In this document: one piece after another, positions 1-64,000 of the stretch
How the letters are laid out: the number at the start of each line of letters is the position of its first letter
Position numbering within the stretch: the stretch's first letter is position 1
Program-made: the position numbers and the translations under genes
The notes under the pieces: model-generated
The model's input: only the letters and a program-made list of their open reading frames with translations
What the model was told of the DNA's origin: nothing
Database searches by the model: none
DNA from: Pseudomonas frederiksbergensis
GTDB lineage: Bacteria > Pseudomonadota > Gammaproteobacteria > Pseudomonadales > Pseudomonadaceae
Assembly: GCF_035751725.1 (NCBI RefSeq)
Contig: NZ_CP142104.1
Location: 3,968,001 to 4,032,000, forward strand
Length of the DNA: 64,000 nt
Reading direction: 5' to 3'

Positions 1-2127
1 CTTGAGTTCGCCCTGCTGGCGCGCTTCATCTTGCAACAGCCGACGCAGATGCTCACGGCCGTTTTCCTGTTGACGCTGTTGAGCCCGCAGGTTCTGCAAT
101 TCGGTTTCCAAGGCTTCGACGCTGGCCTCACGTTCCTCGCGCTCGGCGCCCAGGCGCTGGATTTCCTGGCCGCGCGCGAGCATGCCGCTCTCGGCTTCGC
201 CAGCCCGGCGCACCCGCAGGAAATGCCGTCCCACCCAATACCCATCACGGCTGATCAGGCTTTCGCCGGACGCCAATTGCCCGCGCAAGGCCAAGGCTTG
301 CTCAAGGCTGTCCACCGGCTTGACCTGTCCCAGCCAGGGCGACAGGTCAACCCGGGCTTCGACTTTGTCCAACAGACTGCCCGGCACCCGCACGCCATCG
401 CCGGCCGGGCTGAGCAGGCGCAGATCGCCCTGGCTGAAGCCCGACAGGTCGAAGCCGGCGAAATCATCGACCAGCACCGCTTGCAAGTCGGCGCCCAGCA
501 CGGTTTCTACCGCCAGCTCCCAACCGGCATCGACCTTCAGGCCTTCGGCCAGGCGCGGACGCTCGGCAAGGTGCTGATCGCGCAACCATTCGGCGGTGCC
601 GGTGCCTGGGTCCAACGCGGCCTGTTGCAAGGCTTCCAGCGAGGCCAGGCGCCCGTTGAGCCGCTGTAATTCGCCCTGGGCCTGCTGCTGGTTCTGCAAG
701 GCCAGTTGCAAGGCCTGGCGCAGTTGCTCAAGGCGTTCGACCTGAGCGTCTTCACTGGCCTGCAAATCTTCGAGCGTGGCTTCGCTGGTGGCGAGCTGCT
801 CGCTCAGTTCCAGGATCGCGGCGTCTTCCGGGTCCGCCGCAAGCAACGCCCGCTCTTCGGACAAGCGACGCTGGCGCTCGGCGAGGCGCTCCATGCTGGT
901 TTCCAATTGCTGGATGCGCGATTGCTGGACTTCAGCCTGACGCCGCGGTTCGGCCGAGGTCAGGTTGAAATTGTCCCACTGCTCCTGCCAGCCATGCATG
1001 CTCAGCTCGGCTTCTTCCAGGGCCGCAGCAGCCTCTTCGGCGGCGGCACTGGTGAGTTCCTGCTCCGGCGTGAGCCGTTCCAGTTCTTCGCCAAGCGTTA
1101 GCAGCAACGTGCGGTCGTGGCCCAGGTGCGATTCGGTTTCCAGGCGTGCGCGCTCGGCCTCCTTCAAGTCGTCCTGCAACTGGCGCAAGCGTTGCTGGCC
1201 ATGCTGGATGCTCTGCTCGACCCGGGCGATGTCGCCACCCACGGAGTAAAAGCGCCCCTGCACCAGATTAAAGCGCTCGGACAGGTCATGGTGCCCATCG
1301 CGCAGGCGCTCGATGGCGGCATCGGCGTTGCGCTGCTCGGCCACCAGCGCTTCGAAGCTGACTTCCTGGTTGCCGATGATCGCCTCGCGCTGGCCGACCT
1401 GTTCGTTCAGCGCCTGCCAGCGCAGGGCCGACAGCTGGGCCTTGAGCTGGCGCTCCTCGCCCTTGTATTCCTGATATTTCTTTGCCGCCTCGGCCTGACG
1501 GTGCAAGCGTTCGAGCTGGCGTTCGAGTTCTTCGCGAAGGTCGGTCAGGCGCGCGAGGTTTTCATGGGTACGGCGGATACGGTTCTCGGTCTCGCGCCGG
1601 CGCTCCTTGTATTTGGAAATGCCGGCGGCTTCTTCGATAAAGTTGCGCAAGTCTTCAGGCTTGGCCTCGATCAGCTTGGAAATCATGCCCTGTTCGATGA
1701 TCGAGTAGCTGCGCGGCCCCAGGCCAGTACCGAGGAAGATGTCGGTAATATCCCGCCGACGGCACTTGGTGCCGTTGAGGAAATAGCTGTTCTGGCTGTC
1801 GCGGGTCACTTTGCGGCGAATGGATATTTCCGCGTAGGCTGCGTACTCGCCAACCAGCGTGCCGTCGGAGTTGTCGAAGACCAGCTCGATGCTCGCCTGG
1901 CTCACTGGCTTGCGACTGGTGGAGCCGTTGAAGATGACGTCGGTCATCGACTCGCCACGGAGGTTTTTCGCCGAGCTTTCGCCCATCACCCAGCGCACGG
2001 CGTCGATGATGTTCGATTTGCCGCAGCCATTGGGCCCTACCACCGCCGCCATGTTGCTGGGGAAGTTCACCGTCGTCGGGTCGACGAAGGATTTGAACCC
2101 CGCCAGCTTGATGCATTTGAGCCGCAC
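1..2127 (-). CDS. smc: Chromosome segregation protein SMC, N-terminal 709 residues (3' end outside window)
   Basis: SMC proteins are ATPases that dimerise through a hinge and compact and segregate the chromosome. Translating the minus strand from a GTG at 2127 gives MRLKCIKLAGFKSF, then a Walker A motif (GPNGCGKSN, about residues 32-40) typical of the SMC/RecN head. The conserved segment NSYFLNGTKCRRRDI and a long, Glu/Arg/Gln-rich coiled coil follow (about 170-500). Next comes a globular hinge-like region (about 510-640, containing SRDGYWVGRHFLRV) and the start of the returning coiled coil. The frame is open to base 1, so the C-terminal head with the signature and Walker B motifs is missing from the window. 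The GTG start lies one base after the stop of the upstream GntR gene, which suggests co-transcription. GTG is chosen because the SMC N-terminus begins exactly there. Confidence 0.95.
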   Translation of the reverse strand, partial: MRLKCIKLAGFKSFVDPTTVNFPSNMAAVVGPNGCGKSNIIDAVRWVMGESSAKNLRGESMTDVIFNGSTSRKPVSQASIELVFDNSDGTLVGEYAAYAEISIRRKVTRDSQNSYFLNGTKCRRRDITDIFLGTGLGPRSYSIIEQGMISKLIEAKPEDLRNFIEEAAGISKYKERRRETENRIRRTHENLARLTDLREELERQLERLHRQAEAAKKYQEYKGEERQLKAQLSALRWQALNEQVGQREAIIGNQEVSFEALVAEQRNADAAIERLRDGHHDLSERFNLVQGRFYSVGGDIARVEQSIQHGQQRLRQLQDDLKEAERARLETESHLGHDRTLLLTLGEELERLTPEQELTSAAAEEAAAALEEAELSMHGWQEQWDNFNLTSAEPRRQAEVQQSRIQQLETSMERLAERQRRLSEERALLAADPEDAAILELSEQLATSEATLEDLQASEDAQVERLEQLRQALQLALQNQQQAQGELQRLNGRLASLEALQQAALDPGTGTAEWLRDQHLAERPRLAEGLKVDAGWELAVETVLGADLQAVLVDDFAGFDLSGFSQGDLRLLSPAGDGVRVPGSLLDKVEARVDLSPWLGQVKPVDSLEQALALRGQLASGESLISRDGYWVGRHFLRVRRAGEAESGMLARGQEIQRLGAEREEREASVEALETELQNLRAQQRQQENGREHLRRLLQDEARQQGELK

Positions 2128-2128
2128 G

Positions 2129-2788
2129 TCAGGCCGCCGTCAGCGCCGAGACCACAAGATCGCAACTGCGCTGGGCGTATGCCGTGAGCACGATGCGGAT
2201 CTGTGGCAAATCACGGGCCAGCACGGCGGCGAGCAGGCGCTGGAACAACTCTAGGAACTCGCTCATTTCCGCCTTGCGCTGTTCGAGGGCCAGGAAATAG
2301 GCGCGGCTCATGGCCGGCTGCAGGTTCTCGACGGTTTCCTGCAAGTAAGGGTTGTTGGCAAAGGGATAGGCGGCGCGCATCACGCTGAAACTTTCGTCGA
2401 CGAAGGTACGGATGTCTTGGCGCTCATAGGCGTCGTTGAGGCGCTGCTGGATCGCGACGAACGGCGCCATGTCGGCCTGTTCTTTCCAACCATGGGCCAC
2501 GGCGTTGCCCAGCAGGATGTACAGCTCGCTCATCAATGCACAAAGGCTGCGCACCTTGTGTTCGGTCAGCTCGGTGACGTGCGCACCCCGGCGCGGCAGG
2601 ATCGCGATCAAGTGGCGTCGCTCCAGGATCAGCAAGGCCTCGCGGACCGAGCCGCGGCTGACGTTGAGCGCCAGCGTGACCTTCTGCTCCTGGATGCGCT
2701 CTCCCGGTTTCATTTCGCCGCGAATGATGCGCTCGGCGAGATGATGGGCGATTTGCTCGGCGAGGCTGTCCGGGGCCTTGAACGTCAT
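2129..2788 (-). CDS. GntR-family (FadR/FCD type) transcriptional regulator
   Basis: 219 residues. The N-terminal winged helix-turn-helix (about 8-75) contains the GntR signature region LNVSRGSVREALLILE, followed by an all-helical FCD-type ligand domain (about 80-215). It is transcribed away from xdhA and sits directly upstream of smc, so it is a plausible local repressor of the purine genes, with the ligand unknown. The 276-bp divergent region to xdhA holds three dyads of the TTGTC...GACAA / TGAC...GTCA type, fitting operators for this class. The ligand and the target are inference; the family call is secure. Confidence 0.88.
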   Translation of the reverse strand: MTFKAPDSLAEQIAHHLAERIIRGEMKPGERIQEQKVTLALNVSRGSVREALLILERRHLIAILPRRGAHVTELTEHKVRSLCALMSELYILLGNAVAHGWKEQADMAPFVAIQQRLNDAYERQDIRTFVDESFSVMRAAYPFANNPYLQETVENLQPAMSRAYFLALEQRKAEMSEFLELFQRLLAAVLARDLPQIRIVLTAYAQRSCDLVVSALTAA

Positions 2789-2873
2789 GGTTGTCCTTCA
2801 AACTCTTAGATCTGCACAAGCGGCGCAGTGTAGCGCACTCGATACGTCATGGCGCAGGGCCTGCACCGGGTTT

Positions 2874-2889
2874 TGGCACGATATAAGCA
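2874..2889 (+). promoter_or_regulatory. Candidate sigma-54 promoter upstream of xdhA
   Basis: TGGCACGATATAAGCA matches the -24 element (TGGCACG) perfectly and keeps the GC of the -12 element at the right spacing, but the -12 element reads AAGC instead of TTGC. It is 176 bases before the xdhA start. Sigma-54 control would fit purines as a nitrogen source, but one weak element makes this tentative. Confidence 0.35.
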
Positions 2890-2944
2890 AAAATCCAGTG
2901 GAACGAAGCTTGCTCCTACAGAGTGACCATACTCAATGAATAGG

Positions 2945-3010
2945 TTGTCAATCGACAAAGCGGATTTTTCTTGACCCTTAAGTCAGAAACTCATTGACCG
3001 AAAAGTCAGA
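2945..3010 (+). promoter_or_regulatory. Cluster of three dyads, probable GntR operator region for xdhA
   Basis: Three inverted repeats lie close together. TTGTC-N4-GACAA is at 2945-2958. Two copies of a 17-base element read TTGACC-N4-AGTCAGA (2971-2987 and 2994-3010, 23 bases apart), and each contains TGAC-N6-GTCA. Their form resembles FCD-class GntR operators. They lie 55-120 bases before xdhA, where a repressor could block the promoter. Which of the two GntR proteins in the cluster binds is unknown. Confidence 0.5.
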
Positions 3011-3064
3011 ACTGCTAAATTCAGCCCACGTCGATACAACAATAATGAATCTGCGAGGCCTTCC

Positions 3065-4519
3065 GTGATCCAGTTTTTACTCAACCAGGAACTCCGTAGC
3101 GAGCACGCCCTGGACCCGAACCTGACCGTGCTTGACTATCTGCGCGAACACGTTGGTAAACCCGGCACCAAGGAAGGCTGCGCCAGCGGCGACTGCGGCG
3201 CGTGCACTGTCGTGGCTGGCGAACTGGAAACGGACGCAGATGGCCGCGAACGCATTCGCTACCGCAGCCTCAATTCGTGCCTGACATTCGTCTCCTCGCT
3301 GCACGGCAAGCAACTGATCAGCGTCGAAGACCTCAAGCACCAGGGCCAACTGCACAGTGTCCAGCAGGCAATGGTCGATTGCCACGGCTCGCAATGCGGT
3401 TTCTGCACGCCGGGCTTCGTCATGTCGCTGTTCGCCTTGCAGAAAAACAGCGAGCAGCCCGACGCTCACAAGGCCCACGAAGCCCTGGCCGGCAATCTGT
3501 GCCGCTGCACCGGCTATCGGCCGATCCTGGACGCCGCCGCCCAGGCGTGTTGCGGCAAGCAGCCGGATCAGTTCGATACCCGCGAGGCCGAGACCATCGC
3601 CCGCCTCAAAGCCATCGCCCCCACCGAGACCGGCGAACTCAACAGCGGCGACAAGCGTTGCCTGGTGCCGCTGACCGTGGCCGACCTGGCCGATCTCTAC
3701 GACGCCTATCCGCAGGCGCGACTGTTGGCCGGCGGTACGGACCTGGCCCTGGAAGTCACGCAATTTCATCGCGCCCTGCCGGTGATGATCTACGTCGGCA
3801 ACGTCGCCGAACTCAAGCGCGTCGAGCGTTTCGACGATCGCCTGGAAATCGGCGCAGCCACCCCTCTTTCCGATTGCTACGAAGCCTTGCAAGCCGAATA
3901 CCCGGATTTCGGCGAGCTGCTGCAGCGCTTCGCCTCGTTGCAAATCCGCAATCAGGGCACCCTAGGCGGTAACATCGGCAACGCCTCGCCGATTGGCGAC
4001 TCGCCACCCCTGCTGATCGCCCTCGGCGCGCAGATTGTCCTGTGCAAAGGCCAGGTCCGTCGCACCCTGGCCCTGGAAGACTACTTCCTCGATTACCGGG
4101 TCACCGCACGGCAGGAAAGCGAATTCATCGAAAAGATCATCGTGCCCCGGGCCAACGCCGAACAGGCGTTCCGCGCCTACAAGGTTTCCAAGCGCCTGGA
4201 CGATGACATTTCCGCCGTCTGCGCGGCGTTCAACCTGCGCATCGAAAACGGTGTGGTCCAGGACGCTCGCGTCGCCTTCGGCGGCATGGCCGCCACGCCC
4301 AAGCGCGCCAAGCATTGCGAAGCCGTCCTGATCGGTGCGCCATGGAAAAACAGCACCATCGAACGCGCCTGCATCGCCTTGGCCGAGGACTTCACGCCGC
4401 TCTCGGACTTCCGCGCCAGCAAGGAGTACCGCCTGCTCAGCGCCCGCAACCTGCTGCGCAAATACTTCATCGAACTGCAAACGCCGCACATCGAGACTCG
4501 GGTGACCGCTTATGTCTAA
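3065..4519 (+). CDS. xdhA: Xanthine dehydrogenase small subunit (2Fe-2S and FAD)
   Basis: 484 residues. This subunit carries electrons from the molybdenum site to NAD+ during oxidation of hypoxanthine and xanthine to urate. The N-terminal ferredoxin-like domain has the first cluster ligands Cys39, Cys44 and Cys47 (GCASGDCGACTVV) plus a fourth Cys in SLNSCLTF. The helical second cluster domain has CGFCTPGF and GNLCRCTGYRPI. From about residue 200 it is a CO-dehydrogenase-flavoprotein-type FAD domain (LAGGTDLALEV; TLGGNIGNASPIGDSPP). The start is a GTG with cgagg 7-8 bases upstream. The last 8 bases overlap xdhB. Confidence 0.96.
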   Translation: MIQFLLNQELRSEHALDPNLTVLDYLREHVGKPGTKEGCASGDCGACTVVAGELETDADGRERIRYRSLNSCLTFVSSLHGKQLISVEDLKHQGQLHSVQQAMVDCHGSQCGFCTPGFVMSLFALQKNSEQPDAHKAHEALAGNLCRCTGYRPILDAAAQACCGKQPDQFDTREAETIARLKAIAPTETGELNSGDKRCLVPLTVADLADLYDAYPQARLLAGGTDLALEVTQFHRALPVMIYVGNVAELKRVERFDDRLEIGAATPLSDCYEALQAEYPDFGELLQRFASLQIRNQGTLGGNIGNASPIGDSPPLLIALGAQIVLCKGQVRRTLALEDYFLDYRVTARQESEFIEKIIVPRANAEQAFRAYKVSKRLDDDISAVCAAFNLRIENGVVQDARVAFGGMAATPKRAKHCEAVLIGAPWKNSTIERACIALAEDFTPLSDFRASKEYRLLSARNLLRKYFIELQTPHIETRVTAYV

Positions 4520-6911
4520 CCATCACGCCGTAGAGAAGACCCAAACAGAACTGGCGGAGCTGTTCGCCCGCGACCTCACCACGGGCGTGGGTCGCAGCGT
4601 CAAGCACGACAGCGCCGCCAAGCACGTGTCCGGCGAAGCGCAGTACATCGATGACCGCCTGGAATTTCCGAATCAGTTGCACGTCTACGCCCGGCTGTCG
4701 GACCGCGCCCACGCCCGGATCCTGAGCATCGATACCACGCCGTGCTACGCCTTCGAAGGCGTGCGCATCGCCATTACCCACCAGGATATTCCGGGCCTGA
4801 AGGACATCGGCCCGCTGCTGCCCGGTGACCCGCTGCTGGCGATCGACGACGTGCAATTCGTCGGCCAGCCGGTGCTGGCCGTTGCTGCCAAAGACCTTGA
4901 GACCGCACGCAAGGCCGCCATGGCCGCAATCATCGAATACGAAGACCTGGAACCGGTGCTGGACGTGGTCGAAGCACTGCGCAAGCGGCACTTCGTGCTC
5001 GACAGCCACACCCACCAGCGCGGCGATTCAGCCACGGCACTGGCAAGCGCCGAACATCGCATCCAGGGCTCGCTGCACATCGGCGGCCAGGAACACTTTT
5101 ATCTGGAAACCCAGATTTCCTCGGTGATGCCGACCGAAGACGGCGGCATGATCGTCTACTGCTCGACCCAGAACCCCACCGAAGTGCAGAAACTGGTGGC
5201 CGAAGTGCTCGGCGTGTCGATGAACAAGGTCGTGGTGGACATGCGCCGCATGGGCGGCGGCTTTGGCGGCAAGGAAACCCAGGCCGCCAGCCCGGCGTGC
5301 CTGTGTGCCGTCATCGCACATCTCACCGGCCAACCAACGAAGATGCGCCTGCCCCGGGTCGAGGACATGCTGATGACCGGCAAGCGCCATCCCTTCTATA
5401 TCGAATACGACGTCGGCTTCGACAGCACCGGCCGCCTGCATGGCATCGCCCTGGAACTGGCAGGTAACTGTGGCTGCTCGCCGGATTTGTCGGCCTCGAT
5501 CGTCGACCGGGCGATGTTCCATGCCGACAACGCCTACTACCTGGGCGATGCAACCATCAACGGCCACCGCTGCAAGACCAACACTGCGTCGAACACCGCT
5601 TATCGGGGTTTCGGCGGGCCCCAAGGCATGGTCGCCATCGAAGAAGTGATGGATGCCATCGCCCGGCACCTGGGGCTCGATCCCCTGGCCGTGCGCAAGG
5701 CCAACTACTACGGCAAGACCGAACGCAACGTTACGCACTACTACCAGACCGTCGAGCACAACATGCTCGAGGAAATGACCGCCGAGCTTGAAGAAAGCAG
5801 CCAATACGCCGAGCGTCGCGAAGCGATCCGCCGCTACAACGCAGGCAGCCCGATCCTGAAGAAAGGCCTGGCGCTGACGCCGGTCAAGTTCGGCATTTCG
5901 TTCACCGCCAGCTTCCTCAACCAGGCCGGGGCGCTGATCCACGTCTACACCGACGGCAGCATCCACCTGAACCATGGCGGCACGGAAATGGGCCAGGGCC
6001 TGAACACCAAGGTCGCCCAGGTGGTGGCCGAGGTGTTCCAAGTGGAAATGGACCGCGTGCAGATCACCGCGACCAACACCGACAAGGTACCGAACACCTC
6101 GCCGACCGCAGCCTCCAGTGGCGCCGACCTGAACGGCAAGGCGGCGCAGAATGCCGCCGAAACCATCAAGCGGCGCCTGGTGGAATTCGCCGCGCGCCAG
6201 TACAAGGTCAGCGAGGAAGACGTGGAGTTCCACAACGGCCATGTGCGGGTGCGCGATCACATCCTGACGTTCGAGGCGCTGGTGCAGCAGGCCTATTTCG
6301 CCCAGGTCTCGCTGTCGAGCACCGGTTTCTACAAAACCCCGAAAATCTACTACGACCGCAGCCAGGCCCGTGGCCGCCCCTTCTACTACTACGCCTACGG
6401 CGCGGCGTGTGCCGAAGTGATCGTCGACACGCTGACCGGCGAATACAAGATGCTGCGCACCGACATCCTCCACGACGTCGGCGCCTCGCTGAACCCGGCC
6501 ATCGACATCGGCCAGGTCGAGGGTGGTTTCATCCAGGGGATGGGCTGGCTGACCATGGAAGAATTGGTATGGAACGACAAAGGCAAGCTGATGACCAATG
6601 GCCCGGCCAGCTACAAGATCCCCGCAGTGGCCGACATGCCTCTGGACCTACGGGTCAGGCTGGTGGAGAACCGCAAGAATCCTGAAGACACCGTGTTCCA
6701 CTCCAAGGCCGTGGGCGAGCCGCCCTTCATGCTCGGCATCGCGGCGTGGTGCGCGATCAAGGACGCCGTGGCGAGCCTGGGCGATTACCGGCATCAACCG
6801 AGAATCGACGCCCCGGCGACGCCAGAGCGGGTGTTGTGGGGGTGTGAGCAGATGCGTGGGTTGAAGACAGTCAAGGTTGAGGAAGCTGAAGCCGAAGTGG
6901 CTTCGCTCTAG
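4512..6911 (+). CDS. xdhB: Xanthine dehydrogenase large subunit (molybdopterin binding)
   Basis: 799 residues, the molybdenum hydroxylase subunit where hypoxanthine and xanthine are oxidised. An aldehyde oxidase/xanthine dehydrogenase a/b hammerhead domain (about 30-140) precedes the molybdopterin domain. That domain includes the diagnostic GGGFGGKETQA near residue 245, the RGFGGPQG segment near 365 and the C-terminal GEPPFMLGIAAW, where the glutamate is the family's catalytic base. Length fits bacterial XdhB. The ATG overlaps the xdhA stop by 8 bases (ATGTCTAA), so the subunits are translationally coupled. Confidence 0.96.
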   Translation: MSNHHAVEKTQTELAELFARDLTTGVGRSVKHDSAAKHVSGEAQYIDDRLEFPNQLHVYARLSDRAHARILSIDTTPCYAFEGVRIAITHQDIPGLKDIGPLLPGDPLLAIDDVQFVGQPVLAVAAKDLETARKAAMAAIIEYEDLEPVLDVVEALRKRHFVLDSHTHQRGDSATALASAEHRIQGSLHIGGQEHFYLETQISSVMPTEDGGMIVYCSTQNPTEVQKLVAEVLGVSMNKVVVDMRRMGGGFGGKETQAASPACLCAVIAHLTGQPTKMRLPRVEDMLMTGKRHPFYIEYDVGFDSTGRLHGIALELAGNCGCSPDLSASIVDRAMFHADNAYYLGDATINGHRCKTNTASNTAYRGFGGPQGMVAIEEVMDAIARHLGLDPLAVRKANYYGKTERNVTHYYQTVEHNMLEEMTAELEESSQYAERREAIRRYNAGSPILKKGLALTPVKFGISFTASFLNQAGALIHVYTDGSIHLNHGGTEMGQGLNTKVAQVVAEVFQVEMDRVQITATNTDKVPNTSPTAASSGADLNGKAAQNAAETIKRRLVEFAARQYKVSEEDVEFHNGHVRVRDHILTFEALVQQAYFAQVSLSSTGFYKTPKIYYDRSQARGRPFYYYAYGAACAEVIVDTLTGEYKMLRTDILHDVGASLNPAIDIGQVEGGFIQGMGWLTMEELVWNDKGKLMTNGPASYKIPAVADMPLDLRVRLVENRKNPEDTVFHSKAVGEPPFMLGIAAWCAIKDAVASLGDYRHQPRIDAPATPERVLWGCEQMRGLKTVKVEEAEAEVASL

Positions 6912-6972
6912 ACCGCGGCGCGGCCTTCGCGAGCAAGGCGGCCGAACAGACAACAGAGATGTCGAGGTGAAC

Positions 6973-7809
6973 ATGTACAACTGGATCAGCGCCCTCGCCG
7001 ACCTGCAAACCCGCGGTGAACCCTGCGTGCTGGTGACGATCATCGAAGAGCTCGGCTCTACGCCGCGCAACGCCGGCTCGAAAATGGTCATCAGCGCCAG
7101 CCAGACATTCGACACCATCGGTGGCGGGCACCTGGAATACAAGGCGATGGAAATCGCCCGGAACATGCTTGCCTGTGGCCGGCAGGACACGCATCTGGAG
7201 CGCTTCAGCCTCGGCGCCAGCCTGGGCCAGTGCTGCGGTGGCGTCACCGTGTTGCTGTTCGAACCCATGGGCCAGGTCCAGGCGCAGATCGCCGTGTTCG
7301 GCGCCGGCCATGTCGGTCGCGCCCTGGTGCCGTTGCTGGCGAGCCTGCCCTGCAAGGTGCGCTGGATCGACTCGCGGGAAGCCGAATTCCCCGAACAGCT
7401 GCCCCACGGCGTGCGTAAGATCGTCACCGAAGAGCCGCTGGATGAAGTCGACGATTTGCCCGCCGGCAGCTACTGCATCGTCATGACCCATAACCATCAG
7501 CTCGACCTGGAGCTGAGCGCTGCAATTCTCAAGCGCAACGACTTTGCCTACTTCGGCCTCATCGGCTCGAAGACCAAGCGGGTCAAGTTCGAACACCGCC
7601 TGCGTGATCGCGGTTTCGACAGCGGCACCCTGCAACGCATGCGTTGCCCGATGGGCATCGGCGAAGTCAAAGGCAAGCTGCCTGTGGAAATCGCCATCTC
7701 CATCGCCGGCGAAATCATCGCCACCTATAACGCGGATTTCGGCCAGCACACCTCGCGCGCCGAACCCATCGCCAAGTTGCTGCCGGCTTCACGCCGCAGC
7801 CAGCGTTAA
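6973..7809 (+). CDS. xdhC: Xanthine dehydrogenase accessory protein XdhC
   Basis: 278 residues. XdhC binds molybdenum cofactor, supports its sulfuration and inserts it into XdhB. The N-terminal XdhC/CoxI domain has GGGHLEYKAMEIA and the LGQCCGG cysteine motif. A C-terminal Rossmann-like XdhC domain has FGAGHVGRAL, MTHNHQLD and GLIGSKTKR. The ATG at 6973 is chosen because the conserved MYNWISAL begins there and a gaggtg ribosome binding site precedes it. An in-frame upstream extension would overlap xdhB and adds only basic, low-complexity sequence. It lies 61 bases after xdhB and 20 before guaD, consistent with one operon. Confidence 0.95.
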   Translation: MYNWISALADLQTRGEPCVLVTIIEELGSTPRNAGSKMVISASQTFDTIGGGHLEYKAMEIARNMLACGRQDTHLERFSLGASLGQCCGGVTVLLFEPMGQVQAQIAVFGAGHVGRALVPLLASLPCKVRWIDSREAEFPEQLPHGVRKIVTEEPLDEVDDLPAGSYCIVMTHNHQLDLELSAAILKRNDFAYFGLIGSKTKRVKFEHRLRDRGFDSGTLQRMRCPMGIGEVKGKLPVEIAISIAGEIIATYNADFGQHTSRAEPIAKLLPASRRSQR

Positions 7810-7829
7810 ATCTTTTATCGAGACAGACC

Positions 7830-9134
7830 ATGCCCCTGACACGCAAAGCCTACCGCGCCGCCCTGCTCCACAGTCTCGCCGACCCGGCCGAGGTCGGTAT
7901 CGAGGCGTCCCATGAGTATTTCGAGGACGGCCTGCTGGTGGTGGAAAACGGCCGGATCAGCGCCATCGGCTACGCCAGCGACCTGCTGCCGACCTTGGCG
8001 GCGGACATCGAAGTCGCCCATTACCCGAACGCACTGATCACTCCCGGCCTGATCGACACGCACATCCACCTGCCACAAACCGGGATGGTGGGCGCCTATG
8101 GCGAACAACTGCTGGATTGGCTCAACACCTACACCTTTCCCTGCGAAAGTCAGTTCGCCGATGAAGACCACGCCAAGGCGGTGGCGGATATTTTCGTCAA
8201 GGAACTACTGCGCAATGGCACGACCACAGCCCTGGTGTTCGGCAGCGTGCACCCGCAATCGGTGAACGCGTTTTTTGAAGTGGCCGAGAAGCTCGACCTG
8301 CGCATGATCGCCGGCAAAGTGATGATGGATCGCAACGCCCCCGACTACCTCGTCGACACCGCCGAATCCAGCTACACCGAAAGCAAGGCGCTGATCGAAC
8401 GCTGGCACGGCAAGGGTCGCCTGCACTACGCCGTGACGCCGCGCTTCGCCCCCACCAGCACCCCGGAACAACTGACCCTGGCCGGCCAATTACTGGGTGA
8501 ATACCCGGACTTGTACATGCAGACCCACATCAGTGAAAACCTGCAGGAAGTGCAGTGGGTCAAGGAGCTGTTTCCCGAGCGCAAGGGTTACCTGGACGTC
8601 TACGATCACTACCAACTGCTCGGCGAGCGCTCGGTGTTCGCCCACGGCGTGCACCTGTGTGACGACGAATGCGCACGCCTGGCACAAACCGGTTCGGCCA
8701 TCGCCTTCTGCCCGACCTCGAACTTTTTCCTCGGCAGCGGCCTGTTCAACCTGCCGATGGCCGAGAAGCACAAGGTGAATGTGGGATTGGGCACCGATGT
8801 CGGTGGCGGCACCAGTTTTTCGCTGCTGCACACCCTGAACGAAGCCTACAAGGTGATGCAATTGCAGGGGGCGCGGCTGAGCCCGTTCAAATCGCTGTAC
8901 CTGGCCACCCTCGGCGGCGCCCGCGCTCTGCGCCTGGAGGACAAGATCGGGACGTTGCAGCCGGGGACGGACGCGGATTTCCTGGTGCTGGACTACAACG
9001 CAACGCCGCTGTTGAGCTATCGCCTCAAGCAGGCCAAGGACATTGCCGAGCGGCTGTTCGTGTTGATGACGCTGGGGGATGACCGGGCGGTGGCGCAGAC
9101 GTATGCGGCTGGAAGGCTGGTGCACCAGCGCTAG
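7830..9134 (+). CDS. guaD: Guanine deaminase
   Basis: 434 residues. It hydrolyses guanine to xanthine and ammonia, feeding the dehydrogenase encoded just upstream. It is an amidohydrolase-superfamily barrel with the zinc motif DTHIHLPQ (His78, His80), then HISEN, FAHGVHL, CPTSNFFLGSG and the metal/catalytic aspartate in GLGTDVGGG. Length matches GuaD. It is the last gene of the xdhABC-guaD unit and is followed by a REP-like palindrome. Confidence 0.96.
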   Translation: MPLTRKAYRAALLHSLADPAEVGIEASHEYFEDGLLVVENGRISAIGYASDLLPTLAADIEVAHYPNALITPGLIDTHIHLPQTGMVGAYGEQLLDWLNTYTFPCESQFADEDHAKAVADIFVKELLRNGTTTALVFGSVHPQSVNAFFEVAEKLDLRMIAGKVMMDRNAPDYLVDTAESSYTESKALIERWHGKGRLHYAVTPRFAPTSTPEQLTLAGQLLGEYPDLYMQTHISENLQEVQWVKELFPERKGYLDVYDHYQLLGERSVFAHGVHLCDDECARLAQTGSAIAFCPTSNFFLGSGLFNLPMAEKHKVNVGLGTDVGGGTSFSLLHTLNEAYKVMQLQGARLSPFKSLYLATLGGARALRLEDKIGTLQPGTDADFLVLDYNATPLLSYRLKQAKDIAERLFVLMTLGDDRAVAQTYAAGRLVHQR

Positions 9135-9157
9135 ATATCAGCGCCAGTGGAATAGTA

Positions 9158-9189
9158 TTCGCGAACAGGCTAGCGAGCCTGCTCGCGAA
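9158..9189. repeat. REP-like palindrome after guaD
   Basis: Two 14-base arms pair with one mismatch around a 4-base loop and contain the CGAGC/GCTCG core seen in the other intergenic palindromes of this window. It sits between the convergent guaD and GntR genes. There is no long T run, so it may act as an RNA end stabiliser or a weak terminator. Confidence 0.7.
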
Positions 9190-9221
9190 GGGCGCAGCTC
9201 GGTACGACTGAATCAACTCGA

Positions 9222-9986
9222 TCAGAGCTTGGCAGGCGTACGCCCCGGCTTCTTGCTCTGCAACAAATGCGAGAACACCGCATGCAAGTCATCCGACGCG
9301 CTTTCTTCGTCGAGGTTGAGCTTGCTGTCGATGTGGTCCATGTGGTGCATCATCAGGTTCACTGCCAAGGCCGCGTCGCGGGCCTCGATGGCGTCGATCA
9401 ATTGGGTGTGTTCGTCATAGGAGCAGTGCGAGCGGTTGCCGCTTTCGTACTGCGCAATGATCAATGAGGTCTGGGACACCAGGCTGCGCTGGAAACTGAT
9501 CAGCGGGGCATTTTTCGCCGCTTCGGCCAGCTTGAGGTGGAATTCGCCCGACAACCGGATGCCGGCGCCACGGTCGCCACGGGAAAAACTGTCGCGCTCG
9601 TCGCTGACCATCTGCCTCAACTCGGCGAGCTGCTCGGCAGTGGCGTGCTGGACCGCCAACTCCGTGATCGCCTTCTCCACCAAGCGCCGGGCGAAGAACA
9701 CCTGGCGAGCTTCCTCGACGCTAGGGCTTGCCACCACTGCACCACGATTGGGCCGCAGCAGCACCACGCCTTCATGGGCCAGGCGTGACAGTGCACGGCG
9801 AATGATGGTGCGGCTGACCCCGAAAATCTCCCCAAGTGCCTCTTCGCTCAATTTGGTACCGGGCGCCAGGCGCTGTTCGAGGATGGCCTCGAAAATGTGC
9901 GCATAGACAATGTCGTCCTGGGTTCCGCTGCGGCCGGCTTTGCCTGCTCGCGGTTGTTTCTTGAGGGGCTGCAACTGTTCGTTCAT
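9222..9986 (-). CDS. GntR-family (FCD) transcriptional regulator of the purine cluster
   Basis: 254 residues from the ATG at 9986; a GTG two codons upstream is an alternative start. The winged helix (about 25-90) contains LGEIFGVSRTIIRRALSRL, followed by an FCD ligand domain with metal-type histidines (SGEFHLKLAEAA, MMHHMDHID). It lies between guaD and the divergently transcribed transporter, so it probably regulates one or both. The N-terminus is rich in Lys/Arg/Pro and probably disordered. The effector is unknown. Confidence 0.88.
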   Translation of the reverse strand: MNEQLQPLKKQPRAGKAGRSGTQDDIVYAHIFEAILEQRLAPGTKLSEEALGEIFGVSRTIIRRALSRLAHEGVVLLRPNRGAVVASPSVEEARQVFFARRLVEKAITELAVQHATAEQLAELRQMVSDERDSFSRGDRGAGIRLSGEFHLKLAEAAKNAPLISFQRSLVSQTSLIIAQYESGNRSHCSYDEHTQLIDAIEARDAALAVNLMMHHMDHIDSKLNLDEESASDDLHAVFSHLLQSKKPGRTPAKL

Positions 9987-10079
9987 GGGCACTCGAGTCG
10001 GGAGAACTGCGGCGATTTAACCGTGACTGTAATACGGCACAGCGGGTCGCTGGCAAGTATCGCGTAAAAAACACGTCGA

Positions 10080-10089
10080 TTGTACACAA
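10080..10089. promoter_or_regulatory. Candidate GntR operator between regulator and transporter
   Basis: TTGTACACAA is an inverted repeat TTGT-N2-ACAA in the 297-bp region between the GntR gene at 9222-9986 and the transporter at 10284. The form suits an FCD-type GntR operator. It is short, so chance occurrence cannot be excluded. The rest of this gap has no other strong signal. Confidence 0.35.
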
Positions 10090-10283
10090 CCTCTGATGGC
10101 AACACGACTGTACGGCTATTTGCGGACACGGCTGTATTGCAACCGATGATGAGGTTGAGTTTAGGCTTGAACCTCGGTTTTGTGGCGAAGGAGCTTGCTA
10201 CCGCAGGATTGCGCAGCAATCCCCCCGCACAAGCAACGGCTCGCCCAAGTCCAGACAATCTACAACAAGGATCACCGCCCACC

Positions 10284-11474
10284 ATGACCGAAGTCACGAC
10301 CGCGCCACTTCGTCCATTGGCCGATACATCGCCCTCGGCCATTGTCGCCGGCTTCATCGCCATGATGACCGGCTACACCAGCTCCCTGGTGCTGATGTTC
10401 CAGGCCGGGCAAGCGGCGGGCCTGACCAGCGGCCAGATTTCCTCATGGATCTGGGCCATTTCCATCGGCATGGCGGTGTGCTCCATCGGCCTGTCGCTGC
10501 GCTACCGCACGCCCATCACCATCGCCTGGTCGACACCCGGCGCGGCGTTGCTGATTACCAGCCTCGGCGGCGTGAGTTATGGCGAGGCGATCGGTGCGTA
10601 TATCACATGCGCCATCCTGGTCACGATCTGCGGCCTGACCGGTAGCTTCGAGCGCTTGGTCAAGCGTATTCCAGCCTCGCTCGCGGCGGCGCTGCTGGCG
10701 GGTATCCTGTTCAAGATCGGCAGCGAGATCTTCGTCGCCGCCCAGCATCGCACCGGCCTGGTGCTGGGGATGTTTTTTACCTACCTGATCATCAAGCGCC
10801 TGTCGCCGCGTTATGCCGTGCTGGCGGCGCTGCTGGTCGGCACGGCGCTGTCGGGCCTGCTTGGGCTCCTGGATTTCAGCGGTTTCGCCCTGGAAGTCGC
10901 GACGCCGGTCTGGACCACGCCGCACTTTTCCCTGGCAGCCACCATCAGCATCGGCGTCCCGCTGTTCGTGGTGGCAATGACCTCGCAAAACATGCCCGGC
11001 ATCGCGGTATTGCGCGCCGATGGCTACAACGTGCCGGCCTCGCCGTTGATCACCAGCACCGGCATCGCTTCGTTGTTGCTGGCGCCGTTCGGCTCGCATG
11101 GCATTAATCTGGCGGCCATCAGCGCGGCCATCTGCACCGGGCCCCACGCCCACGAAGATCGCAACAAGCGCTACACGGCGGCGGTCTGGTGCGGGATTTT
11201 CTACGGGGTCGCCGGGGTGTTCGGCGCGACGCTGGCGGCGTTGTTCGCGGCATTGCCGAAGGAACTGGTGCTGTCGATTGCGGCGCTGGCACTGTTCGGG
11301 TCGATCATCAATGGCCTGAGCATCGCCATGAACGAAGTGAAGGAACGGGAAGCGGCGCTGATCACCTTCATGGTCACGGCGTCGGGGCTGACGCTGTTTT
11401 CCATTGGTTCGGCATTCTGGGGAATTGTCGCGGGGGTATTGACGCTGCTGATCCTGAACTGGCGTAGCGCCTGA
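10284..11474 (+). CDS. BenE-family (benzoate/H+ symporter type) membrane transporter
   Basis: 396 residues and about 11-12 hydrophobic segments over nearly the whole length. The sequence resembles BenE-type proton symporters (IVAGFIAMMTGYTSSLVLM, YRTPITIAWSTPGAALL, MTSQNMPGIAVLR, GSHGINLAAISAAI). The ATG at 10284 is used because the BenE N-terminus begins there; the open frame extends upstream but that part is not hydrophobic. Family members move benzoate or related acids. Its place beside purine genes and a divergent GntR regulator suggests a purine-related or regulated aromatic substrate here, which is inference only. The gene is followed by a bidirectional terminator. Confidence 0.85.
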   Translation: MTEVTTAPLRPLADTSPSAIVAGFIAMMTGYTSSLVLMFQAGQAAGLTSGQISSWIWAISIGMAVCSIGLSLRYRTPITIAWSTPGAALLITSLGGVSYGEAIGAYITCAILVTICGLTGSFERLVKRIPASLAAALLAGILFKIGSEIFVAAQHRTGLVLGMFFTYLIIKRLSPRYAVLAALLVGTALSGLLGLLDFSGFALEVATPVWTTPHFSLAATISIGVPLFVVAMTSQNMPGIAVLRADGYNVPASPLITSTGIASLLLAPFGSHGINLAAISAAICTGPHAHEDRNKRYTAAVWCGIFYGVAGVFGATLAALFAALPKELVLSIAALALFGSIINGLSIAMNEVKEREAALITFMVTASGLTLFSIGSAFWGIVAGVLTLLILNWRSA

Positions 11475-11523
11475 CAACTTATAAAGCTTCGCGGCCTGGC
11501 ATGTCCCCATAAATGGCAGGCAC

Positions 11524-11560
11524 AAAAAAACCGGCACCCGTAAAGGTCGCCGGTTTTTTT
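11524..11560. terminator. Bidirectional intrinsic terminator between benE-like gene and yggL
   Basis: CCGGC at 11531-11535 pairs with GCCGG at 11549-11553, flanked by seven A on the left and seven T on the right, so it can terminate both converging genes. Confidence 0.85.
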
Positions 11561-11568
11561 CTACACCA

Positions 11569-11913
11569 TCAAGCCTTCGGATTGATCGGCTTTTCCGGAT
11601 ACCACACGTCCAGCAGCGGGCTGACTTCAACGCTGGTCAGCTCAGGACGGGCTTTGAGCCAGGCTTCTACGGCAGCGCGCTGCTCTTCGGTGACCGAGCC
11701 ACGCTTCTGCAGGCAAACCAGACCGTAGTCGTCACCGCCGACATAACCCAGGCCGTTGGCTTCCATGGCTTCTTTCAGGAAAGCGTCGAGGAAAGCGTCA
11801 ATAGCCTCATCGGCCAGATCTTCTTTGAAATCCAGGTTCAGTTCGAAACCCAGCTCTTGAAATTCATCCACGCACAGCTTTTTGCGCAGACGCTGGGAAC
11901 GGTTAGTCGCCAT
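11569..11913 (-). CDS. yggL: YggL-family protein (DUF469)
   Basis: 114 residues, small, soluble and acidic after a basic N-terminus (MATNRSQRLRKKLCVDEFQELGF). It matches the YggL/DUF469 family, which in E. coli associates with the 50S ribosome; the exact role is unsettled. The ATG at 11913 is chosen because the conserved MATNRSQRLRKKL starts there, with a gagg-type ribosome binding site upstream. Monocistronic, ending in the shared terminator. Confidence 0.88.
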   Translation of the reverse strand: MATNRSQRLRKKLCVDEFQELGFELNLDFKEDLADEAIDAFLDAFLKEAMEANGLGYVGGDDYGLVCLQKRGSVTEEQRAAVEAWLKARPELTSVEVSPLLDVWYPEKPINPKA

Positions 11914-12146
11914 TGAAACAATCCTCATAAGTAATAACGGCCGGCACTTTACCAGTTTGGTGCGTCGATTGCCCGACTGATCGGGCATCTACCCCTACCG
12001 CCGGTAAAAAAATACCGCTTCGGCGGGCTTGGGCACGGCACAAGCCGTTGCGCCTTGGGGCATAATGCCGAACATTCATGACCGTTGAGGACGTTCATTT
12101 TCATGTCCTCGTCTTTTTCCCCCTCGCCTGCAGGGTTTTACTTCAC

Positions 12147-13613
12147 ATGATCAAATCTTTGCGTCCACTGCTCCTGGCCAGCCTTCTTCTTCCCTTGGCC
12201 CTTCCTGCTTCCACCAGCGCCGCCACCATCAACACCGCCCTGTCGCCCAATGTGCAAAAAGCGCTGAAGAACAGCAAACTGCAAGACAACGCTCTCTCCC
12301 TGGTAATGGTTCCGCTCAACGGCCCGGGCATGCCGACGCTGTACAACGCCGATGTCTCGGTGAACCCAGCGTCCACCATGAAACTGGTAACAACCTATGC
12401 AGCCCTGGAAATGCTCGGGCCGAACCATCAGTGGAAAACCGAGTTCTACACCGACGGAACCCTCAATGGCGGGATCCTCAATGGCAACCTGTACCTCAAG
12501 GGCGGCGGCGATCCCAAGCTGAACATGGAAAAGCTCTGGCTGTTGATGCGCGACTTGCGGGCCAACGGTGTGCAACAGGTGACGGGCGACCTGGTGCTCG
12601 ATCGCAGCTTTTTCATCCAGCCGCAATTGCCCGAGTTCAACGATGACGGCAATGACGAGAACAAACCCTTCCTGGTCAAGCCGGACTCGCTGCTGGTCAA
12701 CCTCAAGGCCTTGCGCTTCGTGGCCCGCAATGACGGCGGCCGGGTGCTGGTGTCGGTGGAACCGCCGATTGCCAGCATTCGCATCGAAAACGTGGTCAAG
12801 GCCGTCAATGGCAAGCAATGTGCCGGCGGCGTTCGCTACAACCCCGTAGCCCAGGCCGATGGCAGCATGACCGTCACCGTCAGCGGCCAACTGGGTGAAG
12901 GTTGCAGCTCCCAGACCTACCTGTCGCTGCTCGATCACGCCACTTACACCGCGGGTGCCGTGCGGGCGATCTGGAAGGAGCTGGGCGGCAGCATCCAGGG
13001 CAACGACCGCCTGGCCGCGACGCCAAAGAGCGCCAAGCTGCTGGCCCGGGCATTCTCGCCGGACCTGGCGGAGATCATCCGCGACATCAACAAATACAGT
13101 AACAACACCATGGCCCAGCAACTGTTCCTGAGCCTGGGCGCGGAATTTCGCAACGAGGCAGACGGTGACGACGCCAAGGCTGCGCAACGTGTTGTGCGCC
13201 AATGGCTGGCCAAGAAAGGCATCACGGCGCCGCACCTGGTGATGGAGAATGGCTCGGGCCTGTCCCGCGCGGAACGGGTCAGCGCCCGGGAAATGGCAGC
13301 GATGCTGCAAGCGGCATGGCGCAGCCCGTACGCGGCGGAGTTTGTCAGTTCGATGCCCATCGCCGGCACCGACGGCACCATGCGCAAACGCCTGAAGACC
13401 ACCGCCATGGCCGGCGAAGCCCACATAAAGACCGGCACGTTGAATACCGTGCGCGCCATCGCCGGCTACAGCCGCGACATCAACGGCAATACCTGGGCGG
13501 TGGTGGCGATCCTCAACGATCCGAAGCCATGGGGCGCTTCCTCTGTGCTGGACCAAGTGCTGCTGGATCTGTATCGCCAGCCGAAACTGCCGCAGGCGGC
13601 TTCGCTGCTCTGA
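12147..13613 (+). CDS. dacB: D-alanyl-D-alanine carboxypeptidase/endopeptidase, PBP4 type
   Basis: 488 residues. A class C low-molecular-mass penicillin-binding protein that trims peptidoglycan peptides in the periplasm. A signal peptide (about residues 1-25, ending STSAA) precedes the transpeptidase fold. The active-site motifs are STMK (Ser76, Lys79), YSNNTMAQQ carrying the SxN triad, and HIKTGTLN carrying KTG. The large insertion between the first two motifs (about 90-290) is typical of PBP4. The ATG at 12147 gives a proper signal peptide, whereas the longer frame would bury it. Confidence 0.95.
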   Translation: MIKSLRPLLLASLLLPLALPASTSAATINTALSPNVQKALKNSKLQDNALSLVMVPLNGPGMPTLYNADVSVNPASTMKLVTTYAALEMLGPNHQWKTEFYTDGTLNGGILNGNLYLKGGGDPKLNMEKLWLLMRDLRANGVQQVTGDLVLDRSFFIQPQLPEFNDDGNDENKPFLVKPDSLLVNLKALRFVARNDGGRVLVSVEPPIASIRIENVVKAVNGKQCAGGVRYNPVAQADGSMTVTVSGQLGEGCSSQTYLSLLDHATYTAGAVRAIWKELGGSIQGNDRLAATPKSAKLLARAFSPDLAEIIRDINKYSNNTMAQQLFLSLGAEFRNEADGDDAKAAQRVVRQWLAKKGITAPHLVMENGSGLSRAERVSAREMAAMLQAAWRSPYAAEFVSSMPIAGTDGTMRKRLKTTAMAGEAHIKTGTLNTVRAIAGYSRDINGNTWAVVAILNDPKPWGASSVLDQVLLDLYRQPKLPQAASLL

Positions 13614-13620
13614 TCGCAGA

Positions 13621-13657
13621 GGCTGGTGTGGGAGCGGGCTTGCTCGCTCCCACAGCC
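13621..13657. repeat. REP-like palindrome between dacB and the diguanylate cyclase
   Basis: A perfect 10-bp stem (13627-13636 with 13645-13654) of the TGTGGGAGCG type, extended by GGCT/AGCC outer pairing. It lies between two converging genes. This is the commonest REP form of P. fluorescens-type genomes. Confidence 0.8.
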
Positions 13658-13681
13658 AGGTTGCATATCCCAGGCTGCTTG

Positions 13682-16072
13682 CTACCCCGCCTGCACCTCC
13701 ACCCGATCCCTTCCAGCCTGCTTCGCCGCATACACCCCGGCGTCAGCCCGCAGCAACAACGCATCGGCACCTTCGCCGGCGCGCCAACTGGCGACGCCGA
13801 AACTCGCGGTGATGACGCCGACGTCATCGATCGGCGCGCTTCGAAGGCCGTCCCACAACCCCAACGCCAGCGTGTAGGCACTTTCGCTATCCGTATTCGG
13901 ACACAGCACCACGAACTCCTCCCCACCCAACCGGCAGAACACATCGGTGCGGCGCAATCGCTGGGTGATCCGCTGGCAGACCGCCTGCAATACCCGATCC
14001 CCCACCGCATGGCCGTGCTGGTCGTTGATGCGCTTGAAATGATCAATATCGAGCATGATCACCGTCAGGTCCCCGGAGCCGCGCTCGACCCGGGTCATTT
14101 CCGACGTAAGGCGTTCCTGGAAGTAGCGCCGGTTGCGAATTCCGGTCAAGGCGTCGGTGACCGACAGCGCCCGCAACTCTTCCTCGACGCGCTTGAGGTC
14201 GGAAATATCCGAAATATAGCCGTGCCACAACACACCGCCGCCCGGCAACTGTTCAGGTGTCGCCTCGCCTCGCACCCAACGCAGGCCGCGATGCGGCAGT
14301 TGCACGCGATATTCTTCTCGCCAAGGGCTCAAGGTATCGGCCGACGTGCGAATCGAGGCGCGCACGCGTGCACTGTCCAATGGATGGATACGCGAGAAAA
14401 TCGCTTCAGCGTGCCGCACCAGCACATCCGGCTCCAGTTCATAGATGTCGCGGATGCCATCGCTGGCGTAGATCACACTGAAGCCGCCATTGAAATCCAT
14501 CTTGAACTGGTAGATGCCACCAGGCACATGGGCGCTGAGTTTCTTCAACAAAAGATCCCTTGCCGCCAGCGCCTCGTGGACGCGCTTGCGCTCGGTGATG
14601 TCGATGCAGATCGCCAGGTGCCCGACCCATAAGCCCTGGTCATCGAGTACCGGCGCGGCCAACATGTTGACCGTCAGGTGGCTGCCGTCGCGGCGCACCA
14701 GGGTCCACTCGCGGGCCTGCTGTCCACCCTGTTCGCCACCCTCGAGCAACATCGCATGGCACGTGGGGATCGGTTTGCCAAAGCGGGCCGCCAGCTGTGC
14801 GGCACGGTACTGCAATTCGCGGGGAACATGGAGGCTCTCCAGGGTCATGCTTTGCAGGACATCGCAGCTGCGGTAGCCGAGCATCTGTTCGGCGCCGGCA
14901 TTGAAGGTGGTTATCACACCGCGCAGGTCGGTGGCGATGATCGCAACCTGTGTCGCGGCGTCCAGCACGCCTTTCAATTGGCCATGGGTGCCGCGCAGTT
15001 CCGATTCCCTGGCGCGCAGTTCCCGGGTTCGCTGCTCCACCAATGCCAAGGCACGTTGCCGTTGACTGACCAGCATATAAAGCAAGGCGCTGAGCAACAG
15101 GCTGATCAAGCCTCCCAGCACCGTGAGGCTGATCACGCTGGAATGACTGCTCGACAGGAATGCAAGACTGGGCCGCAACTCTATGCGGAAGTCATGATCG
15201 GCGAGGCGCACCATCCGTACCGCCGACAAGTCGCTTTCGCCCGGCCGGTTCGAGGTTTCGAACAGGAGTTCCCAAGGGAGCTCGTGGGCGGAATCAAGCA
15301 CGCGCATCGACAGGTTGTCATCGTCAACCTCCGGCAGGCCATCGGCGACCAACTGGCGCATGCTGATCGCCGCCACCACGTAACCGAACGGCTCGCCGGC
15401 TGATTGCTTGAAAACAGGCGCTGCCAGCATGACTCCACGGGAAAGGGCCGGATCGCCTCCAATCAGGTCTATGGGCTCGGAAACCACCAAGGCGCTATGC
15501 TGACGGGCCCGTTCAAGTGTGGCGCGGCGCATAGGGTGCGAAAGCAAATCCAGGCCCAGCGGCGCGCTAAAGGATGGCTGGCTCTGGACGTACAGCACCG
15601 GAACATATTCGTCCCGTTCCTCGGCCACGCGCAGGTTCCCAGCCTCGTCCGGTTCACGCACGGTAAAGGTGCCGGACACTTCGGCCCGTGCCCGTTCTTC
15701 AAATGCCTGGCGCTCCCCTTTCAGCACCCGAGGCGCCCAAGCGAAAGCCCAGGTACGCCGCAGCAACGCTTCGGTGTAGCCATGGAATTCGTAGCTGGAA
15801 ACCCCAGCGGAGTTGGCGAAAAAGCGCCTCAGACTGTCAAGACGTTGCTCTTGGTCCTGGAAACGCTCTTCGAGGCGGGTATAGCGTTCTTCGGCCAACA
15901 ATTCAAAGCGCTGACGCAATTGCTGGTTGAATTGTTTCAACGTGCCCCAGGCTAACAAACCGGTCAGCAGCAGGCCCGCCACCAGAACCAACCACGCCAC
16001 TAGCCATGCCGAAACATCTTCGCTGATAAAGCCCAGGATCCTGGGGCGCACCTGATGTAATGCCATACACAT
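13682..16072 (-). CDS. Membrane diguanylate cyclase with periplasmic CHASE-type, PAS and GGDEF domains
   Basis: 796 residues. An N-terminal membrane segment (about 22-45), a periplasmic sensor of CHASE type (about 70-300) and a second membrane segment (about 315-340) are followed by two PAS/PAC modules (about 365-500 and 510-630). The GGDEF domain (about 635-790) has the active-site form GGEEF. A product-inhibition site RRTD sits five residues before it, so it should make cyclic di-GMP and be feedback inhibited. No EAL domain is present. The input signal is unknown. It is transcribed after rlmL in the same direction, 132 bases apart. Met1 and Met3 are both possible starts. Confidence 0.9.
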   Translation of the reverse strand: MCMALHQVRPRILGFISEDVSAWLVAWLVLVAGLLLTGLLAWGTLKQFNQQLRQRFELLAEERYTRLEERFQDQEQRLDSLRRFFANSAGVSSYEFHGYTEALLRRTWAFAWAPRVLKGERQAFEERARAEVSGTFTVREPDEAGNLRVAEERDEYVPVLYVQSQPSFSAPLGLDLLSHPMRRATLERARQHSALVVSEPIDLIGGDPALSRGVMLAAPVFKQSAGEPFGYVVAAISMRQLVADGLPEVDDDNLSMRVLDSAHELPWELLFETSNRPGESDLSAVRMVRLADHDFRIELRPSLAFLSSSHSSVISLTVLGGLISLLLSALLYMLVSQRQRALALVEQRTRELRARESELRGTHGQLKGVLDAATQVAIIATDLRGVITTFNAGAEQMLGYRSCDVLQSMTLESLHVPRELQYRAAQLAARFGKPIPTCHAMLLEGGEQGGQQAREWTLVRRDGSHLTVNMLAAPVLDDQGLWVGHLAICIDITERKRVHEALAARDLLLKKLSAHVPGGIYQFKMDFNGGFSVIYASDGIRDIYELEPDVLVRHAEAIFSRIHPLDSARVRASIRTSADTLSPWREEYRVQLPHRGLRWVRGEATPEQLPGGGVLWHGYISDISDLKRVEEELRALSVTDALTGIRNRRYFQERLTSEMTRVERGSGDLTVIMLDIDHFKRINDQHGHAVGDRVLQAVCQRITQRLRRTDVFCRLGGEEFVVLCPNTDSESAYTLALGLWDGLRSAPIDDVGVITASFGVASWRAGEGADALLLRADAGVYAAKQAGRDRVEVQAG

Positions 16073-16164
16073 AACTCAGAAAAGGACCAGGCGTAGGTAA
16101 AGCCCCGGCCACAGCCTAAGTTATAGCTATCTGCCATCACTTTAGCCAGCCCCAGGAATGCCAG

Positions 16165-16185
16165 GAGCCTTGAATTTCAAGGCTC
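16165..16185. repeat. Perfect 10-bp inverted repeat between rlmL and the cyclase gene
   Basis: Two 10-base arms (16165-16174 and 16176-16185) around one T, 20 bases after the rlmL stop on the minus strand. There is no T run on the minus strand, so it may be a weak terminator, an RNA stabiliser or a protein site. Confidence 0.5.
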
Positions 16186-16204
16186 ACATGGATCCAATGC
16201 CTGC

Positions 16205-18475
16205 TCAGCGCGCCATGATTTTCCAGGCGCGGTGGATCTTGCCGTTGCGGGCGAAATCCGGGTCGATGGTCTTGGCGGTGATTTCCTCCACCGCGTAGCG
16301 CTCGGCCAGGTTCTCTTCGAGCTGGAACTTGCGGAAGTTGTTGGAGAAATACAGCACGCCGCCCGGCGCCAGGCGCGCCATGGCCAGGTCGAGTAATTGC
16401 ACGTGGTCGCGCTGCACGTCGAACACCCCTTCCATGCGCTTGGAGTTGGAGAAGGTCGGCGGGTCGATGAAGATCAAGTCGTACTCGTCGCGACTGGCTT
16501 CAAGCCAGGCCATGACGTCGCCTTGCTCCAGGCGGTTCTTGTCGGAAAAACCATTGAGCGACAGGTTGCGCCGTGCCCAGTCCAGGTAGGTTTTCGACAG
16601 GTCGACGCTGGTGGTGCTGCGGGCACCGCCCTTGGCAGCGTGGACGCTGGCGGTCGCGGTGTAGCAGAACAGGTTGAGGAAACGCTTGCCGGCCGCCTCC
16701 TTCTGGATCCGCAAGCGCATCGGCCGGTGGTCGAGGAACAAGCCGGTGTCAAGGTAATCCGTGAGGTTGACCAGCAGCTTCACGCCGCCTTCGTTGACCT
16801 CGGTGAACTTGCCCTGGGCGCTCTGGCGCTCGTATTGCTTGGTGCCGCTCTGGCGCTCGCGACGCTTGATGACAACGCGGCTCTTGTCGATATTCAAGGC
16901 CTGGGGAATCGCCGCCAGGGCGTCGAACAACCGGGCCGAGGCCTTTTCCGGATCGATGGATTTGGGCGCGGCGTATTCCTGGACATGGACCCAGTCGTGA
17001 TACAGGTCGATGGCCATCGAGTATTCCGGCATGTCGGCATCGTAGACGCGATAGCACTCCACGCCCTCACGCTTGGCCCATTTGCTCAATTGCTTGAGGT
17101 TTTTCTGCAGGCGGTTGGCAAACATCTGCCCACCTTCGCTCAGGCGCGCCTGCTCGACCACGGGAGCCGGCGCCGGCGCTGGCTTGATGGGGTTGCCGTT
17201 CTTGTTGTACTGGCGTTCTTGCGGGACATCCGGGGCCTGCTCGTAGGCCGATTGCTCACGCTCGGCCTGGCGTTGCTCCGCAGTGCGGCGCTCGCCGGTA
17301 ACAAACTGATCCGGCAGCACTTTGATCAACAGCAGCTTGCAAGGCAAGGCGCCGTTCCAGAACGAATATTGCTTGTGGCTGCGAATGCCCATGCGCTTGC
17401 CCAGGTCTGGCGCGCCGGTGAACACCGCCGCCTCCCAGTTCAAGCAGGCCTGGCGCAGGCGCTCGCCAAGGTTCTGGTAGAGATACAGCAGGCTGGCCTC
17501 ATCGCCCAGGCGCTCGCCGTACGGCGGGTTGCAGATCACCAGGCCCTTCTGGTTCTGGTCCGGGCGCGGCTCGAAGGTTGCGACTTCGCCCTGATAGATC
17601 TTGATCCACTCGCTCAGCCCGGCGCGCTCGACGTTGTTGCGACCCGGCTGGATCAGCCGCGGGTCGGCCTCGTAGCCACGAATCCACAACGGCGGCTTGG
17701 CCAGCCCGGCGGCGGCGCGTTCACTGGCCTCTTCGTGGAGTTTCTTCCACAACGCCGGCACATGGCCGAGCCACGCGGTAAAGCCCCATTGCTGGCGACG
17801 CAGGTTCGGCGCCATGTCGGCGGCAATCATCCCGGCTTCCACCAGGAACGTGCCGACACCGCACATCGGGTCAGCCAGCGCCCCGCCTTCGGCGGCAATG
17901 CGCGGCCAGCCGGCGCGGATCAGGATCGCGGCAGCGAGGTTTTCCTTCAGCGGTGCCGCGCCTTGCTGCAGGCGATAGCCACGCTGGTGCAAGCTGTGGC
18001 CCGAGAGGTCCAGGGAGAGGATCGCTTCGCCACGGTCCAGGCGCAGGTGGATGCGCAGGTCCGGGTTGAGCTTATCGATGGAAGGACGCTCACCCGACGG
18101 CGTGCGCAATTTGTCGACGATGGCGTCCTTGACCTTCAGGGCGCCGAAATGCGTGTTGTCGATGCCCGAGCCGTGGCCACTGAACTCAACCGCCAGGGTG
18201 CCATCGGCGAGCATGTGGTCTTGCCAATCGACATCCAATACGCCGTGATAAAGATCTTCAGCGTCCTTCATCGGGAAGCGCTTGAGCACCAGCAGCACGC
18301 GGTTCGCCAGGCGCGACCACAGGCAGAGCCGGTAGGCCGTCTCCATGTCGGCGCTACCGCGCACCGCCGAGGTGTGCTCGCGCGCCTCTTCAAGGCCAAG
18401 CCCTACGGCTTCCTCGAGAAGCAGGCCTTCGAGGCCTTTGGGGCAGGTGAGGAAGAGTTCGAAACGGTCGGACAT
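16205..18475 (-). CDS. rlmL: Bifunctional 23S rRNA methyltransferase RlmK/L
   Basis: 756 residues. In E. coli the fused enzyme makes m2G2445 (L half) and m7G2069 (K half) in 23S rRNA. The N-terminal half has a THUMP domain (about 45-155) and an N6/N2-type Rossmann methyltransferase with the NPPYGERL motif. The C-terminal half is a second AdoMet methyltransferase with FLNLFCYTATASVHAA and DPPTFSNSKRM. A charged, Ala/Pro-rich linker lies near 420-460. The ATG at 18475 fits the conserved MSDRFELFLTCPKGLE start. It is divergent from rmf, an arrangement typical of gamma-proteobacteria. Confidence 0.96.
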   Translation of the reverse strand: MSDRFELFLTCPKGLEGLLLEEAVGLGLEEAREHTSAVRGSADMETAYRLCLWSRLANRVLLVLKRFPMKDAEDLYHGVLDVDWQDHMLADGTLAVEFSGHGSGIDNTHFGALKVKDAIVDKLRTPSGERPSIDKLNPDLRIHLRLDRGEAILSLDLSGHSLHQRGYRLQQGAAPLKENLAAAILIRAGWPRIAAEGGALADPMCGVGTFLVEAGMIAADMAPNLRRQQWGFTAWLGHVPALWKKLHEEASERAAAGLAKPPLWIRGYEADPRLIQPGRNNVERAGLSEWIKIYQGEVATFEPRPDQNQKGLVICNPPYGERLGDEASLLYLYQNLGERLRQACLNWEAAVFTGAPDLGKRMGIRSHKQYSFWNGALPCKLLLIKVLPDQFVTGERRTAEQRQAEREQSAYEQAPDVPQERQYNKNGNPIKPAPAPAPVVEQARLSEGGQMFANRLQKNLKQLSKWAKREGVECYRVYDADMPEYSMAIDLYHDWVHVQEYAAPKSIDPEKASARLFDALAAIPQALNIDKSRVVIKRRERQSGTKQYERQSAQGKFTEVNEGGVKLLVNLTDYLDTGLFLDHRPMRLRIQKEAAGKRFLNLFCYTATASVHAAKGGARSTTSVDLSKTYLDWARRNLSLNGFSDKNRLEQGDVMAWLEASRDEYDLIFIDPPTFSNSKRMEGVFDVQRDHVQLLDLAMARLAPGGVLYFSNNFRKFQLEENLAERYAVEEITAKTIDPDFARNGKIHRAWKIMAR

Positions 18476-18875
18476 GGGATTTCCAGAGCCTTTGGCTAAG
18501 TGGACCGGGCAACGCATTGCCGGGCCGGGTTCAATCAGGTGCTTTTCTCAAGAGCACCCGCGTGGCACGAAAGTGTGCCGTTCCGTACTCGCCGCTCAGG
18601 TTCAAAGAGCTTAGATGCGTGTACAGATAAAAAATTCTGTGCAACAAATTGTGAAAAGTCGTCCCTTTCGTCGAATAATACCCGAGTGCAAAGGGGGGAC
18701 ATTCTCGTTCGATACGGGCAACCGCCTTTCAGCGCAGGGCTGATCATACAGGGGTCTTGCCCGAAAGCGGGTGCCGAACACCTGGTTACTTATCGCACTA
18801 ACATCTTTATTGTTACGTGCTTATGACAAAACGATCATTCCATCCCTGTGACGCTTTGGTTAGAACTCACCACAG
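18476..18875. other. Intergenic region between rlmL and rmf, upstream part
   Basis: About 400 bases with no credible gene on either strand. The only structure seen is a 9-bp hairpin at 18538-18558 (ggtgctttt arm). The promoters of rlmL (minus) and rmf (plus) should lie here; the AT-rich stretch near 18790-18835 is the likeliest promoter zone for rmf, but no confident -35/-10 pair was found. Confidence 0.4.
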
Positions 18876-18969
18876 GTTGACGTCGCAACGGCGTCAACAC
18901 CTTGGCTCGTCACGCCGGCAACGAGCCGCCAACGGCAGAATGATTCTGCCCCGACCTCGATTGAGGTCG
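18876..18969 (+). promoter_or_regulatory. Four tandem hairpins in the rmf upstream leader
   Basis: Four perfect inverted repeats follow one another within 94 bases. The arms are 18876-18882/18892-18898 (GTTGACG), 18904-18910/18921-18927 (GGCTCGT), 18934-18941/18943-18950 (GGCAGAAT) and 18952-18958/18963-18969 (CGACCTC). None is followed by a T run. If transcribed, they form a highly structured 5' leader ending 37 bases before the rmf ATG, with gagg at 18992 as ribosome binding site. This may affect rmf mRNA stability or translation in stationary phase. Confidence 0.6.
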
Positions 18970-19006
18970 ACGCTAAGCAACAGTCAACAAGTGAGGGCAA
19001 CACCCT

Positions 19007-19222
19007 ATGAGAAGACTTAAGCGTGATCCGTTGGAAAGAGCATTTTTACGCGGTTACCAATATGGCGTTGGTGGTAAATCCCGTGAGCTTTGCCCCTTTA
19101 CTCTACCGTCGGTACGCCAAGCCTGGATCAATGGCTGGCGGGAAGGACGCGGCGACAATTGGGACGGTATGACCGGCACTGCGGGTATCCATAGACTCAA
19201 CGAACTTCACGCCGTCGGCTGA
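19007..19222 (+). CDS. rmf: Ribosome modulation factor
   Basis: 71 residues. RMF binds 70S ribosomes in stationary phase and drives inactive 100S dimers. The sequence MRRLKRDPLERAFLRGYQYGV followed by SRELCPF and RQAWINGWREGRGD matches the family across its whole length. It is very basic in its N-terminal half. Single gene between rlmL (divergent) and pyrD (convergent), with its own terminator. Confidence 0.96.
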   Translation: MRRLKRDPLERAFLRGYQYGVGGKSRELCPFTLPSVRQAWINGWREGRGDNWDGMTGTAGIHRLNELHAVG

Positions 19223-19311
19223 CACAGGGCTTACTACTCGAGAACTCGACAATCTGACACTTGCATCGATTTAACCACGCACGTCCCATCCGGACGGCGG
19301 GCTACGGCCCA

Positions 19312-19336
19312 GGGGGCTCCTTCAGGAGCCCTTTTT
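19312..19336 (+). terminator. Intrinsic terminator of rmf
   Basis: GGGCTCC (19314-19320), TTCA loop, GGAGCCC (19325-19331), then five T. It lies 90 bases after the rmf stop; only the plus strand has the T run. Confidence 0.85.
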
Positions 19337-19400
19337 AATACCTGGGTTTCCTGGATTTGACCTGCAAATATCGTCGTGGCGACCCGCTAGTCTTCCGAGC

Positions 19401-20420
19401 TCAGCCCAACGCCGCAATCGCATCCACCGACTCACGAATCAGAGCCGGCCCCTTGTAGATGAAACCCGAGTAAACCTGCACCAGGCTCGCCCCGGCGGTA
19501 ATCTTCTCGGCGGCGTGCCGGCCTTCGGTAATCCCGCCCGCCGCAATGATCGGCAAGCGTCCCGCCAGTTCACCCGCCAGGACTTTCACGGTGTGGGTGC
19601 TCTTTTCACGCACCGGCGCGCCGGACAACCCGCCCGCCTCGTCACCATGCTCCAGCCCTTCGACACCTTGGCGACCCAGCGTGGTGTTGGTGGCGATCAC
19701 CGCGTCCATGCCGGTCTCGATCAGGGCCTGGGCCACCTGGACGGTCTCCTCATCGCTCATGTCCGGGGCGATCTTGATCGCCAGCGGCACATGCCTGCCA
19801 TGGATGACCGCCAGTTCCGCACGGCGCCGGGCCAGGTCGGCCAGCAATTGCTTGAGCGAGTCACCGAACTGCAGGCTTCGCAGTCCCGGGGTGTTGGGCG
19901 AGCTGACGTTGACGGTGACGTAGCTGGCGTGGGCATAGACCTTGTCCAGGCAGATCAGGTAATCGTCGACGGCGCGCTCCACAGGGGTGTCGAAATTCTT
20001 GCCGATGTTAATGCCCAGCACGCCCTTGTACTTGGCCGCCGCGACACGGGTCAGCAAGTGATCGACGCCCAGGTTGTTGAAGCCCATGCGATTGATGATC
20101 GCCTCGGCCTGGGGCAGGCGGAACAGTCGTGGCTTGGGGTTGCCCGGCTGCGGACGCGGTGTGACGGTGCCGATCTCCACGAAGCCGAAACCCAACTGCG
20201 CAAAGCCGTCGATGGCCGCGCCGTTCTTGTCCAGGCCCGCCGCCAGCCCGACCGGGTTGGGAAACTCCAGGCCCATGACCGTCACCGGCAGTTTCGCCGG
20301 AGCCTTGCACAGCAGACCGTTGAGGCCCAAGCGCCCGCCCGCGCCGATCAAGTCCAGTGACAGGTCGTGGGAGGTTTCCGGGGAGAGTTTGAACAGCAGT
20401 TCACGGGCCAGGGTGTACAT
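19401..20420 (-). CDS. pyrD: Dihydroorotate dehydrogenase (quinone), class 2
   Basis: 339 residues. It oxidises dihydroorotate to orotate in pyrimidine synthesis, passing electrons to ubiquinone at the membrane. The N-terminal amphipathic helix region ([20 protein letters not shown]) is the class 2 mark. The FMN barrel has [20 protein letters not shown]-like [22 protein letters not shown] with the catalytic Ser, and IAAGGI. The ATG at 20420 is preferred over the longer open frame because the class 2 N-terminus begins there. Confidence 0.96.
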
Positions 20421-20510
20421 GGGCGGCTTTGACTCGGGCGAGGAAATGAGGCGGCGATTATAGCCGCGCAACGGCGTCGCAAGCGAGGCGCTCGCACAAA
20501 AGCGCAGCGC

Positions 20511-20526
20511 TGGCATATGCCTTGCA
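20511..20526 (+). promoter_or_regulatory. Sigma-54 promoter of nasST
   Basis: TGGCATATGCCTTGCA fits the -24/-12 pattern, with GG and GC ten bases apart and a perfect TTGCA -12 element. Initiation would fall near 20537, just ahead of the leader hairpins. TGCACC-N5-GGT overlaps its downstream edge and looks like part of an NtrC site. Confidence 0.7.
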
Positions 20527-20547
20527 CCTTTTTGGTCATCAGCGCCC

Positions 20548-20634
20548 CATGCCAACGACGGAATGTGTGGCGCACTGTTTCAAAGGACAACGGCGTCGGC
20601 GTCCGGCCTCCCTGGCCAGGACACGGCGCTTTTT
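20548..20634 (+). promoter_or_regulatory. ANTAR-type antitermination leader before nasS
   Basis: Hairpin P1 at 20548-20565 is CATGCC, loop AACGAC, GGAATG, with one internal G-A mismatch. P2 at 20586-20597 is GAC, loop AACGGC, GTC. Both loops have six bases with A at 1 and G at 4, the hallmark of ANTAR RNA targets. P2 overlaps the 5' arm of the terminator starting at 20593, so P1/P2 and terminator compete. The P2 stem is only 3 bp, the weakest of the three leaders in this locus. NasT, encoded two genes on, would be autoregulatory. Confidence 0.6.
20593..20634 (+). terminator. Leader terminator before nasS
   Basis: GTCC-GGCC (20601-20608) pairs with GGCC-A-GGAC (20614-20622, one bulge), and outer GCGTC pairs with GGCGC (20625-20629). 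Five T follow. It ends 19 bases before the nasS ATG, so it would attenuate the gene unless disrupted. Confidence 0.65.
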
Positions 20635-20653
20635 CATGTGGAAGGTGATAGCG

Positions 20654-21865
20654 ATGAATGAAATTCCAGCCACGCCCCTGGCCTGGGTCAATGGCAGCGA
20701 TGCCCCGGAAAAAAGCGCGATCAACCTTGGCTTCATGGCCTTGAGCGACTGCGCCCCGGTGGTGGTGGCCGCCACCCAGGGCTTCGCGCAACCTTACGGC
20801 CTGACGTTGAACCTCAAGCGCCAGGCGTCCTGGGCCAACCTGCGGGACAAGCTGGTCAGCGGCGAAATCGACGCAGCCCACAGCCTGTACGGCCTGGTCT
20901 ATGCCGTGCACCTGGGCATCGGTGGCGTTGCAGCCACCGACATGGCAGTGCTGATGGGGCTGAATCAGAACGGCCAGAGCATCAACCTTTCCCACGGCCT
21001 CCAGGCCCAAGGCGTGACCAGTCCTGAGGCACTGGAACGGCACGTGCACCAAACTCGCCCGAAACTGACCTTTGCCCAGACTTTTCCCACCGGCACCCAT
21101 GCCATGTGGCTCTATTACTGGCTCGCCGCCCAGGGCATCCATCCTCTCTCGGATGTCGACAGCGTCGTGGTGCCGCCGCCGCAAATGGTCGCGCACCTGC
21201 AAGCCGGGCGCATCGACGGCTTCTGCGTGGGCGAGCCGTGGTGCGCCAGCGCGGTGAAACAGAACCTCGGCTTTACCCTGGCGACCACCCAGACCATCTG
21301 GCCCGATCATCCGGAAAAAGTCCTCGGGTGTACCCGGGCGTTCGTCGAGCAATACCCCAACACCGCCCGGGCCCTGGTGATGGCGATCCTCGAAGCCAGC
21401 CGCTTCATCGAACAAAGCGAGGAGAACCGTCGCAGCACCGCACAACTGCTGAGTGCGCCCGAATACCTCGACGCCCCGCTGGACTGCATCGAGCCGCGCC
21501 TGCTGGGCATCTATGCCGACGGCTTGGGCAACAGTTGGCAGGATCCCCATGCCATGCGTTTCCACGGGGGCGGCGAGGTGAACCTGCCATACTTGTCCGA
21601 CGGCATGTGGTTCATGACGCAGTTCCGCCGCTGGGGCCTGTTGCGCGAAGACCCGGACTACCCGGCCGTCGCCCGCCAGGTCCAGCAGCTCGACCTGTAC
21701 CGGGAAGCCGCCACGGCGCTGGGCATAGCATCCCCAAGCCAGGACATGCGCAGCAGCCAGCTGATCGACGGCACCATTTGGGACGGCTCGGATCCGGCCG
21801 GGTACGCCCGCAGCTTCAAACTGCACGCCTTGAGCGATGCGGCTCCCCTTCTCGCCAGCCGCTGA
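20654..21865 (+). CDS. nasS: Nitrate-sensing protein NasS (NrtA-like, cytoplasmic)
   Basis: 403 residues. A periplasmic-binding-protein fold of the NrtA/CmpA nitrate/bicarbonate family (INLGFMALSDCAPVVVAATQGFAQ; SWANLRDKLVSGEIDAAH; FPTGTHAMWLYYWLAAQGI), but no signal peptide or lipobox is seen. A soluble binding protein next to an ANTAR gene is the known NasS arrangement, in which NasS binds NasT without nitrate and releases it with nitrate. The ATG at 20654 follows aaggtga; a Met six codons upstream is also possible. nasT begins 14 bases after the stop. Confidence 0.92.
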   Translation: MNEIPATPLAWVNGSDAPEKSAINLGFMALSDCAPVVVAATQGFAQPYGLTLNLKRQASWANLRDKLVSGEIDAAHSLYGLVYAVHLGIGGVAATDMAVLMGLNQNGQSINLSHGLQAQGVTSPEALERHVHQTRPKLTFAQTFPTGTHAMWLYYWLAAQGIHPLSDVDSVVVPPPQMVAHLQAGRIDGFCVGEPWCASAVKQNLGFTLATTQTIWPDHPEKVLGCTRAFVEQYPNTARALVMAILEASRFIEQSEENRRSTAQLLSAPEYLDAPLDCIEPRLLGIYADGLGNSWQDPHAMRFHGGGEVNLPYLSDGMWFMTQFRRWGLLREDPDYPAVARQVQQLDLYREAATALGIASPSQDMRSSQLIDGTIWDGSDPAGYARSFKLHALSDAAPLLASR

Positions 21866-21879
21866 CAGGAGCCACGACC

Positions 21880-22455
21880 ATGCTGCGTATCCTGCTGATC
21901 AACGACACCGCGAAAAAAGTCGGCCGCCTGAAGGCCGCCCTGATTGAAGCCGGCTTCGAAGTAATCGACGAATCCGGCCTGACCATCGACCTGCCGGCGC
22001 GCGTCGAAACAGTGCGTCCGGACGTGATCCTGATCGATACCGAGTCACCCGGACGCGATGTGATGGAGCAAGTAGTGCTGGTCAGTCGCGACCAGCCACG
22101 ACCGATCGTCATGTTTACCGACGAGCACGACCCGGATGTGATGCGCCAGGCCATCAAGTCGGGGGTCAGCGCCTATATCGTCGAAGGCATCCACGCCGCG
22201 CGCCTGCAGCCGATCCTCGACGTGGCCATGGCCCGTTTCGAGAGCGACCAGGCGTTGCGTGCCCAGCTCCTGGCCCGGGACCAGCAACTGGCCGAACGCA
22301 AGCGCATCGAACTGGCCAAGGGCATGCTGATGAAGATGAAGGAATGCAACGAGGAACAGGCCTACACCCTGATGCGCCGCCAGGCGATGAGCCGCCAGCA
22401 GAAGCTGATCCAGGTGGCGGAGCAGATCATCGCGATGAATGAGCTGCTCGGCTGA
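21880..22455 (+). CDS. nasT: ANTAR-domain antiterminator NasT
   Basis: 191 residues. The receiver-like N-terminal domain (about 1-120) keeps an Asp at position 53 (LIDTES). The usual receiver lysine is not evident (SAYIVEG), so it is probably a pseudo-receiver controlled by NasS binding rather than phosphorylation. The C-terminal ANTAR domain (about 138-190; ERKRIELAKGMLMKM, EEQAYTLMRRQAM) binds RNA and prevents termination. Known NasT proteins activate nitrite/nitrate reductase operons this way. Targets are probably the three hexaloop leaders in this window. Confidence 0.94.
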   Translation: MLRILLINDTAKKVGRLKAALIEAGFEVIDESGLTIDLPARVETVRPDVILIDTESPGRDVMEQVVLVSRDQPRPIVMFTDEHDPDVMRQAIKSGVSAYIVEGIHAARLQPILDVAMARFESDQALRAQLLARDQQLAERKRIELAKGMLMKMKECNEEQAYTLMRRQAMSRQQKLIQVAEQIIAMNELLG

Positions 22456-22507
22456 AAGCTTGTAGCACCGGGCCTGCTTGCGAATGGCCTCCCCCGATCT
22501 CGCAGGT

Positions 22508-22523
22508 TGGCACAGATCTCGCT
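22508..22523 (+). promoter_or_regulatory. Sigma-54 promoter of nasA
   Basis: TGGCACAGATCTCGCT has a perfect -24 hexamer and the GC of the -12 element at correct spacing (TCGC in place of TTGC). Initiation would be near 22534, about 4 bases before the P1 hairpin of the leader, so position supports function. Confidence 0.65.
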
Positions 22524-22537
22524 TAAGCAATCCCACA

Positions 22538-22624
22538 GGTAACCAACGGCGGTTGCCCCACCTACGACAAAGACGTCGCACACCCTCCTCGCCTCTCTGG
22601 CGATCCGGGTTGCGGCGTTTTTTT
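22538..22624 (+). promoter_or_regulatory. ANTAR-type antitermination leader before nasA
   Basis: P1 is GGTAACC-AACGGC-GGTTGCC at 22538-22557, a complete 7-bp stem with one G-T pair. After a 7-base linker, P2 is CGAC-AAAGAC-GTCG at 22565-22578. Both hexaloops have A1 and G4. The 3' side of P2 (22573-22578) is also the start of the terminator stem, so stabilising P2 prevents termination. This is the cleanest of the three leaders. Confidence 0.75.
22573..22624 (+). terminator. Leader terminator before nasA
   Basis: ACGTCGCA (22573-22580) pairs with TGCGGCGT (22611-22618), continuing as ACCC/GGGT and TCGCC/GGCGA around loop TCTCT, followed by seven T. It sits 94 bases before the nasA ATG and well after the nasT stop, so it is inside the leader. 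Confidence 0.8.
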
Positions 22625-22718
22625 GTTTTGGTCCTGCGGGACCGGTGGTGCGACCACAGGCGGCGCACTGCTCAAAGCACTGACTCATTTCTCGAGACTT
22701 TTACAGCTGAGGTGCGCG

Positions 22719-23930
22719 ATGAATTCAAGCTTCTGGAAATCCGGCCACACCCCGACACTGTTCGCGGCCTTCCTCTACTTCGACCTGAGTTTCATGGTCT
22801 GGTACCTGCTCGGCCCCCTGGCGGTGCAGATCTCCGCCGACCTGCACCTGACCACCCAGCAACGCGGCCTGATGGTGGCGACGCCGATCCTGGCCGGCGC
22901 CGTGCTGCGTTTGTTCATGGGCCTGCTGGCCGACCGGATCTCGCCAAAGACCGCCGGCATGGTGGGCCAGGTGATCGTCATCGGTGCGCTGTTCTGCGCC
23001 TGGAAACTGGGCATCCACAGCTATGAACAAGCGCTGCTGCTGGGCCTGTTCCTCGGCGTAGCCGGCGCTTCATTCGCCGTGGCCCTGCCGCTGGCCTCCC
23101 AGTGGTATCCGCCGCAACACCAGGGCAAGGCCATGGGCATCGCTGGCGCCGGCAACTCGGGCACCGTGCTCGCGGCGTTGATCGCCCCGGTGATGGCCGT
23201 GGCCTTCGGCTGGAGCAACGTGTTCGGCTTCGCGCTGATCCCGCTGGTGCTGACCCTGGTGCTCTTCGCCTGGTTGGCCAAGAACGCCCCCGAGCGCCCC
23301 AAGGCCAAATCCATGGCCGACTACCTCAAGGCCCTGGGCGACCGTGACAGCTGGTGGTTCATGTTCTTCTACAGCGTGACCTTCGGCGGTTTCATTGGCC
23401 TGGCCAGTGCCCTGCCCGGCTACTTCAACGACCAATATGGCCTGAGCCCGGTCACCGCCGGCTACTACACCGCCGCCTGCGTCTTCGGTGGCAGCCTGAT
23501 GCGCCCACTGGGCGGCGCCCTGGCGGACCGTTTCGGCGGTATCCGCACCTTGCTCGGCATGTACACCGTGGCGGCCGTCTGCATCGCCGCAGTGGGCTTC
23601 AACCTGCCGAGCTCCTACGCGGCACTGGCATTGTTTGTCTGCACCATGCTCGGTTTGGGGGCGGGCAACGGCGCGGTGTTCCAACTGGTGCCACAACGCT
23701 TCCGTCGCGAAATCGGTGTGATGACCGGGCTGATCGGCATGGCCGGCGGCATTGGCGGTTTCGCCCTTGCGGCGGGCATGGGCGCGATCAAGCAGAGCAC
23801 CGGCAGCTATCAACTGGCGCTGTGGTTGTTCGCCAGCCTCGGTGTGCTGGCCTGGTTCGGCCTGCACGGCGTCAAGCGTCGCTGGAGGACCACTTGGGGT
23901 TCGGCCGCTGTCACCGCCGCCCGGGTATAA
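22719..23930 (+). CDS. nasA: Nitrate/nitrite transporter, major facilitator superfamily
   Basis: 403 residues with 12 predicted hydrophobic segments. It resembles NarK/NasA nitrate importers: FDLSFMVWYLLGPLAVQI at the first helix, GLLADRISPKT between helices 2 and 3, and the glycine-rich nitrate signature segments GAGNSGTVLAALIAP and GMAGGIGGFALAAGMG. It should bring nitrate into the cytoplasm for NasC. Start ATG with ctgaggtg upstream. Eight bases separate its stop from the kinase gene. Confidence 0.93.
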   Translation: MNSSFWKSGHTPTLFAAFLYFDLSFMVWYLLGPLAVQISADLHLTTQQRGLMVATPILAGAVLRLFMGLLADRISPKTAGMVGQVIVIGALFCAWKLGIHSYEQALLLGLFLGVAGASFAVALPLASQWYPPQHQGKAMGIAGAGNSGTVLAALIAPVMAVAFGWSNVFGFALIPLVLTLVLFAWLAKNAPERPKAKSMADYLKALGDRDSWWFMFFYSVTFGGFIGLASALPGYFNDQYGLSPVTAGYYTAACVFGGSLMRPLGGALADRFGGIRTLLGMYTVAAVCIAAVGFNLPSSYAALALFVCTMLGLGAGNGAVFQLVPQRFRREIGVMTGLIGMAGGIGGFALAAGMGAIKQSTGSYQLALWLFASLGVLAWFGLHGVKRRWRTTWGSAAVTAARV

Positions 23931-23938
23931 CAGCAACC

Positions 23939-25609
23939 ATGAGCCTGCAATTGAGTTTCGCCGAAGCCAGCGCCATCGGCCCACGGGAGGAAAACCAGGA
24001 CGCCCTGCGCCTGGTCACCCCCGCCCCGGCCCTGGCCGCCAGCAAGGGTTACCTGTTCGCCATCGCCGACGGCGTGAGCCAATGCGCCGATGGCGGGCTG
24101 GCCGCCCGTTCGACTTTGCAGGCATTGGCGCTGGACTACTACGCCACGCCGCAAACCTGGGGCGTGGCCCAGGCGCTCGACCGACTATTGTCCGCGCAGA
24201 ACCGCTGGCTGCAAGCCAACGGTGGCGGGCAACCGCTGCTTACCACCGTCAGCGCCCTTGTACTGCGGGGCCGGCGTTTTACGCTGGCCCACGTCGGCGA
24301 TTGCCGGGTCTACCGCTGGCACGCCGATCACCTGCAACGCGTCAGTGAGGATCACGTCTGGGAGCAGCAAGGCATGCAACATGTGCTCAAGCGCGCCCTG
24401 GGGCTGGATCAGCATCTGGTGCTCGACTTCCTCGACGGCGAACTGCGCGAAGACGAAACCTTCGTGTTGCTCAGTGACGGTGTCTGGGCGGTCCTGGGGG
24501 ACACAGCCATCGCCGGCATCCTTCGCGACCAACCGGACCTGGACCTCGCCGCGCAGACGCTGGTCAACGCCGCGCACCTGGCCGGTAGCCAGGACAACGC
24601 CAGCGCGCTGCTGGTGCGGGTCGATGCGGTGGGCGAAGCCAGCATCGGCGACGCACTGATCCAATTGCAGCAGTGGCCTTTGCCCCCTGCGCTGAAGGCG
24701 GGCCAGACGTTCGAAGGCTGGCAGATCGAAGGTCCACTGGGCCAAAGCCAGCAATCGTTGCTCTATCGAGTACGTGACGGCCAAGGCCAACCCTGGCTAC
24801 TGAAAACCCTGCCCGTGCAGCTACGGGACGACACCCGCGCCGGGCAAGCGCTACTCTCGGAGGAATGGTTTCTCAAGCGGGTCGCGGGCAGGCAATTTCC
24901 CGAAGTGCATGGTGTTCCCCAGCGCCAGCATTTGTACTACGTGATGCGCGAATACCCGGGGGCGACCCTGGCCGAGCTGTTCAACCAGGGCGGGCCGCTG
25001 CCCCTGGCCCAATGGCAGGACCTGGCCCAACGCCTGGTGCGAGCGGTGGGCCTGCTGCATCGACGGCAGATCTACCACCGCGACATCAAGCCGGAAAACC
25101 TGCACCTGGGCGACGATGGCGAATTGCGCTTGCTGGATTTCGGCCTGGCGTATTGCCCGGGCTTGTCCGAGGACCAGGCCAACGTGTTGCCCGGCACGCC
25201 CAGCTACATTGCCCCGGAAGCCTTCGGCGGCACCGCCCCCACGGCACAACAGGATTTGTATGCCGTCGGCGTAACCTTGTATTTCTTGCTGACCGGACAT
25301 TATCCCTACGGCGAGATCGAAGCCTTCCAACGACCGCGCTTCGGCGTGCCGGTCAATGCCAGCCGCTATCGACCGGACCTGGCCGAATGGCTCGGGCAAA
25401 GCCTGGAACGCGCGATCGCGGCGGATCCGGACCAGCGTTTTGAAACCGCCGAGGAATGGCTGTTGCTGCTGGAACAAGGCGAGCGCCGTAGCCTGAGCGT
25501 AAGGCCCCGGCCGTTGCTGGAACGCGAGCCGCTGAAGGTCTGGCGGACATTGGCATTGGTGTCGTTGGTGATAAATCTGGTGATGCTGTTTCTAGTCTTT
25601 CATAGCTAG
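23939..25609 (+). CDS. PP2C phosphatase fused to Ser/Thr protein kinase, membrane anchored
   Basis: 556 residues. The N-terminal PP2C-type phosphatase domain (about 1-235) has metal-binding aspartates in ENQDALRL, FAIADGVS (Asp44), LLSDGVW and GSQDNAS. The eukaryotic-type kinase domain (about 260-515) has YHRDIKPEN (catalytic Asp382), LLDFGLA in place of DFG, and GTPSYIAPEA. The glycine loop is weak (GPLGQSQQSLLYRV), but WLLKTL provides the ATP lysine. A single C-terminal membrane helix (about 532-553) anchors it. It is co-transcribed with nasA, and this gene order is conserved in other pseudomonads. Its substrate is unknown; control of nitrate uptake is a guess from context. Confidence 0.9.
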   Translation: MSLQLSFAEASAIGPREENQDALRLVTPAPALAASKGYLFAIADGVSQCADGGLAARSTLQALALDYYATPQTWGVAQALDRLLSAQNRWLQANGGGQPLLTTVSALVLRGRRFTLAHVGDCRVYRWHADHLQRVSEDHVWEQQGMQHVLKRALGLDQHLVLDFLDGELREDETFVLLSDGVWAVLGDTAIAGILRDQPDLDLAAQTLVNAAHLAGSQDNASALLVRVDAVGEASIGDALIQLQQWPLPPALKAGQTFEGWQIEGPLGQSQQSLLYRVRDGQGQPWLLKTLPVQLRDDTRAGQALLSEEWFLKRVAGRQFPEVHGVPQRQHLYYVMREYPGATLAELFNQGGPLPLAQWQDLAQRLVRAVGLLHRRQIYHRDIKPENLHLGDDGELRLLDFGLAYCPGLSEDQANVLPGTPSYIAPEAFGGTAPTAQQDLYAVGVTLYFLLTGHYPYGEIEAFQRPRFGVPVNASRYRPDLAEWLGQSLERAIAADPDQRFETAEEWLLLLEQGERRSLSVRPRPLLEREPLKVWRTLALVSLVINLVMLFLVFHS

Positions 25610-25762
25610 ACCCAGTTGCTCGCGAAGACGGCGTGCCTGCCTATACCTATCCCCAGCCTGACGCTCCATTACCGGGCAACACGCTTTCATTCGGTGCAAT
25701 AAATCCCCCTTCAACGCCTCCAACCTGCAGCTCAGCCAATAAATCCGCGCCCCAAGAGCACT
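25610..25762. other. Upstream part of the kinase-nirB intergenic region
   Basis: About 150 bases without a credible gene or hairpin. A half-site GGTGCA near 25693 could belong to an NtrC enhancer site, but its partner half is poor. The regulatory elements of nirB follow downstream. Confidence 0.3.
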
Positions 25763-25778
25763 TGGCACAACCACTGCA
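25763..25778 (+). promoter_or_regulatory. Sigma-54 promoter of nirBD-nasC-cobA
   Basis: TGGCACAACCACTGCA has a perfect -24 hexamer and CTGCA for the -12 element, with GG and GC ten bases apart. Initiation would be near 25789, ahead of the leader hairpins that begin at 25806. Confidence 0.7.
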
Positions 25779-25805
25779 TAACCTCTCTCACCATACATAT
25801 AGCAA

Positions 25806-25897
25806 CGCCTCCAACGATGAAGGCGGTGCTTCCCGAGAGAACGGGACCAGGACAAAGGCGTCCTCGCTAGCTTGCTAGCGGGACGCCTTTTTTGTTT
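25806..25897 (+). promoter_or_regulatory. ANTAR-type antitermination leader before nirB, with three hexaloops
   Basis: Hairpin 1 (25806-25825) is CGCCTCC-AACGAT-GAAGGCG with one C-A mismatch. Hairpin 2 (25831-25846) is TCCCG-AGAGAA-CGGGA. Hairpin 3 (25849-25864) is AGGAC-AAAGGC-GTCCT. All three loops have six bases with A1 and G4. Hairpin 3 overlaps the 5' arm of the terminator at 25856, as P2 does in the nasS and nasA leaders. Two hairpins are the known minimum for ANTAR binding, so one is extra. Confidence 0.7.
25856..25897 (+). terminator. Leader terminator before nirB
   Basis: AGGCGTCC (25856-25863) pairs perfectly with GGACGCCT (25881-25888), and inner CGCTAG (25865-25870) pairs with CTAGCG (25875-25880) around CTTG. 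Six T, one G and four more T follow. It is very strong and 66 bases before the nirB ATG. Confidence 0.88.
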
Positions 25898-25962
25898 TCG
25901 AAAAAATTGCCGAGCCAGCCTGACCGCCGTGATGAACAGGCCTGAGCTTGCGGAGAACCCTG

Positions 25963-28416
25963 ATGAAAAAACTCAAACTGGTAATGATCGGCAACGGCAT
26001 GGCCGGGGTTCGAACCCTCGAAGAACTGCTCAAGCTGAGCAACGAGCTGTACGACATCACGGTGTTCGGCGCCGAGCCCCACACCAACTACAACCGCATC
26101 CTGCTCTCGCCGGTGCTGGCCGGCGAGCAGACCTTCGAAGAAATCGTGCTCAACGACCTGAGCTGGTACCTGGACAACAACATCAAGCTGTTGCTCAACC
26201 GCAAGGTGGTGGAAATCGACCGGGTCAAGCGCCGGGTCATCGCCGAGGACGGCAGCGAAGCCGAATACGACCGCCTGCTCATCGCCACCGGCTCCACGCC
26301 GTTCATCTTGCCGATCCCCGGCAACACCCTCGATGGCGTGATCGGCTACCGCGACATCGCCGACACCCAGGCGATGATCGACACCGCGAAAACCCATAAA
26401 CACGCGGTGGTCATCGGTGGCGGCCTGTTGGGCCTGGAAGCCGCCAACGGCTTGAAGCTTCGCGGCATGGACGTGACCGTCGTACACATCGGCGAATGGC
26501 TTTTGGAACGGCAGCTGGACAAGACCAGCGGTCAACTGCTGCAAACCGCGCTGGAAAGCCGTGGCCTGAAATTCCGCCTCTGCGAACAGACCCAGGCCCT
26601 GCACGACGCCGGCAATGGCCGGGTCGGCTCGGTCCAGTTCAAGAACGGCGACATCATCCCTGCCGACCTGGTGGTGATGGCCGCCGGTATCCGCCCCAAT
26701 ACCGAACTGGCGGAAAAATCCGGCATCCCGTGCAATCGCGGGATCCTGGTCAACGACACCATGCAAACCTACGACCCACGCATCTATGCCATCGGCGAAT
26801 GCGCCAGCCATCGCGGCACCGCCTACGGCCTGGTGGCGCCGTTGTTCGAACAGGCCAAGGTCTGCGCCAACCACCTCGCGCAACTGGGCTTCGCCACCTA
26901 CAAAGGCTCGGTTACTTCGACCAAATTGAAAGTCACCGGCATCGACCTGTTCTCCGCCGGCGACTTCATGGGCGGCGAAGGCACCGAGACCATCACCCTT
27001 TCCGACCCGATTGGCGGCGTCTATAAAAAACTGGTGATCAAGGATGACGTGCTGGTCGGGGCCTGTCTGTACGGCGATACGGCGGACGGCGGTTGGTATT
27101 TCCGCCAGATTCGTGAGAATCACGCCATCAGCGAGATCCGCGATCACCTCATGTTCGGGGAAAACGCACTGGGTGATGTAGGACACCAGGGCCAGGACAA
27201 AGCCATGAGCATGGCCGACACCGCAGAAGTCTGCGGCTGCAACGGCGTGTGCAAGGGCACCATCGTCAAGGCGATCCAGGAACACGGGCTGTTCAGCGTC
27301 GATGACGTGAAAAAACACACCAAGGCCGCCAGTTCCTGCGGCTCCTGCGCCGGCCTGGTGGAGCAGATCCTGATCAACACCGTGGGCGGCGCAGCAGACG
27401 TCAAGCCGAAAAGCGAAAAAGCCATCTGCGGCTGCAGCGACCTCAACCACGGCCAGATCCGCCAGGCGATCCGCGACCAGCATCTGCTGACCATCGCCGG
27501 GGCCATGAGCTACCTGAACTGGCGCACCCCGAACGGCTGCGCTACCTGCCGCCCCGCCCTGAACTACTACCTGATTTCCACCTGGCCCGGTGAAGCCCAG
27601 GATGATCCGCAGTCGCGCCTGATCAACGAACGCGCCCATGCCAACATCCAGAAAGACGGCACTTACTCGGTGGTCCCGCGGATGTGGGGCGGCGTGACCA
27701 ACCCTTCCGAGCTGCGGCGCATTGCCGACGTGGCGGACAAGTACAACGTGCCGATGGTCAAGGTCACCGGCGGCCAGCGCATCGACCTGTTGGGGATCAA
27801 GAAGCAAGACCTGCCCGGCGTCTGGAAAGACCTCGACATGCCCTCCGGCCACGCCTACGGCAAATCCATCCGCACCGTGAAGACCTGCGTGGGCAGCGAG
27901 TTCTGTCGCTTCGGCACGCAGAACTCCACTCAGTTGGGGATCGAGCTGGAGCACGACCTGTTCAACATGTGGTCCCCGCACAAAGTGAAGCTGGCCGTCT
28001 CCGGTTGCCCCCGCAACTGCTCGGAAGCGGGCATCAAGGACGTTGGCATCATCGGCGTCGATTCCGGCTGGGAGATGTACATCGGCGGCAACGGCGGGAT
28101 CAAGACCGAAGTCGCCGAGTTCTTCGTCAAGCTCAAGACCGCCGAAGAAGTGCGCGAATACAACGGCGCCTTCCTGCAGTTGTACCGGGAAGAAGCCTTC
28201 TACCTCGAACGCACCGTGCACTACATGCAGCGGGTCGGCATGGAGCACATCAAGAAAGCCGTGCTGGAAGACCCGGAGCGGCGCAAAGCGCTCCATGAGC
28301 GGCTGAAGTTTTCCCTGTCGCTGGAACAAGACCCTTGGAAACAGCGCCTGGAGCAACCCCAGCTGAAGAAAGAATTTGAAGTCATTCCCGTGAAGCACCT
28401 GGAGGTGCCGGCATGA
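25963..28416 (+). CDS. nirB: Assimilatory NADH-nitrite reductase, large subunit
   Basis: 817 residues. It reduces nitrite to ammonia with NADH in the cytoplasm. The N-terminal FAD/NAD module has GNGMAGVRTLEELL and VVIGGGLLGLEAANGL (about 7-300). BFD-type [2Fe-2S] cysteines follow (CGCNGVCKG, SSCGSCAGLVEQ; about 420-480). The C-terminal sulfite/nitrite reductase halves carry the siroheme/4Fe-4S motif TCVGSEFCRFGTQ and SGCPRNCSEAGIKD. The ATG at 25963 with cggagaac upstream is preferred over a TTG five codons earlier. The stop overlaps nirD by four bases (ATGA). Confidence 0.96.
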   Translation: MKKLKLVMIGNGMAGVRTLEELLKLSNELYDITVFGAEPHTNYNRILLSPVLAGEQTFEEIVLNDLSWYLDNNIKLLLNRKVVEIDRVKRRVIAEDGSEAEYDRLLIATGSTPFILPIPGNTLDGVIGYRDIADTQAMIDTAKTHKHAVVIGGGLLGLEAANGLKLRGMDVTVVHIGEWLLERQLDKTSGQLLQTALESRGLKFRLCEQTQALHDAGNGRVGSVQFKNGDIIPADLVVMAAGIRPNTELAEKSGIPCNRGILVNDTMQTYDPRIYAIGECASHRGTAYGLVAPLFEQAKVCANHLAQLGFATYKGSVTSTKLKVTGIDLFSAGDFMGGEGTETITLSDPIGGVYKKLVIKDDVLVGACLYGDTADGGWYFRQIRENHAISEIRDHLMFGENALGDVGHQGQDKAMSMADTAEVCGCNGVCKGTIVKAIQEHGLFSVDDVKKHTKAASSCGSCAGLVEQILINTVGGAADVKPKSEKAICGCSDLNHGQIRQAIRDQHLLTIAGAMSYLNWRTPNGCATCRPALNYYLISTWPGEAQDDPQSRLINERAHANIQKDGTYSVVPRMWGGVTNPSELRRIADVADKYNVPMVKVTGGQRIDLLGIKKQDLPGVWKDLDMPSGHAYGKSIRTVKTCVGSEFCRFGTQNSTQLGIELEHDLFNMWSPHKVKLAVSGCPRNCSEAGIKDVGIIGVDSGWEMYIGGNGGIKTEVAEFFVKLKTAEEVREYNGAFLQLYREEAFYLERTVHYMQRVGMEHIKKAVLEDPERRKALHERLKFSLSLEQDPWKQRLEQPQLKKEFEVIPVKHLEVPA

Positions 28417-28733
28417 ACTGGCTGGATATCTGCGCACTGGAAGAGATCAACGCCCTGGGTTCTCGAATCATCCAGGGACCGAAGGGCGATATCGCGATTT
28501 TTCGTACCAGCGACGATGAAGTTTTCGCACTCGACGACCGCTGCCCGCACAAGGGCGGTCCATTGTCCCAGGGCCTGATCTACGGCAAGCGCGTGGCCTG
28601 CCCACTGCATAACTGGCAGATCGATCTGGAAACCGGCCTGGCCCAAGCCCCGGACGTGGGTTGCGCCCATCACCACTCGGCCCGAGTCGAGAACGGTCGC
28701 GTGATGCTGGCCCTGCGGGAAGCAAGCTCATGA
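28413..28733 (+). CDS. nirD: Assimilatory nitrite reductase, small subunit (Rieske type)
   Basis: 106 residues. It partners NirB. The fold is Rieske-like, with cluster ligands in CPHKGGPLSQG and CPLHNWQIDL. Some NirD proteins lack these ligands; this one keeps both Cys-X-His pairs, so it probably binds [2Fe-2S]. It overlaps nirB by 4 bases and nasC by 4 bases, indicating translational coupling. Confidence 0.95.
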   Translation: MNWLDICALEEINALGSRIIQGPKGDIAIFRTSDDEVFALDDRCPHKGGPLSQGLIYGKRVACPLHNWQIDLETGLAQAPDVGCAHHHSARVENGRVMLALREASS

Positions 28734-31447
28734 GCCGCCAGACCACAGCCACGACCTGCTGCTACTGCGGGGTCGGTTGCGGCGTGTTGATCGAGCATGA
28801 CGGCGAGCGCATCTTCGGCGTCAGCGGCGATTCCAGCCACCCGGCCAACTTCGGCAAATTGTGCAGCAAGGGCTCGACCCTGCACCTGACCGGCGACCTC
28901 GCCGCACGCGTGCTTTACCCCGAGCTGCGCCTGGGCAAAGGCCTGGCTCGGGCCCGCACCGACTGGGACAGCGCCCTGGACCATGCCGCCACTATTTTCG
29001 CCGAGACGATTGCCGAACATGGCCCCGACAGCGTGGCGTTCTACATCTCCGGCCAACTGCTGACCGAGGACTACTACGCCTTCAATAAACTCGCCCGGGC
29101 CCTGGTGGGCACCAACAACATCGACAGTAACTCGCGGCTGTGCATGTCCTCCGCCGTGGTGGGCTACAAGCGCAGCCTCGGCGCCGACGCCCCGCCTTGC
29201 AGCTATGAAGACCTGGAGCTGAGCGATTGTGTGATGATCGTCGGCAGCAACATGGCCTACGCCCATCCGATCCTGTTTCGTCGCCTCGAAGAAGCAAAAT
29301 CCCGCCGGCCCGAGATGAAAATCATCGTCATCGACCCCCGGCGCACCGACACCTGCGACCTGGCGGACCTGCACCTGGCGATCCTGCCGGGCACCGATGT
29401 CGCGCTGCTCCATGGGATTTTGCACTTACTGCTGTGGGAAGACTGGATCGATCGCAGTTTCATCAAGACCCACACCGAAGGGCTTGCGGATCTGAAGAAT
29501 CTGGTGCGCGACTACACGCCCGCCATGGTTGCCCAGCTTTGCGGCATCAGCGTCGAGCAGCTGCACCAATGCGCCGAATGGGTCGGCACATCGCCCAGTT
29601 TCCTGTCGTTGTGGTGCATGGGCCTGAACCAGTCCACCGCCGGCAGCGCGAAAAACAGCGCGCTGATCAATCTGCACCTGGCCACCGGCCAAATCGGCCG
29701 GCCGGGCGCTGGACCGTTCTCATTGACCGGCCAGCCCAACGCCATGGGCGGGCGCGAAACCGGCAGCCTGTCGAACCTGCTGCCGGGCCATCGCGAAGCC
29801 GCCAACCCGGAACATCGCGCTGAAGTGGCCGATTACTGGGGCGTCGATGCGTTACCGGCAGCCCCTGGCCTCAGCGCCATTGAACTGTTCGAACAGGTGC
29901 GCAGCGGCAAGATCAAGGCAGTGTGGATCGCCTGCACCAACCCCGCCCAATCGATGCCGGACCAGGCCGCCGTGCGCGAGGCCCTGCAAGCCTGCCCGTT
30001 CGTGGTGTTGCAGGAAGCCTTTCGCACCACCGAGACCGCCGCCTTTGCCGACCTGCTGCTGCCCGCGGCCAGTTGGGGCGAAAAAGAAGGCTCGGTAACC
30101 AACTCCGAGCGGCGCATTTCCCACGTGCGCCGGGCAATCAACGCACCGGGTGAGGCACGACCGGACTGGGCCATCACAGTGGATTTCGCACAACGCCTGG
30201 AGAAACGCTTGCGCCCGGGGCAATCGAGCTTGTTCGCCTTCGACACGCCGGCCCAGTTGTTCGATGAATACAAGCAATTGACCCGTGGTCGTGACTTGGA
30301 TCTGTCCGGTATCAGCCATGCGCTGATCGATCAGCTTGGCCCCCAGCAATGGCCTTTTCGCGAAGGCGCCACGGTCGGCACCGCCCGTTTGTACGTGGAT
30401 GGGATTTTTCCTACCGAAAGCGGCCGTGCCCGATTTGTCGCCGACCCTTATCGCGCCGCCAAGGAACTGCGTGACGCGCGCTATCCCTTGACACTGAATA
30501 CGGGTCGCCTGCGAGATCAATGGCACGGCATGAGCCGCACGGGAACCGCTGCGCAGTTGTTTGGCCATGTGAACGAAGCGGTGCTCAGCCTGCATCCCGA
30601 CGATTTGGTCCGCCATCGCCTGCAAACCGGTGACCTGGTCAGTCTCAAGAGCCGTCGCGGCAGCCTGATCGTCGCCGTCGACAGCGACGAAAGCGTGCGC
30701 CCCGGCCAGGCGTTCCTGCCCATGCACTGGGGCGATCGGTTTCTCAAGGGAGGGGTGAACACCCTGACCCAGCCGGCTTTCGACCCACTGTCCAAACAGC
30801 CGGAACTCAAACACAGCGGCGTGCGCCTGGAACCGGTGAACCTGCCCTGGCAGCTTTTCGCCCTGATCGAAGGCGATGTTCAACAGCATTTAGAGACGTT
30901 GCGTCCGCTGTGTGAGGCGTTTTCCTACGTCAGCCTTAGCCTGACCGGTCGCGAACGTCCCGCGTTGCTGATTCGCGCCGCCAGTGCCGTCGCCCCCGAA
31001 CCGCAACTGCTACAAGCGATTGACGAGCAACTCGGCCTTATCGAAGGGCCAGTCTTGGCCTATGACGACCCACGCCGCGCCATCGGCAAGCGGGTGCGGA
31101 TCGAAAACGGACGCATCACTGCCATTCGCCTGGCGGGTGAAACCCTGGCCCGGCACTGGCTGCAGAACCTCTGGCTGGAAGGTCGCGCCGACGAGCAACT
31201 ACGGCGCTGGCTGCTAGCTCCCCTGAGCGCGCCGCCAGGCAACACCGGTGCCACCGTGGGTGGCGGGAAAACCCTGTGCAACTGCATGAATGTCAGCCAG
31301 CGCGCGGTTTGCGCGGGTATCGAGCGCGGCCTGGATTTGCAGGGCCTGAAAAAGGAACTGGGCTGCGGCACGCAGTGCGGTTCCTGCGTACCGGAAATCA
31401 AGCGTTTGCTGGTTGCCACCGCGCAACCGGTGGCGGCTATCTCGTGA
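28730..31447 (+). CDS. nasC: Assimilatory nitrate reductase catalytic subunit with C-terminal [2Fe-2S] domain
   Basis: 905 residues. It reduces nitrate to nitrite in the cytoplasm. It is a molybdopterin oxidoreductase of the Nas/Nap group: N-terminal 4Fe-4S motif CCYCGVGCGVL with the fourth Cys in GKLCSKG, then the guanine-dinucleotide molybdenum domains (SNSRLCMSSAVVGYKRS carrying the likely Mo-ligand Cys; MGGRETGSLSNLLPGHR; GRLRDQWHGMSRTG). The C-terminal 50 residues are a BFD-like [2Fe-2S] domain with CNCMNVS and GCGTQCGSC, a feature of some assimilatory enzymes. No twin-arginine signal is present. It starts inside the nirD stop (ATGA). Confidence 0.95.
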   Translation: MSRQTTATTCCYCGVGCGVLIEHDGERIFGVSGDSSHPANFGKLCSKGSTLHLTGDLAARVLYPELRLGKGLARARTDWDSALDHAATIFAETIAEHGPDSVAFYISGQLLTEDYYAFNKLARALVGTNNIDSNSRLCMSSAVVGYKRSLGADAPPCSYEDLELSDCVMIVGSNMAYAHPILFRRLEEAKSRRPEMKIIVIDPRRTDTCDLADLHLAILPGTDVALLHGILHLLLWEDWIDRSFIKTHTEGLADLKNLVRDYTPAMVAQLCGISVEQLHQCAEWVGTSPSFLSLWCMGLNQSTAGSAKNSALINLHLATGQIGRPGAGPFSLTGQPNAMGGRETGSLSNLLPGHREAANPEHRAEVADYWGVDALPAAPGLSAIELFEQVRSGKIKAVWIACTNPAQSMPDQAAVREALQACPFVVLQEAFRTTETAAFADLLLPAASWGEKEGSVTNSERRISHVRRAINAPGEARPDWAITVDFAQRLEKRLRPGQSSLFAFDTPAQLFDEYKQLTRGRDLDLSGISHALIDQLGPQQWPFREGATVGTARLYVDGIFPTESGRARFVADPYRAAKELRDARYPLTLNTGRLRDQWHGMSRTGTAAQLFGHVNEAVLSLHPDDLVRHRLQTGDLVSLKSRRGSLIVAVDSDESVRPGQAFLPMHWGDRFLKGGVNTLTQPAFDPLSKQPELKHSGVRLEPVNLPWQLFALIEGDVQQHLETLRPLCEAFSYVSLSLTGRERPALLIRAASAVAPEPQLLQAIDEQLGLIEGPVLAYDDPRRAIGKRVRIENGRITAIRLAGETLARHWLQNLWLEGRADEQLRRWLLAPLSAPPGNTGATVGGGKTLCNCMNVSQRAVCAGIERGLDLQGLKKELGCGTQCGSCVPEIKRLLVATAQPVAAIS

Positions 31448-31457
31448 GGAAAACACT

Positions 31458-32213
31458 ATGAACGCAAAAGTCTGGCTGGTCGGTGCAGGTCCCGGCGACC
31501 CTGAATTGCTGACCCTCAAAGCCGTGCGCGCCTTGGGCGAAGCCGACGTGGTGTTGATCGATGACCTGGTCAACGACGCGGTGCTGGAGCACTGCCCCGG
31601 TGCACGCATCATCGCCGTGGGCAAGCGCGGCGGTTGCCGTTCCACGCCACAGGCGTTCATTCATCGGTTGATGCTGCGTTATGCCCGCCAAGGCAAATGC
31701 GTGGTGCGCCTCAAGGGCGGCGATCCGTGCATTTTCGGCCGGGGCGGTGAAGAAGCGCAGTGGCTGCGCGAGCATGGCGTTGAGGTGGAACTGGTCAACG
31801 GCATCACCGCCGGCCTCGCGGGGGCGACTCAGTGCGACATTCCCCTGACCTTGCGCGGCGTTGCGCGGGGCGTGACGCTGGTCACCGCCCACACCCAGGA
31901 TGGCAGTAGCTTGAACTGGCAAGCCCTGGCACAAGGCGGAACCACCCTGGTGGTGTACATGGGCGTGGCAAAACTCAGCGAGATCCGCGAGCAATTGCTG
32001 GCCGGTGGCCTCGCGGCGGATACGCCGGTGGCCATGATCGAAAACGCCTCCCTGCCCCATCAACGCGACTGCCGCAGCGACTTGGCCTCGATGGAAACCG
32101 ATGCCGGCGCCTTTCAACTCAAGAGCCCGGCGATCCTGGTGATTGGCGCGGTGGCGGGCGCAGCCGAACTGGCCGCCTCCCCGCCGGTCTTCGCGCAGGC
32201 TTCAGCGCTCTGA
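31458..32213 (+). CDS. cobA: Uroporphyrinogen-III C-methyltransferase
   Basis: 251 residues. It makes precorrin-2 from uroporphyrinogen III, the first step toward the siroheme that NirB needs (and cobalamin). SUMT motifs are VGAGPGDPELLTLKA, GKRGGCRSTPQ, VRLKGGDPCIFGRGGEE and GITAGLAGATQCDIPLT. It is a stand-alone methyltransferase, lacking the oxidase/ferrochelatase domain of CysG. Start ATG at 31458 with gtgagga upstream, 10 bases after nasC, as the last gene of the nitrate operon. Confidence 0.95.
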   Translation: MNAKVWLVGAGPGDPELLTLKAVRALGEADVVLIDDLVNDAVLEHCPGARIIAVGKRGGCRSTPQAFIHRLMLRYARQGKCVVRLKGGDPCIFGRGGEEAQWLREHGVEVELVNGITAGLAGATQCDIPLTLRGVARGVTLVTAHTQDGSSLNWQALAQGGTTLVVYMGVAKLSEIREQLLAGGLAADTPVAMIENASLPHQRDCRSDLASMETDAGAFQLKSPAILVIGAVAGAAELAASPPVFAQASAL

Positions 32214-32232
32214 CAGACAACAGCGAGCCCGT

Positions 32233-32260
32233 TGTGGTAGCGAGCAGGCTCGCTACCACA
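32233..32260. repeat. REP-like palindrome after cobA
   Basis: A perfect 12-bp stem (32233-32244 with 32249-32260, TGTGGTAGCGAG arm) around a 4-base loop, 20 bases after the cobA stop. Confidence 0.8.
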
Positions 32261-32295
32261 GGTTTCTGTCTCCCACCTCTAAATCGCACGCAAAG

Positions 32296-32321
32296 AAAAA
32301 CCCGGCCTAGGCCGGGTTTTT
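32296..32321. terminator. Bidirectional terminator between cobA and oprF
   Basis: CCCGGCC-TA-GGCCGGG flanked by five A upstream and five T downstream, serving both converging genes; it is 18 bases after the oprF stop. Confidence 0.88.
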
Positions 32322-32338
32322 CCAAAGCTTTGGGCTAA

Positions 32339-33373
32339 TTACTTAGCTTGGGCTTCAACCTGCGCTTCTACGCGACGGTTTACTGCACGACCAGCTTCAG
32401 TGGCGTTGTCAGCAACTGGGCGGGATTCGCCGTAGCCAACAGACTGAACGCGGGACGATTCAACACCGTACTGGTTGGTCAGAACTTGCTTGACGGCGTT
32501 TGCACGACGCTCAGACAGCTTCTGGTTGTAAGCGTCAGGACCGACGGAGTCAGTGTGACCTTCAACAGTGGTGCTGGTGGCTGGGTACTGCTTCATGAAA
32601 TCAGCCAGGTTCTTGATGTCGCCGTAGCTGTTTTCTTTAACGACCGACTTGTCGAAGTCGAACTTGACGTCCAGCTCAACACGTACGACTTCAGCAACAG
32701 CTGGGCAGCCATCAGCGTCAACGGTTACGTTGGCTGGGGTGTCAGGGCACTTATCGACGTTGTCGCACACGCCATCGTTGTCGCTGTCGGAGCAGACTTC
32801 AGCCGGAGCTGGAACTGGAGCAGCAGCAGGCTTGGAGCCGCCACCGAAGTTCACACCGATACCAACGCTAGGAGCCCACTCGGTGTCGCCCTGGTCGATG
32901 TTGTACTGAGCTTCAACGCCGGCACGGGCGTAGAAGTTGTCGGTGAAATACAGCTTGGCGCCGCCACCAACGTTGGCGAAGGTAGAACGGTTACGACTGT
33001 TGCTACCGTTCTGGTCGATGCTCTGGTCGGAGAAACCGGCAGAGACGTAAGGACGCAGCATGTCGCCTGGGTTGTTGAAGTGGTACAGAGCGTCCAGAGC
33101 GGTGTTGGCGCCCTTGACGTTAGTGCCGTCTTCGGTGCGTGCGTTGTGCACTTCGTCGTAGGCCAGACGCAGTTCAACGTCGTCGGTCAGGAAGTAACCA
33201 ATCGAACCGCCGAACAGATTGCCGTTATTCTTGAAATCACGAGCGCTGTCGAACATTTCCTTCTTTGCGAAGCCTTCGATTTCAACTGCGCCTTGGCCTT
33301 GTGCCAGAGCGCCGAACGAAGTGGCAGCAATCAAAGAACCAATGGCAAAGCCCAAGGTGTTTTTCAGTTTCAT
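32339..33373 (-). CDS. oprF: Major outer membrane porin OprF
   Basis: 344 residues. An OmpA-family porin that links the outer membrane to peptidoglycan. The signal peptide is MKLKNTLGFAIG...ALAQ (cut after about residue 24). The N-terminal eight-stranded barrel (about 25-185) is followed by a Pro/Ala linker. A calcium-type thrombospondin-3 segment comes next (DSDNDGVCDNVDKCPDTP, with the four-cysteine loop ending VDADGCP). The C-terminal OmpA peptidoglycan-binding domain (about 225-340) has VEGHTDSVG and LSERRANAVKQVL. Codon use is strongly biased, as for a highly expressed gene. It lies directly downstream of sigX, which controls oprF transcription in other pseudomonads. Confidence 0.96.
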   Translation of the reverse strand: MKLKNTLGFAIGSLIAATSFGALAQGQGAVEIEGFAKKEMFDSARDFKNNGNLFGGSIGYFLTDDVELRLAYDEVHNARTEDGTNVKGANTALDALYHFNNPGDMLRPYVSAGFSDQSIDQNGSNSRNRSTFANVGGGAKLYFTDNFYARAGVEAQYNIDQGDTEWAPSVGIGVNFGGGSKPAAAPVPAPAEVCSDSDNDGVCDNVDKCPDTPANVTVDADGCPAVAEVVRVELDVKFDFDKSVVKENSYGDIKNLADFMKQYPATSTTVEGHTDSVGPDAYNQKLSERRANAVKQVLTNQYGVESSRVQSVGYGESRPVADNATEAGRAVNRRVEAQVEAQAK

Positions 33374-33480
33374 CCGTTAAATCCCCATCTGGTGATTGTG
33401 AAGCAGTCCCGCAAACCGGGGGACAACTCGGCGGCAAGTCTATCAGAACTTGCCTACACGTAAGAGATATTTGCGCCGAA

Positions 33481-34071
33481 CTAAGTTTCGGCAATGCCTG
33501 CAAATTTCTCACGCAGCTTATCGAGCGCGCGCTTGTAACGCATTTTTGTCGCGCTCAAACCCATATGCATTATGTCTGCGATCTCCTGGAATTCCAGTTC
33601 TGCGACAAATCGTAGCACCAGAATCTCCCGATCGATCGGGTTCACATAAACCAGCCAGCGATCGAGCCCACCCTTTTCCTCGGGCTTGGGCGCCTTTTCT
33701 TCAGACGCTTCCTCAAGGGGGTCAAGGCTCAACGCGTCCATTAACCGACGCTTTCGCCGTTCCTTGCGATACTGCGTGATGCATTCGTTGTAAGTGATGC
33801 TATATAGCCACGTCTTGAACTTCGATTTCCCCTCGAAGTTCTTCAAGCCGTACAGCACCTTCAACATCACCTCCTGACAGACATCATCAGCATCGCGATC
33901 GTTCCCAAGATACCGTGCACAAACATTAAATAATGTTCGTTGGTAACGGCGCATCAGCTCTTCGTAAGCGCGTGTTACGTGAAACAGCTCCGTATGCGCG
34001 CGCGCGACCAACTCCTCATCGGAGAGATCACGGGGGTCGTAGCGCGTGGATAGCGATTGGGGTTTGTTCAA
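33481..34071 (-). CDS. sigX: ECF RNA polymerase sigma factor SigX
   Basis: 196 residues. Region 2 (about 35-105; RRYQRTLFNVCARYLGNDRDADDVCQEVMLKVL, KFKTWLYSITYNECI) and region 4 (about 140-190; LDREIL-like NPIDREILVLRFV, IADIMHMGLSATKMRYKRALDKL) are clear. In P. aeruginosa and P. fluorescens SigX governs oprF and membrane lipid/envelope functions, apparently without a classical anti-sigma factor. The acidic linker (EEASEEKAPKPEEKGG) between regions is normal. Transcribed toward oprF with cmpX upstream. Confidence 0.95.
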   Translation of the reverse strand: MNKPQSLSTRYDPRDLSDEELVARAHTELFHVTRAYEELMRRYQRTLFNVCARYLGNDRDADDVCQEVMLKVLYGLKNFEGKSKFKTWLYSITYNECITQYRKERRKRRLMDALSLDPLEEASEEKAPKPEEKGGLDRWLVYVNPIDREILVLRFVAELEFQEIADIMHMGLSATKMRYKRALDKLREKFAGIAET

Positions 34072-34162
34072 AACAAGTCGGGCCGACAGTCTAGGTCAAT
34101 GTGCGCCGCAGCCAGCGATAGCAGGCATTTTGCGGCGGCATACATTAGCAGGGTTTGCCGGG

Positions 34163-34987
34163 TTAGCGGCTACTCACATGCTGTTCCAGCAGAATCCGAT
34201 TGGAAAGCGACACCAGCTCGCCCTCCTCGGTCAGCAATGTGGTCTTCACCGTGCCAATCTCTTCGATCTGGCCTTCGACCTCTCCAACACGCACTTGTTG
34301 CCCCACCTCATACAGCTCACGCACATAGATTCCCGCGAGAATCTGGCCGGCGATTTCCCGGCTTCCCAACCCCATGGCCAGCGCAACCGCCAGACCAACG
34401 GTAATCAAGACAATCACGATCACATGGTTTAGAAGGTCGGTCTTGACCTCCAACTGGCTGATCGCGACGGAAATACTGATGATAATGACCAGGCCCTGGG
34501 CGATTCTTCCCAGTCCCGAAGCGTAGTCCAGCCCCACACCTTCCGCAGCGCCGCGTACCAGGCCGTTGGCCAGTTGCGCCAGGAGAACGCCCACCAGCAA
34601 CACCAGGGCCGCGCCGAAGACCTTCGGCAAATACAGCGCAAGCATGTCCAGGGTCGCTGAAACGCGCTCCAGGCCCAGGGATTCAGCCGCGGAAACCAGG
34701 AATATAAGCAGCACGAACCAATAGACGATCTTGCCCACCAGCGTCGAGATCGGGACCTGGATGCCGCCGCGGGACAAGAGCTTGGTCAGGCCAGTACCAC
34801 CCATCAGGCGATCGAGGCCCAGCTTGGCGAGCAGCTTGGACAGCAGCGTGTCCAGCAACTTGGCCACGACGAAACCCAACAACAGCACCACCAGGGCGCC
34901 AAAGAGATTGGGGATGAAGTTAGCTATCTTGGTCCACAACGCAGTCATTGCCGTGACGAGGCTCTGGGTCCAGAGATCAAGTTCCAT
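34163..34987 (-). CDS. cmpX: Mechanosensitive-channel-like membrane protein CmpX
   Basis: 274 residues. N-terminal conserved-TM-helix repeats (FIPNLFGALVVLLLGFVVAKLL; YLPKVFGAALVLLVGVLLAQLA) and further helices (about five in all) precede a short MscS-like cytoplasmic beta domain (VRELYEVGQQVRVGEVEGQIEEIGTVKTTLL). It belongs to the small MscS-related proteins and is linked to SigX activity and membrane homeostasis in pseudomonads. It lies 2 bases after cfrX. Confidence 0.92.
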   Translation of the reverse strand: MELDLWTQSLVTAMTALWTKIANFIPNLFGALVVLLLGFVVAKLLDTLLSKLLAKLGLDRLMGGTGLTKLLSRGGIQVPISTLVGKIVYWFVLLIFLVSAAESLGLERVSATLDMLALYLPKVFGAALVLLVGVLLAQLANGLVRGAAEGVGLDYASGLGRIAQGLVIIISISVAISQLEVKTDLLNHVIVIVLITVGLAVALAMGLGSREIAGQILAGIYVRELYEVGQQVRVGEVEGQIEEIGTVKTTLLTEEGELVSLSNRILLEQHVSSR

Positions 34988-34989
34988 AT

Positions 34990-35235
34990 TCAGTCAGCCT
35001 TATCAGCGGTGCGAGTAACGGGTTTGCGACGGGAAACCGGCGAGACGTGGGCCGACCCGTTGTTAAGGGCGATCATCAGCGCGGGCAACCAACGGCCCAG
35101 CAGGCTGAACAAGTCGCCGGCGCCGACCTGGCGGTTGGCGGTTTTGAGTACACGGCCCAGGCAAGCATCGTCGTCCCGACTGGACGGCGAGGCCTTGAGC
35201 ATGTCGCGCAGAGACTGTTCAAACGGATCGTGCAT
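34990..35235 (-). CDS. cfrX: Small protein CfrX
   Basis: 81 residues (MHDPFEQSLRDMLKASPSSRDD...), soluble, with a hydrophobic central stretch (LFSLLGRWLPALMIALN) and a basic tail. It matches the small gene that always sits between cmaX and cmpX near sigX in pseudomonads; function unknown. The ATG at 35235 is preferred because gagaggtg lies correctly upstream of it; a GTG two codons earlier would sit on the ribosome site. Confidence 0.85.
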   Translation of the reverse strand: MHDPFEQSLRDMLKASPSSRDDDACLGRVLKTANRQVGAGDLFSLLGRWLPALMIALNNGSAHVSPVSRRKPVTRTADKAD

Positions 35236-35298
35236 ACGCACCTCTCGTGATGTCTGTGGAAGACGCGATCAGTTTTCGTCGGGTCACATGAAACCCCA

Positions 35299-36294
35299 TC
35301 ACACCCACCGCAAGCGGCGGAACAGCCACCATTGCCCCATGGCCACGCAGACCATCAGCAGGCAGGCGACCAGGAACCCATAGGAGCTTTCGGAAAACGG
35401 AATCCCGCCGACATTGATGCCGAGCAGCCCGGTGAGAAAACTCATCGGCAAGAAGATCCCGGTGATGATGCCGAAGCGGTACATGGTGCGGTTCATGCGC
35501 ACCGAGAGACGCCGGTCCTCGGCCTCCAGCACCAGCCCTACGCGCTCCCGGGTCAGTTCCAGCTCCTCGAGGTAGCGGGTCAGGCTGTTGTTCAATTCAT
35601 TCCAGTAATCGCCGTCGTCCTCGACGAACCAGGGCAACTTGATCCGCGACATCTGTCCGAAAATATCCCGCTGCGGCGCCAGGAATCGCTTGAGCCCGGC
35701 CGCCCTTCGACGGATGTGAAGAATGGCGTCGTGCTCAGGGGTATACCGTTCGTCGGTATCGAGTTTTTCTTCCTCGGTGTCGACGATTTCAGACAGGCAT
35801 GTCACCAGGTCCTGCACTTTATTGGTCAGGTATTGCGCCATATAAAGGATGAGTTCCGAAGCGGTCCTGGGGCCCTTGCCCTCGGACAGCTCGGCCAGCA
35901 GCTCATCGGTGGCGCGCAATGGGCGCAGCCGCAGGGATATCACCCGCTGCGCCGCGGCGAAGATGCGCACCGATACCATGTCTTCCGGCTCGGCCCCTGG
36001 GTTGAGGTTGATCCCGCGCAAAAAAAGCAGCAGTTCGGCGTTGGGCAGGGGCAGCAGTCGCGGCCGGGTGTTTTCTTCAAGCAGCAGGTCGCAGTTGAAT
36101 TCACTCAAGCCACTGGATTTGCGCAACCACGTATGGGTTTGCGGATGACTGCGATCCCAGTGCAGCCACAGGCTTTCATGGGCCTGCAACTGCAGATCGT
36201 CAAGTTCGGTCCGGGCTATCGAACGCGCGCCACCTTTACCATCCAGCACCAGGGCATGCACCAGCCCCCATTGCGCGTTTTCTTCCTCGAACAT
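35299..36294 (-). CDS. cmaX: CorA/ZntB-family divalent cation transporter CmaX
   Basis: 331 residues. A long cytoplasmic domain with coiled-coil helices (about 1-265) is followed by two C-terminal membrane helices (about 270-325). The pore motif after the first helix reads GIN (LTGLLGINVGGIPF) instead of the magnesium-type GMN, which points to ZntB-like selectivity or a divergent channel. Start ATG at 36294 follows aaggg at good spacing; another ATG two codons upstream is equally in frame. First gene of the cmaX-cfrX-cmpX-sigX block. Confidence 0.9.
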   Translation of the reverse strand: MFEEENAQWGLVHALVLDGKGGARSIARTELDDLQLQAHESLWLHWDRSHPQTHTWLRKSSGLSEFNCDLLLEENTRPRLLPLPNAELLLFLRGINLNPGAEPEDMVSVRIFAAAQRVISLRLRPLRATDELLAELSEGKGPRTASELILYMAQYLTNKVQDLVTCLSEIVDTEEEKLDTDERYTPEHDAILHIRRRAAGLKRFLAPQRDIFGQMSRIKLPWFVEDDGDYWNELNNSLTRYLEELELTRERVGLVLEAEDRRLSVRMNRTMYRFGIITGIFLPMSFLTGLLGINVGGIPFSESSYGFLVACLLMVCVAMGQWWLFRRLRWV

Positions 36295-36319
36295 CCTCAT
36301 CCCTTATGGCCTTGGTGCT

Positions 36320-36811
36320 TTATTCAGGCATCTTCAGCGGGCTTGGCGAGACGATCACGCCGTTGTTGTCCGCGTAGACATATTCGCCCGGACGAAACGT
36401 CACACCCGCAAAGGTCACGACGACGTTGAGATCGCCAATGCCGCGCTTGTCGGTCTTCATCGGATGGCTGGCCAGGGCCTGGACGCCGAGGTCGGTCTGG
36501 GCAATGACGTCGACGTCGCGGATGCAACCGTATATCACCAGCCCTTCCCAGCCATTTTTCGCGGCCTTTTCGGCCAGCATGTCGCCCAGCAGCGCCCGAC
36601 GCAGGGAGCCGCCGCCGTCGACGACCAACACCTTGCCCTTGCCATCGAGTTCAACCTGCTCCTTGACCAGCGAATTGTCTTCGAAACACTTGATGGTCAC
36701 GATCTCGCCGCCGAAGGAATCGCGACCGCCGAAATTGCTGAACATCGGTTCCACCACTTGCACGATGTCCGGATAGGCATCGCACAGGTCAGGCGTGAGG
36801 TAATGGTTCAT
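36320..36811 (-). CDS. rraA: RraA-family protein (RNase E inhibitor / HMG aldolase fold)
   Basis: 163 residues. RraA-type core with [39 protein letters not shown] and GCIRDV(D). E. coli RraA binds RNase E and inhibits it. Relatives of the same fold with the G-x-RD motif are 4-hydroxy-4-methyl-2-oxoglutarate aldolases, and this protein keeps that motif, so either role is possible. The ATG at 36811 has AGGAG eight bases upstream. The open frame upstream is longer but lacks conserved sequence. Confidence 0.9.
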
Positions 36812-36939
36812 CGAACAACTCCTGTATGGGCTGGAACGTCGGGCTGAAGTGAACCGCCGTTTGTGACCAAAACAGCGGAACGCGTCATATCTTAGCCGCA
36901 AGCTGACAAGAGCGAAATGCCCCTGTCAGAGCCTTCGCC

Positions 36940-37929
36940 TCAAACTGCCTGGGCCAGGCGCGGCTGGTCGGCCAACAACGGCGCACCTTGATCGTCCAGC
37001 CATCGCGCCACCAGCGGCCAGACCTCGGCTTGCGCGGCCTTGCTGACGAGCATTTCGACGTGACCGAAATCATCGCCGAAGCCTTGCTCGCGCCCAAGGC
37101 AGACAAACTGCTTGTGCTCGGAACCGATCTGGTCGAACAGTTTGCGGCAGGCCCAGGTCGGATCCTGCTGATCACCGGCGGCGCTCACCGCCAATACCGG
37201 CACCTGCACATCGGCGAGACCCGCCCACCAATTTTTCTCGGCATCACCGAAACGCCCGAACAGGCCATACCAGCGCATGCTCTCCAGTGCCAGGCCGATG
37301 GGCTCATCTTCCGGACCACGCTTGAGCCTGGAACCGGACAATTGCGCAAATCGCTTGAGGATGAAACGTCCGCTCCATTCCACCGGCGGGATTTTCAGCG
37401 GCCAGTAAGTACGACTGACCTGGGCGCCGAAGAACGCCGCCGACGCCACGGCAGGCGCGCCGAGGTAGTGACCGCCCAAGGCAGCCGCCAGGGTAATGCC
37501 GCCCAGGGAATGGCCAATCCAGTGTGGCACTTGCCCGCTTTGTTCACGCACAAAGGCGCCAATGGCCGGCAAGTCATAACGGGCGTAGTCGGCCACGCGG
37601 TTGTTGCGGTAGCCCTGATTTCGTTGGGACAAGCCATGGCCGCGCATTTCGGGAATCCAGACATCGAACCCCAACCGCGCCAGAAACGCCCCCAGGCCGA
37701 GGCCCTTGGGCGAATACCAGAAACGACGGTTGGAAAAACTGCCGTGCAGCAGGATCACCGGGACCCCACGGACCTCGCAGGCATCGGCCATGCCCAGGCG
37801 GGTGACCGCCAGTTCGACGCTGTAGTCAGGGCTGTTGCCCGGTTTCAAGCGATAGACATCTTCGCTCAGATCGCCGCGCCGTTCGGCGCTGATCAGGGCG
37901 ACAGGAAATAGGTTGCTGCTGCTTTGCAT
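36940..37929 (-). CDS. Alpha/beta-fold hydrolase (esterase/lipase-like)
   Basis: 329 residues. Oxyanion region VILLHGSFSNRRFW, nucleophile elbow GHSLGG, likely acid in AAGDQQDPTW and the base in GFGHVEML-like DDFGHVEML give a full catalytic triad. There is no signal peptide. It is located between rraA and ppsA, as in other pseudomonads. The substrate is unknown. A TTG five codons upstream is the alternative start. Confidence 0.88.
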   Translation of the reverse strand: MQSSSNLFPVALISAERRGDLSEDVYRLKPGNSPDYSVELAVTRLGMADACEVRGVPVILLHGSFSNRRFWYSPKGLGLGAFLARLGFDVWIPEMRGHGLSQRNQGYRNNRVADYARYDLPAIGAFVREQSGQVPHWIGHSLGGITLAAALGGHYLGAPAVASAAFFGAQVSRTYWPLKIPPVEWSGRFILKRFAQLSGSRLKRGPEDEPIGLALESMRWYGLFGRFGDAEKNWWAGLADVQVPVLAVSAAGDQQDPTWACRKLFDQIGSEHKQFVCLGREQGFGDDFGHVEMLVSKAAQAEVWPLVARWLDDQGAPLLADQPRLAQAV

Positions 37930-38015
37930 GATCTTCTTGCACAAAAAAGGGCGGCTTCCAGATGGAGCCCGCCCTACTTCAAATCAAAAGGGGCCGGTGA
38001 TGCCCCTTCACTCGA

Positions 38016-40391
38016 TCAGACCGCAGCCTGACCCTCAGCCAGGAAGAACCAAGTCTCCAGCACGGAATCCGGGTTCAACGAAACGCTTTCGATACCCTGC
38101 TCCATCAGCCACTTGGCCAGGTCCGGGTGATCCGAAGGGCCCTGGCCGCAGATGCCGATGTATTTGCCGGCCTTGTTGCAGGCGGCAATGGCGTTGGCCA
38201 GCAGTTTCTTGACCGCTGGGTTCCGCTCGTCGAACAGGTGGGCGATGATCCCGGAGTCGCGGTCCAGGCCCAGGGTCAGCTGGGTCAGGTCATTGGAACC
38301 GATGGAGAAACCGTCGAAGAATTCGAGGAACTCGTCGGCCAGGATGGCGTTGGACGGCAGCTCGCACATCATGATCACGCGCAGGCCGTTCTCGCCACGG
38401 GCCAAGCCGTTTTCCGCCAGCAGGTCGACCACCTGGCTCGCTTCACCGAGGGTCCGCACGAACGGCACCATGATTTCGACGTTGGTCAGGCCCATCTCGT
38501 TGCGCACGCGCTTGAGGGCACGGCATTCGAGCTCGAAGCAGTCACGGAACGACTCGCTGATGTAGCGCGAAGCACCGCGGAAGCCCAGCATCGGGTTTTC
38601 TTCTTCCGGCTCGTAGAGCTTGCCGCCGATCAGGTTGGCGTATTCGTTGGACTTGAAGTCCGACAGGCGCACGATGACTTTTTTCGGCCAGAAGGCCGCC
38701 GCCAGGGTGCTGATGCCTTCCACCAGCTTCTCGACGTAGAAACCGACCGGATCGTCATAGCCGGCGATGCGCTTGTCGACGCTGTCCTTGATTTCCTGCG
38801 GCAAGCCGTCGTAGTTCAGCAGTGCCTTGGGGTGCACGCCGATCATGCGGTTGATGATGAATTCCAGGCGGGCCAGGCCCACGCCGGCGTTCGGCAACTG
38901 CGCGAAGTCAAAGGCGCGGTCCGGGTTGCCGACGTTCATCATGATCTTGAACGGCAGCTCCGGCATCGCGTCCACGGAGTTCTTCTTGATGTCGAAGCCC
39001 AGTTCGCCTTCGAAGATGTAGCCGGTGTCGCCCTCGGCGCAGGAAACGGTCACGCCCTGGCCGTCCTTGAGCAGCTCGGTGGCGTTGCCGCAACCGACCA
39101 CGGCCGGGATACCCAGCTCGCGGGCGATGATTGCCGCGTGGCAGGTACGGCCACCGCGGTTGGTGACGATGGCACTGGCGCGCTTCATGACCGGCTCCCA
39201 GTCCGGGTCGGTCATGTCGGAGACCAGTACGTCGCCGGCCTGGACCTTGTCCATCTCCGAGACGTCCTTGATGATCCGCACCTTGCCGGCGCCGATACGC
39301 TGGCCGATTGCGCGGCCTTCCACCAGCACGGTGCCGGTTTCCTTGAGCAGGTAGCGCTCCATGACGTTGGCCTGGGTGCGGCTCTTCACGGTTTCCGGAC
39401 GGGCCTGCACGATGTACAGCTTGCCGTCGTCACCGTCCTTGGCCCACTCGATGTCCATCGGGCAGCCGTAGTGCTTCTCGATGATCATCGCCTGCTTGGC
39501 CAGTTCGCTGACTTCAGCGTCGGTCAGGCAGAAGCGTGCGCGATCGGCCTTGTCGACATCGACAGTCTTGACCGAACGACCGGCCTTGGCTTCGTCACCG
39601 TAGACCATCTTGATGGCCTTGCTGCCCAGGTTGCGGCGCAGGATAGCCGGGCGACCGGCTTCCAGGGTGCCCTTGTGGACATAGAATTCGTCGGGGTTCA
39701 CCGCGCCTTGCACGACGGTTTCACCCAGGCCATAGGCACCGGTGATGAACACGACGTCGCGAAAGCCCGACTCGGTGTCGAGGGTGAACATCACGCCGGC
39801 GGTGCCGGTTTCGGAGCGGACCATGCGCTGTACACCAGCGGACAGGGCGACCAGCTTGTGGTCGAAGCCCTGGTGCACGCGGTAGGAAATGGCACGGTCG
39901 TTGAAAAGGGAGGCGAAGACTTCCTTGGCGGCCCGGATGACGTTTTCCACGCCACGGATGTTCAGGAAGGTCTCCTGCTGGCCGGCGAACGAGGCATCCG
40001 GCAAGTCTTCGGCGGTGGCCGAGGAGCGCACGGCGACGGCAACATCGGGGTTGCCTTCGGAGAGCTTGGCAAAGGCCGTGCGGATCTCGGCGTTCAGTTT
40101 CTCGGGGAATTCGGCTTCCATGATCCACTGGCGGATCTGGGCACCGGTCTTGGCCAGGGCATTGACGTCATCGACGTCCAGGGCGTCGAGCGCATCGTGG
40201 ATCTGCTGGTTCAGGCCGCTCAGTTCCAGGAAATCACGATAAGCCTGGGCGGTCGTGGCGAAGCCACCTGGCACCGATACACCGGCGCCGGCGAGGTTAC
40301 TGATCATCTCGCCCAGGGATGCGTTCTTGCCCCCCACATGCTCTACATCATGGACGCCGAGCTTATCGAGGGAAACTACGTACTCTACCAA
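38016..40391 (-). CDS. ppsA: Phosphoenolpyruvate synthase
   Basis: 791 residues. It converts pyruvate, ATP and water to PEP, AMP and phosphate for gluconeogenesis. The N-terminal ATP-grasp domain has [10 protein letters not shown] and [19 protein letters not shown]. The central phosphohistidine domain has [24 protein letters not shown], with the catalytic His. The C-terminal PEP-utilising barrel has [12 protein letters not shown] [13 protein letters not shown] and [12 protein letters not shown], with the catalytic Cys. TTG at 40391 is chosen as start because GGAGAG lies ahead of it and [14 protein letters not shown] is the family N-terminus. The frame stays open for 48 further codons upstream but without family similarity. 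Confidence 0.95.
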
Positions 40392-40575
40392 GGTGATCTC
40401 TCCACTAACTGTGTTGGAAAAGCTCAAGGTACCGGCGGCTCCAGGGGAGCGCTCACCGGCGATATGGCCTGGACCTGGAAAATAAGTGAGAATGCGGGCC
40501 ACGGGCGGCCGGCAAATCGCGCCTATCATATCCAAGAATCGTCACTAGCTCACTAGCTTAAGGCCCAAGGCGCAA

Positions 40576-41394
40576 ATGAAACGATCTGCTTTCTTTATCT
40601 CCGACGGCACCGGCATCACGGCCGAAACGCTAGGCCAGAGCCTGTTGGCGCAGTTCGAAAACATTACCTTCACCAAGCTGACACGCCCGTACATAGACAG
40701 CGTCGACAAGGCGCGGGCCATGGTACAGCAAATCAATAAAGCCGCCGAAAACGACGGATTTCGTCCGATCATCTTCGATACCATCGTCAATCAGGACATC
40801 CGTGAGATTCTCGCAACGTCCAATGGTTTCATGATCGACATTTTTTCCACGTTCCTGGCGCCGCTCGAACAGGAACTGAGCGAACACTCCTCCTACTCCG
40901 TGGGCAAGTCCCATTCCATTGGCCACAACTCCAACTACATGGAGCGGATCGAGGCGGTGAACTTCGCGCTGGACAACGACGACGGCGCCCGCACGCATTA
41001 TTACGACAAGGCCGACTTGATCCTAGTGGGTGTGTCGCGGTGTGGTAAGACGCCGACGTGCCTGTACATGGCGATGCAGTTTGGCATCCGCGCGGCCAAC
41101 TATCCGTTGACCGAAGACGACATGGAGCGCCTGCAACTGCCCAGCGCCCTGCGCGCCCACCAGCACAAGCTGTTCGGCCTGACCATCGACCCGGACCGCC
41201 TTACCGCGATCCGCAACGAGCGCAAGCCCAACAGCCGTTACTCGAGCTACGCCCAGTGCGAGTTCGAAGTGCGCGAGGTGGAAAACCTGTTCCGGCGGGA
41301 GAACATTCCCCACATCAACTCCACGCATTTTTCCGTGGAGGAGATATCGGCGAAGATCCTGGTGGAGAAAGGGGTGGAGCGGCGGTTCAAGTAA
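40576..41394 (+). CDS. ppsR: PEP synthase regulatory protein (bifunctional kinase/pyrophosphorylase)
   Basis: 272 residues, DUF299 family. It inactivates PEP synthase by ADP-dependent phosphorylation of a threonine and reactivates it by phosphate-dependent removal. The P-loop-like motif GVSRCGKTP (about residue 153) and the N-terminal [19 protein letters not shown] are diagnostic. It is divergent from its target ppsA across 184 bases, which contain an 8-base tandem repeat (CACTAGCT twice, 40543-40558) just before its start. Confidence 0.95.
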
Positions 41395-41414
41395 ACCTCA
41401 AGCACACCCTGAAA

Positions 41415-41442
41415 CCTGGGGGAGCAAGCCCGCTCCCGCAGG
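41415..41442. repeat. REP-like palindrome after ppsR
   Basis: 11-base arms (41415-41425 with 41432-41442) with one mismatch, of the GGGAGC...GCTCCC type, between the converging ppsR and DJ-1/PfpI genes. Confidence 0.7.
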
Positions 41443-41460
41443 GGTTGCGGTGTTTCTGAA

Positions 41461-42306
41461 TCAACGTTCCAACCGCTTGACCAGCGCCTGCCCCACTTCC
41501 AGCGCCGACGCCGGATTCTGGCCGGTGATCAACTCCCGGTCCATGACCACATGGGACGTCCACGGCGAGGTATTGCTGCTGTATTGGCCACCCGCCTGCT
41601 GCAATGCAGTCTGCGGATAGAATTTCATAGCGCCTCCTCCCAGCAGCCCTTTGGCCAATTCCTCTTCCTGATTGCTGATGACCGTCATCTTGTAGCCGGA
41701 GTAGATCCAGCCGGACTGGGCCGAAGCCTGGCCCTTGGCGCTCAACTGGCCGACAAAGTCGTTGGCATCGGGCAGGGTCGCCAACAGGGCGATCGGCCCA
41801 TGGCAAACGAGCGCGGTGGTCTTGCCCTTTTCATGGAAGTGCGTCAGCACCCGCCCCAGCGATGCGCTCGTGAGTAAATCCTGCATCGGTGCATGGCCGC
41901 CGGGGACGTACAGCGCGTCGAACCGATCCAGCCCCAGCTGTTCGACACGGCTCAAGCTGATCACCGGTGAATCCTCGGGCGAGGTGATGTTCAGTTGGGC
42001 CAGCAACGCCTGGTAGCGCTCAAGTTCCGCCGCGTCGTTATTGAAGTACATCTTGTCCACCGAAGAGCGGTCCAGGGTTGGCGCCTTGCCCTCGGGCGTG
42101 GCAAAGGTCACGTGGTGACCGGCGTCCAGCAACAGTTTCACCGGCTGTAGCAATTCGTTGAGGTAGAACCCGGTGGAAAAGACCTGGCCATTTTTCAGAT
42201 CCAGATGATCGGAGTCCGACAGGACCACGAGCACATTATCGGCATGGGCCGCGGCGCTGATGCCTGCCAGGACGACAGACGTTGCCAAGGTAGTGAGCTT
42301 TTTCAT
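41461..42306 (-). CDS. Exported DJ-1/PfpI-family protein (Hsp31-like)
   Basis: 281 residues. A signal peptide (MKKLTTLATSVVLAGISAAAHA) precedes a DJ-1/PfpI domain with YVPGGHAPMQDL and the nucleophile elbow VCHGP (Cys168, His169). Hsp31-type members act as glyoxalase III, deglycase or chaperone. An exported form is less common, so the role is uncertain. It is divergent from the LysR gene at 42405 across a 98-base gap, suggesting regulation by that protein. Confidence 0.88.
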   Translation of the reverse strand: MKKLTTLATSVVLAGISAAAHADNVLVVLSDSDHLDLKNGQVFSTGFYLNELLQPVKLLLDAGHHVTFATPEGKAPTLDRSSVDKMYFNNDAAELERYQALLAQLNITSPEDSPVISLSRVEQLGLDRFDALYVPGGHAPMQDLLTSASLGRVLTHFHEKGKTTALVCHGPIALLATLPDANDFVGQLSAKGQASAQSGWIYSGYKMTVISNQEEELAKGLLGGGAMKFYPQTALQQAGGQYSSNTSPWTSHVVMDRELITGQNPASALEVGQALVKRLER

Positions 42307-42404
42307 GATGACTCCGTTTCGATAAAAGATGCGCTCACTGTATTGATGCCCCTTCCGGCGATAAACTGGCCACCCGGAACATCACTTGGCCTCTGGAGGC
42401 AATA

Positions 42405-43304
42405 ATGGCCCGTCGATTCGATCATCTGGCCGACGTGGAAGCCTTCGTCACAGTTGTGGAAAAAGGCACCCTCAGCGCCGGTGCCGTGGCGCTGGGCACC
42501 ACGCCTTCTGTGCTGAGCCGCGCAATCTCGCGCCTCGAAGCCCGCCTTGGAGTGCAACTGTTGCGGCGCACGACTCGCCGATTGAACCTGACAGATGCCG
42601 GGACGTTGTACCTGGAACAGTCGCGCTCGGCCTTTGCCTTGATCGACGACGCCGAGCGACGTATCCAGGGTCAGGACGGCGTCTTGACCGGTCGTGTGCG
42701 TCTCAGCGTGCCGACCACCTATGGCCATTACCGCCTGCCGGCGCTGCTGTCGCGTTTCGCCCAGGCTTGCCCGCAGGTGCGGGTCGAGCTGAGCATCACC
42801 AACCGCAATGTCGACCTGGTGGCCGAGGGATATGACCTGGCGATCCGCCTCGGGCCGCTGCCCGACAGCGGCTTGGTCGGCCGCAAGCTGGAAGACGCCC
42901 GCCTCTGCCTGGTGGCTGCGCCGCAATATCTTGGGCGCGCCGGAACGCCCAGGCACTTCGATGAACTGGCCGCCCACGCCTGCCTGCCCTTCGTGATGCC
43001 CAGCAGCGGACGCATCGCCCCGTGGCTGTTCCGCGAACACCAGCAAGACCGGGAATGGTTGCCGACAGGCAATGTGCAAGTGTCCGACGACGTGCTGGGC
43101 ATCGTTTCCCTGGCGCAGGCTGGAATGGGGATTTGCCAGACCTATGAATTCATCGTCCGGGAGCGGATCGAGCGGGGGGAATTGGTGCAATTGCTGGAGG
43201 ACTTTGGCGGGCGCAGCAGAGCGTTTTCAATCATCTATCCACCCCATCGGCAATTGCCGGCGGCGGCACGGGCATTGATTGATTTTCTGGCGGAGCACTC
43301 ATGA
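42405..43304 (+). CDS. LysR-family transcriptional regulator
   Basis: 299 residues. The N-terminal winged helix-turn-helix (about 5-65; FVTVVEKGTLSAGAVALGTTPSVLSRAISRLEARLG) and the effector domain (about 95-290; GRVRLSVPTTYGHYRLPALL, YDLAIRLGPLPDSGLVGRKL) are typical of the CrgA/DmlR subgroup. Divergent from the DJ-1/PfpI gene, which is its likely target by the usual LysR layout. Confidence 0.92.
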   Translation: MARRFDHLADVEAFVTVVEKGTLSAGAVALGTTPSVLSRAISRLEARLGVQLLRRTTRRLNLTDAGTLYLEQSRSAFALIDDAERRIQGQDGVLTGRVRLSVPTTYGHYRLPALLSRFAQACPQVRVELSITNRNVDLVAEGYDLAIRLGPLPDSGLVGRKLEDARLCLVAAPQYLGRAGTPRHFDELAAHACLPFVMPSSGRIAPWLFREHQQDREWLPTGNVQVSDDVLGIVSLAQAGMGICQTYEFIVRERIERGELVQLLEDFGGRSRAFSIIYPPHRQLPAAARALIDFLAEHS

Positions 43305-43315
43305 GTACGCCAACC

Positions 43316-43344
43316 TGTGGGAGCGACGTATCGCCGCTCCCACA
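43316..43344. repeat. REP-like palindrome between LysR and mbtH-like genes
   Basis: A perfect 10-bp stem (43316-43325 with 43335-43344) with the TGTGGGAGCG arm and a 9-base loop; between converging genes. Confidence 0.78.
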
Positions 43345-43364
43345 AAAAGCTGCCCATACCGGCG

Positions 43365-43592
43365 TTAGTGAGCCGCAGCCGCTTGCTCTTCCATCTTCTT
43401 GCGCAAGCTCAACGGCCTCATGTCGGTCCAGACCTCTTCGATATACGCCAGGCATTCTTTCTTGAAGCCGCTTTTGCCGACCGTACGCCAGCCTTCCGGG
43501 ACAGCCTTGTAGTCCGGCCAGATCGAATATTGCTCTTCGTGGTTGACCACGACCTGGAAGAGGATGTCCTCGCGGTCGAATACTGAAGTCAT
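43365..43592 (-). CDS. MbtH-like protein of the pyoverdine cluster
   Basis: 75 residues. MbtH-like proteins bind adenylation domains of peptide synthetases and are often needed for their activity or solubility. The family signature is present: [19 protein letters not shown] and [23 protein letters not shown]. Ribosome site GGAGAA precedes the ATG. It lies 84 bases after pvdH in the same direction, so both probably come from the PvdS promoter upstream of pvdH. The partner is probably PvdL or another pyoverdine synthetase. Confidence 0.93.
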
Positions 43593-43676
43593 GGTGTTTC
43601 TCCGTCGTTGCTCAAGGTTCGCCGCGCCACGGGCGCAGCCAAGGTATGAAAAGGAACGTACCGGGCCGGATGAAAA

Positions 43677-45086
43677 TTAGGCGTCGGCCACGGCGGCTTC
43701 AAGGGCGTGCCGGAAAATCTCCGCGACCCGGTCGATTTCCGCCGCCGTGATGATCAAGGGCGGCAGGAACCGCACCACGCCTCCTTGTCTTCCGCCCAAC
43801 TCCAGGATCAACCCACGCTTGAGGCATTCACGCTGCAACCGTGGCGCCAGGCGTGCGTGCACCGGTGGATGACCCTGGGTGTCCGGTTGGCCCGCCGGGT
43901 CTACCAGCTCGACGCCGAGCATCAGCCCGCGACCGCGGATATCGCCCAACTGCGGGAAATCCCGTTGCAGGATATGCAAATGTTCCCTCAAGCGCTCGCC
44001 CATGGCGGCCGCGTGGGCCGACAGGTTGTGCTCCACCAGATAACGCATCACGGCGGAACCGGCGGCCATGGCCATCTGGTTGCCTCGGAAAGTACCGGCA
44101 TGGGCGCCCGGCAGCCAAGTGTCCAGCCAGTCGCGATACACCACGACCGCCAGCGGCAGGCTGCCGCCGATGGCCTTGGACAGCACGACCACGTCCGGGA
44201 CGATTCCGGCGTGCTCGAAGGCAAACATCTTGCCGGTGCGACCAAAACCGCTCTGGATCTCATCGACGATCAGCGCCACGCCGGCCTGCTCGGTGATCCG
44301 TCGCAAACCGCGCAGCCAGTCGAGGTCGGCCGGTATGACGCCGCCCTCGCCCTGCACCACTTCGACGATGACGGCCGCCGGCAACTGCACGCCGGCCTCC
44401 GGATCGTTCAGCAGGTTTTCCAGGTAATGCAGATTGGCCCTGACGCCCGCCACACCGCCCAGTCCGAACGGGCAGCGGTAATCGTAGGGATACGGCATGA
44501 ACTGCACGCCGTTGCTGAGCAAGGCACCCAAGGGTTTCTTCGGCCCCAGGCTGCCCATCAGGCTCAACGCGCCCTGGCTCATCCCGTGATAGCCGCCCTG
44601 GAACGACAGGACCGTGCTTCGCCCCGTCGCAGTGCGGACCAGCTTGAGCGCCGCTTCCACCGCATCGGTGCCGGTGGGCCCGCAGAACTGGATTTTCGCT
44701 TCGGCGGCGAGGGCTGCCGGCAACAGGCCAAACAGGTCCTGGACAAAGCGGTCCTTGACCGGCGTGGTCAGGTCCAGGGTATGCAGCGGCAATTCATCGG
44801 CGAGCACTTGCTGGATCGCCTCGATCACCACCGGGTGGTTGTGCCCGAGCGCCAGCGTGCCGGCGCCGGCCAGGCAATCAATGAAAGTGCGACCCTCGAC
44901 ATCCTCGACGTACAGGCCCTTGGCGCGCTTGAGTGCCAAGGGGATTCGCCGTGGATAGCTGCGGGCATTGGATTCCTGGCGATTCTGACGAGCCAGCAAT
45001 GGCGATTCGTTGAACTGGTAAAGCGTCTCGACCGGCGTGGAACTGCTTCGTACTGGCGACGCTTCGATAGGACTTGTGACTGACAT
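43677..45086 (-). CDS. pvdH: Diaminobutyrate-2-oxoglutarate aminotransferase
   Basis: 469 residues. A class III PLP aminotransferase that makes L-2,4-diaminobutyrate from aspartate semialdehyde, a building block of the pyoverdine chromophore made on PvdL. Motifs are GAGTLALGHNHP, FCGPTGTDAVEAALK, SFQGGYHGMS, LIVDEIQSGFGRTGKMFAFE and LSKAIGGSLPLAVV, with the PLP lysine in LSKA. The ATG at 45086 gives the usual length. The third adenylation domain of PvdL in this window has a Dab-type pocket, matching its product. Confidence 0.94.
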   Translation of the reverse strand: MSVTSPIEASPVRSSSTPVETLYQFNESPLLARQNRQESNARSYPRRIPLALKRAKGLYVEDVEGRTFIDCLAGAGTLALGHNHPVVIEAIQQVLADELPLHTLDLTTPVKDRFVQDLFGLLPAALAAEAKIQFCGPTGTDAVEAALKLVRTATGRSTVLSFQGGYHGMSQGALSLMGSLGPKKPLGALLSNGVQFMPYPYDYRCPFGLGGVAGVRANLHYLENLLNDPEAGVQLPAAVIVEVVQGEGGVIPADLDWLRGLRRITEQAGVALIVDEIQSGFGRTGKMFAFEHAGIVPDVVVLSKAIGGSLPLAVVVYRDWLDTWLPGAHAGTFRGNQMAMAAGSAVMRYLVEHNLSAHAAAMGERLREHLHILQRDFPQLGDIRGRGLMLGVELVDPAGQPDTQGHPPVHARLAPRLQRECLKRGLILELGGRQGGVVRFLPPLIITAAEIDRVAEIFRHALEAAVADA

Positions 45087-45171
45087 GTTCTCGACCCCGC
45101 AATGAGTGACCCAACGGCGCACCGGGCAGGTGCGCATTCGGTAGCGCACATGCAGGTTTCCTGTTGTGGAA

Positions 45172-45195
45172 ACGCATCAGCAGGGCAAGGATTTA
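45172..45195 (-). promoter_or_regulatory. PvdS-dependent (iron-starvation) promoter of pvdH
   Basis: On the minus strand TAAAT (45195-45191) is followed by exactly 16 bases and CGT (45174-45172). This is the known TAAAT-N16-CGT promoter recognised by the extracytoplasmic sigma factor PvdS. It lies 86 bases before the pvdH ATG, in a region that otherwise has no gene. Confidence 0.8.
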
Positions 45196-45224
45196 CTGCC
45201 GATTGAAGACCCGTGGCGAGTTAT

Positions 45225-46559
45225 CTACAGAACGGGCGACAGTTGCACCGGCACGGTCAGCTCAACCCGCAAACCGTCCGCGCGGCTGTCGAACTGCAGG
45301 CCACAGCCGCAACGCTGGACGATGGCCTGGACAATCGCCAGCCCCAGCCCGCAGCCATTGCTCTGGCCGTTGCGCCAGAAGCGCTGGGTCAGGTGCTGGA
45401 TATCGTCGGCGGCGATGCCCGGCCCATGATCACGCACCTGGAAACGCACGCGCTGGCCCACCATTTCCAGGTTCAACTCGACGTCAGTCTCGTCCGGCGT
45501 ATGGCGCAAGGCGTTTTCCAGCAGATTGCGCAGCGCGGCAATGGACAGCACCGCCGGCATCTGCACCGGCGCATCGGTCAGTTGAGGCGATACCCGCATC
45601 CTGATCCGCTGGGGTGCGCCGCCGGTGGCGTCCTGGATGGCCAGCCGCGCGACCTGCTCGGCGTTGCATTGCACCCCATCATCGAACGACAGGCTGCCTT
45701 CCACCCGGGCCAGCAGCAACAGTTGCTCCAGCGTGCGATGCATCCGGTCGGCCCCCTCCTCCGCCCGGGCGAGGGCCTGGTCACGCGCAGCCCCCTCGGT
45801 CATCCGCGCCACCTGCAGGTGCGTCTTGATGGCCGTCAACGGGCTACGCAGTTCATGGGCGGCATCGCCGGTCAGCCGTCGTTCGCGCTCGATGGTCTTG
45901 CCGATGCGCTGGAGCAACTGATTCTGGGTCTCCAGCAAGGGCCGCAACTCGCTGGGCAGCGGATGAATCTGCAGCGGTTCCAGCGAGTCCGCGTTGCGCC
46001 GCGTCAGGGCATCGCGCATGCGGTTGAGCGGCGCCAGGCCCTGGCCGATGCCCAGCCACAGCAGGCACAGGCAACCGAGCAACGCCACGCCGACCGGCAC
46101 CGATGCCGCCAGCAGCACCGACAGGTTCAAGGCTTCGCGTTCGATCTGGCGATCGGCGGTGGTGATGCGCAAGTCACCTCGGGCCAAGGTAAAGCTGCGC
46201 CACGGCGCACCGTCGATCATCTGGTCATGAAAGCCCATTTTCTCGGCTTCCAGGGGTTGCCCCGGGGTGTCATGGCTGCGCGCCAGAATCTCCCCGCGCA
46301 GTGAGCTGACCTGGCAGGCCATGCCGCCAGGAACGCTCAATTGTTCAGCACTGAAGTGCGTGCCTTCACCTTTGCTCGGAACCGGCGGCAACTGCTCCAG
46401 CAACCCGGCGACCATCCGCGCCGAGGCCACCAGGCGCTGGTCGAGGGAAAACATCATCTGGTTGCGCAGGTCGCTGAGCATCCACGCCGCGGCCAATGCC
46501 CAGATCAGGGCGAAGGCAGCCCCGAGGGTCAGGCTCAAGCGCAGTCGCAGGCTCATCAC
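45225..46559 (-). CDS. Sensor histidine kinase of the dsb cluster
   Basis: 444 residues. Two membrane helices (about 8-30 and 153-175) flank a periplasmic domain of about 120 residues with a single cysteine, Cys82 (GGMACQVSS). The HisKA motif DAAHELRSPLTA carries His235. The ATPase domain has NLLENALRHTP, RDHGPGIAADD and GCGLGLAIV. The domain order is QseC-like. The pair beside dsbD-tlpA-dsbG matches PA2476-PA2480 of P. aeruginosa, where I recall the kinase being described as a copper sensor (DsbS); a lone periplasmic Cys would fit, but the signal here is inference. It overlaps the regulator gene by 4 bases. Confidence 0.92.
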   Translation of the reverse strand: MMSLRLRLSLTLGAAFALIWALAAAWMLSDLRNQMMFSLDQRLVASARMVAGLLEQLPPVPSKGEGTHFSAEQLSVPGGMACQVSSLRGEILARSHDTPGQPLEAEKMGFHDQMIDGAPWRSFTLARGDLRITTADRQIEREALNLSVLLAASVPVGVALLGCLCLLWLGIGQGLAPLNRMRDALTRRNADSLEPLQIHPLPSELRPLLETQNQLLQRIGKTIERERRLTGDAAHELRSPLTAIKTHLQVARMTEGAARDQALARAEEGADRMHRTLEQLLLLARVEGSLSFDDGVQCNAEQVARLAIQDATGGAPQRIRMRVSPQLTDAPVQMPAVLSIAALRNLLENALRHTPDETDVELNLEMVGQRVRFQVRDHGPGIAADDIQHLTQRFWRNGQSNGCGLGLAIVQAIVQRCGCGLQFDSRADGLRVELTVPVQLSPVL

Positions 46560-47236
46560 TTGGTGGATTCCCCGCCATCGGCCGGCCCCAGGCGGTAACC
46601 CAGCCCGCGCACCGTTTCGACGATCCCGTTGCCCAGTTTGCGCCGCAGGTGGTGGATATGGACGTTCAGGGCGTTGCTTTCCAGTTCATCGCTGAAGCCG
46701 TAGACGCTGTCTTTGAGTTGTTCGGTGGAGAGCACCCGGCCGCGGCTGTGCAGCAGCGCCTGCAACAGCGCCTGCTCGCGGCGGGAGAGGTCCACCGGCT
46801 GACCGTCCAGGATCGTTTCCCGGCTGCTCGGGTCGTACGTCAGGCGGCCATGTTCGATCAGGTTGACGCTGCGCCCCGCCACCCGCCGCAGCAGCGTGTG
46901 CAGGCGCGCCGCCAGCTCGCGCAGGTCGAAAGGCTTGAGCAGGTAATCGTCGGCGCCCGCCTGCAAGCCGTCGACACGGTCGGTCACCGAGTCCCGTGCG
47001 GTCAGGATCAGCACCGGGATTTCCAGGCCTTGCTGGCGCAATTGCTTGAGCAGCTTGAGGCCGTCTTCATCGGGCAAGCCGAGGTCCAGCACCATGACGT
47101 CGAACGTCGCCACGCCGACCATCGCCCGCGCCGCCGATGCCGTGGCGACGTGCTCGACGGTCAGGCCTTGAGCCGTGAGCCCGGCAACGATGCCGCTGGC
47201 AATCAACTCATCGTCTTCGCAGACCAGTACGTGCAT
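46556..47236 (-). CDS. OmpR-family response regulator of the dsb cluster
   Basis: 226 residues. The receiver has acidic pocket CEDDE, phospho-acceptor Asp51 (VMVLDLGLPDEDG) and Lys in YLLKPFD. The C-terminal winged helix is of OmpR/PhoB type (LSRREQALLQALL, ALNVHIHHLRRKLG, ETVRGLGYRL). ATG at 47236 is used because MHVLVCEDDE is the receiver start. It is divergent from dsbD, and an 11-bp direct repeat near dsbD is its likely site. Confidence 0.93.
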   Translation of the reverse strand: MHVLVCEDDELIASGIVAGLTAQGLTVEHVATASAARAMVGVATFDVMVLDLGLPDEDGLKLLKQLRQQGLEIPVLILTARDSVTDRVDGLQAGADDYLLKPFDLRELAARLHTLLRRVAGRSVNLIEHGRLTYDPSSRETILDGQPVDLSRREQALLQALLHSRGRVLSTEQLKDSVYGFSDELESNALNVHIHHLRRKLGNGIVETVRGLGYRLGPADGGESTK

Positions 47237-47343
47237 GGTAAGCCCCAAGGAAAAAAGTAAATTAGGCGGGCGCCCGATTAAGCCGACATTATGCGACGAG
47301 TCGGGCAAATATGGGCGATCATTGGCCCTTGTCATTATTGCTG

Positions 47344-47363
47344 GGTTAATCGACGGTTAATCG
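47344..47363 (+). promoter_or_regulatory. 11-bp-spaced direct repeat, likely response-regulator site before dsbD
   Basis: GGTTAATCG occurs at 47344-47352 and again at 47355-47363. The 11-base period places both copies on the same DNA face, as for OmpR-family dimers. It is 47 bases before the dsbD start and 108 bases before the regulator's own start. Confidence 0.6.
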
Positions 47364-47410
47364 CCAGTCGCCACTGTGCCCTTCACTTGCTTCGTTCTAA
47401 GGCTTTGTCC

Positions 47411-49138
47411 ATGCGTCGATTGTTTTTGCTGTGGCTGTTCCTGATCTCGGGCCTGGCCCAGGCCGCCAATCCCTTCGAAACCAAACCCGACTTCCTGCCG
47501 GTGGAAAAGGCGTTCGTCTTCACCTCCGAACGCCTGGATTCCGGTGAAACCCAGCTGTTCTGGCAAATCGCCGACGGGTATTACCTGTACCAGCAGCGGC
47601 TCAAGTTCGATGGCCTGGCCGAAGCGCAAAAACCGAAGTTGCCCGAGGGCGAAGCCCACAGCGACGAATTCTTCGGCGACCAACAAGTGTATCGCCAGGC
47701 CCTGGAACTGAAGATTCCCGCCGGAGCGACCGGCAAGATCAAGGTCGGTTTCCAGGGCTGCGCCGACGCGGGCCTGTGCTATCCACCCCAGACCCAAGTG
47801 GTCGACCTGGGCGGTACGACTGCGCTGGCAGCCACTGGCGAAGCCCAGGACCAAGCCTTGGCCAGCGGCTTGCAACAACGCGCGCTGGGCTGGAGCCTGC
47901 TGGTGTTCTTTGGCCTGGGGCTGTTGTTGGCCTTCACCCCCTGCTCGTTGCCGATGTTGCCGATCCTCGCGGGATTGGTGGTGGGCAGCGGCGCCAGCCC
48001 TCGGCGCGGCCTGGCACTGGCCGGCAGCTACGTGATCAGCATGGCCCTGGTGTATGCCGCCATGGGCGTGCTCGCCGCGCTGCTGGGGGCCAATCTGCAA
48101 GCATTGTTGCAACAACCCTGGTTGCTGGGCACGTTCGCGGCGATCTTCGTCGTACTGGCCCTGCCGATGTTCGGCTTTTTCGAATTGCAATTGCCAGTCG
48201 GCCTGCGTGATCGCTTGGAAAACGCCGGCCGCCAGCGCCGCGGCGGCAACCTGGCAGGCGCTGGCATCCTGGGGGCGCTGTCTGGCCTGTTGGTCGGCCC
48301 GTGCATGACCGCGCCGCTGGCCGGCGCGCTGCTGTACATCGCCCAGAGCGGCAATGCGCTGCACGGCGGCCTGATCCTGTTCACCATGGGCGTCGGCATG
48401 GGCCTGCCGCTGTTGTTGCTGGTGACGGTCGGCAATCGTTTCCTACCCAAGCCCGGCACCTGGATGAACCTGCTCAAAGGTGTATTCGGCTTCCTGTTCC
48501 TGGGTACCGCGTTGCTGATGATCCGCCCGGTCATCGACGGCTCGCTATGGATCGGTCTGTGGGGTGCGCTGCTGGTAATCGCCGCCTACTGCGCCTGGCG
48601 CCAGACAGAAGGGTTCGGCCGCGCCGCCTATCTGTGGGGCAGCGTCTCGCTGCTGTTCGGGTTGTGGGGCAGCCTGTTGATGGTTGGGGCTGCGGGAGGC
48701 AGCGATGATCTGTTCAAGCCGCTGGAGGTGTACAGCGGTGCCCGCGCCACGGCGACCGCCGAGGCCCGGGACGCCTTCACCACCATCAGCGAACCCGCTG
48801 CGCTGCAACGCGAACTGGACGCCGCCAAGGCCCGGGGCCAATGGGTCTTGCTCGATTACTACGCCGACTGGTGCGTGTCCTGCAAAATCATGGAGAAGCA
48901 GGTGTTCGGCCGTGCCGAAGTCCTTGATGCGCTCAAGGACGTACGCCTGCTGCGCCTGGATGTCACCGCCGACAACGCCGCCAGCCGTGAGCTGCTCAGC
49001 CGCTATCAGGTGCCTGGACCACCGAGCCTGTTATGGCTCGGCGCCGATGGCGAGGAGCGTCGAAGCCAGCGCATTACCGGCGAAATCGACGCCAAGGGTT
49101 TCCTGGAACGCTGGAACATGACCCGGAACGCGCCCTGA
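47411..49138 (+). CDS. dsbD: Thiol:disulfide interchange protein DsbD
   Basis: 575 residues. It carries electrons from cytoplasmic thioredoxin across the inner membrane to periplasmic thiol proteins. A signal peptide (MRRLFLLWLFLISGLAQA) is followed by the alpha domain with paired cysteines (GCADAGLCYPP). Eight-helix membrane beta domain cysteines are in FTPCSLPM and GPCMTAP. The C-terminal thioredoxin-like gamma domain has DWCVSC. All six redox cysteines are present, so it should work. ATG at 47411 gives the signal peptide. Its TGA overlaps the next ATG by one base. Confidence 0.95.
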   Translation: MRRLFLLWLFLISGLAQAANPFETKPDFLPVEKAFVFTSERLDSGETQLFWQIADGYYLYQQRLKFDGLAEAQKPKLPEGEAHSDEFFGDQQVYRQALELKIPAGATGKIKVGFQGCADAGLCYPPQTQVVDLGGTTALAATGEAQDQALASGLQQRALGWSLLVFFGLGLLLAFTPCSLPMLPILAGLVVGSGASPRRGLALAGSYVISMALVYAAMGVLAALLGANLQALLQQPWLLGTFAAIFVVLALPMFGFFELQLPVGLRDRLENAGRQRRGGNLAGAGILGALSGLLVGPCMTAPLAGALLYIAQSGNALHGGLILFTMGVGMGLPLLLLVTVGNRFLPKPGTWMNLLKGVFGFLFLGTALLMIRPVIDGSLWIGLWGALLVIAAYCAWRQTEGFGRAAYLWGSVSLLFGLWGSLLMVGAAGGSDDLFKPLEVYSGARATATAEARDAFTTISEPAALQRELDAAKARGQWVLLDYYADWCVSCKIMEKQVFGRAEVLDALKDVRLLRLDVTADNAASRELLSRYQVPGPPSLLWLGADGEERRSQRITGEIDAKGFLERWNMTRNAP

Positions 49139-50007
49139 TGCTGACGTTGACCTTGGGCACCTTTGCCATTGCCCTCAATCACTTGCTGTTGATCAGCGCA
49201 TTGGCCTTGGCGACTTTCGTCGGCTGGCGGGTGGCAAGGCGCGGCGGCGAGAATCCCGAATCGGTGCTGTTCGCACTGTTCCTGCTGGGGCTCCTGGCCG
49301 CAAGGATCGGCTTTGTCGTCGCTTACTGGAGCCACTACCGGGACGACCCGTGGCAGATCGTCGACCTGCGCGACGGCGGGTTCCTGGCCTGGCCGGGCAT
49401 CCTCGCACTGTTGGTCGGCGCCCTGCTCTGGGCGCGTCGCCGCCCGAGCCTGCGCCGGCCATTGGCGTTCAGCGTCACCGGCGGTCTGCTGTTCTGGCTG
49501 GTGGCGACGATGTCGTTGACGATCTATGAACAAGGCACCCGTCTGCCGGAGATCGACCTGCGCAACGCCGACGGCGAAACCGTGAACCTTGTCGATTACC
49601 AGGGCGGCCCGTTGGTGATCAATCTATGGGCCACCTGGTGCCCCCCCTGCCGACGTGAAATGCCGGTGCTGGAGGAAGCTCAAAAACAGCGCCCGGACCT
49701 TACCTTCCTGTTCGTCAATCAAGCCGAAAGCATGCAAAGCGTCAGCACCTACCTCGCCACGCAGGGCTTGAGCCTTACCAACGTGCTGTTCGACGGCAGC
49801 GGCCGCCTTGGCCAAGCCGTCGGCTCGATGGCGCTGCCAACGACGCTGTTCTACAGCGCCGATGGCCGTCTGCTGGGCAGTCATCTGGGCGAATTATCTG
49901 AAGCGAGCCTGGCCCGGGCCCTGGAAAATTTCGATACGCCGGGTACCACTACGGCGGTCCACCCCGCGACAAGGAAACTGCCATGCCCCGCCTCCACCAC
50001 CTGCTGA
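49138..50007 (+). CDS. TlpA/DsbE-like thioredoxin with N-terminal multi-helix membrane domain
   Basis: 289 residues. About four membrane helices (roughly 1-130), with a glycine/arginine-rich arrangement recalling the prolipoprotein diacylglyceryl transferase-like domain, precede a periplasmic thioredoxin fold with active site WCPPC (NLWATWCPPCRREMPVLEE). It is a TlpA-family reductase that probably receives electrons from DsbD. The last 25 bases overlap dsbG, so the C-terminal tail (about residues 260-289) lies outside the thioredoxin fold. Confidence 0.88.
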   Translation: MLTLTLGTFAIALNHLLLISALALATFVGWRVARRGGENPESVLFALFLLGLLAARIGFVVAYWSHYRDDPWQIVDLRDGGFLAWPGILALLVGALLWARRRPSLRRPLAFSVTGGLLFWLVATMSLTIYEQGTRLPEIDLRNADGETVNLVDYQGGPLVINLWATWCPPCRREMPVLEEAQKQRPDLTFLFVNQAESMQSVSTYLATQGLSLTNVLFDGSGRLGQAVGSMALPTTLFYSADGRLLGSHLGELSEASLARALENFDTPGTTTAVHPATRKLPCPASTTC

Positions 50008-50750
50008 CCCTGGCCTTCGCCGGCGCGCTGTTGCAAGCACCGCTGCTCCAGGCCGAGGAGTTGCCCGCGGCCATCAAGAAAATCGAAGCCAAGGGCGCCA
50101 AGATTGTCGGCACCTTCGAAGCACCGGACGGCTTGCGCGGTTACGCGGCGCAATACCAGAACCGTGGCATGGCGCTGTACCTGACGCCGGATGGCAAGCA
50201 TGTGTTGCTGGGCAACCTGTATGACGCCGGCGGCAAGGACCTGAGCGCCGAACCGCTGCAAAAGCTGGTCTACGCGCCGATGGCCAAGGCAATCTGGGCG
50301 AAAATGGAGACCAGCAACTGGATCGCCGACGGCAACCGGGACGCCCCTCGCACGGTGTACCTGTTCAGCGACCCGAACTGCCCGTATTGCAACATGTTCT
50401 GGGAGCAAGCCCGCCCCTGGGTCAAGGCCGGCAAGGTGCAGTTGCGCCACATCATGGTGGGCATCATCCGTGAAGACAGCCCGGGCAAATCAGCCGCGCT
50501 GCTGGCCGCCAAGGAGCCGGAAAAAGCCCTGGCGGACCATGAGAAGGCCGGCAAGGGCAGCGCACTCAAGCCGCTCAAGGAGATCCCTCCGGCCATCCAG
50601 GCAAAACTGGACGCCAACCAGCAACTGATGGATGAGCTGGAACTGTCCGCCACCCCGGCCATTTTCTACCTGGATGACCAGGGCGACCTGCAACAGCAGC
50701 AAGGCGCGCCGTCGCCGGACAAACTGGTGAAGATTCTCGGGCCGAAGTGA
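49983..50750 (+). CDS. dsbG: Thiol:disulfide interchange protein DsbG
   Basis: 255 residues. Periplasmic isomerase/reductase of the DsbC/DsbG type, kept reduced by DsbD; DsbG protects single cysteines from oxidation. Signal peptide MPRLHHLLTLAFAGALLQA, N-terminal dimerisation domain (about 25-85), thioredoxin domain with CPYC (FSDPNCPYCNMFW) and the cis-proline loop SATPAIFY. Overlaps the previous gene by 25 bases in another frame. Last gene of dsbD-tlpA-dsbG. Confidence 0.93.
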   Translation: MPRLHHLLTLAFAGALLQAPLLQAEELPAAIKKIEAKGAKIVGTFEAPDGLRGYAAQYQNRGMALYLTPDGKHVLLGNLYDAGGKDLSAEPLQKLVYAPMAKAIWAKMETSNWIADGNRDAPRTVYLFSDPNCPYCNMFWEQARPWVKAGKVQLRHIMVGIIREDSPGKSAALLAAKEPEKALADHEKAGKGSALKPLKEIPPAIQAKLDANQQLMDELELSATPAIFYLDDQGDLQQQQGAPSPDKLVKILGPK

Positions 50751-50761
50751 TCCGGGCACCG

Positions 50762-50797
50762 ACCTGTGGCGAGGGAATTTAACCCCTCGCCACAGGT
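50762..50797. repeat. Long palindrome/terminator after dsbG
   Basis: A perfect 14-bp stem (50762-50775 with 50784-50797, ACCTGTGGCGAGGG arm), followed by TTT on the plus strand. It is REP-like in sequence and may terminate both converging genes. Confidence 0.8.
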
Positions 50798-50799
50798 TT

Positions 50800-51612
50800 T
50801 CAGTGCCATTGTTTCAGGAACGCTGACAACGCCTGCGTCACGAACTCCGGATTTTCCAGGTTGGAAATATGCCCAGCCTGCGGAATCAGCACGTGGTCAC
50901 ACCCGATCAGCTTGGCCATTTCCAAAGCCTCGGACGGTGGCCGAGGCTTGTCCTGGTCGCCACACATCACCAGCGTGCGCCTGGCATCCAGTCCAGGCAG
51001 CTGCGCCAAGATATCGTCCCGGCCAAAAATGATCCGCCCCAACGGCACGATGCTGTCCTTCAGGCGGTCGGTCGGCATCGCGGCCAAGGTAGCGCGAAAC
51101 TGCTGGTAGAGCGCCGACAGCGGGTCGATGCCCGGCCGGAAGAAAATCGGCACGATGATGTCCAGCAAAGGCTCGGGAATCGCGCCGCTGGCATCGATCT
51201 TGTCGAACAGCGAAAAGTAATACAGCCGGGTCGGCTCCGGCTCGACGCCGACGTAGGTGTCCATCAGCACCAGCGACTGCACACGCTCAGGTGCCGCCAG
51301 CGCCAACCGTGCGCCCCACATTCCCCCGACCGACAACCCGACCAGGTTGAAGCAGTCGATACCCAAGTAATCCATCAACGCCAACGTCTGGCGAGACAAA
51401 TCGTCCAGCGAGCTCATGCCCTCAGGCAACCGCCCGGACTGCCCGTGCCCCCACAGCTCCGGGACAATGACCCGATAGTGTTTCGACAACGCGTCGATCT
51501 GTGGTGCCCACATGCCGTGGTCCCACAAATAACTGCTGCCCAGCACCACCACCGGGCCATGGCCTTGGTCGAGGTAATGGAGCGGTTGTCCGTCAATCGT
51601 TGCAAAGGGCAT
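50800..51612 (-). CDS. Alpha/beta hydrolase
   Basis: 270 residues. Nucleophile elbow GLSVGG, acid in CGDQDKPRPP and base in QAGHISNLENPEFV form the catalytic triad; WGHGQSGRLPEGM is the typical segment after the oxyanion strand. It resembles 3-oxoadipate enol-lactonase-like and related hydrolases, but the substrate cannot be told from sequence. The ATG at 51612 has a strong AAGGAGG ribosome site. Confidence 0.88.
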   Translation of the reverse strand: MPFATIDGQPLHYLDQGHGPVVVLGSSYLWDHGMWAPQIDALSKHYRVIVPELWGHGQSGRLPEGMSSLDDLSRQTLALMDYLGIDCFNLVGLSVGGMWGARLALAAPERVQSLVLMDTYVGVEPEPTRLYYFSLFDKIDASGAIPEPLLDIIVPIFFRPGIDPLSALYQQFRATLAAMPTDRLKDSIVPLGRIIFGRDDILAQLPGLDARRTLVMCGDQDKPRPPSEALEMAKLIGCDHVLIPQAGHISNLENPEFVTQALSAFLKQWH

Positions 51613-51778
51613 CGGGTGACCTCCTTGTTGATCGTTTGGAAAGCTTGGGGAGACTGACGTGGCGGGCATGCAGCGTCAACCGTCGGCGTCGCGGTGACCT
51701 GTCAGGTCTGGACAGTAGATCCGATAGACCGTTGGCGATAGCTTGAAGACTTGGCAGACAGAGTATGGAGCGATCATC

Positions 51779-52039
51779 ATGACAAAATCCGAACTTGAAG
51801 CGTTCGCCCGGGAACAGGTAGCCCTTTTGCAACCGAAGGCCTTGGATCAGGGAAAAGCCTCTGGACAGCGAGCCAAGGGAAAGCTTCAGTTTTTTGAAGC
51901 ACTTGTGGCGGCGTATGACAATACCGTGACCCCTGAGCAATTCGGCCAGCTGGACGCGGTGAACGATACATTCCAAAAAATCGGCGCCTTTGAATCCGGG
52001 GTGACCTTTTTCAACGATCCGGGCTCATGTCGCAAGTAG
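51779..52039 (+). CDS. Small conserved-looking hypothetical protein
   Basis: 86 residues (MTKSELEAFAREQVALLQPK... ending NDPGSCRK), soluble, mostly helical by composition, with one Cys near the C-terminus. I do not recognise the family. Coding is supported by a ggag site before the ATG, local codon use like that of neighbouring genes, and the REP-like palindrome directly after its stop. An ATG 12 codons upstream is possible. It lies alone between the hydrolase (divergent) and pvdL (convergent). Confidence 0.65.
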   Translation: MTKSELEAFAREQVALLQPKALDQGKASGQRAKGKLQFFEALVAAYDNTVTPEQFGQLDAVNDTFQKIGAFESGVTFFNDPGSCRK

Positions 52040-52043
52040 TTCT

Positions 52044-52075
52044 GGCCCAATCGCGAGCAAGCTCGCGATTGGGCC
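52044..52075. repeat. REP-like palindrome between the small gene and pvdL
   Basis: A perfect 15-bp stem (52044-52058 with 52061-52075) with only two bases between the arms, 5 bases after the small gene's stop and 19 bases from the pvdL stop. Confidence 0.82.
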
Positions 52076-52093
52076 GCTACAGGCGCCGCAGAC

Positions 52094-55000
52094 CTAAAGT
52101 CCTTCCAGCTCCGCCATCAAATCATTCAACCGATCCACCTTCTCCTCGGTGATTTCACTGGCAGCCAATCCGCCAATGTATCCAGCCAACTCCTGCACCG
52201 TGCTGCACTCGAACATGGCCCTGAGCGGCACATTGCGCTGCAGGGCTTTTTGCACGCGGGAAGCGATCTGTGTCGCCAGCAGCGAGTGCCCGCCGAGTTC
52301 GAAGAAGTTGTCCCGTACCCCCACCCGCTCGACCTTCAACACTTCGGCCCAGATATCGGCCAGGGTCTGCTCCAGTTCATTGGAGGGCGCGTGGTAGTCC
52401 TGGCTGTGCAACTGGCCGATGTCCAGCGCCGGCAGCGCCTTGCGATCGAGTTTTCCATTGGCATTGAGAGGCAGGCGGTCGAGCCATAGCCAGTGCAGCG
52501 GCACCATGTATTCCGGCAGTTCGCTGCGCAGGCGCTGTTTGATCCGATCCAGGCGTTCGCTCGGGCTGAGCGTCGAGTCGGCCGCGACCAGATAGCCCAC
52601 CAGATGCTTGCCATTGGCGCCTTCCTGCACTGCGACCGCCGCGTCGCGGACTTCCGGTCGCTCGTGCAAGCGGGCTTCGATTTCTCCCAGTTCGATGCGA
52701 TAGCCGCGAATCTTTACCTGATGGTCGATGCGCCCGACATATTCCAACACGCCATCGCTGCGACGACGCGCCAGGTCGCCGGTGCGGTACAGCCGCTCGC
52801 CCGGTGCGCCGAACGGGTTGGGCACGAACACCGGCGCCGTACGCAGCGGATCGCTGACGTAGCCACGCCCCACCCCGGTGCCGGCCACGCACAGCTCGCC
52901 CACCGCGCCCAATGGCACCAGTTCCAGCGTGCCGTCGAGCAGGTACAAGCGGTTGTTGTCGGTCGGCGTGCCGATGGGCAGGTAGGTGCCACGGGTCGAG
53001 GCCAGGTCGACTCGGAAGAACGCTACGTCATCGGAACATTCCGCCGGGCCGTAGGCGTTCACCAGGCCGATGGCCGGGTAACGCGCCAGCCACTGATGGG
53101 CCAATTCCGGCGGCATCGCTTCGCCCGTGGGCAGCATCCAGCGCAAGCCATCCAGGCCGATACGCTCCTGGGCCAGCATGCCTTGGATCAGCGACGGCAC
53201 GCTCTCCAACACGGTAATGCCCTGGCGACCCACGTGGTCCAACAATCCTTGAGGATCGTGGGCGATGGCGTTGGGCACGATGTCCACCCGAGCGCCGAAC
53301 AACGGCGCGGCCAGGAACTGCCACACCGAAATATCGAAGCTTTGTGACGCGGTCTGGGCAATCACATCCGTTTCATCCAGCGCCAGGTACGGCACCTTGC
53401 TGAGCTGGTTATTGAGCATGCCGCGCTGCTGGACCATTACGCCTTTGGGCAATCCGGTGGAGCCTGAGGTATAGATCACGTATGCGAGGTTGTCCGGCCC
53501 GCTGTAAATGCCTGGATTGTCCGTCGACACTGCGCTGGCCTGGACGTCCTCCCAGACCAGCAGCTTCGGCCGTCCGGCACAAGCAAACTCTTCCAGCAAG
53601 GCCAGCGCCTGCTCACGACAGGCTTGCGTGCAAACCAGCAACGGCGTGCGGCTCAGCTCGATGATGCGGCTCAGGCGCTGGCTCGGCAGGCCCGGGTCCA
53701 GCGGCAGGTAACCGCCGCCGGCCTTGAAGCTGCCGATGATCATGCCGAGCAAATCCAGGTCGCGCGCGGCCAGCAGCGCCACCGGCTGGTCGAGACCAAC
53801 GCCCGCCTCGATCAGGGCATGGCCGAGGCGATTGCTGCGTTCGTTCAACACAGCGTACGTCCAGGTATCGTCCTGGCAACTGGCGGCAATGCGTTGCGGA
53901 TGAGCCCTCACCCGGGCCTCGAACAGCTGAGCGTAGCTCTGTTCCAGCGGATAGGCCCGCGCGCTCTGGTTGCAACCTTCGATGAGGAAATCCTGTTCCT
54001 CAGGGCCGATCAGCGGCAGCTCGGCCATGTCGCCGTGGAACCCTTCCATCAACGCCAGCAGCAATCGCTTGAACTCGCCCAGCAGCCCTTGGACGGTCGA
54101 CTCATCGAAGTAGCGCTGGTCGTAGGACAGATGGAGCCCCAGGTCGTCGCCCGGATAGCACACCGCCGTCAGCGGGAAGTTGGTGTGGGTGCGACCTGAA
54201 TCCGATGTGGCGTTGAGACTCTGGGCGCGGTCCAGCACCGAAACTTCCACCGGCGCGTTCTCGAACACGAACAAACTGTCGAACAACGGCTGGCCCTTGG
54301 GCAGCTCGCTGACGTCCTGGATGCTCACCAGCGGCAGGTATTCGTACTCGCGCAGTTGCATGTTGTTGTCCAGCAAGCCGCTGAGCCATTGGCGCACGCT
54401 GCAGCACTGGTCATCCGCCGGCATTTGTACCCGCAGGGCAACGCTGTTGATGAACAGCCCCACCGTGCGTTGCATGTGCGGCAGCTCCACCGGCCGCCCG
54501 GCCACGGTGACGCCGAACAATACGTCGCGATCACCGCTGATACGGCGCAACACCAGGGCCCAGGCCGCCTGGGCGAAGGTGTTGACGGTCAATTGATGGG
54601 CTTGGGCCAGCTCCCGCAGGCGCGCACCGTCCCGGGCATCGAGGCGGGTGTAGCAATCGCCGACAACCATGCCGCCGCTGTCACCGGCATGCTCGCGCAG
54701 GAACGGCCGGTCGCCAGGGATCGGCGTGGTCCGCTCGAAGCCTTGCAGGTTCTGCTTCCACCACTGCCTGGCGTCGGCCAGGCCCCGGCGCTGCAGCCAG
54801 CCGATGTAGTCGCGATAGCGCGGCGGTACAGCCAGGCGGGGCTCGCGCTGTTCACCGAGGGCGGTGTAGATCTCAAAGAAATCGTCCATCAGCAACGAAC
54901 GGCACCACGCATCGATGAGAATGTGGTGGTTGCTCATCATGAACCAGTAGCGCGCCGCGCCGACCCGGATCAAACGCAAGTGGAATGGCGGCTCGTTCAA

Positions 55001-58000
55001 CAGATCGAAACCGGCCTCGCGTTCGCGCTTGAGCAGCGCCTGGAGCTTGGGCTCCTGGGCTTGCTCGGGTACTTGCGTCCAGTCGAGGTATTCCACCGGC
55101 GTGCGGCCGGGCTTGTGGATGACCTGCAGCATGTCTTCGCCGACGTTCCAGCAGAACGAGGCGCGCAAGGCTTCGTGACGGGCGATCACCGCTTGCCAGG
55201 CCTGGGCGAAACGCTGGGGGTCGAGTTCGCTGTTGATGCGGTAGCGGTCCTGCATGTAATACAGGCCCGTGCCCGGCTCCAGCAGCGTATGCAACAGCAT
55301 GCCTTCCTGCATCGGGGTCAGCGGGTAGACATCTTCGATCTCTGCGGCCGGCACCGGCAGGTTGTCCAACTGTGCCTGGGTCAGTTTCGCCAGCGGGAAG
55401 TCCGATGGCGTCAGGCCGCCCGCCTCGTCCGTGAGGCAATGCTCGATCAGGTGCTGCAATTGCTCAAGGTAGTCGTCGGCGAGCGCGGCGATGGCCTGGC
55501 GGTCGTGACGCTCGGCGCTGAAGGTCCAGCGCAGCGCCAGCTCGCCGCCACTGACCTGGCAGTCGAGGCTCAGTTCGTTGGGCAGCGGTGCGTCGGGGTC
55601 ATGGATCGCGCCAAGCGCTTCGTCCAGCGGGCGGAACAACGCGTCCTGGCCGAGGGTATGGTCGAGCTGGCCGAGGTAGTTGAACGTGACGGTCGCTTGC
55701 GGCAGGCCGGCCATCGCCTCACGGGTGCCGGTATCTGCCAGGTAACGCAGCACGCCATAGCCGAGGCCCTTGTGCGGCACCGCGCGCAGCTGCTCCTTGA
55801 TGGCTTTGATCGAACTGCCGATATCAGCGGCCGACGGGCTCAGGCGCAGCGGATAGACGCTGGTGAACCAACCCACGGTGCGGGTCAGGTCGAGATCATC
55901 GAACAGCGCCTCGCGGCCATGCCCTTCGAGCTGGACCAAGGCCGATTCGTGATTGCTCCAACGGCACAACACCCGGGCCAGCGCGGTGAGCAACAGATCG
56001 TTGACCTGGGTGCGATAGGCGCTTGGCGCTTGTTGCAGAAGTTGTCGGGTGCGCTCGGCGTCGAGGCGCAGGTTGACGATGCCGGCATGCCGCTCCTGCC
56101 GTCCGCCATCGGGACGCGCACAAGGCAGCGTTACGTCCGGGCCACTCAACTGGCCTTGCCACCAGCTCAACTCTTCGCGCAGGGACTCACTGCCGGCGTA
56201 AGCCTGCAAACGCGCGGCCCAGTCACGGAACGGACTGGTCTTTGCCGGCAATTGCAGTGTGTGTTTGTCGATGCATTGGCGATAGGCGGTTTGCAGGTCG
56301 TCCATCAACACTCGCCATGACACACCATCCACCACCAAGTGATGGACAGCGATCAGCAAGCGCTGCCGACTGTCCGGCAGCTGCGCCAGTACGGCCCGCA
56401 GCAGCGGCCCGCTCGACAGCTCGAAGCCACGCTGCGCCTGGGCAAATACGGCTTCGCAAGCGTGCGGCGAATCCACCGACACAGCCTCCAACAGCGCCCC
56501 CTCGAACATTGGCTGATGCTCGGCGCGCCAGTGCCCGGCGCTGTTGACGAAGCCCAGGCGCAAGGCATCGTGCTGCTCGAACACCGCGCGCAACGCTTGC
56601 TCCAGGAGACCGGGCTGCAAGCACGTGGTCGGCTCCAGCAACAACGCCTGGTTCCAGTGATGACGGTTGGGTATCTCGCGGGCAAAGAACCAATGCTGGA
56701 TCGGCGTCAGCCCCGATTCACCGCTCAACAAGCCTTGCTCGGCGCTTACTTGTTCGCTGTGAGTGGCGACGGCCGCCAGGGCCTGCACGGTCTGGTGCTG
56801 GAACAAATCCCGCGGCGTGAAATGCAGGCCTTGTTGCCGGGCCCGGCTGACAACCTGGATCGACAGGATCGAATCGCCGCCCAGTTCGAAGAAGTTGTCG
56901 TTGAGGCCGACTTGCCTGACGTTCAGCACGTCGCACCAGATCGCCGCCAACGCTTGCTCCACCGCATTGCTCGGCGCCACGTACTGCTGGCGATTGAGCT
57001 CCGGATCCGGCATCGGCAAGGCGCGGCGGTCGAGCTTGCCGTTGGCGGTCAGCGGCATGCTCGGCAGCAGGATCAAATGCGCGGGCACCATATAGTCCGG
57101 CAGTTGCGCCTTGAGTTGGTTTTTCAGCGCTTCTCGCAGGGCCGCTTGCCCGGCGGTATCCTGTTCGGTGATGTCGCTGACCAGGTAACCGGCCAACTGC
57201 TTGCCACCCGGCATATCCAAGGCCAAGACCACGGCCTCGCGCACGGCGTCGTGTTCCAGCAGACGGTTTTCGATTTCCCCCAGTTCGATACGGAAACCGC
57301 GAATCTTCACCTGATGATCGACTCGTCCCAGGTACTCCACCTGCCCATCGCCGCGCTGGCGCACCAAGTCCCCGGTGCGATACAGCCGTCCGCCATCGGC
57401 AGCAAATGGGTCGGCGACAAAACGTTCGGCGGTCATGCCCGGGCGCTGGTGATAACCCTGGGCCAACCCGGCGCCGCCGACATACAACTCACCCGTCGCA
57501 CCTTGTGGCACCAATGCCAGGTCGGCGTCGAGAATGTAGGCCACGCGAGCGCCGATCACGCTGCCGATCGGTACGCTGCCGGCGCCCTCTTCCAGTTGTT
57601 CCGGGGCAAGGCTCGCCAGCGGCATGACCACGGTTTCGGTCGGGCCGTAGGCGTTGAAGAACAGCTTCGGGCTGAACGCGGCGCGGATGCGCTGCAAATG
57701 CTCGCCCGTCAGGGCTTCGCCACCCGTGATGCACATGCGCACCGGCAGCGTTTGGCCCTGGGTTGCCAACCATTGCGCCAATTGGCTGCCATAGCTGGGC
57801 GTGAAACCCAGGACGTTGATGCGGTGTTGGCGGATCAGGCCGCAGATTTGCTCGGCATCCCATTGGCCCTGGGCACGCAGCACCACATGGGCGCCACTGA
57901 GCAGCGGCACCAGCAAGCGCTCGGTAGCGGCGTCGAAATTGATCGAGTAGAAATGCAATTCGCAGTCATCAAAGCGCATGCCGAAGCGCTGGATCACCGC

Positions 58001-61000
58001 CTGGCAATGCATGGCGATCTCACCGTGGGACACCACCACCCCCTTGGGTTTGCCGGTGGAGCCGGAGGTGTAGATCAGATAGGCCTGGTGCTGCGGCAGG
58101 TTGATCAGCGGCGGCGACTGCTCGGGATAATCCGCCAGGGCCTCGCGATCATCTTCCAGGCACCAGCGCTGCACGCCTTCGGGCAGTTCGCCGAGGGCCT
58201 GGAACATGGCCCGATCGCTGAGCAGCAAGCCGACGCCGCTGTCCTCGATCATGTAGAGCAAGCGGTCCAGCGGATATTCCGGATCCAGCGGCACGTAGGC
58301 GCCGCCCGCCTTGAGGATCGCCAGCAGGCCGACGACCATTTCCAGCGAGCGCTCCAGGGCCAGCCCTACCCGGACCTGCGGCCCGACGCCGCGGTCTCGC
58401 AACATCCAGGCCAGGCGATTGGCCCGGCGTTCGAGTTCCCCATAGGTCAGGGTCTGCCCGGCGAACGTCAGCGCCGGCGCGTCCGCGCGCAGGTGGGCCT
58501 GTTCTTCGAACAATGCATGGATGCATCGATCCAGGCGATGCTCGCCCGGCTCTTCGCCGAGGCTGTCGAGCAACTGCCGCTGCTCACTGGCGTCCAGCAG
58601 CGGCAGTTCGCTCAAGCGCCGAGCCGGGTCCACCAGCAGCGCTTCCAACAGGTTGCGCCAGTGCCCGGCCATGCGGGCAATGCGCGGTTCGTCGAACAAA
58701 TCGGTGCTGTAGGTCAGGCAGCAACCCAGGCGCTGATCAAGGTCCGTGACTTCCAGGTTGAGGTCGAACTTGGTCGCGCGGGCGTCGTTGACCAAATAGT
58801 CGACACTCATGCCGGCCAGCGTGCGGCTCTGCTGGAATTCCCAGCGCTGTACGTTGCACATCACTTGGAACAGCGGGTTGTACGCCGCGCTGCGCGGTGG
58901 CTGCAAAGCTTCCACCAGATGATCGAACGGCAGGTCCTGGTGGGACTGGCCCTCGATCACCGTGTGGCGCACCTGCTCGAACAGCTCGCCCACGGACATC
59001 TGCCCGTCGAGTTGGCAACGCAGCACTTGGGTATTGAGGAACGCGCCGATCAGCCCTTCGCTTTCCGGCCGGATCCGGTTGGCCACCGGCGCGCCGATGC
59101 GCAGATCGGTCTGGCCGCTGTAGCGATAGAGCAGCACCGCCAGCGCAGCGGTCATGGTCATGAACAGGGTCAGGCCATGCTCGGCGTTGAACGCTCGGAC
59201 CCGTGCGGCCAAGTCGTCGCTGAGGTCGAAACGCAACAGTTCGCCGCGATGACTTTGCACCGGCGGACGCGGGCGGTCCGCCGGCAATTCCAGCAAGGGA
59301 TGTTCGCGGCCCAACTGCGTGGTCCAGTAATCGAGCTGGCGCTGGCGCTCGCCGGACTCCAGCCATTGGCGCTGCCAGGCGCTGTAGTCCAGGTATTGCA
59401 CCGGCAACGGTTCCAGCGGCGACTCGCGGTCATCGATGAAGGCTTCGTACAGCGCGCTCAGTTCGCGGGCAAAAATGTCCATCGCCCAGCCTTCGGTGAC
59501 GATGTGATGCAGCGTCAGCACCAGGTAGTGTTCGCGCTCGGCGGTCTTGACCAGGCACGCCCGCAGCAGCGGCCCGGTTTCCAGGTCGAAGGGCTCGTGG
59601 GCCTCGCTGTCCGCCAGTTGCTGCACGCGCTGTTGGCGAATGTCGGCGTCGAGCATGGAAAAATCTTTCCAGTCCATGCGCAGGCCCGTCTCGTCGTGTA
59701 CCTGTTGGCACGGCACGCCGTCGACGCTGGGGAACGTGGTGCGCAGGGTTTCATGGCGCACGATCAAGGCCTGCAACGCCGCTTCGAAGCGCCCGACATC
59801 CAGTACCCCGCGCAGGCGCGCCATGCCGCCGACGTTATAGGCCGGGCTGTCCGGCTCCATTTGCCAGAGGAACCACATGCGTTGCTGGGAATAGGACAGT
59901 GGCACCGGTTGGCTGCGGTCGACTTTCTCGATCGGCGGCTGGCGGTTGGTCCGGCCGCTGGCCTGGATCAACCGCACCTGTTCGGCGAAGGCGCCCAGCT
60001 CGCTGGCTTCGAACAACGCGCGCAACGGCAGCTCGACGTCGCAGGCCTGGCGCGTGCGGGAAATGATCTGGGTCGCCAGCAATGAATGGCCACCCAAGGC
60101 AAAGAAATCGTCCCGCAGGCCGATGCGGGCAAGGCCCAGCACCTCGCGCCAGATTCCGGCGATCTGCTGCTCGATGACACTGACCGGCTCGACGTGTTCG
60201 CGCACCTGCCATTGCGGCTCGGGCAACGCACGACGGTCGAGCTTGCCGCTCGGGCTCAAGGGCATGGCGTCCAGGCGCAACAATTGCGCGGGCACCATGT
60301 AGTCAGGCAGCTCGCTGGCGAGGGCATTTTTCAGGCGAGCGGCCTGGGCGGCGGCGTCTTCGTCAGGCGCTGCGGCGGTGTAATAGCCGATCAACTGCGG
60401 ACCGGCCGCCGTGTCGCGCACCAGCACCGCCGCCTGGGCGACACCGTCCTGGGCCAACAAGCGCGCCTCGATTTCCTGTGGCTCGACGCGGAAACCGCGC
60501 AGTTTGACTTGTTGATCGAGGCGGCCGAGATATTCGATCACCCCGTCGGCATCCCAACGCGCCAAATCGCCAGTGCGGTACAGCCGGGCGCCAGCCGGTC
60601 CCTGGGGATCGGCGACAAAACGTTCCGCCGTCAGCGCCGGGCGCCCGAGGTAACCCCGGGCCAGGCCAAGGCCACCGATGCACAGTTCCCCCGGGACGCC
60701 GACGGGCACGGGATTGAGTTCATTGTCGAGGATCCGGCACAGCACATTCGCCAAGGGACGACCGATGGGCGAGCGCTCGTCATCGCCTGCGGTGCAATGC
60801 CAATGGGTGACGTTGATGGCGGTTTCGGTCGGGCCGTAGCGATTGTGCAACTGCGCTGTCGGCAGCTGCGCGAGCACCCGGTTGCGCAACTCGGCCGGCA
60901 GGGCTTCGCCCCCGGAGAAAATCCGTCGCAGGCTCGTGCAACGGGCGCTCAAGGGCTCGTCGATAAACAGGCTGAGCAGCGGCGGGACGAAGTGCAGCGT

Positions 61001-64000
61001 GGTCACGCCAAACTGCTCGACCAATTGGGCAATGCGGTGCGGATCCCGGTGTTCGCCCGGGCCGGCCAGGACCAAGCGGCTGCCAGTGATCAACGGCCAG
61101 AAGCATTCCCACACCGACACGTCGAAACTGATCGGCGCCTTTTGCATCAACACGTCGGTTTCATCCAGCCCATAGGTGGCCTGCATCCATTGCAGGCGCT
61201 CAGCCAGGGCCGCGTGAGTATTGCCAACGCCCTTGGGTTGGCCGGTCGAGCCGGAGGTGTAGATCACGTAGGCCAGATGATCGCCATGCAAGTGCAGCCC
61301 CGGCGGATTGCTCGGCCACTGCTCCAGGTGCAGCGCGTCCATGGCGATGACGCTGACGCCCTCGCAGGTCGGCAAGCGTTCGAGCAGCGCGGTTTGGGTC
61401 AGGAGCAGATCGACGCCGCTGTCGTGGAGCATGTAGGCCAGGCGCTCGCTCGGGTAATCGACATCCAGCGGCACGTAGGCGCCGCCGGCCTTGATGATCG
61501 CCAGCACGCCGACGAGCAATTGCGCCGACCGCTCGGCGGCAATCGCCACGCAGACGTCGGGGCCGACGCCTTTGTCTCGAAGATAATGGGCCAGCCGATT
61601 GGCCTGGGCGTGCAGTTCGGCGTAGTCCAGTGAACCACCGTCCCACTGCAATGCAGTGCGTTGCGGAGTGCGGCGGGCCTGTTCGTTGAGCAGTTCCGGT
61701 AGCCATTGTGTGGCGGGCGCGCAGGGTGCCGTCGCCCAGCGCTGCTGCTGGACGAGTTCTTCGGCACTCAACAACGGCAGGTCGCCGAGGGCCTGTCGGG
61801 GATCAGCGCAGACCGCTCGCAGCACGCTGCAGAAATGTTCGGCCAGGCGTGCGACGGTTGCCGCCTCGAACAGCTCGTCCGCGTAGTCGAACGACAGTGT
61901 CAGCTGGCCGTTACGGTCTTCCTCGCTGTGCAATTGCAGGTCGAACTTGGCTTCGCGGCTGTGCCATGGCAATTCATCGGCCAACAGCCCGGGCAGGCGC
62001 CGCAACGCGCCGAGGTCGCGCTGCTGGTGGTTGAACATCACCTGGAACAGACCTTGTTCGCGGGCCTGGGGGAAGACTTCCAGCAGCTGTTCGAAGGGCA
62101 GGTCCTGATGGGCCTGGGCGCCGAGCGTCGCCTCCCGGGCCTGGGCCAGCAACGCGACGAATGGCTGGCGCGAATCGACTTGTGCGCGCAGTACCTGGGT
62201 GTTGATGAAAAAGCCGATCAGCCCTTGGGTTTCCAGGCGCGGGCGGTTGGCGTTGGGCACGCCGATGCGCAGGTCGGATTGGCCAGTGTAGCGCTGCAAC
62301 AAGGCCTGGAACGCCGCCAGCAACAGCATGAACACCGTGGCGTCATGGGCGTGGGCGACCTGGCGCAGGGCATCGCCTAGCGGCTTGTCCAGGCGCAGGG
62401 TATGGCGCGCCGCGCTGCGATGCTGCTGGGCGCTGCGCGGATGGTCGGTAAACAACGCCAGGGGCGGGTGCTCGTCGCCCAATTGCTTTTTCCAATACGC
62501 CAATTGGCGCTCGGCTTCGCCCTGGGCGAGCCATTGCCGCTGCCAACTGCCGTAGTCCGCGTATTGCAGCGGCAACGGCGGCAGTTCGGCGACCTGCCCT
62601 TGGGACGCTGCGGCGTACAGCCGCGAAAACTCATCGATCAAGACATTCATCGACCAGCCATCGGCGATGATGTGATGCATCGTCACCAACAGCTGGTGAT
62701 CGTCTTCAGCCAGGCGCAACAAAGTGACCCGCAGCAGCGGCCCGTTTTCCAGATCGAATCGAGTGGCCGCCTCGTCTTCGCGGATCTGCCGCGCCCGCGC
62801 CTCGCGCTGGTCGGCGGGCACATCGCCGAGGTCGATCACCTGGAGATTGAACTCACCGGCCGGATCGATCTGTTGCAGGGCCACGCCATCGCGTTCCAGG
62901 AAGCGCGTGCGCAAGGATTCGTGGCGCTCGACCAATTGCTGGAAGCTGACGCGCAACGCTGCTTCGTCCAGCTCGCCACGCAGGCGCAGGGCGCCGGGGA
63001 TGTTGTAGGCGCGACTGGCAGGATCCAGCTGCCAAGTCAGCCACAAACGGTTCTGGGCCAGGGATTGCGGCAGGGCTTCATCGCGGGCCATTGAATTGAT
63101 AACCCCCTGGGCCTGGCCGCCGTCCTGTTGCAGGTTCGCCACCGCCATCGCGAAAGCACCCAGGGTCGGCGCTTCAAAAAGCAGGCGCAGGTTGAGCTCC
63201 ATACCCAGCACTTCACGCAGCCGTGCAATGACTTGGGTGGCTGCGATGGAATTGCCACCCAGCAGGAAAAAATGGTCATTGCCCTGCACCCGATCGATCT
63301 GCAACTGCTCGCACCAGAGACGGCCGATCAGGTCTTGCAGCTCGGATGACGGCGCGGATTCGTCGACCGTCTCAGTCTTGGGCGAAGGAAACAGTGCATA
63401 GCGGTCGAGGCTGCCATCCGCCAATCGGGCGCGGCACGCCGAACGCTGCAGTTTGCCGCTGGACGTCTTCGGCAGCGCCCCAGGATTGAGCAGCACCACC
63501 ACGCTAGGCGCTTGCTGGCAGGCGTCGGCCACGGCTTGGCGAATCGCGTTGATCAGGGCTTCGGGAGGCAGGATCTTCTGCACGCTGCGGCTGATCTCAG
63601 CGGCAATGCCGATGCCTTCCTCACCCGCCTCGTTGACGGCGAAGGCGGCAACCCGCCCTTTACGCACCACCTCCACTTCCCGCTCGATGGTTTGCTCGAT
63701 GTCCTGCGGGTAAAGGTTTTGCCCGCGCACGATCAACATGTCCTTCAAGCGTCCGGTGATGAACAGCTCACCTTCGCGGACAAAACCCAGGTCGCCGGTG
63801 CGCAGCCACGTGCGGCCGTCATGCTCGACGAAGGTCTTGGCGCTGGCCTCGGGGTTGCGCCAGTAACCGCGGGCGATGCTCGGCCCGGCGGCCCAGACTT
63901 CGCCAACCTGGCTGTCGCTGAGCGGTTGCAGGGTGTTGGGCTCGACGATCAGCACCGCATGGCCCGGCTGGCTGACACCACAGCTCATCACCGCACTGCC
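52094..64000 (-). CDS. pvdL: Pyoverdine chromophore peptide synthetase PvdL (5' end outside window)
   Basis: At least 3,968 residues; the frame is open to base 64000. PvdL starts pyoverdine by loading an acyl group, then Glu, D-Tyr and Dab. Domains in order (residues counted from base 64000): end of an acyl-CoA ligase; carrier (GGNS, Ser251); C1 (HHIIADGW, about 440); A1 ([11 protein letters not shown], about 915); carrier (Ser1306); C2 (about 1501); A2 (about 1978); carrier (Ser2377); epimerase ([10 protein letters not shown], about 2554); C3 of the post-epimerase type ([15 protein letters not shown], about 2886); A3 (about 3511); carrier (Ser3906). No thioesterase is present, so the chain passes to another synthetase. 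The A3 pocket reads D-I-W-E-L-T-A-D-D, a Dab-type code. A1 reads D-V-W-H-F-G-R-I-N and A2 D-A-E-G-I-G-A-V-M; their Glu and Tyr assignments rest on known PvdL order. Confidence 0.95.

Follow-up and report, generated by a model that had tools for sequence, protein, structure and literature searches.

We found that the nasST, narK and nirB operons of a Pseudomonas genome share a common 5' layout, in which a sigma-54 -24/-12 element is followed by hairpins with A1/G4 hexaloops and then by an intrinsic terminator. We consider it very probable that these leaders are attenuators controlled by NasT, the ANTAR-domain product of the first operon, and that they lie behind sigma-54 promoters, with read-through gated by nitrate and nasST itself held in a positive loop. 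Two of the leaders, P11 and the narK RNA, are already catalogued; what is added here is the leader of nasST, a third hexaloop in the nirB leader and the exclusivity of the set under the searches made. P11, the narK RNA and the uncatalogued nasST leader are thereby joined into one likely NasT regulon, which includes the regulator.

Layout of the three leaders

The window, namely the whole stretch of 64,000 nucleotides that was analysed, belongs to a Pseudomonas genome of 6.0 Mb in one contig (99.99% complete), whose closest named relative, as found by NasS identity, is P. thivervalensis (96%). The genes of the locus are arranged in the order nasS-nasT, narK, a PP2C-kinase fusion, nirB and a nasC-type nitrate reductase, with the following features:

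20511..20525, + strand: sigma-54 -24/-12 element of nasST, TGGCATATGCCTTGC; predicted +1 near 20537
20542..20573, + strand: nasST hairpin 1 (P1), outer GCGCC/GGCGC, inner CAT-g-CC AACGAC GG-a-ATG, hexaloop AACGAC
20586..20597, + strand: nasST hairpin 2 (P2), GAC-AACGGC-GTC
20592..20634, + strand: nasST intrinsic terminator, its 5' arm overlapping P2 bases
20654..21865, + strand: nasS, nitrate/nitrite sensor of the NMT1_2 family
21880..22455, + strand: nasT, with a receiver-like and an ANTAR domain; no other ANTAR match in the genome
22508..22522, + strand: sigma-54 -24/-12 element of narK, TGGCACAGATCTCGC; predicted +1 near 22534; overlaps the Rfam narK RNA match at 22509-22579
22538..22557, + strand: narK P1, GGTAACC-AACGGC-GGTTGCC
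22565..22578, + strand: narK P2, CGAC-AAAGAC-GTCG
22572..22624, + strand: narK intrinsic terminator, its 5' arm overlapping P2 bases
22719..23930, + strand: narK-type MFS transporter gene, the nasA of the earlier note
25763..25777, + strand: sigma-54 -24/-12 element of nirB, TGGCACAACCACTGC; predicted +1 near 25789; within the Rfam P11 match at 25751-25887
25801..25830, + strand: nirB hairpin 1, CC-AACGAT-G, hexaloop AACGAT (consensus of relatives AACGAC), with a C.A mismatch after one pair here
25831..25846, + strand: nirB middle hairpin, TCCCG-AGAGAA-CGGGA, the third A1/G4 hexaloop
25850..25863, + strand: nirB hairpin 3, GGAC-AAAGGC-GTCC
25854..25893, + strand: nirB intrinsic terminator, its 5' arm overlapping hairpin 3 bases
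25963..28416, + strand: nirB, assimilatory nitrite reductase large subunit

The earlier note, made from the letters alone, had seen the same order of promoter, hairpins and terminator before nasS, nasA (narK) and nirB, and both reading and computation bear this out. The -24 element with a properly spaced -12 GC that it reported at the three operons is there and is kept in aligned relatives; the last hairpins of nasS, narK and nirB do agree as GAC-AAnGnC-GTC; and coordinates and folds confirm that the terminator 5' arm overlaps the last hairpin in all three. Its count of two A1/G4 hexaloop hairpins per leader holds for nasS and narK but not for nirB, which has three conserved ones, and in this genome neither nasS nor nirB has an unbroken first stem, that of the nasST P1 being interrupted by a G.A mismatch after two pairs. 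A strict scan for 3-bp stems does not report the first hairpins of nasS and nirB in the register given by that note, and another scan of the same strictness missed many leaders because first hairpins with interrupted stems fail it. The note also passes over the fact that two of the three leaders are catalogued. The spacers between the hairpins measure 12 nt in nasS, 7 nt in narK and, from middle to last hairpin, 3 nt in nirB, the range described in passages on the Enterococcus faecalis eut leaders being about 5-12 nt (PMC3369931).

The terminators are predicted to fold at -26.2 (nasST), -31.4 (narK) and -27.3 kcal/mol (nirB), as against -2.4 kcal/mol for the isolated P2 of nasST. With terminators at -26 to -31 kcal/mol, termination would be the default and a protein would have to hold P2 open.

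The narK leader is a full-length match to the Rfam narK RNA (RF03032; 83 bits, gathering cut-off 43.2), the model of which already includes the promoter element and both hexaloop sequences; it pairs the first hairpin only, whereas the leader here has two. Among the matches listed, we found no paper linking the narK RNA to ANTAR. The nirB leader is a full-length match to Rfam P11 (RF00625; 123.8 bits, gathering cut-off 70). As this family is named Pseudomonas sRNA P11, and Caenorhabditis elegans reportedly senses the P11 of P. aeruginosa PA14 as a small RNA (PMC12080996), the leaders might mainly be sources of small RNAs, the terminated RNA being the product and read-through secondary. We regard this as very improbable: what is conserved is the make-up of an ANTAR attenuator, found in many species immediately in front of nas genes, and in the passages available the same paper itself describes P11 as regulating the nirB-nirD-nasC operon. 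Worm studies of inherited pathogen avoidance concern this P11 family, and control of the nirB leader by NasT would therefore affect the timing of the short transcript.

Recurrence, covariation and exclusivity

Sigma-54 elements occur in the window at chance level (4 observed, 3.3 expected), so that it is their placement that carries the weight; at related nasS loci, 75 of 80 have one within 260 nt upstream. Among 5000 dinucleotide-shuffled versions of each leader, 123 (nasS), 36 (narK) and 153 (nirB), or 0.7-3.1%, contained two distinct A1/G4 hexaloop hairpins with at least 3 bp of stem, which makes each leader alone weak to moderate evidence. These two figures are what would favour a reading of the leaders as chance hairpins in GC-rich DNA next to ordinary terminators. 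Against them stand the recurrence of the composite, its exclusivity within the genome, the excess of the hairpin motif and, already contradicting that reading, the covariation of the stems; we give it next to no credence.

The motif GACAANGNCGTC occurs five times in the window against an expectation of 0.24, and none of 100 shuffles reached as many; the two sites beyond the leaders lie at 9906 (+) and at 61565 (-), the latter in a coding sequence that looks NRPS-like by eye. When promoter, last hairpin and T-run were sought as one composite on both strands of 80 related loci (1.56 Mb), 129 matches emerged, every one of them on the nasS strand; three equally large third-order Markov sets contained none. 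As the hairpin pattern came from the window, this tests recurrence elsewhere, in loci related by descent. Sorted by position rather than annotation, the 132 sites, with the three of the window included, comprise 58 before nasS, 23 before narK, 43 before nirB and 8 others.

For nasS, 52 of the 58 leaders were aligned, the six left out being L018, L025, L033, L041 and L048, which closely resemble others, and L052, in which an insertion splits the terminator. The P1 helix shows double changes at eight of its nine pairs, and P1 and P2 together reach a covariation score of 0.316 as against 0.041-0.086 for slid versions, a value matched in none of 500 shuffles. The P2 stem is invariant in all 52 rows and 97.8% of the cells of the terminator arm are paired, while pair 3 of P1 forms in only 22 of the 52 rows, the window being one of the rows, and is unpaired in 30. 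The nirB-type alignment has 45 rows (the 43 sites plus L078 and L079); hairpin 1 and its basal helix covary, with double changes at six pairs, and the hairpin-1 pair mismatched here (C.A) is formed in 43 of the 45 rows, again counting the window. The middle and last hairpins of nirB hardly vary, so covariation is uninformative for both; in the middle loop, positions 2 and 6 vary while A1 and G4 are present in all 45 rows, the pattern that would be expected if an ANTAR protein read it. All 23 narK sites were aligned and are nearly invariant in sequence, and so offer no covariation test. Conservation of loops and stems in related Pseudomonas, the absence of which would have refuted the proposal according to the earlier note, is thus present as retained A1 and G4 and as covarying first stems in nasS and nirB.

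Across the genome, a promoter-plus-hairpin pattern found 16 sites, the three leaders among them, as against 6 for a reversed control. Only the three leaders combine a second hexaloop with a T-run (none of the other 13 does): the 13 all lack the T-run and all but one (L190) lack the second hexaloop. A hairpin-plus-terminator pattern, whose permitted gap lengths do not admit nirB, returned just nasS and narK. A search with R1, a model built on nasS leaders of the genus that also detects narK leaders and may miss distant ones, gave nasS (5e-16), narK (8e-9) and then a match at E 0.29; nirB is not listed because its extra hairpin does not fit the model. The match at 0.29, a partial one at 61522-61577 on the minus strand of the window, was considered as a fourth target and rejected, as it lies within the NRPS-like (by eye) coding sequence. 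By these searches, which would miss a differing hairpin sequence, the three leaders are the sole sites with all parts in the 6.0 Mb genome.

NasT and the history of the nasST leader

NasT, which was said to be an ANTAR protein, does combine a receiver-like domain with an ANTAR domain and is the sole PF03861 match in this genome; among 36 Pseudomonas genomes, 31 have one such match, four have two and one has none. In 199 Pseudomonas genomes, an R1 match is present in 0 of 18 that lack an ANTAR protein and in 176 of 181 that bear one (Fisher p 2e-21), two of the 18 and one other negative having been placed by exclusion; the remaining five have an ANTAR protein without an R1 match. The open-frame length of the ANTAR matches cannot separate NasT from other ANTAR proteins (the NasT of this genome, of 191 aa, shows 475). 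As R1 also detects narK leaders, and loss of the whole nas cluster fits equally, we take this co-occurrence as linkage rather than proof of binding; part or all of it could stem from leader and protein having been lost together with that cluster. The covariation in nasS and nirB, the retained A1 and G4, the single ANTAR protein and the co-occurrence together support the proposal of ANTAR-type attenuators at the three operons.

The nasST leader falls below the Rfam cut-offs for all families (P11 17.3 bits, narK RNA 18.2 bits), and in the titles, starts of abstracts and passages covered we found no description of an attenuator before a Pseudomonas nasST, though subscription papers and supplements, among them the hit tables of PMC3369931, lie outside that coverage and may hold a mention. 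Such a leader on the regulator's own operon seems to be undescribed. We read it as a likely autoregulatory ANTAR target. Alternatively, NasT might act on narK and nirB only, and the nasST leader might be a relic, or else a partial terminator that works constitutively and keeps nasST low. That the leader is absent from 18 of 81 nasS loci, and hence dispensable, belongs to no Rfam family at threshold and has an interrupted first stem in this genome would suit such a role, but in a relic one would not expect the compensatory changes, the unvarying P2 stem and the A1/G4 loops to be retained throughout the genus, nor the leader to recur in another genus of the family; we deem this alternative unlikely.

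The distribution favours an old element that was repeatedly dropped. The nasST attenuator, scored as hairpin 2 plus T-run, is present in 63 of 81 nasS loci (80 relatives and the window) and lacking in 18, with L052 (interrupted terminator) scored as present and L042, a degraded copy by eye, as absent; the relatives are the 80 best of 593, so these frequencies are not those of the genus. The sigma-54 element is kept in 15 of the 18 loci without attenuator, and the narK RNA in all seven of them that were tested (L023, L035, L049, L064, L065, L074, L078). On the NasS tree, the root of which serves drawing only, presence and absence require 7 changes, at least 6 of them on well-supported branches; this count is silent on gain versus loss, and loss is the simplest reading since the copies share place and sequence. 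In another genus of the family, three genomes (L207, L210, L223; in L223 the P2 loop begins with G, not A) also have R1 matches before nasS, and the element is therefore probably old. In the order, R1 matches occur in 20 of 293 genomes, seven of them outside the family; in those seven loci no close NasS was seen downstream of the match (L216 was read off position), and L216, L218 and L220 show proteins of 32-37% identity to NasS that may be NrtA-type.

Within Pseudomonas, 25 of the 199 genomes have three or four R1 matches, and ten of the 25 were examined. These additional sites precede nasC-type genes (L135, L140, L142, L145; 45-47% identity), genes read as encoding NrtA-type binding proteins (L141, L143, L147), a porin-like gene (Alginate_exp, below cut-off) followed by a PilJ-domain gene (L146/L150), and a methyl-accepting chemotaxis gene (L144/L149). 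A 215-aa partner of the chemotaxis gene has a match in 22 of the 199 genomes, with the MCP adjoining in six within the flanks examined; the leader precedes the MCP in three of these six (L149, L177, L181) and was not found before it in L178-L180. A NIT domain, which we had guessed for the 215-aa partner, was rejected, as Pfam finds none.

With moderate confidence, we favour a broader reading of NasST as an autocatalytic nitrate switch, in which the antiterminator would act on the leader of the operon that encodes it: the loop would be ancestral in the family and would have been dropped six or more times, mostly with the sigma-54 promoter kept and the narK attenuators persisting, while the NasT regulon would have been extended to genes for behaviour towards nitrate, such as a chemoreceptor in one lineage, and nirB would use a three-hairpin ANTAR target. 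If so, the same circuit exists naturally in the genus both with positive feedback and without it, and the repeated absence of the regulator's attenuator alone, in the sampled putida-type species as against the fluorescens-type species that bear it, would allow the contribution of that feedback to be compared.

Proposed circuit and known systems

In the circuit that we propose, a sigma-54 activator, most likely NtrC, would initiate transcription under nitrogen limitation. Without nitrate, NasS would hold NasT, the terminator would form and polymerase would stop about 90-105 nt past the predicted start; with nitrate, the freed NasT would bind the A1/G4 hexaloop hairpins and stabilise the last of them and, as this hairpin shares bases with the 5' arm of the terminator, read-through would follow. 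Because nasST stands behind its own attenuator, NasT would raise the synthesis of both NasT and NasS in a nitrate-gated positive loop, the sign of which we infer and which leaky read-through would start. The genes amiR and eutVW are likewise part of operons under the control of their own products, and the principle of an autogenous loop is therefore not novel.

Scored with an NtrC consensus in the regions upstream of 124 promoters (58 nasS, 23 narK and 43 nirB, the window included), the best NtrC box has a mean score of 14.2 at nasS, 12.9 at narK and 15.3 at nirB, against 13.5 in controls, and the 95th percentile of the control is reached by 19%, 4% and 40% of these promoters, respectively. 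A CGCNTTGANNCGGTGCA-like site recurs at nirB about 71-82 nt upstream of the -24 element, while with the same consensus no clear box was found in the 58 nasS promoters (slightly above control) or the 23 narK promoters (not above it), which suggests a box at nirB only among the three classes. At nasS and narK, an NtrC input is suggested by the sigma-54 element and by the P. stutzeri A1501 ntrC mutant, in which, according to the passages available, nasS, nasT and nasA transcripts are reduced (PMC8443478).

For nirB, the two-input circuit that the earlier note put forward turns out to be published: passages of a review and of a second paper describe sigma-54- and NtrC-dependent initiation of nirBD with NasT-dependent read-through on NalA (PMC12830290; PMC3973561). 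We infer from position that P11 and NalA are one leader; none of the papers listed used both names. This P. aeruginosa nirBD leader, with a homologue in P. protegens Cab57, agrees with the nirB leader here in promoter type, terminator and downstream gene, and nothing essential differs, the three A1/G4 hexaloops being unmentioned in the passages on NalA. At the P. protegens homologue, the sigma-54 boxes were reported as found and the NtrC palindrome as not (PMC3973561, in part).

The 3-nt spacer between the middle and last hairpins of nirB counts against our best explanation; on eutP, a 3-nt spacer is reported to have strongly cut EutV-dependent induction (PMC3369931, in part).

The nearest parallel for sensing is the Paracoccus NasTS system, in which, so far as the passages go, nitrate dissociates NasS-NasT and NasT then binds the nasA leader RNA (PMC3795266); the NasS-NasT pair and the contact of NasT with leader RNA, predicted in our case, are alike (PMC3795266, PMC5424462). 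There, however, hairpins are described before nasA with none mentioned before nasT in those passages, which speak of an NtrC site and a G-quadruplex there, and nasTS expression is very low in all nitrogen sources (PMC3795266, PMC5424462). In terms of RNA architecture, the leaders resemble the ANTAR dual-hairpin RNAs of EutV, NasR/nasF and AmiR, which, as described in the passages available, have two A1/G4 hexaloop hairpins, the last overlapping the terminator (PMC3369931). They differ from these in that here an operon of sensor and regulator alone bears its own element and in that the nirB leader has three hexaloop hairpins.

The gene downstream of narK

The leader before narK, in which a sigma-54 element is followed by A1/G4 hexaloop hairpins and an intrinsic terminator, probably also governs the next gene, a PP2C phosphatase-kinase fusion, since the start of the latter lies only 9 bases past the narK stop. 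Two further matches were recorded elsewhere in the window.

Window 23939-25609: PP2C phosphatase-kinase fusion gene
Window 18856-18988, + strand: Rfam rmf RNA (RF01755) match, 111.6 bits
Window 9906-9917, + strand: hairpin-like match to GACAATGTCGTC, a further one that lies outside the nas region

Variant nasS leaders in relatives

The attenuator is absent from the nasS locus of P. psychrophila (L023), where the promoter begins 52 bases 5' of the start codon; phage elements are also present there, with a C4 antisense RNA and the target of that RNA located some 0.9-1.1 kb 5' of nasS. In P. caricapapayae an insertion of over 100 bases in the nasS leader (L052, about 9750-9990) separates hairpin 2, the last hexaloop hairpin, from the 3' arm of the terminator.

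L023 8924-9111, - strand: C4 antisense RNA and its target

Leaders before other genes

Leaders combining sigma-54, double-hexaloop and terminator elements were also found at four further loci from related genomes.

L149 (contig G083:C111), from 4797 and from 6986, reverse strand: two leaders
L177, from 1378: leader
L181, from 1710, reverse strand: leader
L150 (contig G118:C5), from 3149: leader

In L150 the leader precedes a porin-like gene with a below-cut-off match to Alginate_exp, which is followed by a PilJ-domain protein. The second leader in L149 stands before an nrtA-type gene. In L149, L177 and L181 such a leader lies 5' of a methyl-accepting chemotaxis gene, which is paired with a partner of 215 aa. 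This arrangement suggests that NasT, the proposed reader of these hairpins, may control a chemoreceptor in one lineage.
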